The notes below the pieces were generated by a model. The model did not search any database and was not told the DNA's origin. It saw only the letters and a program-made list of their open reading frames with translations. The position numbers and the translations under genes are program-made. A DNA stretch of 64,000 nucleotides from Bombyx mori (taxonomy: Eukaryota; Arthropoda; Insecta; Lepidoptera; Bombycidae): assembly GCF_030269925.1 (NCBI RefSeq), contig NC_085123.1:8866001-8930000 (forward strand), in the 5' to 3' direction. Of the stretch, positions 1 through 64,000 are shown piece by piece. Each line of letters begins with the position of its first letter. Position 1 is the first letter of the stretch.

Positions 1-229
1 GTGTGTTACTCAATGACACTAATAATGGCTGAATAGATTTAATGAAATTACGCACAAGGCTGGTTTATATTATAGCCTGTATTAACATAAGACACTCTTT
101 AATATTTTTAAGTGAAATGACCCAGGCAAGTCGTGTAAATATGGCATCGTCAAATCGACTGATAATTTAGGAGTGACACAAGCTACTCGCATTATCCCGC
201 GAAAGTGAAACGTGGTTTTTATTTTGAAC

Positions 230-281
230 TAGCGACCCCGGCGAACTTTGTTCCGCCTTAGAGGCAATAAATGAGCAGACT
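230..281 (-). mobile_element. Helitron-type 3' end remnant
   Basis: A short ACTAGCGACCCCGGCGAA stretch resembles the reversed 3' terminus (ending CTAGT) common to lepidopteran Helitrons. Only the end is recognisable and no 5' partner is seen, so the call is weak. Confidence 0.35.
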
Positions 282-827
282 TTTGATCAAGGTCAATTTT
301 TTATTTGGATAATTAATGTAAATTAAAAAAGCAAGTATTTTAATGATTCTTTATTGGCCATGTATTATAATTATTATTATTATATTTTCTTGTTCTTGTT
401 CAGTCCTTTCACTCGCAAAGTTTCGAATCCTAGTTGCATTACGGTTTCGTCGGGAAAGATTTGATCGTGTTGGTCGCGGCATGGCTTCCTTAATGATTAC
501 CTATCTCGGCACAATAAGCTCATCGAAACTCGAAATAAACACATCAACTGGTCAACTTCAAAATTCTACTATAATTAACCATAAACTACATTACGTTTAG
601 CTGTCAGTTGCATTTTGTTATTCCATATCTGTTGCGTTTTGTTATACCACATTTTATGTCACATCCCACAGAAACGTGATAAAAAGTCGATAATCGAATG
701 TTGCTCATTTTTTAAAAGAAGAACCCCATAGGTACCATTTGAAAAAAATTTCACCCAAAAATCTCAAATCATGAGTGTCAATTCGAAGTACCTATTACAA
801 TAGAACGGCAATTTCATACTTTAACCC
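282..827. other. AT-rich stretch, no gene seen
   Basis: An 85-codon open frame at 343-600 has no recognisable domain and no splice context, so I treat it as chance. I see nothing else here. Confidence 0.5.
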
Positions 828-1124
828 CTATATATAAAAATGAATTGCTGTTCGTTAGTCTCGCTAAAACTCGAGAACGGCTGGACCGATTTGGCTAATT
901 TTGGTCTTGAATTATTTGTGGAAACCTAGAGAAGGTTTAAAAGATTTTTAGTTTAGATAAATATGAAAATGCTCGGAATTAAATAAAAATAACTATGTTG
1001 TTTTTCCTTTGATATGCCCCCCGTCGGACGGATTTCTTTTATTTGTTTTAAGTTTATTTTATACAAAAACTTAGGTCTTTTATTTATCGATGGAGGCACT
1101 AAGAAGTCTGCCGGGTCAGCTAGT
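828..1124 (+). mobile_element. Non-autonomous Helitron, near full length
   Basis: The copy begins CTATATATAAAAATGAA, carries the CTCGAGAACGGCTGGACCGA block and ends GCCGGGTCAGCTAGT, the CTAG-T terminus expected of a Helitron. The same sequence recurs at 61755-62036, and its 3' end recurs reversed at 3329. The family assignment rests on the terminal CTAG and on memory of lepidopteran Helitrons. There are no terminal inverted repeats or target-site duplication, as expected for rolling-circle elements. Confidence 0.7.
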
Positions 1125-1754
1125 TATTATAATATTTATTGAATTTTTACTGAATAAAACAGTCGATTGAAGTCAGAGTCCGTGCTCGCTCTCATTGAAT
1201 ATGTATGCGAACGAAACTTTATTTATGAACAATACTGACCGTCGATAAGCGTTTTAGCATTACATTTGTGAATTCAAATTGGTATTACCTACCTGGACCT
1301 GAGAGAAAACGACGTTTAACAATACATCTACAAAAGTACCCGCATTATTAAACAGTTTATTGGGATTATTCTCAAAAATGACGGCAAATGTGAGGTGAAA
1401 AGCTTCCTAACGATTGTAAACATGAATCAAGTTTTAAAAACTATTAGTTTATAGTAAACAGAAAGAAAGATTTTACAAATTAAATTATATACTAAGACAA
1501 ACGATATCGAAAAGATCTTAAGCTTAACATCAAAGCAGAATATCACAAATATTAAAAGACAACAAACATTAAATATAATATATAAAATATTATATTTCAA
1601 ATAAAAGTGTTATACCTAAAAGTATAAAAAAATATATGTCATGTTTTTTTTTTGATTTCAGCATGCTACAACATGTTGAGTTGCGGAAACTGCGGTTTCT
1701 CAAGAATCATGACTCTTAAACGACATACACATACCTGAAGTATTCATCGATGGT
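1125..1754. other. AT-rich intergenic stretch
   Basis: Very AT-rich around 1440-1630. No coding frame, RNA gene or clear repeat copy is visible. Confidence 0.5.
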
Positions 1755-1860
1755 GCAATAGAACCTAGAACTGTTGCGCCCAGGGTCGTGGTTTCGATTC
1801 CCACATCGGGCAAACATTCGTGTGATGAACAGGTTTATCTGATCTTTGTCTGGGTGTTTA
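1755..1860 (+). mobile_element. tRNA-related SINE fragment
   Basis: Holds a B-box-like GGTTTCGATTCCC followed by TCGGGCAAACATTCGTGTGA, a layout typical of lepidopteran tRNA-derived SINEs other than Bm1. It abuts a LINE 3' end, so this may be a partial copy or a SINE/LINE junction. Confidence 0.5.
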
Positions 1861-2256
1861 TTATGGACTTCCATGGGGAGTGCTCTGATGAATTGTTCGA
1901 GATGATACCAACGTCTCGTTTTTACCATCGCACCGCCCGCCACCGAAGTAGAGTTCATCCATACTACCTGGAGCCACTGCGGTTATCCACAATTCGTTTC
2001 CAGAGATTTTTTTTCTTTCTTTTTTTTTCTTTTTTTCTTTTTTGCCACGTACCATCCGGCTATGGAATGAGCTCCACTCCACGGTGTTTCCCGAGCGCTA
2101 TGACATGTCCTTCTTCAAACGAGGCTTGTGGAGAGTATTAAGCGGTAGGCAGCGCTTGGCTCTGCCCCTGGCATTGCTGAAGTCCATGGGCGACGGTAAC
2201 CACTCACCATCAGGTGGGCCGTATGCCCGTCTGCCTACAAAGGCAATAAAAAAAAA
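1861..2256 (+). mobile_element. LINE 3' end (CR1/Jockey-like), truncated
   Basis: Translation gives the C-terminus of a non-LTR reverse transcriptase: SRFYHRTARHRSRVHPYYLE, then LPRTIRLWNEL and MSFFKRGLWRVLSGRQR, followed by a 3' tail ending GGCAATAAAAAAAA. A 40-nt T/C-rich tract at about 2003-2042 interrupts the frame. Other copies of the tail lie at 14071, 22676 (reverse) and 37023. This is the part missing from the longer LINE fragment at 48478-50581. Confidence 0.8.
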
Positions 2257-3275
2257 CTAGCTTTTGTCCGCGACCTCGTCCACGTGGAATAGTTACTTTA
2301 GCATACCGCTAAATTTTACTCGCGACTTCATTTACGTAGAAAATGAAAATATTTTTGAATAATAAAATGTTAAGGAGCTATTTAAGATACCAAAATCACG
2401 ATTTTTTACTTTTCAAAAAAGGAGTCTATCTATTCGACCAACATTTCTTATCTATGTATGTTCACCGATTTCTCGAGAATGCTTGAACCGATTCTGATAA
2501 TTCCTTTTTATGTTTTTTGTTTGAAAGGGTAAGACTTCCCGAATTGTCTTGTAATCATCAAGATCTGATGATGGGATCCTGGAGAAATCCAGAAAAATCT
2601 ATAATTTTCAGAGCCTATCTTGCGGGGATTTGGATGTTTCTTGTTATTGTTCTTATTCAGTGCCGCCGCGCACTGGCCGGCCGGCGCCTTGTACATCAAT
2701 ATTGCGCGCTTGATCATTATTTTGCTACGATGTTATTTTAAAACAGCGATATCTTCTCATACTCATTAAAATACTCATAGCGAGATACTCATTAAAATCA
2801 AGTGTAGGTGAATTTCATGACAATTAAATACTTGTAATGAATAACGTATTTATTTGGATAGGGATTAATATCATCTTCAGAAAAACACCTTCACAAGTAA
2901 TGCTTTATTTTAGAACAAATTTGGTTAGCATAAAAAACGTTATAGTGAGCCACCCTTAACATATTATGCTATCGCGGACTTTTTTTAGACCTTTTAAAGG
3001 AGAACAATACTGTCATACATTATTTTAGCGAAACTTTAACCGTTTCCGCAGCGCACGCAGCGAAAGCTCTCAAAAAGGAAAAAAAAAACGATTTTGAAAC
3101 ATTATTTATTGGTGCTCCGTTTCTATTGGTCTTAGCGTGATGTTACAGCCTATAGCCTTCCTCGATAAATGGGCTACTTAACACTGAAATAATTTTTCAA
3201 ATCGGACCAGTAGCTCCAGAGATTAGTGCGTTCAAACAAACAAACAAACTCTTCAGCTTTATAATATTAGTTTAA
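2257..3275 (-). mobile_element. Helitron-like element, interrupted
   Basis: On the minus strand the element ends CGCGGACAAAAGCTAG at 2257, and its other end, rich in GTTTGTTTGTTTGAACGCACT, is at about 3275. The arrangement matches the copy at 59091-59688. About 690 bp at 2400-3090 is not shared with that copy and is either an insertion or the longer interior. It sits directly against the LINE tail at 2256. Confidence 0.55.
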
Positions 3276-3328
3276 GTTAGTTTAAGTTTAAACATATATA
3301 TATATAGTATAGCTATTTTAATGAGTAT

Positions 3329-3400
3329 TAGCTGACCCGGCAGACTTCGTAGTGCCTCAATCGATAAATAAAAAACATATATAAGTATGTATGCAAGTCT
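3329..3400 (-). mobile_element. Helitron 3' terminus fragment
   Basis: The reverse of GACTTCGTAGTGCCTCAATC next to GCTGACCCGGCAGAC reproduces the 3' end of the Helitron copies at 828 and 61755. The interior was not followed further. Confidence 0.55.
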
Positions 3401-3987
3401 CTGGTACCCATGGAACAGGTATAGGGAATGTTAAATTGTGGCCGGAATGCCGTGCGTGATTTTTTATCAATTACAGTTAAACTCATTAATATGCACGAAT
3501 AAATATAAAAGAAAAGTACATAAATACAATATTTCCCTTGGGGTTTCGAGGTCGTAGACACAATTAAAAGTACTTTTACGGTTTTCTTTTTGTCGCTTTC
3601 AGCTTCATCGAGAATTTTCACTTTTGTATGAAGTTGCACGAATGAAAATCCCTCGAAAAGGTCACAAAACAAAGAGGTAGGAAAAATTCGGACGCGGTTC
3701 TTTTTTTTTATTTTTTTTTATTCGTAACTTTCAAACGAAAACTTTACGGTGAGGTCTGACCGAGTTTCTTTTTTTCCAACATCTGATGCACTGCTCGTAT
3801 TTGCATAGCTCTGTATTGTATGAGGAAAAGTTCATTTAAATCGATGGCTAGACGTTTTCATGGCCCATCTATTACCGTGTTACCTGTTACCAGACCCCTC
3901 TGTACCGTAAGAGCGTAGACCCGTAAGACCAAATTCACTATTGAATTGGGATCCTAGCCTTTTTTCCTTTAAACCACAACGCGACTT
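3401..3987. other. No gene seen
   Basis: The minus-strand open frame at 3328-3672 runs partly over the Helitron end and has no domain. T-rich tracts at 3700-3770 and 3960-3990 are the only structure. Confidence 0.5.
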
Positions 3988-4215
3988 TTTTTTATTGCTT
4001 AGATGGATGGACGAGCTCACAGCCCAGGATGTTAAGTGGTTACTGGAGCCCATAAACATCTACAAGGTAAATGCGCCACCCACCTTGAGATATAAGTTCT
4101 AAGGTCTCGGTATAGTTACAACTTCAAACCGAATCGCATTACTGCTTCACGGCAGAAATAGGCAAGGCGGTAGTACCCACCCGTGCGGACTCACAAGAGG
4201 TCCTACCACCAGTGA
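3988..4215 (-). mobile_element. Bm1 SINE, 5'-truncated
   Basis: Starts with the poly-T/ATTGCTTAGATGG tail and runs through TCACGGCAGAAATAGGCA to CCTACCACCAGTG. The tRNA-like head is absent. Orientation is minus because the A-rich tail reads on the minus strand. Confidence 0.85.
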
Positions 4216-4439
4216 ACTCATTGCAATAGACAATGTCATTCCACGCGAGCTCACAACATACCTTAATTGACTTCACAAAATGTATAAGTTAAATGACTAC
4301 AATACTCCATGTGATCATCAGCTGTTTTACAATCATAAAAAATATATATATCGAGGTTTGAAAGGCCATTTGGTTTAAGCGACATTTCGTTTAATACGCG
4401 ACATTTATTATTGTAATTAAATGTCCGTTTTATTTGGTA

Positions 4440-4605
4440 TTCATCATCATCATCACGCTTTCCTATTACCCTCTGCTGGGGTGTAGGGCTCGAATCAAAT
4501 TTTTCCATTTATATCGGTCTTGGGCAGTCTGTTCTAGCTCCTCCCACGTCATGCCCAAGACCCCGAGCTCCTGCTCCACCGAGCGACGCCAAGTTTGGTA
4601 TTAGC
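4440..4605 (-). mobile_element. RTE-type LINE 3' remnant
   Basis: CATCATCATCATCACG followed by CCCTCTGCTGGGGTGTAGG is the reverse of the CAGCAGTGG...GATGATGATGATG tail that I recognise from lepidopteran RTE elements. Heavily decayed. Confidence 0.45.
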
Positions 4606-5130
4606 ATCAACAATTCGGTGTTTTTAATTGAACTTCAATTAAATTTACCCCATTCTAATAGCTGAAGTTTTTTTTTTACGATATTTTTTCCAAATTATAA
4701 ATTTTAAATAGCTCTCTCATAATGTGGCCTTTCACCCCTGATATTTATCTGCTGCATCAGGTTAGAAGGAGATGAGATTTATCATAAATAAAAACTCAAT
4801 TTAATGATTTCAGATTATTTTATTTTTCGTAATCTCTAAAGACTGCGTCTTTTACAAGTTTTTCTAATTAATACGGAACGGATAAGATATTAATATAATA
4901 TTATTTAATATATTATAGATTATTTACAAATCACTTACAATATAAAAATCCAGTGCATAGATTAATACAAGTGCATTTAATAATAAATAATAATTTGCAA
5001 AAAAAAAAATTGTCGATATGTAATAACTACTGGAAAAAAAGATTTCATAATCAAACTGACTGCTTTTCGAAATAAAAGTGCGCGTTAAAATTTAAAATTT
5101 TCAATACAAAATTATTTGACACATCCAAAT
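4606..5130. other. AT-rich stretch, no gene seen
   Basis: Mostly A/T homopolymer-like sequence around 4800-5120. Nothing recognisable. Confidence 0.5.
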
Positions 5131-5365
5131 TTTTATTGCTTTGATGGGTGGATGTACTCACGGTCCACTTGGTGTTAAGTGGTTACCAGAGTCCAGGGAG
5201 ATCTACAACGTAAATGCCGCCACCCAACTTGAGACATGAGTTCTAAGGTCTCCGTTTTTAAAGTACAACGACTACCATTCAGACCGAAACGCATTACTGC
5301 ATGACGGCAGAAATAGGCAGGATGGTGGGAACTATCTGAGCGGACTCACAAGACGTTCTACCACC
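5131..5365 (-). mobile_element. Bm1 SINE, 5'-truncated
   Basis: TTTTTATTGCTTTGATGGGT through GCAGAAATAGGCAGGATGG to TCTACCACCACCAGT. Diverged, with the tRNA-like head missing. Confidence 0.8.
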
Positions 5366-6299
5366 ACCAGTAAAATACTTGTTATATTAATTTTCATTAA
5401 TTATTATGTTATGATTCAATTTAATATTTATACATATGTACACTAAGATATAAAACTGTGCATTCTTTTGTTACCTACATTATATATAACAACTTGTTTC
5501 CTACGATCTATCACAGGGTGTTCTGAGCTTAGCAAATATATAATGTTATTTACAATAAATAAAGAAAAGATTAACATTTTCAAACGGCATCTACTGAACA
5601 AAATTCCGCAATTACAAACATACTTCTGTTTTAATTTTCTCGTAATTACTAAAAAAAAACGAATGTTGGTAACATTAAAATTGAGGTCGGCTGCGCAAAA
5701 TTGGCCTTAGCTTATCATAGTTAGTATGGAGATAGTGAGGTTCAAATTTACCATTACAATACTTCGTAGGTAAAAGAAATGCGCGCTAAAATGATGTTTA
5801 CAAAGTCGTCTGTTATCTATGGATGAAACTAGGGATAGGCCAACTTTGCATCAAAATTTATTATGTTTTAAATAAATTGCAATACATAAGCACGAATATG
5901 AATTGTGGGTTAGGCCACTTTTGCGTTGACGGCCTCAATTAGTGATGCATTTTTTTACTGTATGTTTTATTTTATTTTAAAGTCTTTTCATACATTCCTT
6001 ACGTAAAAGTACAAATCTCAACTTATAAATACATTCTAGAAGAATCGCTGGATAAATACAAAACTGCGTCGTGCCATATTGCGTAATATTAGTTTTTATG
6101 TTTTTTTGTGATTTATTTAAATAAACACCATTCTTCATTGTACGTTACATTACTCAGGTTTTTTATCAGCCGATAGCCTCGAGAGGCTTCTTCACCTTGA
6201 CTGATGGTCGAGCTCACAATGTTCAGCCTGAGAGAACTTGCTAAGATCTGCCCTAACAAGATTACTCAGCCAAAACAAAATCATTTGTTAGGTACATAT
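5366..6299. other. AT-rich intergenic; short repeat at 6160-6230
   Basis: An 80-codon frame at 5468-5710 looks random. At 6160-6230, CAGCCGATAGCCTCGAGAGG resembles the start of the BMC1-like repeat found at 38051. Nothing else is recognisable. Confidence 0.5.
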
Positions 6300-6521
6300 C
6301 GACGCTGAAAGGCAAACGTGACTAAGCGACAATAACTGCTTTATACATAAATGATAGGCAATAACCATATTCGATGCGCAAAAAATATATTTCTAGGTGT
6401 ATTAAAATGATTTCAATCCTAGATCCGTTAAAATAGATTATTTTCAGGTATTTCAACTTTAAATTAGTCTACTGTAAAGTTCACGCATTGTCGCTTAGTC
6501 ACGTTTGCCTTTCAAGCGTCG
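6300..6521. mobile_element. MITE with about 35-bp inverted repeats, copy 1
   Basis: The ends are inverted copies of a repeat beginning CGACGCTTGAAAGGCAAACG and continuing through GTGACTAAGCGACAAT. The left end lacks one T. ATAT flanks both ends and may be the target duplication. Length is 222 bp with no coding capacity. A 256-bp copy lies at 61497-61752, and the interior aligns in the opposite orientation (GATGCGCAAAA here, GGCGCATCG there). The superfamily is not clear. Confidence 0.8.
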
Positions 6522-7384
6522 ATATGTATGTCACAGCATGATCTGACGTGTAACGTAAAACATAAACAATTCCAACATGTTTTTGTTAATAGCCAAAATT
6601 ATAAAATATACAATTATTATTGAACCTCTTTTAAATATTTTCAATCGACTCACGGGTTTATGCATTTTCTATATTGCGCTGACGTTATCTCTAGAATAGT
6701 TTTTTTTTTTGTGTTTGTATTTCCTTCAAATATATTAATTCTCATTTGACTCGAGTCGTAACTTTGAATTTAAAAAAATATATTATAGCTATTCAAAACT
6801 TTTATAAAGCAGTATTAATTATTTGACTTCCGTGCTAAAAATAAAGCATAATTAATAAAATCGCTAATCATTTAATTTTGTTCGCGGTCTCAAGTTAATA
6901 TTACGACACCGGAAGTCCCTTTGACTGCTGATATGATTTACCAGACACGTGATCGTTTACCTCATCCATTAGTTTTATAAAAAAGCATATACATATATGT
7001 GTATGTGTAATTTAAGCAACAATTTTGATTTAAAAAATATATCATAATTACCTCATTCATAATGATCAAAGCAAAAATAATATTTTTCGTTGCAAACATT
7101 ACAGTTCACAAATACCGGACTACGTTGATATACATATAACTTGCACAGTTTTCTTTTTTACTACTTGATTCTGTTTCGAATGTTTCATTAGAACTAATAA
7201 ATTAAAATAAAATAAACAAATTTTTATTAACTGTGTGTTTCCGTATTTAAAAATTTAAAAATGTCTTTCGCATTAAAATTATTTACGTATTAACCGAGAT
7301 TTAAATTAGACTAGAAACATTATTGCTGTTCAATTTGAAATGTAACCAAATTTTTGTTTTAAATAAAAGTTTACAATACAACAA
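6522..7384. other. AT-rich region downstream of the secreted-protein gene
   Basis: No gene is visible. Contains many A/T runs and additional TTTATT motifs on the plus strand. Confidence 0.5.
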
Positions 7385-7665
7385 ATAACAGTAACGATAT
7401 TTTATTTTATTTTAATGATCAACAAAACGAATTTCATAAATACAATTCACAGTTAGATTAATAAAATCAATACGTAATGAAAAACGAAATATAAGTTTAA
7501 CTTATAAAATAAGGCTTCGAACCGAGGAACTGTAAACATCCATCCGCACTATTAACTATACAGTCGACTGAGCATTCAACCGTCCGATATGCTCGTTTAG
7601 AACCACGCTTCCACATCAAGAACCTCGTGCAATAATTTAATTTCCTGGCAACTATTCGTGGTGAA
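7385..7665 (-). other. Probable 3' UTR of the secreted-protein gene
   Basis: Less AT-rich than its surroundings and without repeats. AATAAA reads on the minus strand at 7406-7401, about 260 nt after the stop codon, a plausible polyadenylation signal. Confidence 0.45.
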
Positions 7666-7803
7666 TTACGCGGGCACTAGGTTGCCAGCGTTCAGTGTTA
7701 AATGCGCTAAGGCGGCAACACCGAACAAAATAACGCTATGTGTATTAAGAGAGGCTTTACCTGCCAAGCCGCATTCCTGTCCCCGATATTCGAAGCAAAA
7801 ATT
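7666..7803 (-). CDS. Secreted-protein gene, exon 5 (terminal)
   Basis: Starts after TTTTCAG in phase 0 with FCFEYRGQEC and reads to TAA at 7668-7666. A possible donor (G/GTAAAG) at 7761 inside the exon would remove the tail, but reading through gives a clean 45-residue end with a hydrophobic segment, so I prefer the unspliced form. Confidence 0.65.
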   Translation of the reverse strand, partial: NFCFEYRGQECGLAGKASLNTHSVILFGVAALAHLTLNAGNLVPA

Positions 7804-10800
7804 CTGAAAATAAAGTATTTTCATTTTTATTATATTGCGGCTGCCCCATCCTTCAAACCGAAACGCATTTCTGATTCACGGCAGAAATAGGCGGGGCGGT
7901 GGTACCTACCCGTGCGGACTCACAAGAGGTCCGACCAACAGTAAAAGTTAATAATAAACAAATTATGAACGAGATATATTCTCGTGTTTCACTTTTGGAA
8001 TAAAAAATGTTGAAGAATTACATTTTGACGTTTTTTTAAGAATAGTTTTGAAACACGAAGCGAACTAAAGATTCTAAGTAACATTACTTGCTTTCGACGT
8101 CGGAAAGTTTATTCTTATCAAAGAAATAATAAAGTTTTGGGAGTCCAGGAAAAATAGGGCCACCGTTATCCGCGAAACTTTTATTTTGTCAAATGCGTCT
8201 TTGTGTTATTCGACTGTAGTAAGTACGCTTCTTACGAGTTTCGGAATCGCACTCTACTCAATTAGTTAACAGCAGTGGTAAGTAACATCGGACAAATCTA
8301 ATCGAGATGGGAATCAATACCAAGATTTATAATGGTCGTATGGTGAGTATTGTGAGCCTGCAGGAGTAGGTTTTTTTTATTTTTTTATTTTTTATTGCTT
8401 AGATGGGTGGACGTGCTCACAGCCCACCTGATGTTAAGTGGTTACCGGAGCTCAAAGACATCTACAACGTAAATGCCGCCTCCCACCTTGATATATGAGT
8501 TCTAAGGTCTCGGTATAGTTACAACGGCTACCCCACCTTTCAAACCGAAACGCATTACTGCTTCACGGCAGAAATAGCCAGGTGGTGGTACCTACCCGTG
8601 CGAACTCACAAGAGGTCCTACCACCAGTAATTACGCAAATTATAATTTTGCGGGTTCCAATTTTATTCTTCACCGTGGAAGTCAATCGTGAACATTTGTT
8701 AAGTACGCATTTGGTACCCGCTTGCGGGATTCGAATACCGTTGCATCGCTCGACACGAATGCACCGAACGTTTTATCTTTTAGGCCACGATGACCTTTAA
8801 ACTGACTAAGTGCTAAGTACTGAATCTGTCGTGAAACAGTAATGTTAGGTCGTTTCGGTTTGAAAGGTCAAGCCGTTGTACTACAGAACTGAGACTTAGA
8901 ACTTATGTCACAAAATGGGCGGCGGCATTTGCGACATTGATGTCTATATGGGCTCCGGTAACTTAACACTAGGTGGGCCGTAACCTCGTTAACATTTAAG
9001 AACAATATTTAAAAAAAATATAACTAATAAAAAATGTATCTAAGAATTATTAATTTAAAAAGTAGAAAGGGCACTTTATCATCACCAGTTTACTAGCCTA
9101 AAGTATATTATATTTAGCTTTTGTCCACACTTTCTCTTATCCCACTTCGAATAATTGTGGGTGAACATTTAATAATTCTGATTCATAGATAGTCATATAG
9201 AGTATCATTATGATCCGAATGAAAATATAGACAAATGTTATTCTACAAAAGGACGGCGATATCTAAGTCACTTGTTCAACCGCTTCACATATAAATAGTT
9301 TTAAAACGATTGAATTTCCTGCACATACCTTAATGATATTCGATGCCATGCTTTTCAGGAATTCGCTGGTGAACAAGGCAGCCTCATCTCCGCAAGCCTT
9401 TAGAACTGTCTGCTCAGAGCACAGTAGATACTCTTGGAATGAACTGGAAATAATATTGTATGATTAAATAATTTCACTTTTTTTTCTCTTATAATTTTTA
9501 GATACTAGCTGTACCCGTCCGCTTCGCTGGGCATTGAAAATTAACATTATTATTTCTCACCCCCACAAAGATTCTCATCATTAACGCCCTGCTCTGGTTT
9601 AGGGAGTCATACTCATATAAATATTATCCATTAAGTGCATGTATTTTCTACATGGATACCAAATTTCAAGTCAATCGGATGGATGGTTCAGTAGTTATAA
9701 CGGAACATCCGTAAAAACCACTGTAGATTTATATATTAGTATAGATTACTATACTGTTACTTAAGAAATTGAATAGCAAATATTTTTTTAGTATCTGCGT
9801 ACGATTACTCCAAGGAGTATGTTCCGACTTTTTGGCGGGAACGCGAGGAGTGAAGTTGTGTGATTTGTTTTATTTTGTCTATTTAGTGTATCTTCAGGTT
9901 TAAATGTGTAATAATGGTGGTTTATTAACTGTTCAATATCTGTGACAGTGCACAAATGTGGGAAAATGAAATAAAACTGCTCGGGTTCCTCCAAAAAGTC
10001 CACTGAAAAAATCTCAGTCAAGGACCACCATTTTATTAAGATTATATTTCATCCCATATCATCTCATCTCATCTCATTTCTTTTAATTTCATCCCAGTTG
10101 ATTAATGTCTCAAATTAATCTTCTTCATTTCATTTCATTTTATTTCATTTCACTCCATATTTATCATTTTTCATAAGATTAAAAATTAAAATAAGACTTG
10201 ACCTAAAGGCCTCAGTTACCAGGTCATAAAATCCCTTAAAAAAATAAAAAGGAATATGTTCCGAATATTTTGAAATAATATATGTAGATTAAATTTTTTA
10301 AAACGAAACTAATAAAAGAAACGTTTAAATGTTTAGAAAAATTATTAAACATGTATATTATGTAAAAGTCGAGTCTCATATATTAGTTATCTATGAAGTC
10401 GACTTGGGCAATGTATGTACATCAGCTATGTATAAATAGTTTTTATCTGTTTAGAAACTTTAACGCTGCTAACAAAAAAGGAAAGAAAAATGTCAACGAC
10501 AAAACAACAGAGAAAAAATACATTTTGAATCGTCCGTTATAATCGACGAATTTTAACTAGTGGACGAATATTCGTGTATAAATAATAATAATTTATTTGA
10601 ATAGTTAATTATTGTTTTGTATACTACAACGCACAAAAAAATCGTGTTGATGAACGCGTAATCTAAAGCAAAAATTACAGACGAATGCCTTCGTTGTACC
10701 CTCAAAGTTGTGGGTCCAACGGCCAACGCGATTGCCGAATATAATTGCGATATAATTGCCGAATATATTTTTATATAGATATATATTTTTATATAGCTCT

Positions 10801-13800
10801 GTAATTTGGTTTTTTTTTTTTACGTTAACTATGTATATAAGTATAAACAAAGTGCCAAATGTATGACAGAATATCGCCCGAAAAAGGCTTAGCTTATTTC
10901 TTTTTCATTGTCGTCGTCAATTCAATTTACTCTTTTCTTTTTTAAATCATCATTAAAAATGAGCTTTTTGAATAAAAAAATTGGCACGATTCTATTTTAT
11001 GCTAAATTCTGACGTTTTCCTATTGAATCATTCCGCGAAATAATTTACAATTTAAAAATTCTACTGTCGTATAAATTGACGAAATAACAACTGTCTGGTC
11101 TGGAATTTATCTGGGTATTGAATAACGCTCCTTTGGCTTACGTGATTTAAACCAACAATAAAAACCAGTTTTACGGTTACTTCGGCCGTCAGCCATCCGT
11201 GGCCAACACGATAACTGTAAATTGTTTGAAGCGTTGGAAATAAAAAATTAAAATTAAAAGTAAAACTAGCTATAATTCGAATGTGACAACAGCATTTAAT
11301 TTTAAAACTTTGGACATCCCTAATAAAAGAACAATATGTTCATTAGTTGAACAATACTGTTATAGAAACAAGTTGCTATTAGATTTAGCTCCTCCAATTT
11401 GCATCGTATAAGCGCGTTTAGTACTCTATAAAATGTTGCAACTCATAGAATGTTGCATGAATGTTTCTCTTATGTAAATTTAAATACATTGAATTCATTT
11501 ATTGAGAGTTAGTTTTTGGATTGAATTTTGATAATTATTGTCATCTAGCATATAGTGAAAAGTCTCGATAAAAGACTCGATTGAAGCCTCATTTACACAG
11601 AACAAGCATGAGCATATTTACAATGATGTTAAGATTTTTAACACAATGTTGTTCTAAACTGAATTTGGCAAATGAATTACTTTCACAACGAAAATATGTA
11701 ATCTGATCGGTGAGATACTTTTCGACAACTGCAAATCACGCTCCGATATGATTACCACTAAATGTATGAAATGGATATATTTGTTGATATTACTTAGGAA
11801 GTCCTCCTCCTCATGGTCTAAAAGGCTAAAACGCCCAGTGTATTTGTATTGAGCGATGCGAGTGTGTTGGTGTTCGAATCCCGTTGGTACTAATTTTTCT
11901 AATGAAATACAGACTTTACAAATGTTCACGAATTACTTCCATGGTGAAGGAATAGCATAGTGCATAAAAATCAAATCCGCAAAAATTTTAATTTGCGTAT
12001 TAAGTGGTGTAAGACCGCACGGGTAGGTACCACCACCCTGCCTATTTCTGCCGCGAAGCAGTAATACGTTTCGCTTTGAAAGGTAGGGCAGCCTTCTGTA
12101 AAATATCAGTATATTTTAGAACTCGTGTCTCAAGGTGGATGGTGGCCTTTAGGTTGTAAGTATTTATGGACTCTGGGAACCACTTAACACCAGGTGAGCC
12201 GATAGGTCATTCAGCCATTTGAGCAATAAAAAATAATAATTTACATCTGTTGTACACTGATAACATTAGTGACGTTTCTAGAAAACTGTATTTTCATCAT
12301 TCATCGGATAAACCATGTTGTGAGCAGCACGTAGATAACAAAACAAATATTCATATTAAAAAAAATTTAAAGATAAATTGTACATTTCTGCTGCACTTCT
12401 ATTTAACAATATAAAGTGTAAGATTTTTAGTAGTAAAATGTAAGAATTTGGATACACTTGAAGATGTTTTCAGTAAAGTACTTGGGACCAAAGCATTTTT
12501 GTATGACAGTAGTTTGAGTGTTCTTTAAAAATATGGGTCGCGGTCTCGTCTCGATACTTTAATTTCTTTTATTCGAACCTGAAAGTCTATTGAGGATAGC
12601 GATAAAGAGAAATAATCAGCCTGTGTAAGGCTCATGATTGAAATACAAAAATATGAACAAACAGCCTATTCCCGTTAAAAATTTCCTTCGAATGAGAAAA
12701 ACAACATTGGAAAAAACTAGTTTTAAAACCTATATCATGTTAACACGATTATTTCAATTCGTTCACTGGGGTATTGCATTTTATTTTGATGCTTCTGAAA
12801 ACAAAAATATTCCCATTGTTTTTGTTCAACTCTCCGATGCGTCAGTGAACATGCAGCGGTGTATATATCCTGAGATAACGTACGAATGTTTCAACTAGGA
12901 AAAACTGAGCGGAACACAAAAATACTATAGAAGGGAACAGATTACTCATGGAAATGCATGTATGTAGCTTCGTTTTCGTTGTCTAGTTTTATTTGTTCAA
13001 AAAGCAGATTAGTGAATGGGTTGCAAAAGCCGCGTTCGTGGAAAAACTAAAAAATATATATATACATTAAAAACTCCTTGACCAAATTACTGGTTGGTTT
13101 GGCAATTTTATAAAAAAGCACCCACTTTGAGATATAAGTTCTAAGGTCTGAATTATAGTTACAACGGCTGCCCCACCCTTCAAACCGAAACGCATTACTG
13201 CTTCACGGCAGAAATAGGCAGGGTGGTGGTACCTACCCGTGCGGACTCACAAGAGGTCCTACCACCAGTAATTACGCAAATTATAATTTTGCGGGTTTCA
13301 TTTTTATTACACGATGTTATTCCTTCACCGTGGAAATCAATCGTGAACATTTGTTGAGTACGTATTTCATTACAAAAATTGGTACCCGCCAGCGGGATTC
13401 GAACAGCGGTGCATCGCTAAACACGAATGTACCGGACGTCTTATCCGTTAGGCCACGACGACTTCAGTAATTCACTTTTAATCCCACCAGTATTTTTCAT
13501 GCAGACTGAGTAGCTCGTTTCTAATGAAACTAGGCGGGGTCCATGTTGACATCGCCGAGAAGTGTAAAGGTTTATAAAATGCTTCTATATTTTTAAATAA
13601 TGATTATTTTATTCTTAATTAATTCTCAGAATTTAATTCGCGCTATGCGATAAAAACCCAGTAAGTTATGTAAAAGCTATCTGGTATTAACAATAAATGT
13701 TTGAACAATTGTTCGAAATGAGTGCGATAAAGGAATCATTAAAACGACAAAAAACCTTAAGTGCCCCGGTTAATCCGTTTCGAATCTTAATCAGACTTTA

Positions 13801-16800
13801 ACGGCAGAAGCTAAGCAAAAAATGTATTTAGTATGGTATTATCGGCTTACGCAGAGATTTGGAAAATATTAAGCGAAACCCATAAAATTAATGAACCTCT
13901 GATTTGCATCCGAATATTTAAAATCGTTTAACATGTTTTTTTTCGTTGGTGATTCGTAAATTAAGTGTTGAGATGAAAGCATAATATTATATCTAAGTTA
14001 ATGCAAATTAGATTTTTCTTTCTGGGTGTGACCAACTCGTGTATGTGTTCAAATTTTATTCGACATTTTTAGCTAGCGCTATGACATGTCCTTCTTCAAA
14101 CGAGGCTTGTGGAGAGTATTAAACGGTAGGCAGCAGCTTGGCTCTGCCCCTGGCATTGCTGACATCCATGAGCGACGGTAACCACTCACCATCAGGTGGG
14201 CCGTATGATCGTCTGCCTATACGGCAATAAAAATAAAAAAGGTACTTCTAGATTTTTTTATTGCTTAGATGGGTGGACGAGCACACAGCCCACTTGGTGT
14301 TAAGTGGTTACTGGAGCCCATAGATATCTATAACGTAAATGCGCCACCCACCTTGAGATGTAAGTTCTAAGGTCTCAGTAAATGAAGTTACAGCTACTGC
14401 CCCACCCTTCAAACCGAAACGCATTACTGCCTCACTGCAGAAATAGGCGGGGTGGTGGTACCTACCCGTACGGACTCACAAGAGGTCCTACCACCAGTAA
14501 CTATTATAGATACTTCTTGTAGGAGTAGTAGATACTTCTTGGCAACAAAGGCTCACTTGTTTTTAACAGTAACAATGTTATATAATTAAATGCTTCCTTT
14601 TTGTACTATATTAGACTCTCATTTACAAAGTCGTGTTAGTTCGCTGTTCTTTTAATTAACAAGAGGATAAATCAACAACCTTTCGCTACTATGAGATTAT
14701 TATGATTACGTAACCTAACTATATCTAATTTCTATGTTCTGAAAAGAAAAACTCGAATCTTTTTAAACATTTCTCTGTTATCAACCGACGAATCAATAGT
14801 TCCGAAAAAACCCTCTGGAGAAATACGTTCGTATTACGTCAGGAGACAGGACTAAGAGACCCTAAATTGTGTTTTCAATCTAATACAAGATTCAGGGAAG
14901 GCTTTAATAGTGTTTCAATGATGACGATGATGGGCCGTGGTCAAACTGGAGTTATCCGAGCCCAACACAATGTGAACACTGTGACCAACATTAAAACAAC
15001 GGCTGATACATCATATGTGTGTCAATCCGTAACATGTAGATGATTGAACTCCAGAAATAGGCAGGACGATGGTGAATCCCTCTGACTCCTATACTAACTT
15101 ACGATACGTTCTTCAGTTAATGTTAAAACTCATATTTAAAATGTCATAATGGCCATTTTTGTCGCGAGAGTCATGCTTGGTTTGGAGTGTGGAAGAGCCT
15201 TAATACAATGAAATTGGGGGTTCGACCTCATGCCTCAAGATCGTTGACGGTATCTATAGACAATAAAAAAAAATGTTTTACACCGAACATTGAATATTTA
15301 ATTTTAAGTCTCGAGATCATCTTTTAGAATTCCGCAGAAGTTTCCTTGACAACTTCCATGACAGTTTAATTTGTGGAACTCAAATTGAGTGACGCCATTC
15401 ATTAGTCGTACTGGCAGATGTCTCAATCAGACCTCGTTTTTAATAAGTTCCGTTTTTTATTTTCAATTCTGTGTTCGAATTAATTTAATGGTGATTTTTT
15501 TTTGAAGAAAATTGTTTTCTAAGTGTCGCCCTGAAACCTTAATTATTTGAACGAGAAAAGTTTCCGCGTAATGAAGTATTCAGTTGGGGAAACACTTTTG
15601 AGTGGTTATTTAAAAATTTAAATTTTGTTTTTTGATTTTTTTTTTGTTTTAGTATTAGTCAAATAGTATTTTTTTAAATCTAAAATTTAATTAAACACAT
15701 AAAAAGTAAAAGTCAATTTAAAGTAACAGTAACAAATTAATTAACAGTAAATATTATTCTTTTTGGTTTTGTGTTTTTTCTAAATGATATTATATATTTT
15801 CGCGTTTAAAATGTAATCGAAGGAATGCCGTTCGAACGTGTTCATGTCATAAGATCCGGTTCTCGGATGTGACACTGCGTATTTAGATCGATTTTTATAG
15901 CATAAGTTTTTATTTTTTAAATGTTACGTAGATGGGCAAACGAACCGAAGCCAACCGGTTGTTGAGGAGTAAAAGGATACCATAGAGAACTTTTTTTTGT
16001 CTCCCTATTCGCTGGTAGTTTAAGAGGCTATTCCCGCCATTTTCTAACACTAGCCCTAGCAAGAGCAGTGCTTCGCAGAATCTACCACCACATCGAGACA
16101 CGAAATGAGGTCACGAAATGCCGTGAGATTGTCTAGTACAATAAAACTACATAAATAAGTCATTAAATATGATCTGTTTATGAGTGGATAGCACGTAAAT
16201 TCGCATACCTACATGTACTCTAATGATAAATACTCACCAACAAACAGTCTTCAAGTAGTCTTCGTGTGTTGTTGACATATCATCAGTCTGATACTCATTA
16301 CGGCTACTCAAAGTGGTCAATGTAACTTCATAGTTCTTACTGCATACTTCGTATTCTGATCGGACGCTTTTCACACAAGTCGCATGTTTCAGGTATTCAT
16401 CCTGGTATTCACCTCTGGTGCACAATCTTTGGACGACGTCCGTGATGCCAGCGTAGATCCGACGGAAGAGGAATTTCTCGCGTTTCTCCATACACGCGTC
16501 CGTGTAGTTGTCTATGCATTTGATACCGGCAAGGAGGTCTCTGTAACGAAAGCGTATGTTATCTATTGTATTTGTTTATTCTGTTTTTAAAATAGCCCAA
16601 CAGAATAAGTCTCGAAGTTGTTGTGGCCTTAAGGATAAGACGTCCGGTGCATTCGTATGTAGCGATGCACCGGTGTTCGAATCCCGCAGGCGGGTACCAA
16701 TTTTTCTAATGAAATACGTACTCAACAAATGTTCACGACTGACTTCAACGGTAAAGAAATAACATCGTGTAATAAAAATCAAACCCGCAAAATTATAATT

Positions 16801-19800
16801 TGCGTAATCACTGGTGGTAGGACCTCTTGGGAGTCCGCACGGGTAGGTACCACCACCCCGCCTATTTCCGCCGTGAAGCAGTAATGCGTTTCGGTTCGAA
16901 GGGTGGGGTATACTGAGATCTTAAAACTTATATCTTGAGGTGGGTGGCGCATTTACGTTGTAGATGTATATGGGCTCCAGTAACCACTTAACACCAGGTG
17001 GGCTGTGAGCTCGTCCAACCATCTAAGCAATAAAAATAAAAAAAAGAATACTGGTGGCAGGACCTCTTGTGAGTCCGCGCGTTTCGGTTTGAAGGGTGGG
17101 GCAGCCGTTGTAACTATACTTGAGACCTTAGAACTTATATCTCAAGGTGGGTGGCGCATTTACGTTATAGATGTCTATGAGCTCCAGTAACCACTTAACA
17201 CCAGGTGGGCTGTGAACTCGTCCAATCACCTGAGCAATAAAAAAAAATTTGAAATTACTTCACCGTGACACTCGATTAATAAAGAAACTGGTTTTTGGCG
17301 TTGATAGACAAGAATCGAGAAGTCAACCACAGCCCTTGGCCTTGAGACGTACGTATAATAACCCGAAAGTTCTATTCAAAGTAACTTCTACTCTTTAATA
17401 TTTTCTCAAATTTTCGTAGACACAATTAAAACTACTTTCACGATTCAATACCGAGTTTTTAGTTTTTATTGTTATCACATAGCACTTTTAGAATTGAAGA
17501 GGCTTAACTAAAAACTTTAAGAAAATTAGTTTTTAACTTTGAACGACTTATAAACATGTACCTATTCTATTAGTTTATAAAATTAAACAGTATCTTTTAG
17601 TTTAGAAAAGGATAAAGTACTATTTATTTCTCTTTTAAATGAAGCGCATACTTTATAGTATTGAAAGCGAAAAATAAAATATTTACAATTTAGGTACATA
17701 TTCTTTTTAATTTTTTATTTATCATCGCATTAATCATACTCAAAAAACAGTAATCAAATATGGAGTATATTTCTGAAAAATATAATAAAACATAAATAAC
17801 TAATTACACTTCAGGATAAAAAATTTGGATGAGATAATACAAATTTCCTACATATAAATATCACAATCCTATTTAAGAGTTCAGTATCGAAAAATCTGTA
17901 ATATATAGATAATTAATCGCTGGTCGTAGATTGAAACTCTTTCAATGGACGATAAGCTTAATAAGTTAAACACGGGTCATCAATTAACCCGCACAAATTC
18001 AATTTATTGGTTGCGAGAATTGCTTCTAATAACTTCTGTCAATTTTGGAATGTTCATCGCAAGTAAGTGAATCTTTTGAAGCCCACATCTGGGTAGGGTG
18101 TCAAAGGTTTGTCCTGGAAGGCGATGCTCGACTTCTGCGAGTCCACCATTTCGCAGGAGACGGTGGAACGAGAGAAGGAGGCCTCATCCCTTTCCGCACC
18201 TATCCTTCACCGCTAAGCCGGGGGCCGGAGAAGGACTTTTACCCGACTTCAGGCCTTGTAGGACGCGACCTCCCCCCGGTGAAGGTCACGGGGCGACCTG
18301 AGGGGGCAATACCGCGCAGCGTGCTTCCTGCGCTCTAGCGCGCTGCATGGTAGCAGTTGAACGGAATCGTTGTTTAGTGCAACCGGTTGGCGGTGTATCG
18401 CGTTCCGAGCTGACAGGCTGGTTCTGGCCAGCGGGGTATTCCGGAACATCAGCAGCATCATCTGGGGCAGCCTTTCAGGCTGCCGTATCGAGACGGTCGA
18501 CAGAGTCGTCGACGACCTGTCGGTCGGGCATCCTAGGGATGGCGCCGCGAGTTTGGTTGTAGTGTTGACCGCGGGAACCCCCTACTCTACCAAGGTTCTG
18601 ACTCTGGGCCGAGAGAGTGCAAGGGGAGTCGTTAAGTGGGCAGAGCCCTAAAACATTCTTGGGTCCGCGGTGTACCCTCTACATCTGCAGACCGTCAAGT
18701 CTTACATATTCCGAGCGCCCCCTAGGCGCAGGGAACTCGTAGAAGGTTCGGCCCGCAGACCAAAAAAATATATCCGATGCATTTAAATTTCGAATCTCTC
18801 TGTTATCAGTAAGTATAAATGAATAGATGTCGATTACCATAATTTCTGGTTAAATAATTTCCTATTTCCATTTTCTGATCTCTGTATGTGGTGGTGACAA
18901 CATTCCATTGTGTTCACTCGCGTGCATAGGCCGATAAAAAATCAGCAGTTAACGTGGAAGCGCAGTGAACGGAATTACTGAATAACTTTAAAAGATACTT
19001 ATTTTGTTATCTCTTTTTTATTATACAAACAATACCATTTAAACTATATACGTGAGATTAAATTAAAATTCCCTGTAGGTATACATTTCTTACTGATTAT
19101 AAAGATATATCTGTCGTATTACACCTATTAAGTCGAAACATTATGAAGATTCTCTTTGAACTTAGCTCCGTAATTTGTTATTAACCGCGCGGACCGCAGC
19201 AAAGTGCCCCATTGGCTATTCAGAGGGAGTCGTAAAGCTTACACTGAACTTACCCAGTCAGACAACTAGTTTCGAATTGCTATTTACCACAAACAAGGGC
19301 TCTAAATTAAGACGAGCTAACTGTATAACTGCCGAGCCGTTCCGGTGTCGGGAGTCACTCGTTTGCGTCATCTTCATCAAAACTTTCACATGTTTCGGAA
19401 AATTAAACGCAAATGAGAAGACTTGCCAGCGATATCCTGTATACGAATATTTTATTATATATTTATACTTTGTTGTTATTCATAATGTGGAGTCCAAAAA
19501 TTTTGCCATCACGAGAAGGCTGGCAGATGTGATACATTGATATTATTTTGTACAAGTATAGGTGCAACAAAGGATAATTATTACGACAGGAAATTCATGT
19601 GGCATAATGAAAATTAAAATATGAATATTAAGAAACAGTCGCTTGCGTATGGCGACGCGTCACCACGGCATGCGTCGCCACGCCAGCAATCAAGTTTTAC
19701 GTGCGACTATCATGATTCTTTTGCCCCAGTCACCTGGGGTCGACGCAACATGTTTTCTCCTTCCATACTCCTCTGTCATATACCGTTTCTTCGCTCACTC

Positions 19801-22800
19801 CCCTCTAACACATATCGTCTTTCACACAATCCATCCATTTCTTCTTAGGTCTATCTCTTCCTCCATTTACGCGCGACTATAGATGTTTCATATCAAAAAT
19901 GTAAGTTATTAATTGTGAATTTTGTTCGTGATTTATATTTCCTAAACAAACATTTTATATTTATAATAGGATTAACATTAAACTAAAATATGTATTGAGT
20001 TAGTAATTCTCAGTGCAGTGGTCTAAAATAGCCATGTCTTCCCAGTGGGCGTCTTAAAATGCGCCTAAGAGATTCGGATTCAAGGAAAATGTCGAGCAGC
20101 GATCTTTAAGTATTGTGGTCTAACTGGCCAACCGCCATTTTCTAGTACTAGGGTGTATTATTGTCAGCCAGCATCGTACCATCCAGCCGATTTTTGTCGT
20201 GAAGTAATCATACGATTAGAAAGATGGAGCAGCCGTAATACTGAGATTTAGACCTGTCAAGAAAGTGACATTTACGTTGTGGTATCCATGGACCCCGGTA
20301 ATCAATTACACAAAGTAGGCCATAGGGTAATAAATAAAGGAAAACTGAAGAAAAAAGCCCGATACAATAGACACTTGATTTCTTGCGTAAGCATTTTCCA
20401 TACAAGGAAGCCTTATTCAATCGAAACAATTGTCTCGTGCGTTGAAGGAAAATTAGTTTATGAGTTTGTTTACAAAACGTGGCTTAGCGCAGTTTATATT
20501 GTTTGTTAACGTTGTGTCCGAATGTTTGCATAACAAATTTTAACCTTAAAGTTTTGTTTACACAAATCATTGTGCAGTATTAAAAGTTTGCACACAACTT
20601 TGTTCGGGGAATTACGTTTTAAAGTCGTGCTTCTCAAATATTTTCGAATTAAATCAGTAATATAATCATATTCTAACAGCAGGAGACAAGTTCTTAAGTT
20701 TCATGACACCTCAGTAATGTATTTTTGGTACATTTGTAGATTTAAAAATGTATGGGTTGTCCTTCGGTAATCTAGTAAAACATTGTAAAGTTTCTGTCGG
20801 TACTCCAGGGAAATTCTGGTATGAAGATATTCTTTCCTATCTTTAAGATACGATAGCTAAGTTAGCCGCGACTCTTTTCAATAAATGAGTTTATTAATTT
20901 CAACCTGTCATCGATTCCTTCCGACTTCGATTTAGTAACGACAAAGCTTGACCGAACTTCACTATTTTATATTATTATTTAAAACTCAAAATTAAGTACT
21001 ATACGATTTTGAGGATTGACAGTGTTATTGTTATTAGTAGTAAAAGTAGTTTTAATTCAGATCGTGATAAATGTATTTAATTAAAGTTCATCTTACATGC
21101 AGCTCTTGTCCAAATCGTCACGCGTTAGTGCGAAACTTATGTTGGGAGAACTGAGAACCGGTAGCCCCATGGAACACCTCTGAAGCAGGTCTTCATACTT
21201 GTTACAATTCTCCTTAACGGCATCTGTCACAAAGATAATATTTTTGTTAGCTTTGAAGTGCTGAGTTCTTGATTGTACTTTTTTTTTTTAATGATTGAAA
21301 GATTACTGGTGGCCCGAAGGCCTTTCCAGCTTCTCCAGGACCGGTGGGCAATCAAAGGCTCAGCCACGGTATCTTGATTGTACTGTGAGTCCCCACGGAT
21401 TGATTTTATTTAATACTACGAGTATACTCTTCCAAAAGTCAAACTGAAAAGTTTACTCAATAAAACAAAATGTGTGTGTGTGCAAAGTCACACACGGTAG
21501 AAGTGAAACTTATAAAATATAAAAATAATCGCAAGGGTCAACCACTCCGCAGTGCAATGGAGCAGCCGCACCCCGGGGAAACCGCCTGCACGATCACGGT
21601 AGCCCGACGCCAGGTAGGTATGATTTAGCAAGAGAAATACGAGAACATCTATCAACTGTGTAACATCTCGTCACCGCGATTCAGGAATTGTTGAATGTAC
21701 GAGCAGCGACATCTATTGATATAAATAAATAGAAATAAATAAACATGGCGCGTAACGGAAGAAATTAAAATGGCGCGTAACCGAAAAACGTTACATACGT
21801 TTTTTCCTCCCTACGTCGATAAAGAAGTTTCACTTCAATAATGTGTTACCTCAATTCGACTGACACTACGTCACTAGTAATATGTATATGTTGCTTAAAT
21901 GCAAAAGAGCGATAAAATTCACATAGTAGTATTTAGGTATAATTTACAAATGTCCAAGTAAATAAGTGTGATTTTATTAATAATTCACTCACATAAAAAC
22001 ACATTTTATCTTTGCAGAGCAAATACAATACGCTAAATCAACGCTTTTAAACTTCTGAATTCTAATGATGAAGAGGATGTCATATGTAAACAGTAGTATT
22101 ATTATTCCGCACACTTGAAACAATATTTTACATTTAAGGATGGCCTTGTCGCCTTTTTCGTACAGCCAGATATGAATTGCTTTGTTTTCAATTACTATTA
22201 CTTACATAGATGAATAAGCTCACGATCCAACTGTTTTTAAATGTTACCTGCGTCCTTAGACATCAAAATGCGAATGCCACCACTCACCTTGAACCATGAA
22301 GTCGAAGTTTTTGAAGTGAAAACTTCTTTAGAATCGTTGTGATTTCAAACCGGATGCAACGGAAAAAACGACAGGTAAGAGACACAAATACAAAAATGTG
22401 TAGGATGAAGCCAGCAAAGAATGAGACAGAAATATACATACTATTTAATACAGCGCCATCTGTGAGATTTTTTAATACTAACGTGTGTATGAAAGCTCTT
22501 GTAGTGAATTTTAATTTAGGATTATACGTGAAATTAAAATATCAATTCACAGAGGGCGCTACCTTACAATTATTTACTAATGACAAAATTTTACATATAC
22601 TAAAGACGTTTAGGATAATTGTATTTTAATTTTGGAAGGTTTCACTTCTACCACGTGTGAATTGCACACATGTATTTTTTTTTTATTGCCCTTGTAGGCA
22701 GACGAGCGCACGGCCCACCTGATGGTGAGTGGTTACCGTCGCCCATGGACTTCAGCAATGCCAGCCGCCTAGCAAGCCGCAAAGCCGCTGGCTACCGTAT

Positions 22801-25800
22801 TGTATTATCAAGTGTATTGTAGAATAAGCTATTCCACTCTGCAAATCGGAGCACATAACTTCTTCGCGGCAGAAATAGGAAAGAAGATGATAACAATCCA
22901 TGCGAGTTTAACAAACGCCCTACTGCCAGTAAGTGCCTATTCTCGATCGAAGTACACTAGTAAAATATTCAATGGACTCTGCTGCCCATTATTTGAAATC
23001 ATCTTTAGTCGCCTTTTACGAAGCCTATAAAATGATAAAGGATGGTGCTATTCTACACTGCACAGCCCGTATTTACGTATTTTATTATTACATCTGAATA
23101 GTATCCGAGAAAGTTCACTGAAAAGTACTTCCCAGCGTGGATTGCAACAGAGATACTGTTACACATGCCTGTCAATACCAAAAAAATAATCTAAAACTCG
23201 TCTGCAATTAAAATAACGAATTGATAGTTTATGATTTAACAAGAAAACGAAAGATATTCAATATTTTTATAATATTATCAATAATACATTAACTACATAG
23301 ATAGATAGATATCTCTAGCTTATTTATTTTAATACAAAACAAATTTCGAGCTTTTTTTTTATTGCTTTATGGGTGGACGAGCTCACAGCCCACCTGGTGT
23401 TAAACACTTTTAGTTTTAAAAGAACACCTTTTAGTTTTTATTATAAGCTTTGTTCAACGTTGGGAGCTTTTTTATTATTTACAAAGTACATTAAAGCGAA
23501 TCTAAAATGATTCTGGACTTAGTATTTTTATTTATTTTTATTGCTTAGATGGGTAGACGAGCTCACAGCCCACCTGGTGTTAAGTGGTTACTGGAGCCCA
23601 TAGACATCCACAACGCAAATGCGCCACCCACCCTGAGATATAAGTTCTAAGGTGTCAAGTATAGTTACAACGGCTGCCCCACCCTTCAAACCGAAACGCA
23701 TTACTGCTTCACGGCAGAAATAGGCAGGGTGGTGGTACCTACCCGCGCGGACTCACAAAAGGCCCTACCACCAGTAATTACGCAAATTATAATTTTGCGG
23801 GTTTGATTTTTATTACACGATATTCCTTCACCGTGGAAGTCAATCGTGAACATTTGTTGAGTACGTATTTCATTAGAAAAATTGGTACCCGCCTGGGATT
23901 CGAACACTCGTGCAACGCTCAACACGAATACACCGGACATCTTATCCGTTAGGCCACGACGACTTCACTTTTTAAGATATTTAAAAGAAGACAATGAAGA
24001 AGAGAAAGGAAAGCTTAGTACGCAGAAATAGGTACACACTATCAACAATAAAAACCAAGCCAAGGATGTCTCCTTATAATTAGGGTAGGGTTAGATAATA
24101 TATGCATGTCTGCAAGCATTACCAAAAAATATTTAATTACTATTACTCAACCATTCTAATTAGGATATGGACTCCGGCAATCATTAACACCAGATACATC
24201 CTGAGCTCATTGTTCATCTATGCAATAAAAAATATATTTAATTTTTTATTACATTTTAACCACATCTAAGCAGATAAATATAAATTGACCAATATCTAAA
24301 CTAATTAAATGTTCAATCTCCGTTAAGGATGACTCATTAATTAGGAAGGCAATCGAAAAACCCGTTTGTAAATTTAATGATTGGTAAAATTCGGCCCGAT
24401 TTCGTGTGAATTTAAGGAAAATAATTTAATGGTTAACTATTCATTTTATACTCTTATTAAGGTTATAATTTAAAGTCGTGGTAGAATTGATCAAAATATT
24501 GAGACTAGGTTTTTCATCTCATTTAAGTCAAAACCTTGTCGATCATAATAGAAATGGCAGGTACGCTTTGATCTGGCGAAAGCTTTCAAAGTTTATTTGA
24601 AAACGGAAAGCTGAGGTTCGGAAGTCCTCTCGATTTCAAGAGAAACCAAAATGCTTTGAACTCGTGTATATCGATGGAGCATCCTCAAGTACGACATCCT
24701 GTTTCGAACTTCACGAAAATATAGGGGTAGGGGTTGGATAATTTTAAACGCGATGTGAAAACTAGATTGAAAAAATATCAAAAATAAATAGGTATGTAAG
24801 TATATAGGTATAAATAGTATGAAAGGTATCTAAAAGATAACACAACATTACAAAAAAAGTTCGTTCTTTGTCCTAACGTTTATACTAGGTTTTTCTGGTT
24901 AATTATTCACAAAAAAGAAAATAAAAAACCTATTTTTGGTATAAAGTTTGCTTTTGTGATAGTTATAGTAATAATACTTATTTTTCAATTTTTTTATAAT
25001 ATAAATATTAATAAATAATAATAATAAATATTTAATAACAATCACGCAATAATTAACTTTAATTCTTTCAAAAAAACCGCGCTATGAGAATTGGGTGTTT
25101 ACGTTTACACAGTGCCACTAGATGGCACTCGAGTCACAAACAACGATCAGGTGTTTTGGTACAAGCCCAGAAAAACTTAAAATGTCACGAAAGTGTAAAT
25201 ACGATGCTGATGCATTCTGTTTCATATGTGGTCAATTAAAGTTCAAAAGCAAACTGTTTCATGCCATGTAATTTTTTTTGGCCTAATTACGATCTAAAAT
25301 ATCGATATTTTATGCTTTGCAATCAAAGTCAAATTTGGTGTTGACCCGTGTAATGATATGCAATTTCATTATAACTACTTGTGCGCCATCTATCGTATCT
25401 TCATGGAATTAAGTCAGAAACCTTATCTGTAGTCTTAAAAATAACGATCAAAAATATTTAATGGGATACATATTATATCAGCTTAGTTTACTTTATTAAT
25501 ATTGTGAGATACAAAAATTTGCAACTAGATCGATGAAACAAGACTAAATTGTTTAATCAAGGTAAAGGGCAAATTAAAAACAACAAAAAAAGTTTAATGC
25601 TGAATTATGAATTAATTATTCTGAACCATTAGACCATAGATTCAGTTTGTTTAGTTTTCGAACACGGTTCGTTCCAGTTCGATACTAATTCGATAACATC
25701 TATTGGACAGAAAGTACAGTTGTCAGAAATAAACTTTCCTTTCCACTGAATCACTGTGACCATCGAAATCTATGTGTATACCTATTTGTGTTTTACGATC

Positions 25801-28800
25801 ATCAATCTACGTCAGGTCCGGAGTATATCTTGGCCTTGAAAGAATCCTTCGCGGGTTTGTACTTTTTTACGTGGGTAGATTTGATCTATACGCACTTGGT
25901 GTTATGCAGTTATCGTGGTTAACAGATGTCACGTAATTATACCCTAAGACTTAATTAGTTCATTCGACTTCATTCATTTGAATTTGATTTACGGCTTACC
26001 ACAAGACATGACGATTTAGAATTTATCAGATTTATTCGTGTTAGATTTTGTTTTAAAACACGTCCTGTAATAATAATTTTCTTTTGACAGCTTCAAAATT
26101 AAAATACGCAATCGGGAAACGCCTCGCATACCGCCAAAACCAGAATTTACTTTTAATAAACGTGAATAATTCTAAGGAATCCATACCTTATTAATTTAAG
26201 TTACAACGACGACACGTCATTACGGATCCTCCTGATCCATTAACGATGCTTTTAGGTACCACAAACACCGGTCACCGTCCTCGTCGAACCCGTCGCTTGC
26301 GACGAAGGGCTCGACGAGCGATTTAACCCATAGACACAACCCACTGAGTTTCTCGCCGGATCTTCTCAGTGGGTCGCGTTTCCGATCCGGTGGTAGATTC
26401 TGCGAGGCACTGCTCTTGCTAGGGTCAGTGTTAGCATCACTCCGGTTGAGCCCCGTGAGCTAATCTACTAGTTAACGTTACGCTGAAATAGCCTCTCAAG
26501 GCTATCAGCTGAGGTAAGAAAAAAAAACGACGACGTGGTTTTGAATTGAGATTGTTGTATCAATACAGTAGACACCTAAATATTGTTTTTACGATGTTAA
26601 GGCGTACACGCGTCAGCGCGGTCTCGTTACACGCGGTCGCCGCGCACTATGCGCTAGCAGCTGTTCTGCACGCGATTTGAAATTCATCGAGTCTCCGGAT
26701 TTATCTCGAGACACCTATGAATACCTTTATTTGTTACGTCAGAATTTTATGATATACTTTTCGTATACGACATTAAAAAGTTTTTCAGCTGATCAAATAA
26801 AATTGCAAAAACAACAATTAATTATTAATAGCCTTCTTTTATAATTTTAGATTGCGATAAGCCGAGAAGCGATTTTATAATCCAAAATTTAAATATTGAA
26901 ATTTGGTCATAAGACATCCGTCCGTCTCTCTCTAATGGTAATGGCCTCGAGTATGGCGACATCGTGTGTACCCAGTTTGACAGGTGGTTATTTTTAACAG
27001 TGCCGTTCTGAGAAGTATGCATACCAACGGTGTGGTGGGGAGCCGAGCCCACCACGCCGTTCTCTCCCATTGGCTGCTGCAGATCGTACGATGTTTCATG
27101 GATGTGTGCGTTGCGTTGTGTGTACCGTACCATACACTCTCGCTGTACAGAAGAATAATCGAGCACCAATTTGAGTAGCGCCGGTCGTCAATTGATTGAT
27201 TGAATTGCTCTGATGCCTTATGAAGTCATTCTTGCCTTGAAACAATGACGTTCAATTCTTTAATTCATTGCTGATCTGCCATTAATGATTAGAGAGCAAA
27301 CAATATTTTTTTACATTTGACTGCGTTTTTTGCTTGATTTAAATTATGAAACCGTCTTGTGTTTATGCAGCGATTTTACGTGTTGTGTCAAGGTCACTCC
27401 AAATTTGTTGATCAGACTTAATTTAAGTATGTACGGAATAGAGTTTTGACGTAACATTTAGAATTGATGGATTACAGCAACAACGATATAATGGTGTTTC
27501 ATAATATTCGATAGGTACCTACTTAGCCGCAAACTTCTCAGTTTTAAGCGCTTAGTTTCTGGAGGGGTTTTTTAAAGGAATATCCTATCGCCTTTCCGCA
27601 CAGAAAGTGTGTTAGTATATAATTTGAACATTACACACACAAGCTATGCATTAGTCGTTAGGTACGGTCTCTCTCGATCATGAAATGAAATAGCTTGAGA
27701 TTTCGGATTTTAAAAAATTAAAATAATAATTTTTATTACATTTTTTTTATAGTCAACTTTAAACCAACTTATAATATGAGTACGAATAAATAATAAACAA
27801 ACAAGCTACGTAAATTTTTCTTTTTTTTTTTAATGTCAGTCTTTTCTACTCTGTTTTTCTTGATCTTTATTGGATCAGTTTTTTTTTATGTATTCCTTCC
27901 TCACTATGTTTCGTTATGTACTCTTATTTATATTAGGAAATAAAAGTACAATTCCCAAATACAAATACTAAAATAGTGAGAAAAGTTACATGACACATGT
28001 TACAAGTTTTACCTTTATCACTTTCACCATGCGTGCAAATAACGTACAGACGGACTTCTTTTCGATTAAGTTTTTAACATACGCACATACATATTTCTAG
28101 TAATTTCGTCCTTTGACGTTTTACAACAATTTACTACAAACACGCGATAAAATTTTCATGCTTTGAAGTACTCTGTACGTAAAAATGTGACGTAGTCAAT
28201 GTTATAATATCTGCACACATGATAGCTGATAGCCTTATCTAGATTAGATGATGTAGTATTTTGCACATAAGTTTTTTTCCAGTTTTTTTGGTATGTTTTC
28301 GATCATAAACCTTATCACTGTTTAACACACGACTCAGAAAACCTTGGTTTTATTCCAATGATAAGTTTCAGATTTTGTGTGCGAGTACATTTTTGGCACA
28401 ATTGATAAGAGGTTTTTTTTTAAACATTCATTGAGATAATCTATGTTACGAGTACGTTCTGAATTCGAAAGGGTTTACTATATTTGAAGCCAAATTTTAT
28501 CGCGTCTCTAACGACGAACAATAATCGACAATCGAAATCCCTCCAATGGAGCCAACACAAAAACTTTGGGAAAGGCCTTCGTAAATGACTCAATGGAAGC
28601 ATATCCCCAAGGAATGACAACCGGGAGCGGGGTAACAAAGCTGAGAATGATCGCGAAGCAAATCGCCCATTCCCTTGATGTCCCAGCGCCCGCAAGTCGT
28701 TTGTCATCCCCGGCTCGGATGGGGTAACTTTTTGTTCGAACTGCTGACTTCATCAAAACTTTTGTAAGGAAATCGAGCATTATTATCGCAACGCTAATGT

Positions 28801-31800
28801 GTTCCGATGTTTCTAATCGCTTCGTTTAATCTTGTCAGCGATAAATATGACAGTAAACATTTCTGTCAGAACTACAATGTTATAGTACCAATATAGCGAG
28901 ATGGCGGATCTGTTAACCCGTAGGCATGTGCATATAATTGTATATCGTATCCGATTTCCGGGGAAACGTTTACGCCTCTCTCTAGTGGGCAATAAATTTG
29001 GATTAAATAATTACATCTGACTGCGATAGCAACCAAAACTACGCGAATTAGCTATTAGGCCCTAGATAAACGAATGTATCCATAAATTTATATGTACCTG
29101 TATTTCATATACTCTTTATGTAGAACGATAATATATAGACCTTAGAACACTAGGCTACAATCGAATGTAAATAAATGATTCTCACTTAGAATAAAAGTTG
29201 TAGCTCTTTGAAAATCAACGAAGGCCCATTTGACCCGCGGGATTATTGTCCGGTCGCTAAAGCAATCATGCACCTTTTCTAAGGTAGGGTTTACCAAAAT
29301 ATCATCTCGGTAACCACTTATCGATTCAGCTTTTTCGTTACACCCCATTCGTGAATTCGAATTTCGAGCGTATACCTGTTTAGTAAATTTTTATATTTGA
29401 CAGTAATTTATTTCTTGTTATGAATTTTCACTGTGAATCTTGTATCCTTAACAGAGGCTACAGTGGCATTCATTGGTCGTTTAAAAAATAATATTTTTTT
29501 TACAATCTAAAAGACTTTATTTTTCTATCTTTATTTTCAGACAAGAAGTCGTCGTGGCCTAAAGGATAAGACCTCCGGTGCATTCGTATTGAGCGATGCA
29601 CCGGTGTTCGAATCCCAGGCGGGTACCAAATTTTCTAATGAAATACGTACTCAACAAGTGTTCACGATTGACTTCCACGGTGAAGGAATAACATCGTGTA
29701 ATAAAAATCAAACCCGCAAAATTATAGTTTGCGTAATCACTGGTGGTACGACCTCTCATTTACGTTGTAGATGTCTATGGGCTTCAGTAACCACTTAACA
29801 CTATGTGGGCTGTGAGCTCGTCCACCCATACAAAAAAAACAACTTCTTTGTTTACTTGTCCATGAATTGTGAAAATCTGGGAAAACTGTACCTTCATTTA
29901 CTTAAAAAAAAAAACACAAATATATTTTAAAAGGTAATATGTATGATTTGTAAACGACATTAGAGTTAATTTCCTAAAATCGCCCAACGAACATGATGAA
30001 CTAAGAATGTGAATTAAGGATTTTAAGTATGTGAATTAAGGATTTTCATAAATATTAAATTTAATTCGGATGAAATTTAGAGGCATAAAACATACTAATG
30101 ATTTACGCCAGTTAAATGTTCATCGCGATTTGTATTCAATGTCGTTTCCAAAATCAGAAATGACGTCAAACTATCTCCTTCACCTGTGCCATTTATTAAA
30201 ATTAAAGAAAAAAACCTTCAGTCTCTGACAATTACGTAAAGGGGATTGCCCACTCTCCATAGTGTGCTAGGCCCAAGGTGGACATTAAATATTACTATAA
30301 AAATGGACTGATTCAAATTCTTAAATGTATTAGATATCTAAAAAATATATTGAAATTGACGCCACTATTATAAAAAATATAATAAAAATAAAAAACTCGT
30401 TTTGAGGTTAATTTTCTATATAAATACCTCAAGAACTTTTCTTTTTTAATGTTTAAGATGTTCCTAATGTATTTTTATCCAATTGTAGTTATTAGGGTAT
30501 AAAAAACACACATACTTCTTTAAATATCTATATTTTCTTCATCTTCATACACAATTAGTAAATCATCTAAAAATAGCAAAGGAGAGCATATACACGGTTT
30601 TAAATCTCGGTCAGGTTAAAACCACAATTCACACAATGGTTTTCAGCCGTAGTATGAAACGTTATTGATAAAAGCAAAATAAATCGAAGAAAAATCAAAA
30701 CATCCATTTTGAACGCAAGCACAAGCAGCAAGCGAAGTGTCAGTCAGTCAGATTAAAATCAGTGTTGTCAGTATAAAGAAAAATAATTACATGAAATTCA
30801 TATATCGATCATTTTTTCAAATAACCGATATTTGATTTATTTCTTAATGTTTTTTTTACGAGTACACATTATATTTTATTTTTTATGTTTTTGTTTTAGT
30901 TGTACATATTTAAATAACAATACGAGTTAAGTTTTTTTTTATTGCTTAGATGGGTGGACGATCTCACAGCCACCCTGGTGTTAAGTGGTTACTGGAGCCC
31001 ACAAACATCAACAACGTAAATGCGCCACCCACCTTGAGATATAAGTTCTAAGGTCTCAAGTATAGTAACAAGTTAAAGTCCAATGGGTATGTCTTTGATG
31101 TTATTTTATATGCTTAAAATCGATTAAAATCGATTGATTAATGATAATATTTAAAATGACTTATTTATATGTTTTTTTATATACTTAAAATGTTTACTTA
31201 ATACGTAAAAGGTTTTGATGCTGGCAATATTTTTCCCGCAAAAATAAAATTCTTGTTTTTTTCAATAGAGTTACTTTTTTTAAACTACTTATTGTAAACT
31301 GTAGTGGCGCTTATTTGGAAGAAAGTAAATGCATATTTATTTATGACAAAATTAATGCACTAAATATTTTTTCTCTAATCTATTGTCCGCTTTGGGCCTA
31401 AAATGGGCCGTCCCCTTTATATTGTTTTGAAAAATATTATGTATACATTATTTATAATATTTTATATAAGAAAACGAGCATTTGAGATGTGGTATTGGAG
31501 ACGATTGTTACGCATGTGCCATAGACCGCTACCCAACCAAAAATCAAAGAGCTCCACATGTAGATTGTCTACAATCTGTTTGTTATCAGCGCATGCTAAG
31601 CTACATTAGATACATCACGTGCCGAAATCCTGACATCCTCAAAAAGCTGATGGTTACTACCCTCAACGGGTCAACGGGAAAACACCACGTGGTTGATCAG
31701 CTACCCGTTGGTCAAAACTGACAGCGTCACTTATCGGCTTTCTTATGCCTGAAGAACTGAGGAATAGCGAAAACCTCGAAGTTGTATAAATGGGTGATGA

Positions 31801-34800
31801 GAGAATATTCATCAAACTAAACACAATCTTTAGAAATGAAGAAGCCGACTCAGAAGAAGAAAATATTGGACTATTTTTTGACGAGCTCTCGAGATATCAC
31901 CCCTCCAATTAAATCTGAGATACATGGCCAACTCCATCAATGTATGAGAATGGCTTTATATTGATTTTGAATTAGGGAGCATTATAATATGTTTATCAGT
32001 GTTTAAAAAGATTTTAAAGGCTTACAAGCGAAATCGACAGATTTTCTCTTAACTGTGACCATCACATGACATTCACTACTAACTCTTTAGAAATTTCAAT
32101 AATTTAATGTATTCTACCTTTAGGGTTGGCAGTGGAAGGTTTTGTTCAATACTAAAAACCCATAACTAAATACATTAACATTAAAATAATTAAACTAAAG
32201 TGTGAATTAGTTCTCATATCCCATCCCAATGAATTGAGGGTAAAAAATATATTTTAGTTATAAATTCGTTGCGTAAATTCGTAATTTCAACCCTAAGGTA
32301 AAAAATACATTTCTCTTTTTTATTTTATTTTTATTGCTAGATGGGTGGACGAGCTCACAGCCCACCTGGTGTTAAGTGGTTACTGGAGCCCATAGACATT
32401 TACGACGTAAATGCGCCACCCACCTTGAGACATAAGTTCTAAGATCTCAAGTATAGTTACAACGACTGCCTCACTCTTCAAATCGAAACGCATTACTGCT
32501 TCACGGCAGAAATAGGCAGGGTGGTGGTACCCACCCGCGCAGACTCACAAGAAGTCCTAACACCAGTAAAAATTTTCTATACTCACCACAATATTATAAT
32601 ATTATTAAAGCGAAAAATGTATTCGGCTAAATTACAATAATAATAGTAATTTGAAATCGATTAATCTCTGTATAATTTCAACCAGCTTTCGTATTTATAG
32701 AACTTGAATAATTCAATAGGAATCGCATAGGTCATCATCGACATTCATCGTCGGATACCGAATCGAATAGGATTTAATTGCTTTACTGATTCGAACGGAA
32801 ACGTAGGATAACATACATTATTTATGTCGGACACCAAAAATACGAAGATTTTTTAGTAACAACGTCAATTTATATATGTGTACTATACATATATGGATCT
32901 TGTTGCTACTTGATTAAAAAAAAAAAAATCTACCTATTTGAGTAACCTCGAGGAGTTATTTTAGATTCACCGAGGTAGTAGGTGAGCTCACGCGGCTCAA
33001 ACCGAGAGTGTTGCTAACACTGGCCCTAGCAAGAGCAGTGCTTCGTAGAATCTACCACCGGATCGGAAACGTGACCCACTGAGAAGATCCGGCGAGAAAC
33101 TCAGTGGGCTGTGTCTATGAGGCTCTAACCTGACGACGTTGTCGACGACGATGGCCGGATCGGAAACGCGACCCACTGAGAAGATCTAGCGAGAACCTCG
33201 GTGGGCTGTGTCTGTGGGTTAATTTACTCGCCAAGCCATTCGTTGCAAGCTACGGGCTCGACGAGAACGATGATCGGTGCTTGAGGTACCTAAAAGTCCA
33301 CCGTTAGTGGATCGAGTGGTGGAGTTTAGGGCGACGTCGACTGTTTAACATTCGGTCCGCAGAATCGGGTATGTAGTTAAAAATGTTAAGAGTATTTTTA
33401 ATATATATACTATAAATAAATACAGTCAATTGTAGCTATACTCGATGATATTTCCCGGTAATTCTGGTAGATTTCAATAAATCCCCTTGATGTTTTTTTT
33501 TTATTTCTGGCAATGTGAAACATAATTGAATTTCGTGCGAGATACACGAATTGGTATTAACGACGTAAGTACTTTCTATCGTCGTACATTTAATTGATGA
33601 GTAATTCAACCAGACTATATTTGAATTTTTTCCAACCTACGGTTTTGGCGCAAAAAGAATTGTTTTCCGCCATTTTGTTGTTTTCGGAAGTAAAATATAA
33701 CCACAAAACGAATGTGTATCGTGTTTTTATACGTTTGGGGTGGCTGCCAGCCATATATACTGTAGGTACGCCAAATATGAAGATACCAAAACAACAGGAT
33801 TAGTGATGTGCTTAGCTTAGTAAACTATTTTTTTATGGAAATGAAAGCAGTTTTATACAGGAAAAAACACATTACATGACTTAGATACTTTGTCAATTAC
33901 ATTTTGGTTTGTTACACAAATTACGAACTTGCGGGCTTGATTTTACTCCACATTCCTTCTTTGTAGAAGCCATTTGCCAACACGTGTTAAACAAACAATA
34001 AAATAGAAACATTAACGGCCGTCTGGTGTGGTGGTAAGTGACATGGTCACTACATAAGGGGGTCGCGGGTTCGAATCCCGCCAAGGGAAGATATTTGTAT
34101 GATAAATATAAACGTCTTTTCCAGGGTTATGGATGTATATTAAAATATATGTATGTGTATAATAAAAATCTTACATTTATTTCCGTTATCTGGTACCTGT
34201 AACACAAGTTCTTTACGAACTTATAACGGGACCAGTTAACGTGGCGTGATTGTTAGTTAATATCTATTTATTTATTTATTAAAAACTGACTTTCATCTCT
34301 CTACATTAAGAGGCAGAAGATCAGATCAGAGTAACCATTTTATCTCGACATTTTAAATTGTATTTAATTATGATGCAACACAGATACGTGTCCTAACCAT
34401 CTTTTGATAAGATTTCAATAGTCACTAAATATGAGATCCTAAGAAATAAATAAACTGCGTACCAAAAGCAAATAAGCTATTTTCACCATACCAAGATCCG
34501 ACCCTAAGATTCTGACTCCGATGACCTTCTTCAATGTCTATTTTCAAATTGGGATACTAATTTTTAGAAATTTTTTAACACTCATAATTCTACCCATTCC
34601 GTAACAAATGATAAAGGATTATAAATACTTCATATACTATTTACACATAAGTACTTAGTGATACGCTTGTTGATTTTCCCATGATTTCATGTTACATGCA
34701 GACTAAATAAGGTATTGTATTGCAGAATTCTGCAAAATAGATTTGTAATATTAACCACGTACTTTCTTCATGTTATGAAAACAAATGTCGGTTACTGCAG

Positions 34801-37800
34801 GTTATTGCAGTTCAAGCTCATTCTCAAATACAATCGCTTCGTCACATAATTCGGTATTGCACTATTACATAATATGTTCCCATCATGTTTGTTTTGTTCA
34901 GTCTCCAGTCTACCTGTGATCATGGCACATACAACAGCGCCGAATTAAAACCGTACTCACATTGAGAATGTGTTTTTAATGATAGCCGCTAAAGTTTAAA
35001 ATCGTTTGCTATAACTTGCTGTTTCATAATTTTTTACCTTACCTTTACCAGAAAGCAATATTTCTGTTTGTTTATTTATTATTAAAATTAAAATGAGTGG
35101 ACGAGCTCGCGGCCCACCTGTTAGTGGTCACCGAAGATCATAATAAACCACGTCAATGCCGCCGCCATGTTATGACATGAGTTCTAAGTCTCAGTTTTTA
35201 GAGTACAACGGCTGCCCCACCCTTCAATCCTAAACGCAATACTGCTTCACGGCAGAAATAGGCAGGGCGGTGGTACCTACCCGCGCGGACTCACAAGAGG
35301 TCCTACCACCAGAAATTACGCAAATTATACTTTTTGCGAGTTTAATTTTTATTTCACGATGTTGTACATTCACCGCGGAAATCATTCGTGAATATTTGTT
35401 AAGTATGTATTTCATTATAAAAATTGCCTGCCCGCGATATTCGAACACAGACACAGTCGCATTGATCGATACGAATACACCAGGCGTCTTATTCTTTAGG
35501 CCGCGATGACTTCATTAATCTATATTTAACCTCTATGTATATTAAATCTAGATTAATCTATATTTAAGAGTGGTTCTTAATATTTTCCAAGTTTTTGTTT
35601 CAGCTCATTAAGAAATACTCTAAATTTGTACTCCATGTCGTATTAGTATTAGTGTTCGTCTGATGGTTGAAATTCGATCATAAGTGCTCCATAGCTACGA
35701 TTTCAATTCAGTCTTGATCCATTAATGGTGCTTTTAGGCACCACAAGCACCGGTCACCGTCCTCGAAGTGCTCGACGAGCGAATTAATCCATAGACACAG
35801 CCCACTGAGTTTCTTGCCGGACCTTCTCAGTGGGTCGCGTTTCCGATCCGGTGGTAGATTCTGCGAAGCACTGCTCATGCTAGGGTCAGTGTTAGCAACA
35901 CTCCGGTTTGAGCCCCGTGAGCTCACCTACACACGTTAGGGTGAAGCTGAAATAGCCTCTCAAGGCTATCAGCATAGGTAGGAAGAAAAAAAAAGATTCA
36001 GTCTTTGTATTTATCATATTCTTTTACTTAATACCTTCTTTTTTTTATCGAATAGAACTAACATTAGTTTGAAACTGTCCACGCAAACTGGTCAATAGCT
36101 TAGCAAACTAACCTATTCTCCCTAATAGTTCTAGAATTTAGACGAAACTTCGTTAACAAGTTTATAATATCGCCAGTATATAATGTCGCAAACGGCAAAT
36201 CTTGAAGTTTTATTTGTTTACTTATTAATATCTGTTAGGGATCTAACGTCACGAATATCGTAGGCGTTTGGAAGTGAGCCCAAAAACGCCACACCTCTGA
36301 TCATACACACAAGACTCGAAAAATAGAACGGACACTATTGAAAACTGGGTGTCATTGATCTAGTACAAAATACTCTTCAAATAAACTAGCACCTTTTTTC
36401 TCAAGATGGGTCGCGGCGTTTACTCTGTGACATCTATTGTCTTCGCTAACCACTAAACACCATCTGGACCTTGAGTTCATACCCAACCTAAAAAATTAAA
36501 AAAATTGTAGCAAGAGCAACGCGGCGGCAGCTAAAATTATCATTTATCAGTCCTTTATCTAAGGCTGAAACTCCATCACAAAGTGTTTTATAAAATTTAC
36601 CAGAGATTTTTAACCTTGAAGGAAATTATGTAAAATTTTCAGTAAATACCATTGCGTTTATTTACTTACATATGAGTCGACTAGTATCAAAGCCGGCAAT
36701 GTGACTTTTGGACAATTATTGGTAAATCAGAAAAACGAATTATTGACTTTGTATTCCATTGGCAGTCACAAAACTCTTCTGAACGACATCTTATATAAAT
36801 AACAGGTTAAGTATTAACCTTTATTTAATGCAGGTTTTGAACCGTATTCTTTGAAGGATACGATTATATTCAAATCAATCTGTATTGACATATCAATAAC
36901 ATTTGTTTGTCCAAATGCACAGATTGCCACCTTTGATAATAGACGACTCATATATCTACTAGCCTGGGTTATGATGTTACACATATATTATGAATGAATT
37001 TAAACGGTAAAGTGACCGCAGAAAAGGTACGGTAGGCAGCGGCTTGTCTCTGCCCCTGGTATTGCTCAAGTCCATGGACGACGGTAACCACTCACCACCA
37101 GGTGGGCCGTACGCTCGTCTGCCTGAAGGGCAATAATAAAAAAAAATCAAATGAATATGCGGTAAAGCTATTTCCCTAGTAATAATAGTTAAATTTATAT
37201 TCGTTTTCTTATTAAGTAAAATTGCTATGAGATACTTCTGAATGGCTTGAAAACCTCAACTACACTTTAGTGTCCACTGTTTATATTAATTTTATTTTAT
37301 TTATTTTTTCTCTGTAGATATTATCCAGGAATCATTTAGTATTAGATAACTATGTTTTATCTAATACAAATTATTAAGATTCATTATTATTACTATAATA
37401 ATAAAACGTGTAGCTAATCTAAACGTAATTTGCGGACATATGTGAAAAATCGAGTACGCTTTTAATGTTGCGAAGGTCGACCTGATATATTTATGTATAA
37501 AGAATTTTATTACTTAACAACGTACGTGAAAGTTTCCTCGATACGTGTATATATACTCGGTAAACCTAATTTATGAAGTCGAATTAGTCTAGACATTTTG
37601 ATAAAAAAAAAACAAGGTTGTAATTATTAACCGAAGTTACTGTAAATACAATTTACATTTCTGAATTGTGTTAAAACTTTTTACTTTTTTAAATAGTAAA
37701 TAATAAGTAATAAGTTTTAATACTGTATAAACTATTATATGTATGTATGTGTGTATATATGTATGTATGTATGTATGTATATGTGATTTTGTATATATAC

Positions 37801-40800
37801 TTTTATTTGTATGTATTCGTAACCTAATATAAATTTCATTGCACCTACCACTATTTACTCGGCACTACCTTTGGTTGACTGGTAGAGAATGCCTTAGGCA
37901 TTAAGTCCGCCAATGTAAATTTTACATGAAGTGTAATAAATAAATAAATAAATAAATAAAACGCTGAATGGGGATTTGGACTACTTGGTACCAAAACGTT
38001 ATTACAATAAATGTTAATGCGCCTTTTTGATTGGCCTAGAGCATCTTTTTTTTCCTACCTAAGCTGATAGCCTTGAGAGGCTATTTCAGCGTAACCTTAA
38101 CTAGTAGGTGAGCTTGCGGGGCTCAAACCTGATGACGTTGCTAACACGAACCCTAGCAAGAGCCGTGCTTCGCAGAATCTACCACCGGATCGGAAACGCG
38201 ACTCACAGAGAAGATCCGGCGAGAAACTCAGTGGGCTGTGTCTGTGGGTTAATTTATTCGTCGAGCCCTTCGTCGCAAGCGACGGGTTCGACGAGAAAGA
38301 TGACCGGTGCTTGAGGTACCTAAAATCACCGTCAGTGGATTGGGAGAATCCGAAATGACGTGTTTTGGGCTTAGAGCATCATCAATGATAATTTGTTTGA
38401 ATAAAGTTATTTGACCCTGAATGTGTATTTTTATGATTAAGGATTGTTTGTGGCCCCGAAACCTTTCCACGAGGACTGGTGGGAGAATTCGACGATTCAG
38501 CAGGAAAGGGGCTTTGTTAACCACTGCACAAACGCCTACGATAGAAGCCTAACTTCTCAAATGCATCGTTAAAGCATCTGCCGCAGGATCAGGTGAACCT
38601 GCCGAGGATGAACGCAGGGTGATCACGGAATAACTTTATAGGGAATCTTGAAGTCATAAATTATTCAGGATAACTTCCAGACGTTTCGGTTTGAAGGGTG
38701 GGGCAGTCGTTGTAACTATATTGAGACCTTAGAACTTATATCTCAAGGTGGGTGGTGCATTTACGTTGTAGATTTCTATGGGATCCAGTAACCACTTAAC
38801 ATCAGCTGGGCTGTGAGCTCGTCCACCCAACAAAGCAATAAAAAAAACAATTCAACTTCGTGGCCCAGTGATGTTGAGTGATGTTCTTGCGTGTGCAACG
38901 AAGACTCACATTGACCTCAACCTTTTGAAAGAATACAACCCTGCGTTTTAGAGCTTCAACTTAGACACGCCATTTACAAATCCAGTATACTAGGGTCCCG
39001 GCTGCAGTCTGAAATGCCTTCACAATAAAAGATTTGTTCCTACCGGGATAGTAAGCAGGCGTGTCAACTGCGAAGAGAGCTTACTGGGTTGACGGTGACC
39101 GAGGCTTGAACGTGAATAGATACAATCGTCTTGTCAAACTACGATCTGAGTTTTATGGAAACTGTATTGAGAACTAGCACTTATTCTTCATCTGATATAT
39201 TTGTATAATATAATTGAATACTTATTGAAGACAAATTCTAGGTAGGGCATATTTTTCAATCCGAATCGTGGCTAGGCAAAAATATGTGTATTTTGAAATA
39301 TGTTTAGTTCCTTATTCTATCCTATTTATTGCCAATCAGCTTTTTCTTGCATTTCAGGTTTTTTATTGGTGTAGAAACTATTCTCTACCAGTGATTTATT
39401 TTAACCCTTGGAGGTTCAGTGTCCACATGTATTGGACATATAGTCTTACGTTACATTAGTCTTAGGACCGAAAAGGGTTAATGTGTTTACCAAAATCTTA
39501 CTGAAATAATAACTTAGTTCTAAATGCAATTTTAAAGTATGGCATGCTGCATGTTCATTTTCCGCACTAGCAGATTCCTTTCCACCGACGAATTTAAGCC
39601 TTTTACCGGTCGACTCAAGATATATTTCTAACGGAAATGAGAGCGGACGACTCTGACTACACGGCGGCCAATGTTTGGTCTCCATTTAATATCGTTCGGC
39701 TATCGGTTGCCCGACATATTATAATTATGTATGTATCTCCGGCTTAATAGTAGTACAGTTTACTTTAAACACTGAATTTTAAAGCTGTGTTTTTGGAACG
39801 ATGTTCCTTATGGGACGATGCGGAGGGGTACCCTAACCGGGAAAAAATGTCCGTAACGTAAGATTTTTATTAGTAATTCATACAGTGTACGACTTAACTT
39901 TGTAATAACGTACAAAAATTAACATATTTTTATTATATAACTTTTATAAATCATTGTGAATAAAATAAAGTTGATAACTTTGTAAAGTAGTTTTTTTTTA
40001 TCAATAAAAAAATCATAATGAAAAATGTATACCCAAATAATTATTTTCTTTATACCTCAAAAGAACTTAAAATTAATATTTTTATAATAAGGAACTTCGT
40101 TCCTATCCGGTGTCCCACGACACCACACCCTTTTTTATTTATTTTTCCCTATCTAATGGCTGGTTGTGCGTCAATCAATGTTTGGTCGAATTTCATCGCG
40201 ATAGTGAGATATTTTTTAAAGCGTAGGTGGGTGAGCGAGCAACGGCCCATCTGGGGTAGAGAGAATTCGAATACATAGCGCAATGACTCTCCACAACCAA
40301 ACCGCGGTAACTTGGGTAGGTACAGTAAAATTTTTGATGTGCTGCTACTTTATAAATGATTGTTTCTGATTATGATTATGGATTTTTTTTATTTTTTTTT
40401 AATACTATGTATAATCAAGAATCTGTCTGGACCTTTTTCGCAAATTCAATATATTATTTGCATAACAATTTCAAATGTACGAAAAAAATCGAATTCGATT
40501 AGATTATCAACTGCTTCTGCTAGTTCCAGCTAGTTTGATTTTTAGTACTCTTGGTATGATACAGTTAACCTACTTCTAAACATTTTTTTTATTTCTATGA
40601 AAATTATTAAGACTTTTTCAATAACGTTAACATTTTATTCCTCAACCAAATTACAATATGAACGTATGCTGTTCGAATTTCAAAAACTTTTCGATACTAA
40701 AATATGACAATGTAACTATGTATGTAATAATTATATTCCAAGGTTGTAGTATATTTATTTTTACAATTATACTGTAAGTAACTGTTTCAGCTTATTTTTC

Positions 40801-41457
40801 AGCTTATTTTTTGATCGCCCAAAACCTTTAGATTTAGAATGTTTCATTTATTTTTTTGTTAACAGATTTGTTTATGAGTTGTTTGCGTATTATTTGGCTT
40901 CGGTGCAATGTGTACTAGAGCGTGGTTAGCGTGTCTTTAAAATTGGGCATAATCCAAGACGCCCACTTATTGAACAATTGTCTATTTTAAGCCTAAATCT
41001 ATGGCAATTTTACGTTATACCTATTGAAAATTAATTTTATCGTCGTGAGTTTAATCTCGAACATCGTTTTTATACATTTAGATATTTACTTATAAAAAAA
41101 AGCGTAAAAAAGGGTCATTTTAATTTTAACAAAAGACTACTAGGCGCTTTAAAATTATTTAATACTGAACGGACTAACCTTGAATGAAGATAAAAGTTCC
41201 ACGTTTACACACTCGTACAATGTAAATAATTCGTTTCAACCTACAATAGTTCTGGCACTATGGGGATGGCATGGTTTATGTTCAAAATTATTCCCTCCAA
41301 AATTAAATTAAGAAATTTCGAATACATAAATTACTTAAAGTAAAATTAAATATAATGTGAGTACTAAAAAATTAAACTTACCGGAAAAAGTAAAAGTCAC
41401 CATAACGAGAAAAACACTAATAAAATAATTTGCACTTTTACACATCTTGGGCAACAT
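7666..41457 (-). CDS. Secreted cysteine-rich protein, uncharacterised insect family (five exons)
   Basis: Joining 41457-41382, 21223-21097, 16540-16238, 9443-9329 and 7803-7666 on the minus strand gives 253 codons including TAA (252 residues). Every intron has GT/AG ends and phases match throughout (1, 2, 2, 0). Residues 1-25 form a signal peptide (hydrophobic YFISVFLVMVTFTFS). The mature part has paired cysteines in repeated contexts: KENCNKYEDLLQRC, GIKCIDNYTDAC, VVQRLC, KTVCCSFQEYLLC, LKACGDEA and FCFEYRGQEC. The C-terminus ends in a hydrophobic run (HSVILFGVAALAHLTL) after small residues, which may be a GPI-anchor signal or membrane tail. I recall conserved, functionally undescribed arthropod proteins with this cysteine layout but know no accepted symbol. 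The internal exons are solid; the link to exon 1 across a 20-kb intron is inferred from phase, donor quality and the signal peptide. Introns are full of Bm1, BMC1-like and LINE copies. Confidence 0.72.
7838..7943 (-). mobile_element. Bm1 SINE fragment
   Basis: GGCTGCCCCATCCTTCAAAC to GGTCCGACCAACAGT, an internal Bm1 block within intron 4, about 35 bp from the exon 5 acceptor. Confidence 0.75.
8371..8798 (-). mobile_element. Bm1 SINE, nearly full length
   Basis: Runs from the poly-T tail through TTATTGCTTAGATGGGTGGA to the tRNA-like head, read here in reverse, ending TTTTAGGCCACGATGAC. Lies in intron 4 in the same orientation as the gene. Confidence 0.9.
8846..8990 (+). mobile_element. Bm1 SINE 3' half, diverged
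   Basis: GGTCGTTTCGGTTTGAAAGG to CACTAGGTGGGCCGT, opposite in orientation to the copy 50 bp to the left, so the pair forms an inverted repeat of Bm1 halves. Confidence 0.75.
9329..9443 (-). CDS. Secreted-protein gene, exon 4
   Basis: Acceptor TTTCCAG before 9443 and donor AAG/GTATGT after 9329. Encodes SFQEYLLCSEQTVLKACGDE and continues to MASNIIK. Enters with one base completing TGT (Cys) from exon 3 and leaves in phase 0. No stop is present in the chosen frame. Too short to stand out as an open frame, but well supported by both splice sites. Confidence 0.8.
9504..9746 (-). mobile_element. Non-autonomous Helitron
   Basis: Read on the minus strand it starts ATCTATACTAATATATAAAT and ends CGGACGGGTACAGCTAGT. 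Copies lie at 56687-56945 and 60982-61234. TC...CTAG-T termini and lack of inverted repeats fit a Helitron. Confidence 0.7.
9985..10247 (+). repeat. Dispersed repeat with CATTT-rich tract and LINE-like tail
   Basis: GACCACCATTTTATTAAGAT and ATCCCATATCATCTCATCTC recur almost unchanged at 42700-42770, followed in both places by imperfect CATTT/CATCT repeats. This copy continues to GGCCTCAGTTACCAGGTCAT and an A-rich tail, suggesting a LINE 3' end. Family unknown to me. Confidence 0.6.
10248..11804. other. Intron 3 sequence, no gene seen (10248-11804)
   Basis: AT-rich. The minus-strand open frame at 10605-10850 overlaps low-complexity sequence and has no domain. Nothing else stands out. Confidence 0.5.
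11805..12235 (+). mobile_element. Bm1 SINE, full length but diverged
   Basis: Head (CATGGTCTAAAAGGCTAAAA, B box GTGTTCGAATCCC), body (GGGTAGGTACCACCACCC) and tail (TTGAGCAATAAAAAATAATA) are all present with many substitutions, so this is an old copy. Confidence 0.85.
12236..13113. other. Intron 3 sequence, no gene seen (12236-13113)
   Basis: The 86-codon plus-strand frame at 12638-12898 shows no domain, signal peptide or splice context that I can defend. Confidence 0.5.
13114..13467 (-). mobile_element. Bm1 SINE, 3'-tail missing
   Basis: From CACTTTGAGATATAAGTTCT to the head GTTAGGCCACGACGACTT. The poly-T/GCTTAGATGG end is absent, which is unusual because SINE copies normally keep the 3' tail; deletion after insertion is likely. 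Confidence 0.85.
13468..14070. other. Intron 3 sequence, no gene seen (13468-14070)
   Basis: No repeat copy or coding frame recognised. Confidence 0.5.
14071..14240 (+). mobile_element. LINE 3' tail (CR1/Jockey-like)
   Basis: AGCGCTATGACATGTCCTTC to CGGCAATAAAAATAAAAAAG, matching the 3' end of the copy at 1861-2256. Severely 5'-truncated. A Bm1 copy starts 10 bp later. Confidence 0.8.
14250..14503 (-). mobile_element. Bm1 SINE, 5'-truncated
   Basis: TTTTTTATTGCTTAGATGGG to AGAGGTCCTACCACCAGTAA; head absent. Confidence 0.88.
14504..15989. other. Intron 3 sequence, no gene seen (14504-15989)
   Basis: A degraded repeat-like block at 15040-15265 (AGAAATAGGCAGGACGATGG, GACAATAAAAAAAA) hints at a very old Bm1 copy. 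The rest is AT-rich and unrecognised. Confidence 0.45.
15990..16110 (+). repeat. BMC1-like repeat fragment
   Basis: CTAGCCCTAGCAAGAGCAGT and GCTTCGCAGAATCTACCACC match the repeat copies at 32990 and 38051; only this core is kept. Confidence 0.6.
16238..16540 (-). CDS. Secreted-protein gene, exon 3
   Basis: Acceptor CGTTACAG before 16540 and donor TG/GTGAGT after 16238; 303 nt, entered and left in phase 2. Encodes DLLAGIKCIDNYTDAC, then REKFLFRRIYAGITDVVQRL, GEYQDEYLKHATCVKSV, YEVCSKNYEVTL and KTVC. This is the largest exon and the core of the cysteine-rich domain, with five to six cysteines spaced as in the insect family. No stop is in frame across it. Confidence 0.85.
16608..17041 (+). mobile_element. 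Bm1 SINE, full length
   Basis: Head GGCCTTAAGGATAAGACGTC, B box GTGTTCGAATCCCGC, body and tail ATCTAAGCAATAAAAATAAA. Lies 68 bp upstream of the exon 3 acceptor and antisense to the gene, close enough to contribute to the branch-point region. Confidence 0.92.
17046..17249 (+). mobile_element. Bm1 SINE, second tandem partial copy
   Basis: Starts at ACTGGTGGCAGGACCTCTTG, skips the GTAGGTACCACCACC block and ends CTGAGCAATAAAAAAAA. It directly follows the tail of the previous copy in the same orientation. Confidence 0.85.
17250..18094. other. Intron 2 sequence, AT-rich, no gene seen
   Basis: Nothing recognisable apart from A/T runs around 17500-17850. Confidence 0.5.
18095..18775 (+). repeat. 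GC-rich island, probably retroelement-derived
   Basis: About 680 bp far richer in G and C than its AT-rich surroundings, with overlapping plus-strand frames (for example 18370-18651, reading DRVVDDLSVGHPRDGAASLV) and an A-rich end (GACCAAAAAAATATA). The sharp composition change and A-rich end suggest an inserted LINE 3' region, possibly R1/TRAS-like, but I do not recognise it. Orientation is inferred from the A-rich end. Confidence 0.45.
18776..19689. other. Intron 2 sequence, no gene seen
   Basis: The 121-codon frame at 19175-19540 begins at TTG, has no domain and no splice support; I do not call it. Composition at 19180-19400 is less AT-rich than its neighbours. Confidence 0.45.
19690..19880. 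repeat. Dispersed lepidopteran repeat fragment
   Basis: CCCCAGTCACCTGGGGTCGA, CTCCTTCCATACTCCTCTGT and CACACAATCCATCCATTTCT resemble a pyrimidine-rich repeat that I recall from moth LINE debris. No second copy exists in this window, so support is from memory only. Confidence 0.35.
20195..20340 (+). mobile_element. Very old Bm1-like remnant
   Basis: GTGAAGTAATCATACG, GACATTTACGTTGTGG, CCCCGGTAATCAATTA and AATAAATAAAGG follow the Bm1 order with heavy decay. Confidence 0.5.
20341..21096. other. Intron 2 sequence near exon 2, no gene seen
   Basis: AT-rich; the frame at 20279-20509 overlaps the SINE remnant and is not credible. Confidence 0.5.
21097..21223 (-). CDS. Secreted-protein gene, exon 2
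   Basis: Acceptor TTTGTGACAG before 21223 and donor AT/GTAAGA after 21097; 127 nt, entered after phase 1 and left in phase 2. Encodes AVKENCNKYEDLLQRCSMGL, then PVLSSPNISFALTRDDLDKS and C. With exon 1 the split codon becomes GAT (Asp), placing this exon directly after the predicted signal peptide. Confidence 0.8.
21281..21375. repeat. Repeat fragment shared with 57128
   Basis: ATGATTGAAAGATTACTGGT and GGCCTTTCCAGCTTCTCCAG match 57140-57200 closely, where the repeat continues into BMC1-like sequence. Here it is cut off after CTCAGCCACGG. Confidence 0.6.
21477..22669. mobile_element. DNA transposon remnant with about 34-bp imperfect inverted repeats
   Basis: The left end GTGTGCAAAGTCACACACGG plus TAGAAGTGAAACT is mirrored at 22635-22669 (reverse complement GTGTGCAATTCACACGTGGT then AGAAGTGAAACC). 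No transposase is recognisable inside. The 96-codon frame at 22339-22629 has no domain, and old Bm1-like remnants sit at 22195-22330. The internal AAGTTTCACTTC motif at 21826 resembles the ends of the MITE at 63091-63434. Confidence 0.55.
22676..22790 (-). mobile_element. LINE 3' tail (CR1/Jockey-like), reversed
   Basis: TTTTTTTATTGCCCTTGTAG then GGCCCACCTGATGGTGAGTG and CATGGACTTCAGCAATGCCA is the reverse of the tail at 2140-2256. Confidence 0.8.
22791..23348. other. Intron 1 sequence; old Bm1 trace at 22840-22930
   Basis: TTCTTCGCGGCAGAAATAGG and CCATGCGAGTTTAACAAACG hint at a decayed reversed Bm1. A short (GATA)-type run lies at 23299-23312. No gene. Confidence 0.45.
23349..23402 (-). mobile_element. 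Bm1 SINE tail fragment
   Basis: TTTTTTTTATTGCTTTATGG to CCCACCTGGTGTTAA only; 54 bp of the 3' end. Confidence 0.7.
23526..23966 (-). mobile_element. Bm1 SINE, full length
   Basis: Complete from TTTTTATTGCTTAGATGGGT to the tRNA-like head GTTAGGCCACGACGACTTC. One of the best-preserved copies in the window. Confidence 0.93.
24160..24232 (+). mobile_element. Bm1 SINE tail remnant
   Basis: GGATATGGACTCCGGCAATC to ATCTATGCAATAAAAAATAT matches the Bm1 3' end with decay. Confidence 0.55.
24233..26227. other. Intron 1 sequence, mostly unrecognised
   Basis: AT-rich. A degraded Bm1 trace at 25870-25915 (CGTGGGTAGATTTGATC, CACTTGGTGTTATGCAG) and a CTCF-like motif at 25115 are the only structures noted. 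The frame at 24593-24781 is not credible. Confidence 0.45.
25115..25128 (+). promoter_or_regulatory. CTCF-like binding motif
   Basis: CCACTAGATGGCAC fits every position of the vertebrate-type CTCF core consensus CCASYAGRKGGCRS. It lies in the 20-kb first intron of the secreted-protein gene, outside recognisable repeats. Binding is inference only. Confidence 0.4.
26228..26530 (-). repeat. BMC1-like LINE 3' region
   Basis: GATCCTCCTGATCCATTAAC, CACTGAGTTTCTCGCCGGAT, GGTGGTAGATTCTGCGAGGC and CAAGGCTATCAGCTGAGGTA; reversed relative to 32990 and 38051. The name BMC1/L1Bm is from memory; the family itself is defined by six similar copies here. Confidence 0.75.
26590..26700. other. CpG-rich unique patch
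   Basis: About 110 bp (CGTACACGCGTCAGCGCGGT, CGCGGTCGCCGCGCACTATG) with many CpG dinucleotides in an AT-rich intron. No coding frame or repeat copy is seen. Could be a regulatory element or an untranslated exon. Confidence 0.35.
27026..27061. repeat. 14-bp near-perfect hairpin
   Basis: AACGGTGTGGTGGG and CCCACCACGCCGTT form a 14-bp stem with one T/C difference (a G-U pair in RNA) around the 8-nt loop GAGCCGAG. It lies in a less AT-rich patch (27000-27180) that also holds ATTGG. Confidence 0.7.
27062..28440. other. Intron 1 sequence, no gene seen (27062-28440)
   Basis: After 27180 the sequence is AT-rich, with no repeat copy or coding frame recognised. Confidence 0.5.
28441..28790 (-). other. 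Unassigned block with long overlapping minus-strand frames
   Basis: Two overlapping minus-strand frames of 88 and 90 codons (TSREWAICFAIILSFVTPLP; LFVVRDAIKFGFKYSKPFRI) cross a less AT-rich 300-bp block. Overlapping frames in a sharply bounded block suggest a transposon fragment, but no domain is recognisable and no second copy exists in the window. Confidence 0.3.
28791..29539. other. Intron 1 sequence, no gene seen (28791-29539)
   Basis: Nothing recognisable; the short frame at 29142-29348 has no support. Confidence 0.5.
29540..29835 (+). mobile_element. Bm1 SINE with internal deletion
   Basis: Head CGTGGCCTAAAGGATAAGAC and B box are intact. After GGTGGTACGACCTCTC it jumps to ATTTACGTTGTAGATGTCTA, losing about 150 bp of the body. 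The tail is CATACAAAAAAAAC. Confidence 0.88.
29836..30930. other. Intron 1 sequence with a candidate short exon (30600-30707)
   Basis: Mostly AT-rich and unrecognised. A minus-strand 35-codon frame at 30707-30600 begins with a signal-peptide-like segment and is treated as a finding rather than a gene. Confidence 0.45.
30931..31070 (-). mobile_element. Bm1 SINE, short 3' copy
   Basis: TTTTTTTATTGCTTAGATGG to AAGGTCTCAAGTATAGTAAC. Confidence 0.88.
31440..31850 (+). mobile_element. Decayed RTE-type LINE fragment
   Basis: Frames give AFEMWYWRRLLRM and then DILKKLMVTTLNG, matching the AFEMW..WRRMLRI and LEKLMVTGKVEG motifs of the RTE reverse-transcriptase C-terminus as I recall it. Several frame shifts are present, so it is dead. 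Confidence 0.65.
31851..32315. other. Intron 1 sequence, no gene seen (31851-32315)
   Basis: Nothing recognisable beyond possible LINE decay at the left edge. Confidence 0.5.
32316..32568 (-). mobile_element. Bm1 SINE, 5'-truncated
   Basis: TATTTTATTTTTATTGCTAG to AAGAAGTCCTAACACCAGTA; head missing. Confidence 0.88.
32960..33345 (+). repeat. BMC1-like LINE 3' region with internal duplication
   Basis: CTAGCAAGAGCAGTGCTTCG, CGGATCGGAAACGTGACCCA and ACTCAGTGGGCTGTGTCTAT, after which GGATCGGAAACGCGACCCAC and GGTGGGCTGTGTCTGTGGGT repeat the same unit. About 85 bp is therefore duplicated in tandem. Ends CTAAAAGTCCACCGTTAGTG. Confidence 0.75.
33346..34015. other. Intron 1 sequence, no gene seen (33346-34015)
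   Basis: The 69-codon frame at 33594-33803 has no domain or splice support. Confidence 0.5.
34016..34275 (+). mobile_element. tRNA-derived SINE (not Bm1)
   Basis: Head with A-box-like TGGTGTGGTGGTAAGTG and B box GGGTTCGAATCCCGCCAAGG, then a tRNA-unrelated body ending in ATTTATTTATTTATT. The reverse strand translates to AGFEPATP, the familiar false protein made by tRNA-like sequence. A single copy in this window; lepidopteran SINEs of this layout are known. Confidence 0.65.
34276..35084. other. Intron 1 sequence, no gene seen (34276-35084)
   Basis: AT-rich; nothing recognised. Confidence 0.5.
35085..35512 (-). mobile_element. Bm1 SINE, full length, diverged
   Basis: Tail replaced by ATTATTAAAATTAAAATGAG, body TTCACGGCAGAAATAGGCAG, head CTTTAGGCCGCGATGACTT. 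The poly-T has decayed. Confidence 0.85.
35708..35985 (-). repeat. BMC1-like LINE 3' region
   Basis: GATCCATTAATGGTGCTTTT, CCCACTGAGTTTCTTGCCGG, GGTGGTAGATTCTGCGAAGC and AGGCTATCAGCATAGGTAGG then A-rich; same orientation as 26228 and 54483. Confidence 0.75.
35986..37022. other. Intron 1 sequence; old Bm1 trace at 36395-36505
   Basis: CTCAAGATGGGTCGCGGCGT to CCTAAAAAATTAAAAAAATT follows Bm1 3' order with decay. No gene is seen. Confidence 0.45.
37023..37143 (+). mobile_element. LINE 3' tail (CR1/Jockey-like)
   Basis: AGGTACGGTAGGCAGCGGCT to CTGAAGGGCAATAATAAAAA, the same family as 1861-2256. Confidence 0.8.
37144..37736. other. Intron 1 sequence, AT-rich (37144-37736)
   Basis: No gene or repeat copy recognised. 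Confidence 0.5.
37737..37790 (+). repeat. Imperfect (GTAT)n microsatellite
   Basis: Repeated GTAT units (TATGTATGTATGTATGTATA) with interruptions. Confidence 0.85.
37830..37961 (+). mobile_element. LINE 3' end with (TAAA)n tail
   Basis: GGTTGACTGGTAGAGAATGC and CTTAGGCATTAAGTCCGCCA followed by TAAATAAATAAATAAATAAA. I recognise this as a common lepidopteran Jockey-type LINE 3' UTR; no protein part is kept. Confidence 0.65.
38051..38350 (+). repeat. BMC1-like LINE 3' region
   Basis: CTACCTAAGCTGATAGCCTT, CCGTGCTTCGCAGAATCTAC, AGATCCGGCGAGAAACTCAG and GGTGCTTGAGGTACCTAAAA. Best plus-strand copy. Confidence 0.78.
38440..38660 (+). repeat. Repeat-like block downstream of the BMC1-like copy
   Basis: GGCCCCGAAACCTTTCCACG and GACTGGTGGGAGAATTCGAC resemble the repeat at 57140-57220 in order and content. 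Probably part of the same inserted unit as 38051-38350. Confidence 0.45.
38683..38852 (+). mobile_element. Bm1 SINE 3' half
   Basis: CGTTTCGGTTTGAAGGGTGG to CAACAAAGCAATAAAAAAAA. Confidence 0.88.
38853..39400. other. Intron 1 sequence, no gene seen (38853-39400)
   Basis: Moderately GC block at 38860-39150 without a recognisable frame; then AT-rich. Confidence 0.45.
39405..39477. mobile_element. Short TTAA-flanked MITE (piggyBac-like)
   Basis: A 73-bp segment starting CCCTTGGAGG and ending CGAAAAGGG sits between two TTAA copies (39401-39404, 39478-39481). CCCTT/AAGGG are inverted and TTAA is the piggyBac-type target site. Tiny and without coding capacity. Confidence 0.5.
39482..41381. other. 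Intron 1 sequence near exon 1
   Basis: At 40090-40130, GGAACTTCGTTCCTATCCGG and TGTCCCACGACACCACACCC look like a moth repeat. Remaining sequence is AT-rich and no supported exon is seen. Confidence 0.45.
41382..41457 (-). CDS. Secreted-protein gene, exon 1 (signal peptide)
   Basis: ATG at 41457 gives MLPKMCKSANYFISVFLVMV then TFTFS, an n-region with lysines and a hydrophobic core, followed by the strong donor G/GTAAGT. It ends in phase 1 exactly as exon 2 requires (G+AT = Asp). A second in-frame ATG lies at 41445. An acceptor-like CATACAG just upstream means a 5' untranslated exon is possible. The weak point is the 20-kb gap to exon 2. Confidence 0.55.
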
Positions 41458-42654
41458 ATCAGGCTGTATGTTAAAGTTTTGTAATTATTTTATTTTGTAA
41501 TATTATATTTACACTAAATTATTTAATTAAGTGTAACTAGCAGCAATTATATGTATTTTCGACCATACATTCGTTTTTCATTTACTTTTAGTGTTTTAAG
41601 AGTTTTCGTAAAATACGAAGAAGTTTTTAAAACAGAGTAACATACACATACGTTGGAAGTTTACAGCCGACTGATGTGCTGGATATTGGTACTTTTGAAA
41701 TGACTGTGAACAACATAGAGCATAAACGCAGACTGCTCTATGATAGAAATTCAGACTACAACTTAGTATAGAGGTCATCGTGTGACTTTCTTAATATTAA
41801 AATGATGTGACTTTAATAATATATGATGTTATTTTGGCATAGTGTCTGAATCTGTAAAGAAGCGCATTATTGTATTGCATAGAATTGTTGAACTGTGAAC
41901 TTTAATTCCTGTTTAGAAATGAATTAAATTTTTTGTTACTCTGTATTTTTTAATTTTTAACTCTAAAATTTCAAACTACCATATTTTAAATTATATTTGA
42001 CTTTGCTTTTATTTCATTATATTTCTGTTACTCATCTTCAAATTGTACTTTCACTGTAATTTGTATAATTTTAAAGTCTATTTTAACAAAATTTAATTTT
42101 AAATTTGTAAAAGAGAGATTGCTGGTTCTCCTGAGAGTTCTTTTAATACTGAATAGTCATTTCTGAGTTACACCGCAGTCTTTATTTTAAGATATGAAAT
42201 ATGATGAAGGTCAATTTTCGCCAAATTTTCAATTTCAGTTGTTGTAGACTGAACGACAACAGAGACAACACACACATTCATTAAAAGACAATAATCTAAA
42301 TATACAATATTATCACTACTTTTATTCAAAGTGCTTAGAGCCTAAGCACTTAGAAAACAATTTGTCTGTCCCTCTAGGATTGAGCATATTCATGAGCGAT
42401 AGAAAGTGGGTTGTATGTTCGTATGCCGACAATAGAAAAATACATGTTTAAAGATTTCATGCTCTGAAAAATGATATTGATAGAAATGAAACAAAATTTT
42501 AATTTCCTCTCTAATTTAAAATAAAAAAGTACATGACAGAACTTGTAACCAGACTTGGTATTTTGTTCGACCTTAATGTTCCTTAAATGTGTACTCTATG
42601 ACTACATTTGCGTAAGTCTATAGACTACATTTTACCAACCTGAGCTCTTGAACA
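41458..42654. other. Region between the secreted-protein gene and ECSIT
   Basis: Head-to-head with ECSIT; should contain the promoter of the secreted-protein gene. AT-rich, with no clear TATA or repeat. Minus frame 41596-41778 has no support. Confidence 0.45.
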
Positions 42655-42850
42655 AGCCGTTGGACGTAGCTTCTTGAGATCCAGAAAGTCCACCTAACAA
42701 ATTCTCAGTAGAGAACCACCATATTACTGAGATTATATTTGATCCCATATCATCTCATCTCATTTCATTTCATTTGATTCATGTCGATTGATTATTGTTG
42801 CAAATTAATCAACTTCATTTCACTTCATACTACCATTTCTATATAAAAAA
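42655..42850 (+). repeat. Dispersed repeat, second copy of 9985
   Basis: AAAGTCCACCTAACAAATTC, GAACCACCATATTACTGAGA and ATCCCATATCATCTCATCTC mirror 9985-10160 in the same orientation. It lies 270 bp upstream of the ECSIT start. Confidence 0.6.
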
Positions 42851-43122
42851 TGTATATAGATATATATTTAAGATTAGGCTGTACGGTATTAAACTTTTGC
42901 CTTTCCAGTTGAAAAAATAAAACTACTAGTTACTACTACTGATCAAATGTCAAGTTTTATGAAAAATATGTAATTGAAAATCAAATTGAAATTTTAAATT
43001 ATCTTCTTTCTTGAGAACGATTTGAAACTGTGAATAGCTGTTATTTTAAGTTACAAATCTATAATTAAACTGAATAATTAATGAAGGCCTGCAAGTTTAA
43101 CAATAACCAATAAGCGCTACCA

Positions 43123-43507
43123 ATGGCTACAAAAATTTTAAGACATATTTTGCGACTTCCGTCTTCTCATTTTATGTATAGAAGATGGGAAAGCTCAAAC
43201 ACAAAAGTGGCTGTGTATGATCCTTTTGCTAATAAGCCAAAGAAAAATAAAGATACATATTTGGAAGCAATCAAAATGTTTGAAAATCAGGACAACAGAA
43301 GAAGAGGACACGTCGAATTTATCTATGCCGCCTTAGCTAGAATGAAGGAATTTGGTGTGCATAAAGACTTACAAGCGTACAAAGCATTAGTAGACGTACT
43401 GCCCAAAGGCAAATTTATACCGTCAAATATATTTCAGGCTGAATTCATGCACTATCCGAAGCAACAGCAGTGCGCTGTGGATCTCCTTGAACAGATGGAA
43501 GATAATA
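43123..43507 (+). CDS. ECSIT: ECSIT exon 1
   Basis: Starts at ATG 43123; donor ATA/GTATGG at 43508. Leaves phase 1. The open frame continues 26 nt into the intron to a TAA, which is not the real end. Confidence 0.92.
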
Positions 43508-45704
43508 GTATGGATATCAGATTGTTATGTTAAACATTAATACTTATAATCTCTTTGGTAGTAATTTGTATTGGGCTTCAATAAAAAAAAAAAAATTAAA
43601 AAAAAAAATTTGAATACAATTTGTAAATGTAATAAATCTGTTGTTTTATCCTGTGTCACTTGAAAGGACAATTATACAATTAAAAGTACACAAACAAGCT
43701 AAATAGCCACTTGAACAGCCAATATTAACAATCATTACAAATAACACTATAATACACAAGCCAAGTTTAAAATTTACGTTATTCCATAAAATTGCTAAGG
43801 TATGACTACTGATAATTATTTTTTTATTAAATTCACAGAAGTAATGCCAGACAGTGAACTAGAGCAAATGTTATTGAACGTTTTTGGAAAAAGAGGCATA
43901 CCTCTTAGAAAGTTTTGGCGCATGCTGTACTGGATGCCTAAATTCAAGAATCTAAGTCCATGGTATTTACCAGATGAATTGCCGAATGACACATTAGAAC
44001 TTGCCAAAATGGCTATTCATCGGATAACTTCCGTTGATCCTACTATGAAAATTGAAATTTGGCAGGTGAAAAATTCTTTCATTTCTCTAGTTATGATTAC
44101 AGTACCAACTGTATAGTGAAAGATGTTTATAAGTCAAAATTTAGTGATTTGTAATTAAGAGCCCATTTAATTAAAGGAGGGTGTATATTTGCTTTATGCA
44201 TTACAGTTTGACAAGAAGTAAATTCGTTAATCAGTAAGAATGAAATATGCTCACTTTTCCCAGGATAAAGTATTTCTTTTGTCATTTTCTGGTCTTTAAA
44301 CTACTAGATGGCTTGTACATCTGTTGGCATATAAAATTAAACCATTAAAACCTTTCATTTTTATATATCATTCATAAATTATTGAGAATGTAATACATAA
44401 AGTATACGTTTTAAATGGAATCTGGAATATAGACTTAGACGTCATGTCTCAAGATGAGTGATTTCAAACACATTATGATGTTTATGCATACCGGTGTCCA
44501 CTTAATGCCAGAAGGGCCATGGTCAATCTCATTTGTGCGATGAATGCAAAATACAAAGTTTCCATCATTTCTCACACTTATTAGTTGATATAAACATACA
44601 ATACAATTCTAATTTTTGTCAGACAGAAGAAATTGAAGCTTGCATAGATAAAACATGGATAGTAAGTGCCCAAAGTGAAACACAAAAGATATTACTCTCA
44701 GAGCAACCCCCTGATGAGCCCCTTGTTGTAAGAGGACCTTACGAAGTGTATTTAAAGGAGCAAGTTGTCACTTACTTTACATTATTGGGTAAAGTAAGAC
44801 CAGAACATAAAGATGACTTTGACCAAGATGGTATGAATTTATTACCAAATTTTTATTGCAACTTAGTAGTACTAACTACTAGTAACTAGTAGTCCAGTTT
44901 ATTATCTGGCCTAAGAAGTAAAAGAGCCAGTACTTTTTTTAGCTTTAGCATTCTGATTCCCTAATGCATATCATTTTTGATGTGTTCAAAACAGTTGGTG
45001 CTATGCTGACACCATTAAAAATGAAACTATTAACATATTTCTTATTTTAATATCACTGGTTAAATTTTTAGATGTATCAAATTTAAAGAAACCTTCCGGA
45101 ATACCTGGTTTTATTGGTCAAACTACATTACCCGTAGTTAAATGTACTGTACATGAGCAGGATGATGGTACAATAGTAGCTGTATGTGCCACAGGTAATG
45201 AATTATGAACATAATATATATTACATGTTTCGCCTTTCTGAATTAGAATTACCAAGTTATTATTATCAAAGTAAATCCAATAACACCGATATAGTATTCT
45301 CCCGAAACCTCATTTGCAAAAGGATGGAACAATTATGTCATAGAAGTTCAGTAAACGCTAGTGGGAAGTTAATTATGTTATGTTGCAAACAACATTTCTG
45401 GAAATATACTGTCAAAGAATGGCAGTTCTGGGTAGTATAGATGAATACTGAAATAACAACTACAATTTTATTATGCTTAGGAACTTCTTTTTCAATAAAC
45501 ATAATTACATATTAAGAAGCTATTTTTGTTACAGGTTCATCATCACGAGATTCTTTGTTATCGTGGATAAGATTATTAGAGAAATATGACAATTCAGTTC
45601 TATCAAATCTACCAGTGATTTTCACTCTTACTGCACCTAGCAATGACGTTGTAGTACAGGAAACACAGCCAGCTGCCGAAGATGTAAAAAGAGTGCAAAA
45701 TTAA
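43123..45704 (+). CDS. ECSIT: ECSIT, mitochondrial complex I assembly factor / Toll-pathway adaptor (five exons)
   Basis: Exons 43123-43507, 43839-44065, 44623-44830, 45072-45194 and 45535-45704 join in phase to 371 codons (370 residues), normal for insect ECSIT. The N-terminus (MATKILRHILRLPSSHFMYR) is basic and hydroxylated like a mitochondrial presequence. Family-typical blocks follow: YDPFANKPKKNKDTYLEAIK, VEFIYAALARMKEFGVHKDL, AVDLLEQMED, then KVMPDSELEQMLLNVFGKRG, FWRMLYWMPKFKNLSPWYLP, VVRGPYEVYLKEQ and the C-terminal CATGSSSRDSLLSWIRLLEK. In mammals ECSIT works with NDUFAF1 and ACAD9 in complex I assembly and also binds TRAF6; the insect role is inferred by homology. Introns are short (about 240-560 bp), unlike the neighbouring gene. 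Convergent with TM2D1. Confidence 0.95.
43839..44065 (+). CDS. ECSIT: ECSIT exon 2
   Basis: Acceptor AATTCACAG, donor CAG/GTGAAA. Encodes VMPDSELEQMLLNVFGKRGI through KIEIWQ; ends phase 0. Confidence 0.92.
44440..44545 (+). mobile_element. Very old Bm1-like remnant in ECSIT intron 2
   Basis: ATGTCTCAAGATGAGTG, GGTGTCCACTTAATGCCAG and GGGCCATGGTCAATCTC follow Bm1 order with heavy decay. Confidence 0.4.
44623..44830 (+). CDS. ECSIT: ECSIT exon 3
   Basis: Acceptor TTTTTGTCAG, donor GATG/GTATGA. Encodes TEEIEACIDKTWIVSAQSET through HKDDFDQD; the alternative AG four bases on would break the frame. Confidence 0.9.
45072..45194 (+). CDS. ECSIT: ECSIT exon 4
   Basis: Acceptor ATTTTTAG, donor ACAG/GTAATG. 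Encodes VSNLKKPSGIPGFIGQTTLP then VVKCTVHEQDDGTIVAVCAT. Too short to show up as a long frame by itself. Confidence 0.9.
45535..45704 (+). CDS. ECSIT: ECSIT exon 5
   Basis: Acceptor TTTTTGTTACAG; encodes SSSRDSLLSWIRLLEKYDNS through DVKRVQN and TAA at 45702-45704. ATTAAA at 45848-45853 is a likely polyadenylation signal. Confidence 0.9.
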
Positions 45705-46018
45705 ATTGAATTTGTTTTGTTATAATAATAATAATATAGTAAAGACCTTTGTATAATTTATATTTATTTCTCCGTTTCGAATAACATTCACATAAAATTT
45801 AACAGTATTCAAAACACTCAGTAGATAATGTGTGACACTTTCTGAATATTAAATGTATGTACAAGTCAAATTCAATAGTAACATAGAGATGTAACTCTTT
45901 AAAATCTATACAAATGTCTTAATCACAATTTATGTAATGTCCAACATCACATAAATACAAAAACACATTAAGTCCACTCATAATCCTCATCAACTTCGAA
46001 GGATATTGTTCCCCACTG

Positions 46019-46141
46019 TCAGGTGATGTTATGCCAATCTGGTTGTGGTAGTAGGTAAGTCTCATTATCACTCCGAACAACAGTAACTCCAGCACCATAA
46101 TATGGAATGACATAAGCAGACCCATCTGAAGGTCCCACAAC
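46019..46141 (-). CDS. TM2D1: TM2D1 exon 4
   Basis: Acceptor TTTTCATAG; encodes VVGPSDGSAYVIPYYGAGVT through PQPDWHNIT and TGA at 46021-46019. AATAAA on the minus strand at 45768-45763 is a likely polyadenylation signal. Confidence 0.9.
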   Translation of the reverse strand, partial: VVGPSDGSAYVIPYYGAGVTVVRSDNETYLLPQPDWHNIT

Positions 46142-48086
46142 CTATGAAAAGAACATTTTTATATATTTTAATCAACATAATGTCATTGTTATGTTAGAAT
46201 ATTTCTGTTAATTAGTTATGCCGATGTTTGTTCTATTAAATTGTTTCATGTACATACCTGTGCAGCTATTAATATAATGTCTAATAACTGTCCGAGGAAC
46301 ATGAATCCCAGAGTACATAGTTTTGCTAAACCCATTCCAGGATATCCCAAATAAAAGCGATCCAATCCAAACATTCCCAGGAATACAGATAGTAATAAAG
46401 CAATTTCTAGAGAATATCCATTCCTGAAATCATATATTTTATAGAATGATATATCACTGGACATTGTGCATACACTACCTATGACCTTTTTGAAAACTCT
46501 TAAATATCTATAGATAATTCACAGTACTAGAAAAAAGTTGAGTTGACTTGTCAAATTACTTTTGTATCATTTTTTCATAAAAGGCTAATTCATTTTTAAA
46601 TAAGAATCTGAGTTTATATTTTTTGTCTCATAGAAGCTATCCATTAATAAAGTAAATCATAGTGAACAATACTAAAGTTATTCAGATATAAGTTACAAGC
46701 GTTTTAATTTCAACACACTATTTTGAACAATAACATGTAAATTCTATTTCAACACTAAAACATTTCAATGTCCCGTTTCAATTGTAAAGTTTTAAAAGTT
46801 TTATCTCAACTAAATAAACAACAAGATAGCAATCATTTCCTGAAAACCTGTAATTTTAAAAAGACATCATTTGATCCAACTTAAACAAGTGACTGAGGTC
46901 TGATAGAGCTTTTAGTAACCACAATATAATCTTCAACTACCTATTTAAAATGTTGGTCATTTAATTAATATAACATTTAATACTAATATTAAATCGATGC
47001 CTCCAATGAACACTACTCTAACTAAAAATTTTGAAATTTTCGTTTTTCACTCAAATCACTTCACTATGTTAAAAGTATTAAGTACAATCAATCATTATTG
47101 ATGGGGTTTGAAGCAAGAGTAAATCAGCTAGTTACACAAAAAAACCATAAATATATCTGCAATAATAAAGATTTTATCAACTTTTTTCGTTTAAACGCTC
47201 CTCCTGTAAATCTACGAATTTGGAGTTAGAGTAGTGTTCATTGGAGGCATCGAAATTAAGAATGGTTTTTTTTCTTATATGTCAACAAACAAGAAATTTA
47301 ACCCACATTCTGATGGTAGCTGAATGTACATAAAATATTCACTTACGTCCATTTACATGGTAGTTTCCTTGTAAATGTTCCATTTTTTGTTTCATTACAT
47401 ATTATTCCATCAGCTGCTATACACTCCACTGTAAAACAAATTTATTATTATTTTAATTGTATATAAAGTTTATTTCACTCTTTATTGTATACAGAAATCT
47501 TACAATAAAAGGTACAAGCTAACTGGTATGAACAAAAATTTTTTTTAACAGACATAACTTTTTTCTGGCAAACAAAACAAACATAGGTTTTTAGGAATGT
47601 GGAAAAATGCATATGCAACAAAACGAAAACGAATGCACAAAGACCAAGTTAAAAAGATTTTATAGTTTCAAAACCAAATTTATCCTGCCATGATGCTTTT
47701 AAATTTAATTGTAACATAATTAATTTGACTTTATTAGTTTACTTTGAATTTTGAAGCGTTGTAAGCGTATTATAATAGTGCTAAAAATACTATCCTTTTT
47801 TTCTTCAGTTAGTAATTAACACTATTCTTTAATTGAAGTATTAAAATACTGTACCTTCGGCTTCACCTTCGGACGGAATTTCCTTTCCTTTTATACATCC
47901 TCTGAATTGTTGTGTGTCTGGATCTATTTGATCAATACTTGGGTTTGGACAAATAAATTGTCCCAATCTTAACGTACTGCAGTCTACATGCACTTTATCA
48001 ACTTTAGCTTCATCGGAAGCTTCTGTAATCGATAGCAAAAATACCAAACATACGTAGACGTGTACAGAATGTACAAGTTTCATCAT
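46019..48086 (-). CDS. TM2D1: TM2 domain-containing protein 1 (TM2D1) orthologue (four exons)
   Basis: Minus-strand exons 48086-47855, 47428-47347, 46423-46258 and 46141-46019 join in phase to 201 codons (200 residues). A signal peptide (VHVYVCLVFLLSITEA) leads a cysteine-containing outer part (CSTLRLGQFICPNP; VECIAADGIICNETKNGTFT). A TM2 module follows: helix 1 (LEIALLLSVFLGMFG), the DRF motif in GLDRFYLGYPGMGLAKLC, and helix 2 (LGQLLDIILIA). The conserved tail VVGPSDGSAYVIPYYG closes the protein. TM2D proteins are small two-pass membrane proteins; the fly family (almondex and two relatives) is linked to Notch signalling, and human TM2D1 was described as an amyloid-beta binding protein. Assignment to TM2D1 rather than TM2D2/3 rests on the VVGPSDGS tail and length. 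A GTG-initiated longer frame from 48098 exists, but ATG at 48086 is the natural start. Confidence 0.92.
46258..46423 (-). CDS. TM2D1: TM2D1 exon 3
   Basis: Acceptor TATGATTTCAG, donor CAG/GTATGT. Carries both membrane helices and the DRF motif. Confidence 0.93.
46994..47253. mobile_element. MITE in TM2D1 intron 2
   Basis: TCGATGCCTCCAATGAACAC plus TACTCTAACT at the left is exactly inverted at 47224-47253. Length is 260 bp with no coding capacity. Single copy in the window; superfamily unknown. Lies 94 bp from exon 2. Confidence 0.75.
47347..47428 (-). CDS. TM2D1: TM2D1 exon 2
   Basis: Acceptor TTTTACAG, donor AC/GTAAGT; 82 nt encoding VECIAADGIICNETKNGTFT then RKLPCKW. Found only by splice and phase logic. 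Confidence 0.9.
47855..48086 (-). CDS. TM2D1: TM2D1 exon 1
   Basis: ATG ATG at 48086; donor GAAG/GTACAG. Encodes signal peptide and VDCSTLRLGQFICPNPS. Ends phase 1. Confidence 0.88.
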
Positions 48087-48316
48087 TTGCAATAACACAT
48101 TCGCAGAACAATACGGTTTTAAATTGCAAATGGAAATTAGTTTACTTTGACTAGTAGAACCTAAGAAGAATATTTTACTATTTTATCAAGAACTTGAAAG
48201 GTAACAGAGTTTATGAAACATCCGCGATTCACCACTGACACTAGTTTGACACTTTCCTCAAACCTATTTTGACAGTGATTAATAATTGACAAACTATATT
48301 AACTACGAAAACTTTT
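48087..48316 (-). promoter_or_regulatory. Compressed TM2D1 5' region
   Basis: Only 230 bp separate the TM2D1 start codon from the inverted-repeat end of a large inserted element, so the core promoter and 5' UTR must lie here or inside the element. No TATA box stands out. Confidence 0.4.
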
Positions 48317-48477
48317 CAGTACCGTAAAATGGGGCGATTAGGGATCGAGAGGTGATTGGGGAAAAATCCAGGAAAATCTTTCGACGCGCAATACTAGTTT
48401 TTTAATCTTCCACTTTAGTGTAGTAGAATGTTGAAAGTTCACAAAACAACTCTGGATATGAATGATAATAGCTGAGA

Positions 48478-50581
48478 AGTCCCTCCGTAGACCCAGAGGT
48501 TCCAAGCGATCCGCGAGAGCAGGACTATCGACCATCCGAACAGCCCGTTTCTGTATGGAGTCAAATGGAAGTAGCTGGTATTTGGGAGCCCCGGCCCAGA
48601 GGTGAGAGCAGTACTCCACGCGAGGTCGGACCTGCGCCTTATAAAGCGCAAGTCTCTGTCCAGGCGTGAAATACCGCTTCGCTCTGTTAAGAACTCCCAA
48701 CATTTTAGAGGCCAATATGGCTTTACCTTCCAAATGACTCCGAAACTGGACATCGCTCGAAATATCGACCCCCAGAATCCCGATACTCGCGGAAAGCTGC
48801 AGGGATACTCCTTGAAATTCCGGCGCCATGACAAAAGGGTCCTTCTTCGCAGTGAACGCGCAAACCTGTGTCTTCAATGGGTTGAACTTATCGGCCATCA
48901 GAGTCTCTCTCGAAGCGTTGTACACGAGAGGCGATTAAAACTTGTGTCTGAAGTGGAGAACTCTCTGGGGCGGGTCTCCAAGTGGGGTGAACTGAATTCG
49001 ATATATCGCGCATCCCCCGTGCTATCATCCCCGTGCAGTATGAAAAGCGTGGGGGAGAGCACTGAACCTTGTGGAACACCAGCGTTGATGGTCATGGTAT
49101 CGGAGCAGCAGCCGTCGACGACAACTGTGATGCTCCGTCCATCCAAAAAGCTAGCGATCTACTTGCAGAGTCCCTCAGGGATCCCGTATGCTGGAAGCTT
49201 CGATAGAAGTGCCCTATGCCAGACCCTGTCGAAGGCCTTCGCGATGTCAAGACTCACAGCGAGAGCCTCGCCCTTGCTTTCCAAGGCTTCAGCCCATTTA
49301 TGTGTGAGGTATACAAGAAGATCGCCAGCTGAGCGACCATGACGGAAACCGTACTGCCGGTCACTGATCAGCTGGCGATCCTCAAAATACTTAAGAAGTT
49401 GGATGTTTATGATTCGCTCCATCACCTTGGAAAGCAAGGAAGTTATCGCGATAGGTCTGTAATTCGAGGGGTCCGACCGGTCACCCTTTTTGGGGATAGG
49501 GTGGACATGAGCAGTCTTCCATGAAGACGGAACCCTGTTGGTATTGTACGAGAGGCGATATAGACGCGTTAGCGCGGGTGTCAACTCAGGGGCGCATGTT
49601 TTTAGAACCACTGCGGGGATGCAATCTGGCCCACTCGACTTATGGACATAAAGAAACCGAAGCTCCTGTCTGACCGCACGCTGTGTGATGCGAATCTCAG
49701 GCATGTAGCTGTCACACCGGGAGATGTTGGGCGGCGTGGCTCCTCCGTCATCCAAAGTCGAGTATGAGGCAAAGAGCTTGACCAGATGGTCAGCCTTCTC
49801 CTTCGCACTATGAGCCAGACTGTCATTGGACTTACGCAGTGGTGGAAGGCTAGACCTGCAGAAGTTACCTTCTGCAGCCTTAGCCAGCGACCAGAAAGCA
49901 CGGCTCCCAGAGGGATAGCTATTCAGTCGCTCGCCAATTCTGGCAACGTGCTCCGACTTCGCCTTGGCAATAGCCCTCTTATAGGACCTAGAGGCGGCGT
50001 TAAATTTCCGACTTTTCTCCGATATATCAGGATCCCGGCATCTCCTAGCAACATTAAATGCCACGTATGCAGACCGCTTGAGGCGTGCAGCATCCCTACT
50101 GGCTTTATTATACCAGGGTTTGCTGCGACCCCCGACGGGCACCTCAGAAGAAGGAATGAATAATTCCATTCCCTGAAGCACCACGTCTTTAAGTTGGTCC
50201 GTACAGACGTCAGGATCATCGGAGGAAAAGCAGAGCCGCCCCCATGGGTAGGATGCGTAAAATTCACGCATTCCATCCCAGTCTGCTGACCTGTACCGCC
50301 AAACTCTTCGAAACCCGGTCGTCGTTCGACGACTAGGACGAGAGAGTGGTATGGCAGCACGGATAAGGCAGTGATCAGACGATCCAAGTGGAGCGTCGAC
50401 CACCACACTGTATCCAGCTGGGTGAGTGGTCAGCAGAAGGTTCAACAAAGAAGGCTCGTGCCCCTCAATGTCTGGGACACGGGTGGGCTGTGTCAACAGT
50501 TGAGAAAGGCCGTAGGACAAGGCGGAATCGTAGGCAGCCCGACCCGGGAGGTCAGTGGTTCTGGACCCCAACCACTCCTAA
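48478..50581 (-). pseudogene. Truncated CR1/Jockey-like LINE, reverse transcriptase (broken)
   Basis: The 470-codon frame (50571-49159) begins at the end of the endonuclease domain (PLGSSDHCLIRAAIPLSRPS) and runs into reverse transcriptase (KTAHVHPIPKKGDRSDPSNY then RPIAIT; DRQYGFRHGRSAGDLLVYLT; AVSLDIAKAFDRVWHRALLS). A frame shift near 49160 leads to INAGVPQGSVLSPTLFILH, and the catalytic YADD region is reduced to HGDD by a small deletion. A third frame (48925-48338) gives the thumb and C-terminal part (FTPGQRLALYKAQVRPRVEY). It stops at RRDF and lacks the 3' tail present at 1861-2256. Both ends missing plus frame breaks mean it is dead. Confidence 0.85.
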
Positions 50582-50589
50582 AACCTTAA

Positions 50590-50956
50590 ACCTTCCCTTA
50601 AACAGAATCGTTTGGGACTACAATAATGTCCAGGGTTGCGCGGTCTCCGTTAATGTTCATTCGGAGTTGTCCGATGGCGCTGAACTAACTTTAAGTGATG
50701 AATTAGATGTTTTTTCTAATTGTCTCACAACTTACAGGAAAAATCTATCGCGGATAATTTCCCAAGTAAATATAAATTAATCATATGTAATTAAATGTAA
50801 TCAAGTTTTAGTTAAATATTTTTTATTTTTGTTGTCAATGCACTTTCTATTGCACCTATGATTGAGGTGACATCTGCCATGTACTTTTGTTAGTTTTTCA
50901 ATGTTTTTTATTGATGATCACTTTGTTGGTGCAACTAAATAAATAAATAAATTAAA
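50590..50956 (+). mobile_element. LINE 3' tail ending in (TAAA)n
   Basis: A short frame (ELTLSDELDVFSNCLTTYRK) ends in TAA, followed by AT-rich 3' sequence and CTAAATAAATAAATAAAT, the tail style of Jockey-type LINEs. It abuts the 5' end of the opposite-strand LINE within about 10 bp. Family uncertain. Confidence 0.45.
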
Positions 50957-51142
50957 ACCAAGGAGTGCCAGCCCTATCAAATTTCTCTATGAACACTAAT
51001 TTCGTCCCCAATAACCGCAATTTCTGGGTAAATAGGGATAACACCTATTTTTGCTTTTTTTGATTAAACTGGAATGCTAATTGCATAGCTTTAAATTGGA
51101 TAACAAAGATACCCTCAAGACTCAATCATTTTGATCCAGATA

Positions 51143-51799
51143 CAGTCAAACCTGGGTAAGTGAGAACTGGATAAGTGAGAAAACTCTATAAGTGAGAGTA
51201 ATAGCCAGGACCCGTCATTTTAAGCTCCCAAAACCTCTATTAGCGAGAAACAGAAACCTCTCTAAGAGAGAGTCGTTTTTCCTTCATGGACCTCCGTAAG
51301 TGAGACTGCTACTTATCTATACCACTATAAGCGACAGTCGAGCTTTATTTATTTACATTATTTAGGAGAAACAAATGACAAAACAAATTACAAATTAAAA
51401 ATCTGCTATTAACTTTCATGGAACTTCCTACCATTGTTTTTGTATTGTTTTCTCGTCAATATTGAAACTATTCTATTTCGTGGAACTAAATAACGTTGTT
51501 AATTTATCGCATTCTTTTCGAATGGACACGTGTGCCTGTGTACCGTCCTGTTTGTCGGACTTACTCCGTTTATCGTTAATCAATTGCGAAAGAAAGTTTT
51601 GTTCTGCATCATGCCAAAACGGAAAATTAAAGTACTGTCATTAAGTAATAAACTTAAAATAATGCATGCGTTTGAATCCGGAAAATCGCGAAATGAAATT
51701 CAGAAGGTGCATTAGCGAGAAACTCGGGTTAGTGAGAAACCTCTATAAGCGAGAATGAGATTGTGCTCCCTTTAACTCTCGCTTATCCAGGTTTGACTG
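51143..51799 (+). mobile_element. pogo/Tigger-like DNA transposon, internally deleted
   Basis: CAGTCAAACC at the left and GGTTTGACTG at the right are exact inverted ends, flanked by TA on both sides (51141-51142, 51800-51801), the Tc1/mariner-type target. Subterminal AAGTGAGA/AGCGAGAA motifs repeat. A 34-residue frame at 51611-51715 (MPKRKIKVLSLSNKLKIMHA) matches the N-terminal helix-turn-helix start of pogo/Tigger transposases; the rest is deleted. Non-autonomous. Confidence 0.85.
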
Positions 51800-52024
51800 T
51801 ATAGCATTTTAAACATCAACAGCTACCTTAACATTGTTCATCAAGTTGGAATTTGTCCCTAATCGCCCCATTTTACCGGTAGTGCTGCAGGTTCATAAAA
51901 TATGTTTTGAAACAAAATAATATTACCACCTCCTCCTTCAGTCGTGCTCCACAAGTTTTTGTAGTCATGGAAAAACTGTAATTAACTACAAAAAAAAATT
52001 GTAATGCAACAAATAGGTTAAAAA

Positions 52025-52385
52025 AATATTTCTTCAGTCAGACCTTCAGTCATTCTCCTCGTGTCTGAGGGTCTTGACTACCTCCTCCTCCAGTCACATC
52101 CTCACGATGTTTTGATATCTTGTCCTGTCTCCGACTATTCTGAGAGCATCATAGACGGTGAAATCCAGGGTGGCGCGCATCTGGTCAAACTGGACTGCAC
52201 CACATTTGATTGCGACCCCGCGATTTTTTTCCTTCTGCTTTGCACTGGCAAAGTAATTACTGAATCACCAGGTTTTCAGAATTATCTCCATCTTTTCTTG
52301 CAATGTGTCCAAGGTAGGTACTGAATGATTCGCTTGAGGCAGCTGCTAAAAAGCCTTGTTAGAATTTCGAGTTCGTGAGTATTGA
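52025..52385 (-). mobile_element. RTE-type LINE reverse-transcriptase C-terminus, decayed
   Basis: Minus-strand pieces read YLGHIARKDGDNSENLVIQ and SQDPQTRGE, matching the GHIARRDGDN...DPQ end of RTE enzymes as I recall them. Stops and frame shifts are present. Confidence 0.65.
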
Positions 52386-53049
52386 TGCGTTAGATCTATG
52401 TATATGCAATCCACGGGATCTTATTACCACACTGTATTTAATAACCTACACAAAAGCAGTTTTGATTATATTGTAAATTCGAATAATATTCATAAAGTAT
52501 GCAATTAGTCTTAGTATGTAATCAGTATTTTACATATTATATATTTTTATGGGGCATCTTAAAACTAATTTCCAAATAATGGTCCAACTCTAAAGTCTAA
52601 GCTCTAGGAATACCACTAATCTAAACTAAAAATATAAATGCTAAGTGTGATTATGTATTTGTTAAGTTTTCGCGTCTTACATAATTAGCCGCCAAATTTT
52701 TATACATGTCTCAACGGTACAGAAAGTAATTAAGGCAAGCACCTTTCCCCTGAACAAAGGTCTATTCCCAAGAGATACAAAATTAATTTTGAATTGTCGA
52801 CCAGGATAACAATTCAGTCAACTGACATGAATAAATTGCAACATGGTATCTAGAGTACAGAAAAATAAAAAACAAAAAAACACTTGATACTTATTATCCC
52901 CGAAAATTACCACATTTTTAATGGCAAAGGTGCGTAATAAATTAACGCGAAAATTCAAGAAAAGTATAATAAAAACGAAAAAACTTTCTCATTGGCAGTT
53001 TTGTGGTAATGAGTATATCAGAGGAAGTGTGAAAGTGGCCCCGGTAAAC
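52386..53049. other. Intergenic, no gene seen
   Basis: AT-rich; nothing recognised. Confidence 0.5.
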
Positions 53050-53318
53050 AACTAATTAAGGAGCGGACGGATAGCGTGGTATGGACATGTGATGCGTAGA
53101 GAGAAGATGCATGTGACTAGGAGATGTATGGAAATGGTAGTGCAAGGTAGAGGGGGAAGAGGTCGACCGAAGAAGACATGTGTGATGGAGGGTGTGAATG
53201 ACGATATGAGAGAGAGAGGAGTGAGTGTTGAGATGACGGCTGATAGAAGAGAATGGAAGAGAAAAATTAGCTGTGCCGACCCCACCTAGTGGGATAAGGT
53301 GGAGAAAAAGAAGAAGTT
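53050..53318 (+). mobile_element. RTE-type LINE 3' end
   Basis: Translates to AWYGHVMRREKMHVTRRCME, GRGGRGRPKKTCVMEGVNDD and EMTADRREWKRKISCADPT-stop-WDKVE, the characteristic end of lepidopteran RTE elements, with an A-rich tail. A 66-codon frame is open at 53089-53289. Confidence 0.8.
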
Positions 53319-54482
53319 TTGTGATAACTGAAAAAATAATTGGGACAACCTCGACCGAGAATTTTTAACCCGAATTGTTTTTTATCATCAGAGTAATCAA
53401 AAAAGGACGGCATGATTTGAAAGGCGGCAAAGTTTTTGAAATGCAAAAATTTCAGAGACGAAGAAAACTAAAGATAGTCTCTTTTTTTGAAAATAAGTTC
53501 AGATTATTTTTTATTTGTAGTTATATTATAACTAAAACTTATATTCTATGGAAATAAAGTTATTTGATATTTAAAATAAAAATACTGAATAAAATTTATT
53601 TTAACATTAAGTTCTGCGCGATAAATTATTTTTAATTCTAATTTTAATAATAATTATCTTATACCAATTGAATCCTTACTTTGGATATTAAAGACTTAAG
53701 TGTCCAATTAAATTTGGTTTTGCTAACATTCTTAACAAAAGGTAGGTAAGCAAAAATATTGCAACAACATTGATGTATTAAAAAACCCAAGATACACACT
53801 CAGCGTCTCAAAGACGTCCGCATAAAATGAGCGCACAATTTAGAATCGTGCGCTCATTTCAAATAGTCTCGCGTCGCACCCGTCTCTGTGCGCTCGTCAA
53901 AAATGCCGAAGTGTTCGTTGAGAAATTTTTAAAATATTACGTCAAGAACGTTAAAAAAGGATGGGATATCGGATATTCGGTAAGAAATATAGTTTATTAA
54001 TTTGCTTTTGTTGTTTTTATGACTAAATATAGGAAACATTCAGTGATTTTGATTTAATTTGTCTAAAAACTTCACTCAACGGTCCAAGTATAATACGGCA
54101 AATCTCAATGGCCGCATTTTCAGTGTAAGAACTACTATTACAACGCCTTTTATTTTAGTCGCATAATCCAAACGATCCTGTTCTTATTCAATGGAGTCGA
54201 TTTTTTTTATTGTGTTTAAAGTTTTCATTAATAAGTTTATGCACTTTGAATTTTTTTAGTTTTGAATAACTATTCATACGATAGAAAATATATTATAATA
54301 ATAAAATAGTTCTTAATCGAATTCCAGAAGGAAAAGAGGACGTCCATACTACGTTATTTTTAAAGTTCGTAAGTATATATTATTAATAGATATTATTAAA
54401 TCGATTACTTAAGGGACAACTTATGGCTTCGCGACATACTGCACTTCACTTCACTTCTGTCATTAGCATGCAAACATGCATG
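53319..54482. other. Intergenic; contains a 12-bp hairpin at 53825
   Basis: AT-rich except for 53800-53905. The frame at 53375-53557 has no support. Confidence 0.5.
53825..53859. repeat. 12-bp perfect hairpin
   Basis: AAATGAGCGCAC and GTGCGCTCATTT pair perfectly around the 11-nt loop AATTTAGAATC. Lies in a small CpG-containing patch in AT-rich DNA. Confidence 0.8.
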
Positions 54483-54785
54483 ATCCTCCTGATCCATTAA
54501 CGGTGATTTAAATCACCACAAGCACCGGTCATAGTCCTCGCTGAACCCGTCGTTTGCGACGAAGGGCTCGACGAGCGAAATAACCCATAGACACAGCCTA
54601 CTGAGTTTCTCGCCGGATTTTCTTGGTGGGTCGCGTTTCCGATCCGGTGGTAGATTCTGCGAAGCACTTCTCTTGCTAGGGTAAGTGTTAGCAACACTCC
54701 GGTTTGAGCCCCGTGAGCTCACCAACTAGTTAGGGTTACGCTGATATAGTCTCTCAAGGCTATCAGGTTAGGTAGGAAAAAAAAA
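54483..54785 (-). repeat. BMC1-like LINE 3' region
   Basis: ATCCTCCTGATCCATTAACG, TGAGTTTCTCGCCGGATTTT and GGCTATCAGGTTAGGTAGGA; same orientation as 26228 and 35708. Confidence 0.75.
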
Positions 54786-56686
54786 CGGAAGTCAGAGGTT
54801 CTTTAAAAACGGCCAACAGATTAAGTAAAATGAATAATTAATTATCGAAACACTCGCAGCCAAAAATAATAATAATATCCATAGCGTGCACAATATTACC
54901 TTTGTAGTCACAGCGTTATTGAAACAAATACAAATATTTTATTAAAAAATACATACGTAGATTGGTTGTAATAAAAATAAGTTATCATTAATGTAAAAAT
55001 GGAAAATTCGTATTTTAGGTATTCCAACTGCGGCGGTTGGATTTTAAAAGAATAACTTTTAAAATTCAGATGAAAAACCTATCCTCTAATTGATGTAGTG
55101 CGGTTGAGTACGAGTTGAGTGCACTCAACAACCCTACACATTTTATGACACTTGCATTTGCGTCAAAACTAATTGGATTTACCTATTGGGCAGTGTCCGT
55201 ATATTGCTTTTGAATACCTCGTTAAAACAGTCACTGGCGTTATATAAATTTCACACTTATACATCTACAACGTTAATGTTAAGTTGTATATAAAGAACTC
55301 GATAATTTAATGGGTTCCGTATATTTAAATTAGTATTAGTAATTGTTATAGCAGTTTTATAATAGGCAAATATTCTGTTGAAATTGAGATGATCCTTCTC
55401 TAATCCATCCACACAACTCACTTATACACACAGACACACACGTACGAACACGCTTAGTGTGGTATAGTAAGATTGTTTTCAGTTCCTGGTTCAAGCTGTG
55501 CTAGAAATGCTATGCATCTATGTCGGAAAACCGGATGTAGGCCTCTACGATACAAACTGCGCTTGGAACAGAAGCCATTGAGAAAATCTATGTCATTCAT
55601 AAGTCTTTTGGAAGTAAAATATGCTTATATTTTTCTCATCCGCATAAGAAGGGTCATCAACTTTAGCATAGCATGAAGCTTATCATAACAGCAATGCATG
55701 ATTGCTTAGTTTTAATAATAACTAGTGCTGTTTTACATCATTCCCTATTGTCAGTTTTCAAGATAAGAACGAGGGAAAAGTTTAGATGGGAGGATTAGGT
55801 CATAATACTACTAAAACACACAGATTAAGAAGTAGTATGTTATGTTTTTTACGGCCCACTAACCCAAATTAAACGCACCGTTAAGTCGCTGCAAATTACT
55901 GTAGGTATGCTTTTCATGTGTTGTTTGAAGAATGACGCCATAAAGTACCTACGAAATACCGTGGGGAGGATCTCAGGGCGTCAATTATTGTTAATTAAAA
56001 TTAACCAAAAATAGCACATTCGAAATTCAATCATTTAAAACTGGCTAGGAGCGTAATGTATCAATACGTGTATCCTATGTACGGATTAGCGTTAATAAGC
56101 ACAGTGGTCAGATAGCGAAGATAAGTTCTGCTCTAGCGGCAAGCGGTGCGAAGGTACCTACAAATAATTCATCGAAGCACTGTCTATGGAACATACGACT
56201 TGTGGATATCATTTTCTTATTAGTAGTGGGATACTGGTGTTTATTCTAAAAGCTATATATTATTATGGTAACTAATCCCGTGCTCAATTAAAATTCTAAA
56301 ACTCGAGTGTTAGTTATGTTACAAGTATAAAGTATTTAAGAAAATCTTTGGCCGGCCGAATAAGGTACCCTATTTCGTGTCGTCACATTAAAAGGCGGAG
56401 GGCCAAGTTATTCAATTGTGAAAGTTTTCTAACTTGAAATGAACTCATTATACATTCAGATAACTCGCTAACAAACCGGCGCGGATCTCGGTGCAGCCAG
56501 ATAACGACGGCGCGCTTCTAACGAATCAACTTCGCGGGCTCAGTGGACTCTTATAAACTTGTTTGAGTTCGAATAAAGAAAAAAAATAATTGCGTCTACT
56601 TTATTAAAACTAGGATGAATTGAAATGAGAAGATTTGCAATTTTTACAAAACTCGTTTGTGAAAAAAGAATATCGATTTATATAAA
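54786..56686. other. Intergenic, no supported gene
   Basis: Mixed sequence. Less AT-rich around 55440-55660 and 56380-56550 (AACCGGCGCGGATCTCGGTG), but no frame with splice support. The 67-codon frame at 55473-55676 lacks a domain. Confidence 0.45.
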
Positions 56687-56945
56687 ACTAGCTGTACCGG
56701 TCAACTTCGCTGGGCACATAAAATTAACATTATTATTTCTCACCTCCAGAAAGATTTTCATCATTAAGGCTCCCCAACTGGTGTAGGAAATCCAACACTC
56801 ATATAAATATTAGCCTATCCATTAAGTACTAAGTACATGTATTTTCTACATGGATACCAAGTTTCAAGTCAATCGGATGCATGGTTTAGTAGTTATAACG
56901 GAACATCCGTAAAAACCACTGTAGATTTATATATTAGTATAGATA
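56687..56945 (-). mobile_element. Non-autonomous Helitron, second copy of 9504
   Basis: ACTAGCTGTACCGGTCAACT at the left and TTATATATTAGTATAGATAT at the right; same orientation as 9504-9746. Confidence 0.7.
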
Positions 56946-57127
56946 TACATAAGAATATAATCAATGTAGTCGAAGTCAATTATTTCGGATAACTCAAAAA
57001 CGACTGGTCAGATATTGATAAAATTTAAATGAGGTATAACATATACAACAATATAACCGCATTGAGAACTTCCTCCTTTTTTTAAATCGGTTAAAAACCG
57101 TACACTTTAAGCGAATATAAATCTAAT

Positions 57128-57545
57128 AATCTTTTTTTTTTATGATTGAAAGATTACTGATGGCCCGGAGGCCTTTCCAGTTTCACCAGGACAGGTGGGC
57201 GAGCAAAGGCTCAGCCAGGAGGGGTGGGATTTGCTAACAGCTACCCGGGCGCCTCCGAAGGAGACCTAACAGCTCAAGAGTGGCTGCTTCGCGAATGAAT
57301 CTACTACCGGATCGGAATCGCGACCCGCTGAGAAGATCCGGCGAGAAACTCAGCGGGCTGATGCGTGGGTTAGGTTGCACGTCGATCTCTTTGTCGAGTT
57401 CGACGAGTACGGTTACCGGGGTCCCTAAGCCTGCTCCTAGTGTTAGAGCTGAAGACGTCTAATGCAAAGGTTATTGGATCTGATGGATCCGTAAGGACGT
57501 GTCTAGGGCGTCGACGGTGACTGGCTCCTGCGTGATCAGGATTCG
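57128..57545 (+). repeat. BMC1-related repeat, variant
   Basis: Poly-T, ATGATTGAAAGATTACTGAT and GGCCTTTCCAGTTTCACCAG (shared with 21281) run on into CTACCGGATCGGAATCGCGA and AGATCCGGCGAGAAACTCAG (shared with 38051). This shows that the two repeat pieces belong to one unit. Confidence 0.65.
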
Positions 57546-57659
57546 GGGATGTCTATGGGTTAAGACGGTAACCACTTACCAATAAATATTTTTGTTGGAG
57601 CACATTCGCTGAATTCTAACAATCTCTGTTGTATGAACTGATTCGCAACACGGTAATGA

Positions 57660-57900
57660 CATTCCCTAAATTTATTCTTTCATTGCATATACGAGTGAAC
57701 GAGTTCACAGCCCGTCTGATGTTAAGCGGTTCCAGGCTCAAGGCATCATGGTGTGAATGTCGTCACCCTAATATAGAGATGAGGTCAGCCTCAATTATAT
57801 TGTATAAAGAGTAGCCCACCCTTTAAATCGGACCGCATGACTGCTTCGCAGCAAAACCAAACATGACGGTGATACATATCCGCGCGATCTTAAAATTCTC
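57660..57900 (-). mobile_element. Old Bm1 copy
   Basis: CGAGTTCACAGCCCGTCTGA to GACGGTGATACATATCCGCG in Bm1 order, strongly diverged. Confidence 0.6.
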
Positions 57901-57902
57901 CT

Positions 57903-58079
57903 TTATTTTATAGTTTAGATGGTTGGATGAACTCACGGCCCACCCGGTGTTAAGTGATAACCGGAGCCCATGGACATCTACAACGTAAGCTGCCACCCCG
58001 AGACACGAGTTGTAAGGTCTCAGGTCACTACAACGGCTGTCCCACCCTTCAAACTGAAACGCATTACTGCTTCACGGCT
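57903..58079 (-). mobile_element. Bm1 SINE, 3' part
   Basis: TTTATAGTTTAGATGGTTGG to GCATTACTGCTTCACGGCTT, tandem to the older copy just left of it. Confidence 0.78.
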
Positions 58080-58245
58080 TCCTTCCTTACATAATTGTAC
58101 ATTTTTATTCTAATGCTGAGTGGTCACCGTCACATATCGCATTAGTATGCTTAGTGCGAGTTTCTTAACGTTCTCGACAGCATAAAAGTTAACCCAATTT
58201 TGTATGCAGTTGGAACAGCGCCCCTAGCGGCAAACGTACGCAAAC

Positions 58246-58688
58246 GTAGAAGTCGTCGTGGCCTAAAGGATAAGACGTCCGGTGCATTCGTATGTAGCGA
58301 TGCACCGGTATTCGAATCCCGCAGGCGGGTACCAATTATTCTAATGAAATACGTACTCAACATATGTTCACGATTGACTTCCACGGTGAAGGAATAACAT
58401 CGTGTAATAAAAACCAAACCCGCAAAATTATAATTTGCGTAATCACTGGTGGTAGGACCTCTTGTGAGTCCGCGCGGGTAGGTACCACCACCCCGCCTAT
58501 TTCCGCCGTGAAGCAGTAATGCGTTTCGGTTTGAAGGGTGGGGCAGCCGTTGTGACTATACTGAGACCTTAGAACTATATCTCAAGGTGTGTGGCGCATT
58601 TACGTTGTAGGTGTCTATGGGCTCCAGTAACCACTTAACACGAGGTGGGCTGTGAGCTCGTCCACACATCTAAGCAATAAAAAAAATA
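58246..58688 (+). mobile_element. Bm1 SINE, full length
   Basis: Head GTCGTCGTGGCCTAAAGGAT, B box GGTATTCGAATCCCGCAGG, body and tail ATCTAAGCAATAAAAAAAAT. Promoter boxes look intact. It lies just past the Nup214 3' end. Confidence 0.93.
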
Positions 58689-58784
58689 AAAAAATATGAG
58701 CTAACTTTTACGCTATCGACAACGTTAAAAAACTCGCACTAAGCACAAAGAACACATTCACCAAACATTACTCAATGAAACACA

Positions 58785-58942
58785 CATTCTTATATAAGCA
58801 CTTTAATAAAGCGACACGATTATAAAACTCACTGACGTAAACATCGGATAATCATACATAATTATTTACTATTGCAAATCAGACTAAAGCTGCTTCCCTA
58901 CTTTCGTTTGATGGGTAGATTTCGTTTCTCGCGTAGCACTCT
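58785..58942 (-). other. Nup214 3' UTR
   Basis: Repeat-free sequence after the stop; ATTAAA on the minus strand at 58807-58802 is a likely polyadenylation signal. Confidence 0.5.
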
Positions 58943-58973
58943 TTAGCCGCGCCAGCCAGTGAACGATGGAGAC
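58943..58973 (-). CDS. Nup214: Nup214 terminal exon (31 nt)
   Basis: Acceptor GGCTCTTAG before 58973; one base completes ACG, then SPSFTGWRG and TAA at 58945-58943. Phase fits the upstream donor exactly and the GWR ending fits the family. Far too short to appear as an open frame. Confidence 0.8.
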
Positions 58974-61900
58974 CTAAGAGCCGTGGAAACAAACATAAAT
59001 GAGTACACACGTGGAAACGCAATGCTTACACTAAATAAATACTAATAAAAGCTATTATTGTATTGTATATGTATAAACCAGCTTTTGCCCGCGACTTCGT
59101 CCGCGTGGAATAGTTACTTTGGCATAACGCAAAATTTTACCCCCCCCCCCCACTTCATTTACGTAGAAAGTGAAGATATTTTTGAATTATAGAATGTTGA
59201 GGAGCTATTTAAGCTCCTATTTTGAAACATTCTTTATCGGTGCTCCACTTGTATTGTTCTTACTGTGATGTTATATAGCCCATAGCAGCGGTCGGGGAAC
59301 TTTTTTAATTATTACCCCAAAATATTTTTGTGTAAGTTGATATTACCCCATGGCGACGAACAAAAAAAAACAAAATGGCTTCTTTTTAGTATCTTTCATA
59401 TTATAGCCTCCATGATAATTTTGAAAAAAATACAATGACTCAAAATTTTACGATTCTAAAGAAGTTTAACTTCAATATATACTTTTTACTCACAAAAGTT
59501 TCATTTTTACCCCCCAAAATTTAATTTTACCCCATTTGGGGTAATTAACCCTTGTTCCCCGACCGTTCTGGCCTATAGCCTTCTTCGGTAAATGGGCTAT
59601 CTAACACTGAAATAATTTTTCAAATCGGACCAGTAGGTCCTGAGATAAACGCGTTCAAACAAACAAACTCTTCAGCTTTATAATATTAAGTACAGATAGG
59701 CATAAATAAATTAGTTATGTACCTACAACACTGTCTGTCAACTGTTTTAAAAAAAAATGCAATATTTTCAAAAAAAATATTAATAAATTGAATTTAAATC
59801 TTGTGTTGTATTTAGATTATGGTCCATTTTCGATCATTGGGCAAACATTCTATCTAACTATCTTGCATCCATTGCTGGACATACCATAGGACTCCCACAC
59901 TCAGCAGATTCAGGTATTTTTATTGGGTGGACGAGCTCACAGCCGACCTGGTGTTATATGGTTACCGGAGCCAATACACATGTACAACGTAAACGCCGCC
60001 ACCCACCTTGAGATACAAGTTCTAAGGTCTCAGTATAGTTACAACGGCTGCCCCACCCTTCAAACCGAAACGAATTACTGCTTCACGGCAGAAATAGGCG
60101 GGGTGGTGGTACCTACCCGGGCGGACAGTAAAATATTTGGGCGAATAGTACCTACGTTATTTTAAACAAAACGCAGTTGGCGCCGCAAGCGTGCTCACGG
60201 CTGCTCAAAGTACTCACGTATTGAAACTTGGAGCTTGTTGCTGTTGTTGCTGACCAGATTGCTGAGCTAGATTACCGAACGTGAGGGTGTTCTGCGTCGC
60301 TAAATTCTCGAAAGTCGAGTTCGACTGTGTAGACCCGAAACCTGAACATTAAAAGTTTTTGTAAAGACAAATTTGGTGGAACTGATGAGGAAATCAATAA
60401 GGACACATGGATTAAAGAAAAAAGGTAGGAAATGGAAACGTTTCGCTGTCTCTCTCTCGCACTGTTACGCCCACCTGGCTGTGACGTCATAAGCCTTTAC
60501 TTTTTTTTGTTATCCGATAATTTATTTTACCGGTATCATTAAATTGGTTCTATGTAGGCAATTTCTCGAAGGATTTACAGCATGTAATTTTTAAACACTT
60601 TGGAATAAATTTAATATTCTATATTAGGGGCATTTTTTCCCGGTCACCTGTGCGTATATTTTTTTTCACTGATAACATATTATCGAGGTGTGGAAGGCTA
60701 TTTTGGCAACTTTACAGGATAGCTATTTAAAGTTAAAATTTGGAAAAAATATCATAACAAAAAGAATTCTTTAGCTATTTGAATGAAAAAATTTAATTTA
60801 TATTCAATTAAAAGCATCCGAACTGTTGATGCTGATAAAACGCACTTTTAATTACAGAGATAAATGTTACATATTAACCGAAATGTCGTTTAAGCCAAAT
60901 ATTCTTTCACCACTCAACATGTAAACAATATCTAAAGCTACCCCCAGACAAAAAAATTAATTACAGCGCGTTTCAGTCACATCTATACTAATATATAAAT
61001 CTACAGTGGTTTTTACGGATGCTCCGTTATAACTACTGAACCATATATCCGATTGACTTGAAACTTTGTATTCATGTAGAAAATACATGTACTTAATGGA
61101 TAGGCAAATATTTATATGAGTGTTGGACTCCCTACACAAGTTGCCGGGGCGTTTAATGATGAGAATCTTTGTGGGGGTGAGAAATAATAATGTTAATTTT
61201 AAATGCCCAGCGAAGCGGACTGGTACAGTTAGTAATTATATAATTTAAAAAAAAATGGCATGTTAGAATCTCATCTTCTTACCTGATATAGGACTGGCCA
61301 TTCCCCCAAACATTTTCCCGGGGGAGGTGTTCCCGAAGGCCGGAGTGCCGCCGAACACGCTTCCAGAACCGAACGAAGCCGGCGCTCCGAATCCGCTGTT
61401 CGGGCTCTTGTTGAATCCACCGAAAGACCCAAAGCCACTACCCGTAGGAGAACCAAAACTGTTCCAATCAAATACCAGTGGTTTTATTATCTATATCTAC
61501 GCTTGAAAGGCAAACGTGACTAAGCGACAATGCGTGAACTTTACAGTAGACTAATTTAAAGTTGAAATACCTGAAAAAAATCTATTTTAACGAATCTAGC
61601 TGTAGGATTGAAATGATTTTTATAGACTTAGAAATATAAATATTTTGGCGCATCGAATATGGTTATTTGCCTATCATTTATGTATATGTTTTTGATTTGA
61701 TTTGATATAAAGCAGTCATTGTCGCTTAGTCACATTTGCCTTTCAAGCGTCGATTTAAATAAAAATGAATTGCTGTTCGTTAGTCTCGAACTCGAGAACG
61801 GCTGGACCGATTTGGCTAATTTTGGTCTTGAATTATTTGTGGAAGTCCAGAGAAGGTTTAAAAGGTAGATAAATATGAAAAATCCTCGGAATCAAATAAA

Positions 61901-62933
61901 AATAACAATTTTGTTTTTCCTTTGATGTGTCCCCTGTCGGACGGATTCCTTTTGTTTGTTTTAAGTTTATTTTATACAAAAGCTTAGGTCTTTAATTTCT
62001 GATTGAGGCACTACGAAGTCTGCCGGGTCAGCTAGTACATACAAAAATTCAATCAATTTAAATGAATCAAATTCTTTATCCACGATTCGATACACGAACC
62101 GTAGAGTTTGCAAAATCATAAGCCAATATTATCAAGTTTTACTTAGAAGAAGGCGTTTATCCTTCTCCCTTGGGTCGTATTCCTCAATGCTGAGGGTCGT
62201 GACCATCCTTATGTAATCTCGCATAAAAGTTTCTAATAAGTCAGCTACAGAGCAATAAAATAGACTCAGTGGAAGATATTTTTTTCGTACCCCAAAGGGT
62301 AAGTTTTCCCGTTAATCACAAGAGGACAAACTGATTTTACATTTATGTCGCACACTTGTATTTATTTTTGCATTGAGTACGTTTCTCGAATGTTCCAGTT
62401 GTGCCGAGAGTGTTCTAATGGCCTCGAGAATGTTCTTGACTTATACGAGACCAAAACATTCGAGAATGTTCTAGTTCTAGCATCGAGAATGTTCTGGAAA
62501 ATTGTAGACACAATCGAAACGTTTATAAAGCGGTGATGTAGGCGATGTGAAGGCACCTTCTATTCGAATCAAAGCAAAACTGCGAATTGTGTAGGTAAGG
62601 TTTACCTTAAGATTTGTAAGTATTTCGACGAACAGTTTTATACATCCTTACCCGCAACTCATAACATTATTAAATCACTGCCATCTATTTTATTTCAATC
62701 AAACAACCTAGCGCTCTTTGGGAATGTTCGATTTTAGTGCTCATCGTCTTACCGGGGGTCTTTAAATGATATATATTCTTAAGCAGTTAATTATAAAGGA
62801 AAAGTATATAGCAATATTTATGGCAACATTACTTACTATACATTCGAGGCACTAATTAAATTTTTCACTTACCCAGCAGACTGACCGAATGTTGGCTTAG
62901 AACCGAATGCAGCAGGGCTACCAAAGCCGGGAG
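58943..62933 (-). CDS. Nup214: Nucleoporin Nup214, C-terminal FG-repeat exons (partial)
   Basis: Exons 62933-62873, 61458-61283, 60341-60218 and 58973-58943 on the minus strand join in phase and end at TAA. They encode an FG-rich tail with 13 FG dipeptides: PGFGSPAAFGSKPTFGQSAG, then GSFGGFNKSPNSGFG, VFGGTPAFGN, STFENLATQNTLTFGNLAQQ, a short glutamine run and a final PSFTGWRG. The order of FG repeats, the ATQNTLTFGNLAQQ block and the GWR end match the C-terminus of NUP214/CAN as I recall it. This is a cytoplasmic-face pore protein whose FG tail binds export receptors such as CRM1. The first visible exon enters with two bases, so the gene continues beyond the right edge, where the beta-propeller and coiled coil should lie. 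Introns carry Helitron, MITE and Bm1 insertions. Confidence 0.88.
59091..59688 (-). mobile_element. Helitron-like element with nested MITE
   Basis: Left end CCAGCTTTTGCCCGCGACTT and right end CAAACAAACTCTTCAGCTTT / ATAATATTAAG correspond to 2257-3275. A run of 13 C at about 59142 lies inside. The reversed terminal hairpin GCGGAC/GTCGCG fits a Helitron 3' end. Confidence 0.6.
59286..59570. mobile_element. hAT-like MITE with 8-bp target duplication
   Basis: Ends CAGCGGTCGGGGAAC and (reversed) CAGAACGGTCGGGGAAC are inverted. GCCCATAG (59278-59285) and GCCTATAG (59571-59578) are an 8-bp duplication with one difference. 285 bp, non-coding, with repeated TTACCCC motifs inside. It sits within the Helitron and is therefore younger. 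Confidence 0.8.
59913..60126 (-). mobile_element. Bm1 SINE, 5'-truncated
   Basis: TTTTTATTGGGTGGACGAGC to GGTGGTACCTACCCGGGCGG. An RTE-like trace (CCATTGCTGGACATACCATA) lies just to the left at 59865-59910. Confidence 0.88.
60218..60341 (-). CDS. Nup214: Nup214 penultimate exon
   Basis: Acceptor AATGTTCAG, donor AC/GTGAGT. Encodes FGSTQSN, STFENLATQNTLTFGNLAQQ, SGQQQQQQAPSFNT. Confidence 0.87.
60342..60981. other. Nup214 intron, no other feature
   Basis: AT-rich; no repeat copy recognised before the Helitron at 60982. The 72-codon frame at 60272-60490 is a shadow of the exon plus intron. Confidence 0.5.
60982..61234 (+). mobile_element. Non-autonomous Helitron, third copy of 9504
   Basis: Begins TCTATACTAATATATAAATC and ends AGCGGACTGGTACAGTTAGT; the terminal CTAG is changed to TTAG. 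Ends 49 bp before the Nup214 donor at 61282, oriented antisense to the gene. Confidence 0.7.
61283..61458 (-). CDS. Nup214: Nup214 FG exon
   Basis: Acceptor GATTGGAACAG, donor CAG/GTAAGA. Eight FG dipeptides (FGSPTGSGFGSFGG; GFGAPASFGSGSVFGG; AFGN; MFGG). Confidence 0.9.
61497..61752. mobile_element. MITE with about 35-bp inverted repeats, copy 2
   Basis: Same inverted repeats as 6300-6521 (CTACGCTTGAAAGGCAAACG... / ...TTGCCTTTCAAGCGTCG). 256 bp, inserted 38 bp upstream of the Nup214 exon acceptor. Confidence 0.8.
61755..62036 (+). mobile_element. Non-autonomous Helitron, second copy of 828
   Basis: TAAATAAAAATGAATTGCTG at the start, CTCGAGAACGGCTGGACCGA inside and GCCGGGTCAGCTAGT at the end. 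It immediately follows the MITE. Confidence 0.72.
62150..62235 (-). mobile_element. RTE-type LINE trace
   Basis: CCTCAATGCTGAGGGTCGTG is the reverse of the HDPQH-stop end of RTE reverse transcriptase. Confidence 0.45.
62383..62499 (+). promoter_or_regulatory. Cluster of heat-shock elements
   Basis: Three perfect three-unit elements, TTCTCGAATGTTC (62383-62395), TTCGAGAATGTTC (62459-62471) and GAATGTTCTGGAA (62487-62499), plus a near-perfect one at 62423-62435, fall within 117 bp. Alternating GAA/TTC units at 5-bp steps are the HSF-binding consensus. The elements are symmetric; orientation is taken from the TATA box that follows. Confidence 0.75.
62524..62529 (+). promoter_or_regulatory. TATA box after the heat-shock elements
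   Basis: TATAAAG lies 25 bp after the last element, a spacing like insect hsp promoters. Transcription would begin near 62554 on the plus strand, opposite to Nup214. TAG/GTAAGG at 62595 could be a splice donor for that transcript. Confidence 0.6.
62600..62872. other. Nup214 intron, downstream of the heat-shock-type promoter
   Basis: No long plus-strand frame follows, so any transcript would be non-coding or have its coding exon beyond the window. Confidence 0.45.
62873..62933 (-). CDS. Nup214: Nup214 FG exon, first in window
   Basis: Acceptor CTCTTACAG, donor GG/GTAAGT; 61 nt, PGFGSPAAFGSKPTFGQSA. Enters with two bases of a codon begun in an exon not found in the window. Confidence 0.85.
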
Positions 62934-63090
62934 CTGTAAGAGATTTTCGAATGAGCACAACATAACGCAAAGATACCTCAAAAGAAGAAACAAACTTTGC
63001 TATATTTTTATTATTGGGTTAGACGGTGAGCCAATTTTTCACTGCGGAGGGTAAGCTGCAAAAAGGTTTTAAAAAAACGGTGCACGTGAA

Positions 63091-63434
63091 TGAAGTGAAA
63101 CTTCTATTTCGATGAGAAGTATTGTGGTTTTCTTCATTTTTTATCCTTAAATCAGATTGCTCTCGTAATAGGGAATGCTGTGTATAAGAGATGCGACATA
63201 TATACTATACCCGTATTTTAAATTATAGATAGAAAAATAAATATATATTTTTATAATACTTCATTAAAATATTGGACGCTATTCGTTAGTAACGCTCGCG
63301 CTCGCTTGTAACAGGTATACTACGCGCATGTGTTCTAGTGCCGCGCATTCATTCTCGCTTTGTCTCTTTCTAGTATGGTAGCGTTAAACGTTTAACGCAA
63401 CCTTGTTAGAAGTCGCATTAGAAGTTTCACTTCA
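63091..63434. mobile_element. MITE with TGAAGTGAAACTTCTA inverted ends
   Basis: 16-bp ends, TGAAGTGAAACTTCTA at 63091-63106 and its inverse at 63419-63434, enclose 344 bp including a CpG-rich stretch (AACGCTCGCGCTCGCTTG). The end is itself nearly palindromic. Related motifs occur at 21826 and at the ends of the 21477-22669 element. Confidence 0.6.
63381..63398. repeat. 18-bp perfect palindrome
   Basis: GCGTTAAACGTTTAACGC reads the same on both strands; inside the MITE. Confidence 0.85.
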
Positions 63435-63732
63435 ATAATATGATGATTATTAATACGAGTATTTAATGAAATATACCCTTATATATAGTCTTTTCCTAAG
63501 GCTTTGGCGAAACGTAGATGTATTTAATTTTACAGTTTAATTTAGCGTTTTTTTTTGAGTCATATTACTTACGACGTTTCGATACCTTATAGTTTTCGTG
63601 GGCACTCACGGATGACCGTTCAGCACTACCGTATTGTTGCAACGTAAAAGTATATACCCTTATAAGATTTTGATAGAATTTTAACAATTTTAATAGTACA
63701 ATAGATGTACTGATATGTTAATAATTTATTTT
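63435..63732. other. Nup214 intron, repeat-like sequence
   Basis: A reversed CCGTGAGTGCCCACGAAAAC and GGTATCGAAACGTCG at 63572-63620 looks like a moth repeat. A strong donor-like GTAAGT there has no FG coding upstream. Confidence 0.4.
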
Positions 63733-64000
63733 TATTTTTTATTATTATTAGTTTTTTTGGTGAGGGGAAATCGCCGGACTTCCGCCCTCCACTGGGGATA
63801 GAGGGCGGAGCATGTCAGAGTCGAACTGACTAAAACCTCCTGTCGCTCAACAACCAATGTCCAAACCTCGCATGAGACAGAACTCATGAAGAGGAAAAGG
63901 GGGGAAAGTGAAGCGTTTAGTGCGGAGCACATCTCTCCCATCACCCCCCCCCCTCGGGACGCCGGACCGGCGGTCGTCGGCGCCACGACCACCAGCCCTC
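63733..64000 (-). mobile_element. LINE 3' end, R1-clade-like
   Basis: GC-rich sequence, abruptly different from the AT-rich intron, with a poly-T (A tail on minus) at 63753-63760. The minus strand reads GGAGGTTTTAGTCAGTTCGA and CTCTATCCCCAGTGGAGGGC, the style of R1-type LINE 3' regions. The minus-strand 86-codon frame here is not a gene. Runs off the window edge. Confidence 0.5.

What the first reader, a model, noticed from the sequence alone, without database searches (positions are those of the whole stretch)
62383..62600. Heat-shock-type promoter inside a Nup214 intron, pointing antisense
Seen: three perfect and one near-perfect HSF elements in 117 bp, then TATAAAG at the spacing used by insect hsp genes, then a possible 5' exon with a splice donor (TAG/GTAAGG at 62595). 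Known: such clusters drive strong heat-inducible transcription. Inferred: a stress-induced transcript, perhaps non-coding like fly hsr-omega or a stress-activated element, starts here on the plus strand and runs opposite to Nup214. No hsp coding frame follows in the window.
Basis: partly seen in the sequence, partly recalled or inferred. Interest (0 to 1): 0.75.

Follow-up and report, generated by a model that had tools for sequence, protein, structure and literature searches.

The report
Heat-shock promoter inside dispersed mobile repeat
The cluster of heat-shock control sites in this intron is the promoter part of an old scattered mobile-element repeat, probably the leftover end (solo LTR) of a retrotransposon, and not the start of a special stress gene.

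Summary
In detail: 62383-62504 has three perfect and five near-perfect three-unit HSF sites, then TATAAAG at 62524. But 62379-~62666 is a diverged copy of a dispersed repeat of ~410-424 bp with at least 102 places in the genome. Copies share TG...CA-type ends, an HSF array, a TATA box and a tail; both flanks prefer ATAT, as expected of solo LTRs of a Ty3/gypsy-type retrotransposon. The splice donor at 62595 is private to this copy. Ten copies found with an array-free query hold 0-6 HSF sites, median 2.5, against ~0.1 in shuffles, so the array is a family trait, with short and long forms. The window copy has 8 sites; six hsp20/hsp70 upstream regions have 1-4. Best reading: fossil LTR of a retrotransposon that used the host's HSF, as ONSEN does in plants. 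No internal region was found; HSF binding, heat induction and present activity were not testable.

The parts
62379..62666 (+). Recognisable part of the repeat copy (solo-LTR remnant): array, TATA box, tail; CATAACA end at 62660-62666. The ~90-bp 5' leader of the family is not recognisable.
   Evidence: 39 genome places match 62383-62600, itself included; 3' tail aligns to 62666-62680 in several copies, z up to 19; upstream of ~62379 no copy of 26 aligns above z 1.9
62383..62504 (+). HSF-site array: 3 perfect and 5 near-perfect three-unit sites
62524..62530 (+). TATAAAG box; a start near 62553-62556 is inferred from the usual ~30-bp spacing (recalled)
   Evidence: TATA positions in other copies
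62595..62600 (+). GTAAGG, donor-like, private to this copy
   Evidence: 48 loosely alignable copies, 1 with GT[A/G]AG at a different position
61459..62872 (-). Intron of the FG-nucleoporin gene that holds the repeat copy (borders read by eye)
   Evidence: FG-repeat frames; Nucleoporin_FG E 1.5e-18 in L047
61283..61458 (-). FG-repeat exon below the intron (borders by eye)
   Evidence: no Pfam hit for this exon alone
62873..62933 (-). Short FG-repeat exon above the intron (borders by eye)

Best explanation
The stretch is a degraded solo LTR of an old LTR-retrotransposon family, probably Ty3/gypsy-type, of this (probably silkworm) genome, lying antisense in a nucleoporin intron. The ancestral LTR carried an HSF-site array directly upstream of a TATA box, so stress-activated HSF trimers would have loaded on the array and driven the element's own RNA. 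Copies then multiplied, recombined to solo LTRs and decayed. Shown: the repeat family; array and TATA box as family traits; ATAT preference on both flanks; short and long array forms. Inferred: LTR nature (no internal region found), superfamily, HSF use, heat induction. Whether this copy still fires is open.
For: 102 separate places over four genome searches, each scoring at most 40 candidates. TG...CA-type ends and lengths of 410-424 bp in L016, L028, L051, L054, L057. Flank preference: 42 5' ends A55 T69 A64 T62 %, 19 3' ends A63 T74 A84 T74 %; exact ATAT on both sides in L054, L058 and L062. Array-free query: 9 of 10 newly read copies have 2 or more HSF sites, shuffles 0.06-0.14; two more copies from that search, L084 and L085, have 1 and 2. 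Array classes of repeated exact length. Array denser than six hsp20/hsp70 upstream regions of the same genome.
Against: No gag-pol, primer-binding site or polypurine tract seen. Within-copy match of the two 4-bp flanks is no better than between copies (2.36 against 2.23 of 4, p 0.27, n 14); in a looser set of 22 copies 3 of 36 length/offset settings reached p < 0.05 (best 0.004), none of them at 4 bp. The A preference at -5 is as high as at -4. The one same-strand pair at LTR-like distance (C17, 4.7 kb) has mates as diverged as unrelated copies. One of ten array-free-query copies has no HSF site. No expression or HSF data.
Confidence: 0.68

Rival explanations
1. A short non-autonomous DNA transposon (MITE-like, perhaps moved by a Ginger-type integrase with 4-bp target duplications; recalled) that carries an HSF-driven promoter, not an LTR.
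For: No internal region in 38 copies with 3 kb on either side; 4-bp ATAT flank preference would fit too.
Against: The two ends share only about five inverted bases by eye; a promoter with TATA box two thirds along and a tail is LTR-like; the apparent inverted pair in L048 is a palindrome that includes the flanks.
Confidence: 0.12
2. The palindromic GAA/TTC array serves another factor or a structural role, and HSF does not use it.
For: No binding or induction data exist here; the genome has many perfect four-unit sites outside the family (228 against 35 for the control pattern; 9 of 10 sampled places are not family copies).
Against: Exact 5-bp phasing, several sites per copy and a TATA box 19-24 bp downstream resemble the hsp20/hsp70 promoters of the same genome.
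Confidence: 0.14
3. A stress-induced transcription unit of its own starts here, built on the repeat and spliced from 62594.
For: This copy keeps 8 sites: of 38 other copies first found, 4 have more, 2 as many, 32 fewer; the TATA box is intact and a donor-like GTAAGG follows.
Against: The donor is not shared by other copies. The copy is no better kept at HSF columns than others (rank 19 of 43). The 38 copies were found through the array, so keeping it is partly selection by the search.
Confidence: 0.05
4. Chance cluster.
For: None beyond the modest excess of the strict pattern alone.
Against: 8 sites against a maximum of 4 in 60 simulated windows, and homologous arrays in other copies.
Confidence: 0.01

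Closest known systems
ONSEN/COPIA78 and other heat-responsive COPIA retrotransposons of Brassicaceae (PMC5059998; passages read)
   Same: HSF elements (clusters of nGAAn units) upstream of the start in an LTR; array variants between copies and lineages; many solo LTRs and fragments.
   Different: Plant Copia family with full-length active copies and measured heat induction; here an insect repeat with a gypsy-like target, old solo copies only, no internal region, no expression data, and up to 10 sites per copy. In ONSEN none of the 16 A. thaliana fragments or solo LTRs had functional elements; here solo copies keep many.
HSE-bearing Helitrons of Caenorhabditis (PMC6927752; passages and section 9)
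   Same: A transposable element that spreads dense HSF-site clusters through an animal genome.
   Different: Helitrons are rolling-circle DNA transposons without target duplication; these ends are TG...CA with ATAT flanks. The section reports HSE enrichment within Helitrons only in Caenorhabditis among the genomes surveyed.
Insect hsp20/hsp70 promoters of the same genome (L068-L073)
   Same: Phased GAA/TTC sites followed by a TATA box.
   Different: 1-4 sites in 821-871 bp, gap to TATA 27-31 bp in three of six, hsp frame downstream; here 8 sites, gap 19-24 bp, no hsp frame.
Drosophila hsr-omega (recalled)
   Same: Heat-inducible-type promoter with no protein-coding frame behind it.
   Different: hsr-omega is a single locus with its own transcript structure; this is one of many copies of a repeat.

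Membership tests
solo LTR of an LTR retrotransposon | TG...CA ends | tested here: met
   many copies with recognisable ends start TG-type and end CA-type, several decayed
solo LTR of an LTR retrotransposon | short target-site duplication of fixed length | tested here: inconclusive
   ATAT preference on both flanks of the family, exact ATAT pairs in L054, L058, L062; within-copy test p 0.27, n 14
solo LTR of an LTR retrotransposon | two LTRs around gag-pol in at least some copies, with PBS and PPT | tested here: inconclusive
   none in 38 copies with 3 kb flanks; one same-strand pair 4.7 kb apart, only its ends read, undecided; a second at 3.0 kb (C17:4954381/4957428) reads from its query coordinates as one copy split by an insert
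Ty3/gypsy superfamily | gypsy-type reverse transcriptase and integrase | not tested
   no internal region at hand; the ATAT target as a gypsy-group habit is recalled
heat-responsive transposable element (ONSEN-like) | HSF elements in the promoter part of the element | tested here: met
heat-responsive transposable element (ONSEN-like) | heat-induced transcription through HSF | not testable with these tools
   no expression or binding data
Helitron | TC...CTRR ends, no target duplication (recalled) | tested here: not met
   ends are TG...CA with ATAT flanks
hsp gene promoter | hsp frame downstream | tested here: not met
   17 HSP20 and 39 HSP70 matches genome-wide, none in the window; nearest to any listed family copy is 93 kb
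hsr-omega-like stress gene | unique locus with its own exon and splice structure | tested here: not met
   102 places; donor private

The most novel reading that the evidence does not exclude
This genome holds a dispersed network of retained LTR heat-shock promoters, denser in HSF sites than the hsp20/hsp70 promoters examined. One lineage expanded its array and so drew more HSF, and some solo copies, this one included, still fire on heat shock and start antisense or chimeric transcripts in host genes, so that part of the insect's heat-shock transcriptome is written by fossil retrotransposons.
Probability: 0.15. Interest if true: 0.75.

Novelty: new member of a known kind. Interest (0 to 1): 0.47.

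Why it matters
HSF-driven retrotransposons are described in plants and HSF-rich Helitrons in nematodes. In ten searches of a held open-access library the listings I saw named no LTR family with such an array in an insect; one search listed 10 of 64 papers, and subscription papers and bioRxiv's own set are not held. One passage (PMC5059998) cites a Drosophila review for 'canonical TF binding motifs in TE promoters'; that review is not held, so an earlier insect case cannot be excluded. If active, the family would be a source of heat-inducible promoters beside host genes, and its short and long array forms would let one test in an animal whether array expansion drives transposon success.

Tried and rejected
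Chance: rejected. Simple tandem repeat: TRF reports no array there. Foldback transposon: suggested for a moment by the pair C4:6144210/6144682, but L048 is a perfect 936-bp palindrome that takes in the flanks. Kinship with hsp promoters: of 56 HSP20/HSP70 matches the nearest to any of 102 family places is 93 kb away; four hsp20 upstream regions gave no BLAST hit to the 43 aligned copies; of two hsp70 regions one hits through a dispersed repeat also present in some copy segments (a SINE, as I take it) and a 17-bp HSF core. 'The family makes most of the genome's strong HSF sites': not so; of 228 perfect TTC-first four-unit sites (control pattern 35; 50 listed) the ten places listed on C1 were read and 1 of 10 is a family copy. 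Selection on this copy: no sign (rank 19 of 43). The GAA-first four-unit count, a three-mismatch copy count and a scan of the pair's middle were not obtained.

Rows dropped: one search aligned 43 copies; 12 with large insertions or truncations, and L048, L062, L066, L067, were left out. One search used 42 5' ends, 19 3' ends and 14 copies with both, of 57. One search found both anchors in 28 of 70 sequences. One search read 10 of the 40 matches: none fetched before, chosen where the match began near the array side; two of them (L086, L095) match only 3 and 5 family copies. L041 and L042 share flanks and are one duplicated segment.

Full report
Observation. The window holds eight three-unit HSF sites of 8/9 or better in 62383-62504, three of them perfect, and TATAAAG at 62524. 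The best 120 bp elsewhere in the window has 2 sites and the best of 60 Markov sequences 4. The host gene on the minus strand is an FG nucleoporin: an FG-repeat exon at about 61283-61458 and, in the next 8 kb, an ORF with Nucleoporin_FG at E 1.5e-18. The name Nup214 was not itself tested.

It is a repeat. 62383-62600 matches 39 places including itself. Natural copies in L022 and L016 give 51 and 43 matches, and the array-free 3' half of L051 gives 40. Merged within 1.5 kb, the first three searches give 86 places and all four 102. At most 40 candidates were scored per search (39, 56, 72 and 94 in the first look), so these are lower bounds. Copies with both ends intact and no large insert run 410-424 bp (L016, L028, L051, L054, L057). 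In order they show a TG-type 5' end, a leader of about 90 bp, the HSF array, a TATA box, a tail and a CA-type end. The window copy keeps array, TATA box and tail to about 62666; its leader is not recognisable.

What kind of repeat. At 42 5' ends the four bases outside are A 55, T 69, A 64, T 62 %; at 19 3' ends A 63, T 74, A 84, T 74 %. The 3' preference stops at +5; on the 5' side -5 is still A 57 %. TAT stands just before the 5' end in 17 of 42 copies against a mean of 2.05 at other offsets. L054 and L058 and L062 show exact ATAT on both sides. I read this as insertion with a 4-bp target duplication at ATAT, which I recall as a habit of the gypsy group. Against it: the two flanks of one copy match no better than flanks of different copies (2.36 against 2.23 of 4, p 0.27, n 14), which a strong target preference could explain; in a looser set of 22 copies, 3 of 36 length/offset settings were nominally significant, at 5-6 bp and not at 4. 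In 38 copies with 3 kb either side, no flank beyond the ends is shared by more than a few copies, apart from L041/L042, a duplicated segment. So these are solo LTRs or a short element complete in itself. A same-strand pair 4.7 kb apart on C17 was read at its ends only; the mates are no closer to each other than to other copies, and the case is undecided.

The array belongs to the family. The first 38 copies were found through the array, so their median of 5 sites is biased. I therefore searched with a query without HSF array and read the upstream stretch of 10 of its 40 matches: 2, 6, 2, 4, 2, 2, 3, 4, 3 and 0 sites, against 0.06-0.14 in shuffles. Two more from the same search, L084 and L085, have 1 and 2. 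Between two fixed anchors, 28 of 70 sequences could be measured: six at 48-49 bp, seven at 163-177 bp, the rest between or beyond. The eight below 90 bp average 2.4 sites, the ten of 170 bp or more 6.2. Six separate insertions of the same short length argue for source elements that differed in array length, not for chance deletions. Which form came first is open. L062 shows HSF sites three times at a 114-bp period.

Comparison with host promoters. Four hsp20 and two hsp70 upstream regions (821-871 bp) hold 2, 4, 1, 3, 2 and 3 sites. In three of them (L069, L071, L073) the last site ends 27-31 bp before the TATA box; in the window it is 19-24 bp. So the window array is denser and sits somewhat closer. 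The nearest of 56 HSP20/HSP70 matches to any family place is 93 kb off.

How much of the genome's HSF sites this family supplies. Perfect TTC-first four-unit sites number 228 against 35 for the control pattern. Of the ten places listed on C1, 1 is a family copy. The family is thus a minor source of such sites; its mark is density, not number.

Constraint. In a three-way comparison over 43 copies, columns in HSF units agree in 0.90 of cases, other array columns in 0.78 and columns outside in 0.73; 39 of 43 copies show the excess. Requiring intact sites in two reference copies, and repeat units aligning with one another, inflate this, so I take it only as a hint that active source elements kept the sites. 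The window copy ranks 19 of 43: nothing special.

The supposed exon. At the homologous place 48 copies can be loosely aligned and 1 has any GT[A/G]AG, at another position. The donor at 62595 arose in this copy and is no evidence for an evolved transcript.

Mechanism. HSF, activated by heat or other stress, would bind the array and start the element's RNA ~30 bp past the TATA box, as HSF elements do in ONSEN (PMC5059998, passages). Short arrays would respond more weakly than long ones, as that paper reports for weak and strong element types. In this locus such RNA would run antisense to the nucleoporin gene. All of this is inference from anatomy. The same paper is also a caution: in A. thaliana no ONSEN fragment or solo LTR was heat-responsive.

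Novelty. HSF sites in transposable elements are known in plants and in Caenorhabditis Helitrons (PMC6927752, passages and section 9). A wild-silkmoth LTR paper (PMC6563192, passages) does not hold the terms heat shock, HSF or HSE in its main text, and a fly hsp70 paper (PMC3071340, passages) speaks of elements inserted at hsp70 genes, not of elements carrying HSF sites, in the passages seen. Ten searches listed no insect LTR report of this kind, with the limits given under Why it matters. I class it as a new member of a known kind.

On recounting I added the union of four searches (102), the nominal results, the extra dropped rows and the Drosophila citation. The confidence of the best explanation was set with these in view.

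Noticed in passing
genome G000, all contigs: Perfect four-unit HSF sites TTCNNGAANNTTCNNGAA number 228 against 35 for the control pattern; 9 of 10 places read on C1 are not copies of this family, so some other source of the excess remains unexplained.
   Followed up: partly
L062 (C11:16610100-16611400): A family copy with HSF sites repeated three times at a 114-bp period, i.e. an array expanded in tandem.
   Followed up: partly
L009 (C27:8528353-8534500): Two family copies stand in opposite directions about 540 bp apart; the second, inverted one shows both ends.
   Followed up: partly
L048 (C4:6143500-6145600): Perfect 936-bp inverted repeat with a 171-bp spacer that takes in a family copy and its flanks; assembly artefact or recent inverted duplication.
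   Followed up: partly
G000:C27:8909278-8933815: Four near-identical HSP70 frames in tandem; several HSP20 genes on the same contig.
   Followed up: partly
window 43114-44889 (+): Exons of an ECSIT gene: ECSIT_N E 8.8e-42, ECSIT_C E 2.6e-13.
   Followed up: no
window 49159-50577 (-): A 472-aa open frame with a reverse transcriptase domain (RVT_1, E 2.4e-17), probably a non-LTR retrotransposon (recalled look).
   Followed up: no
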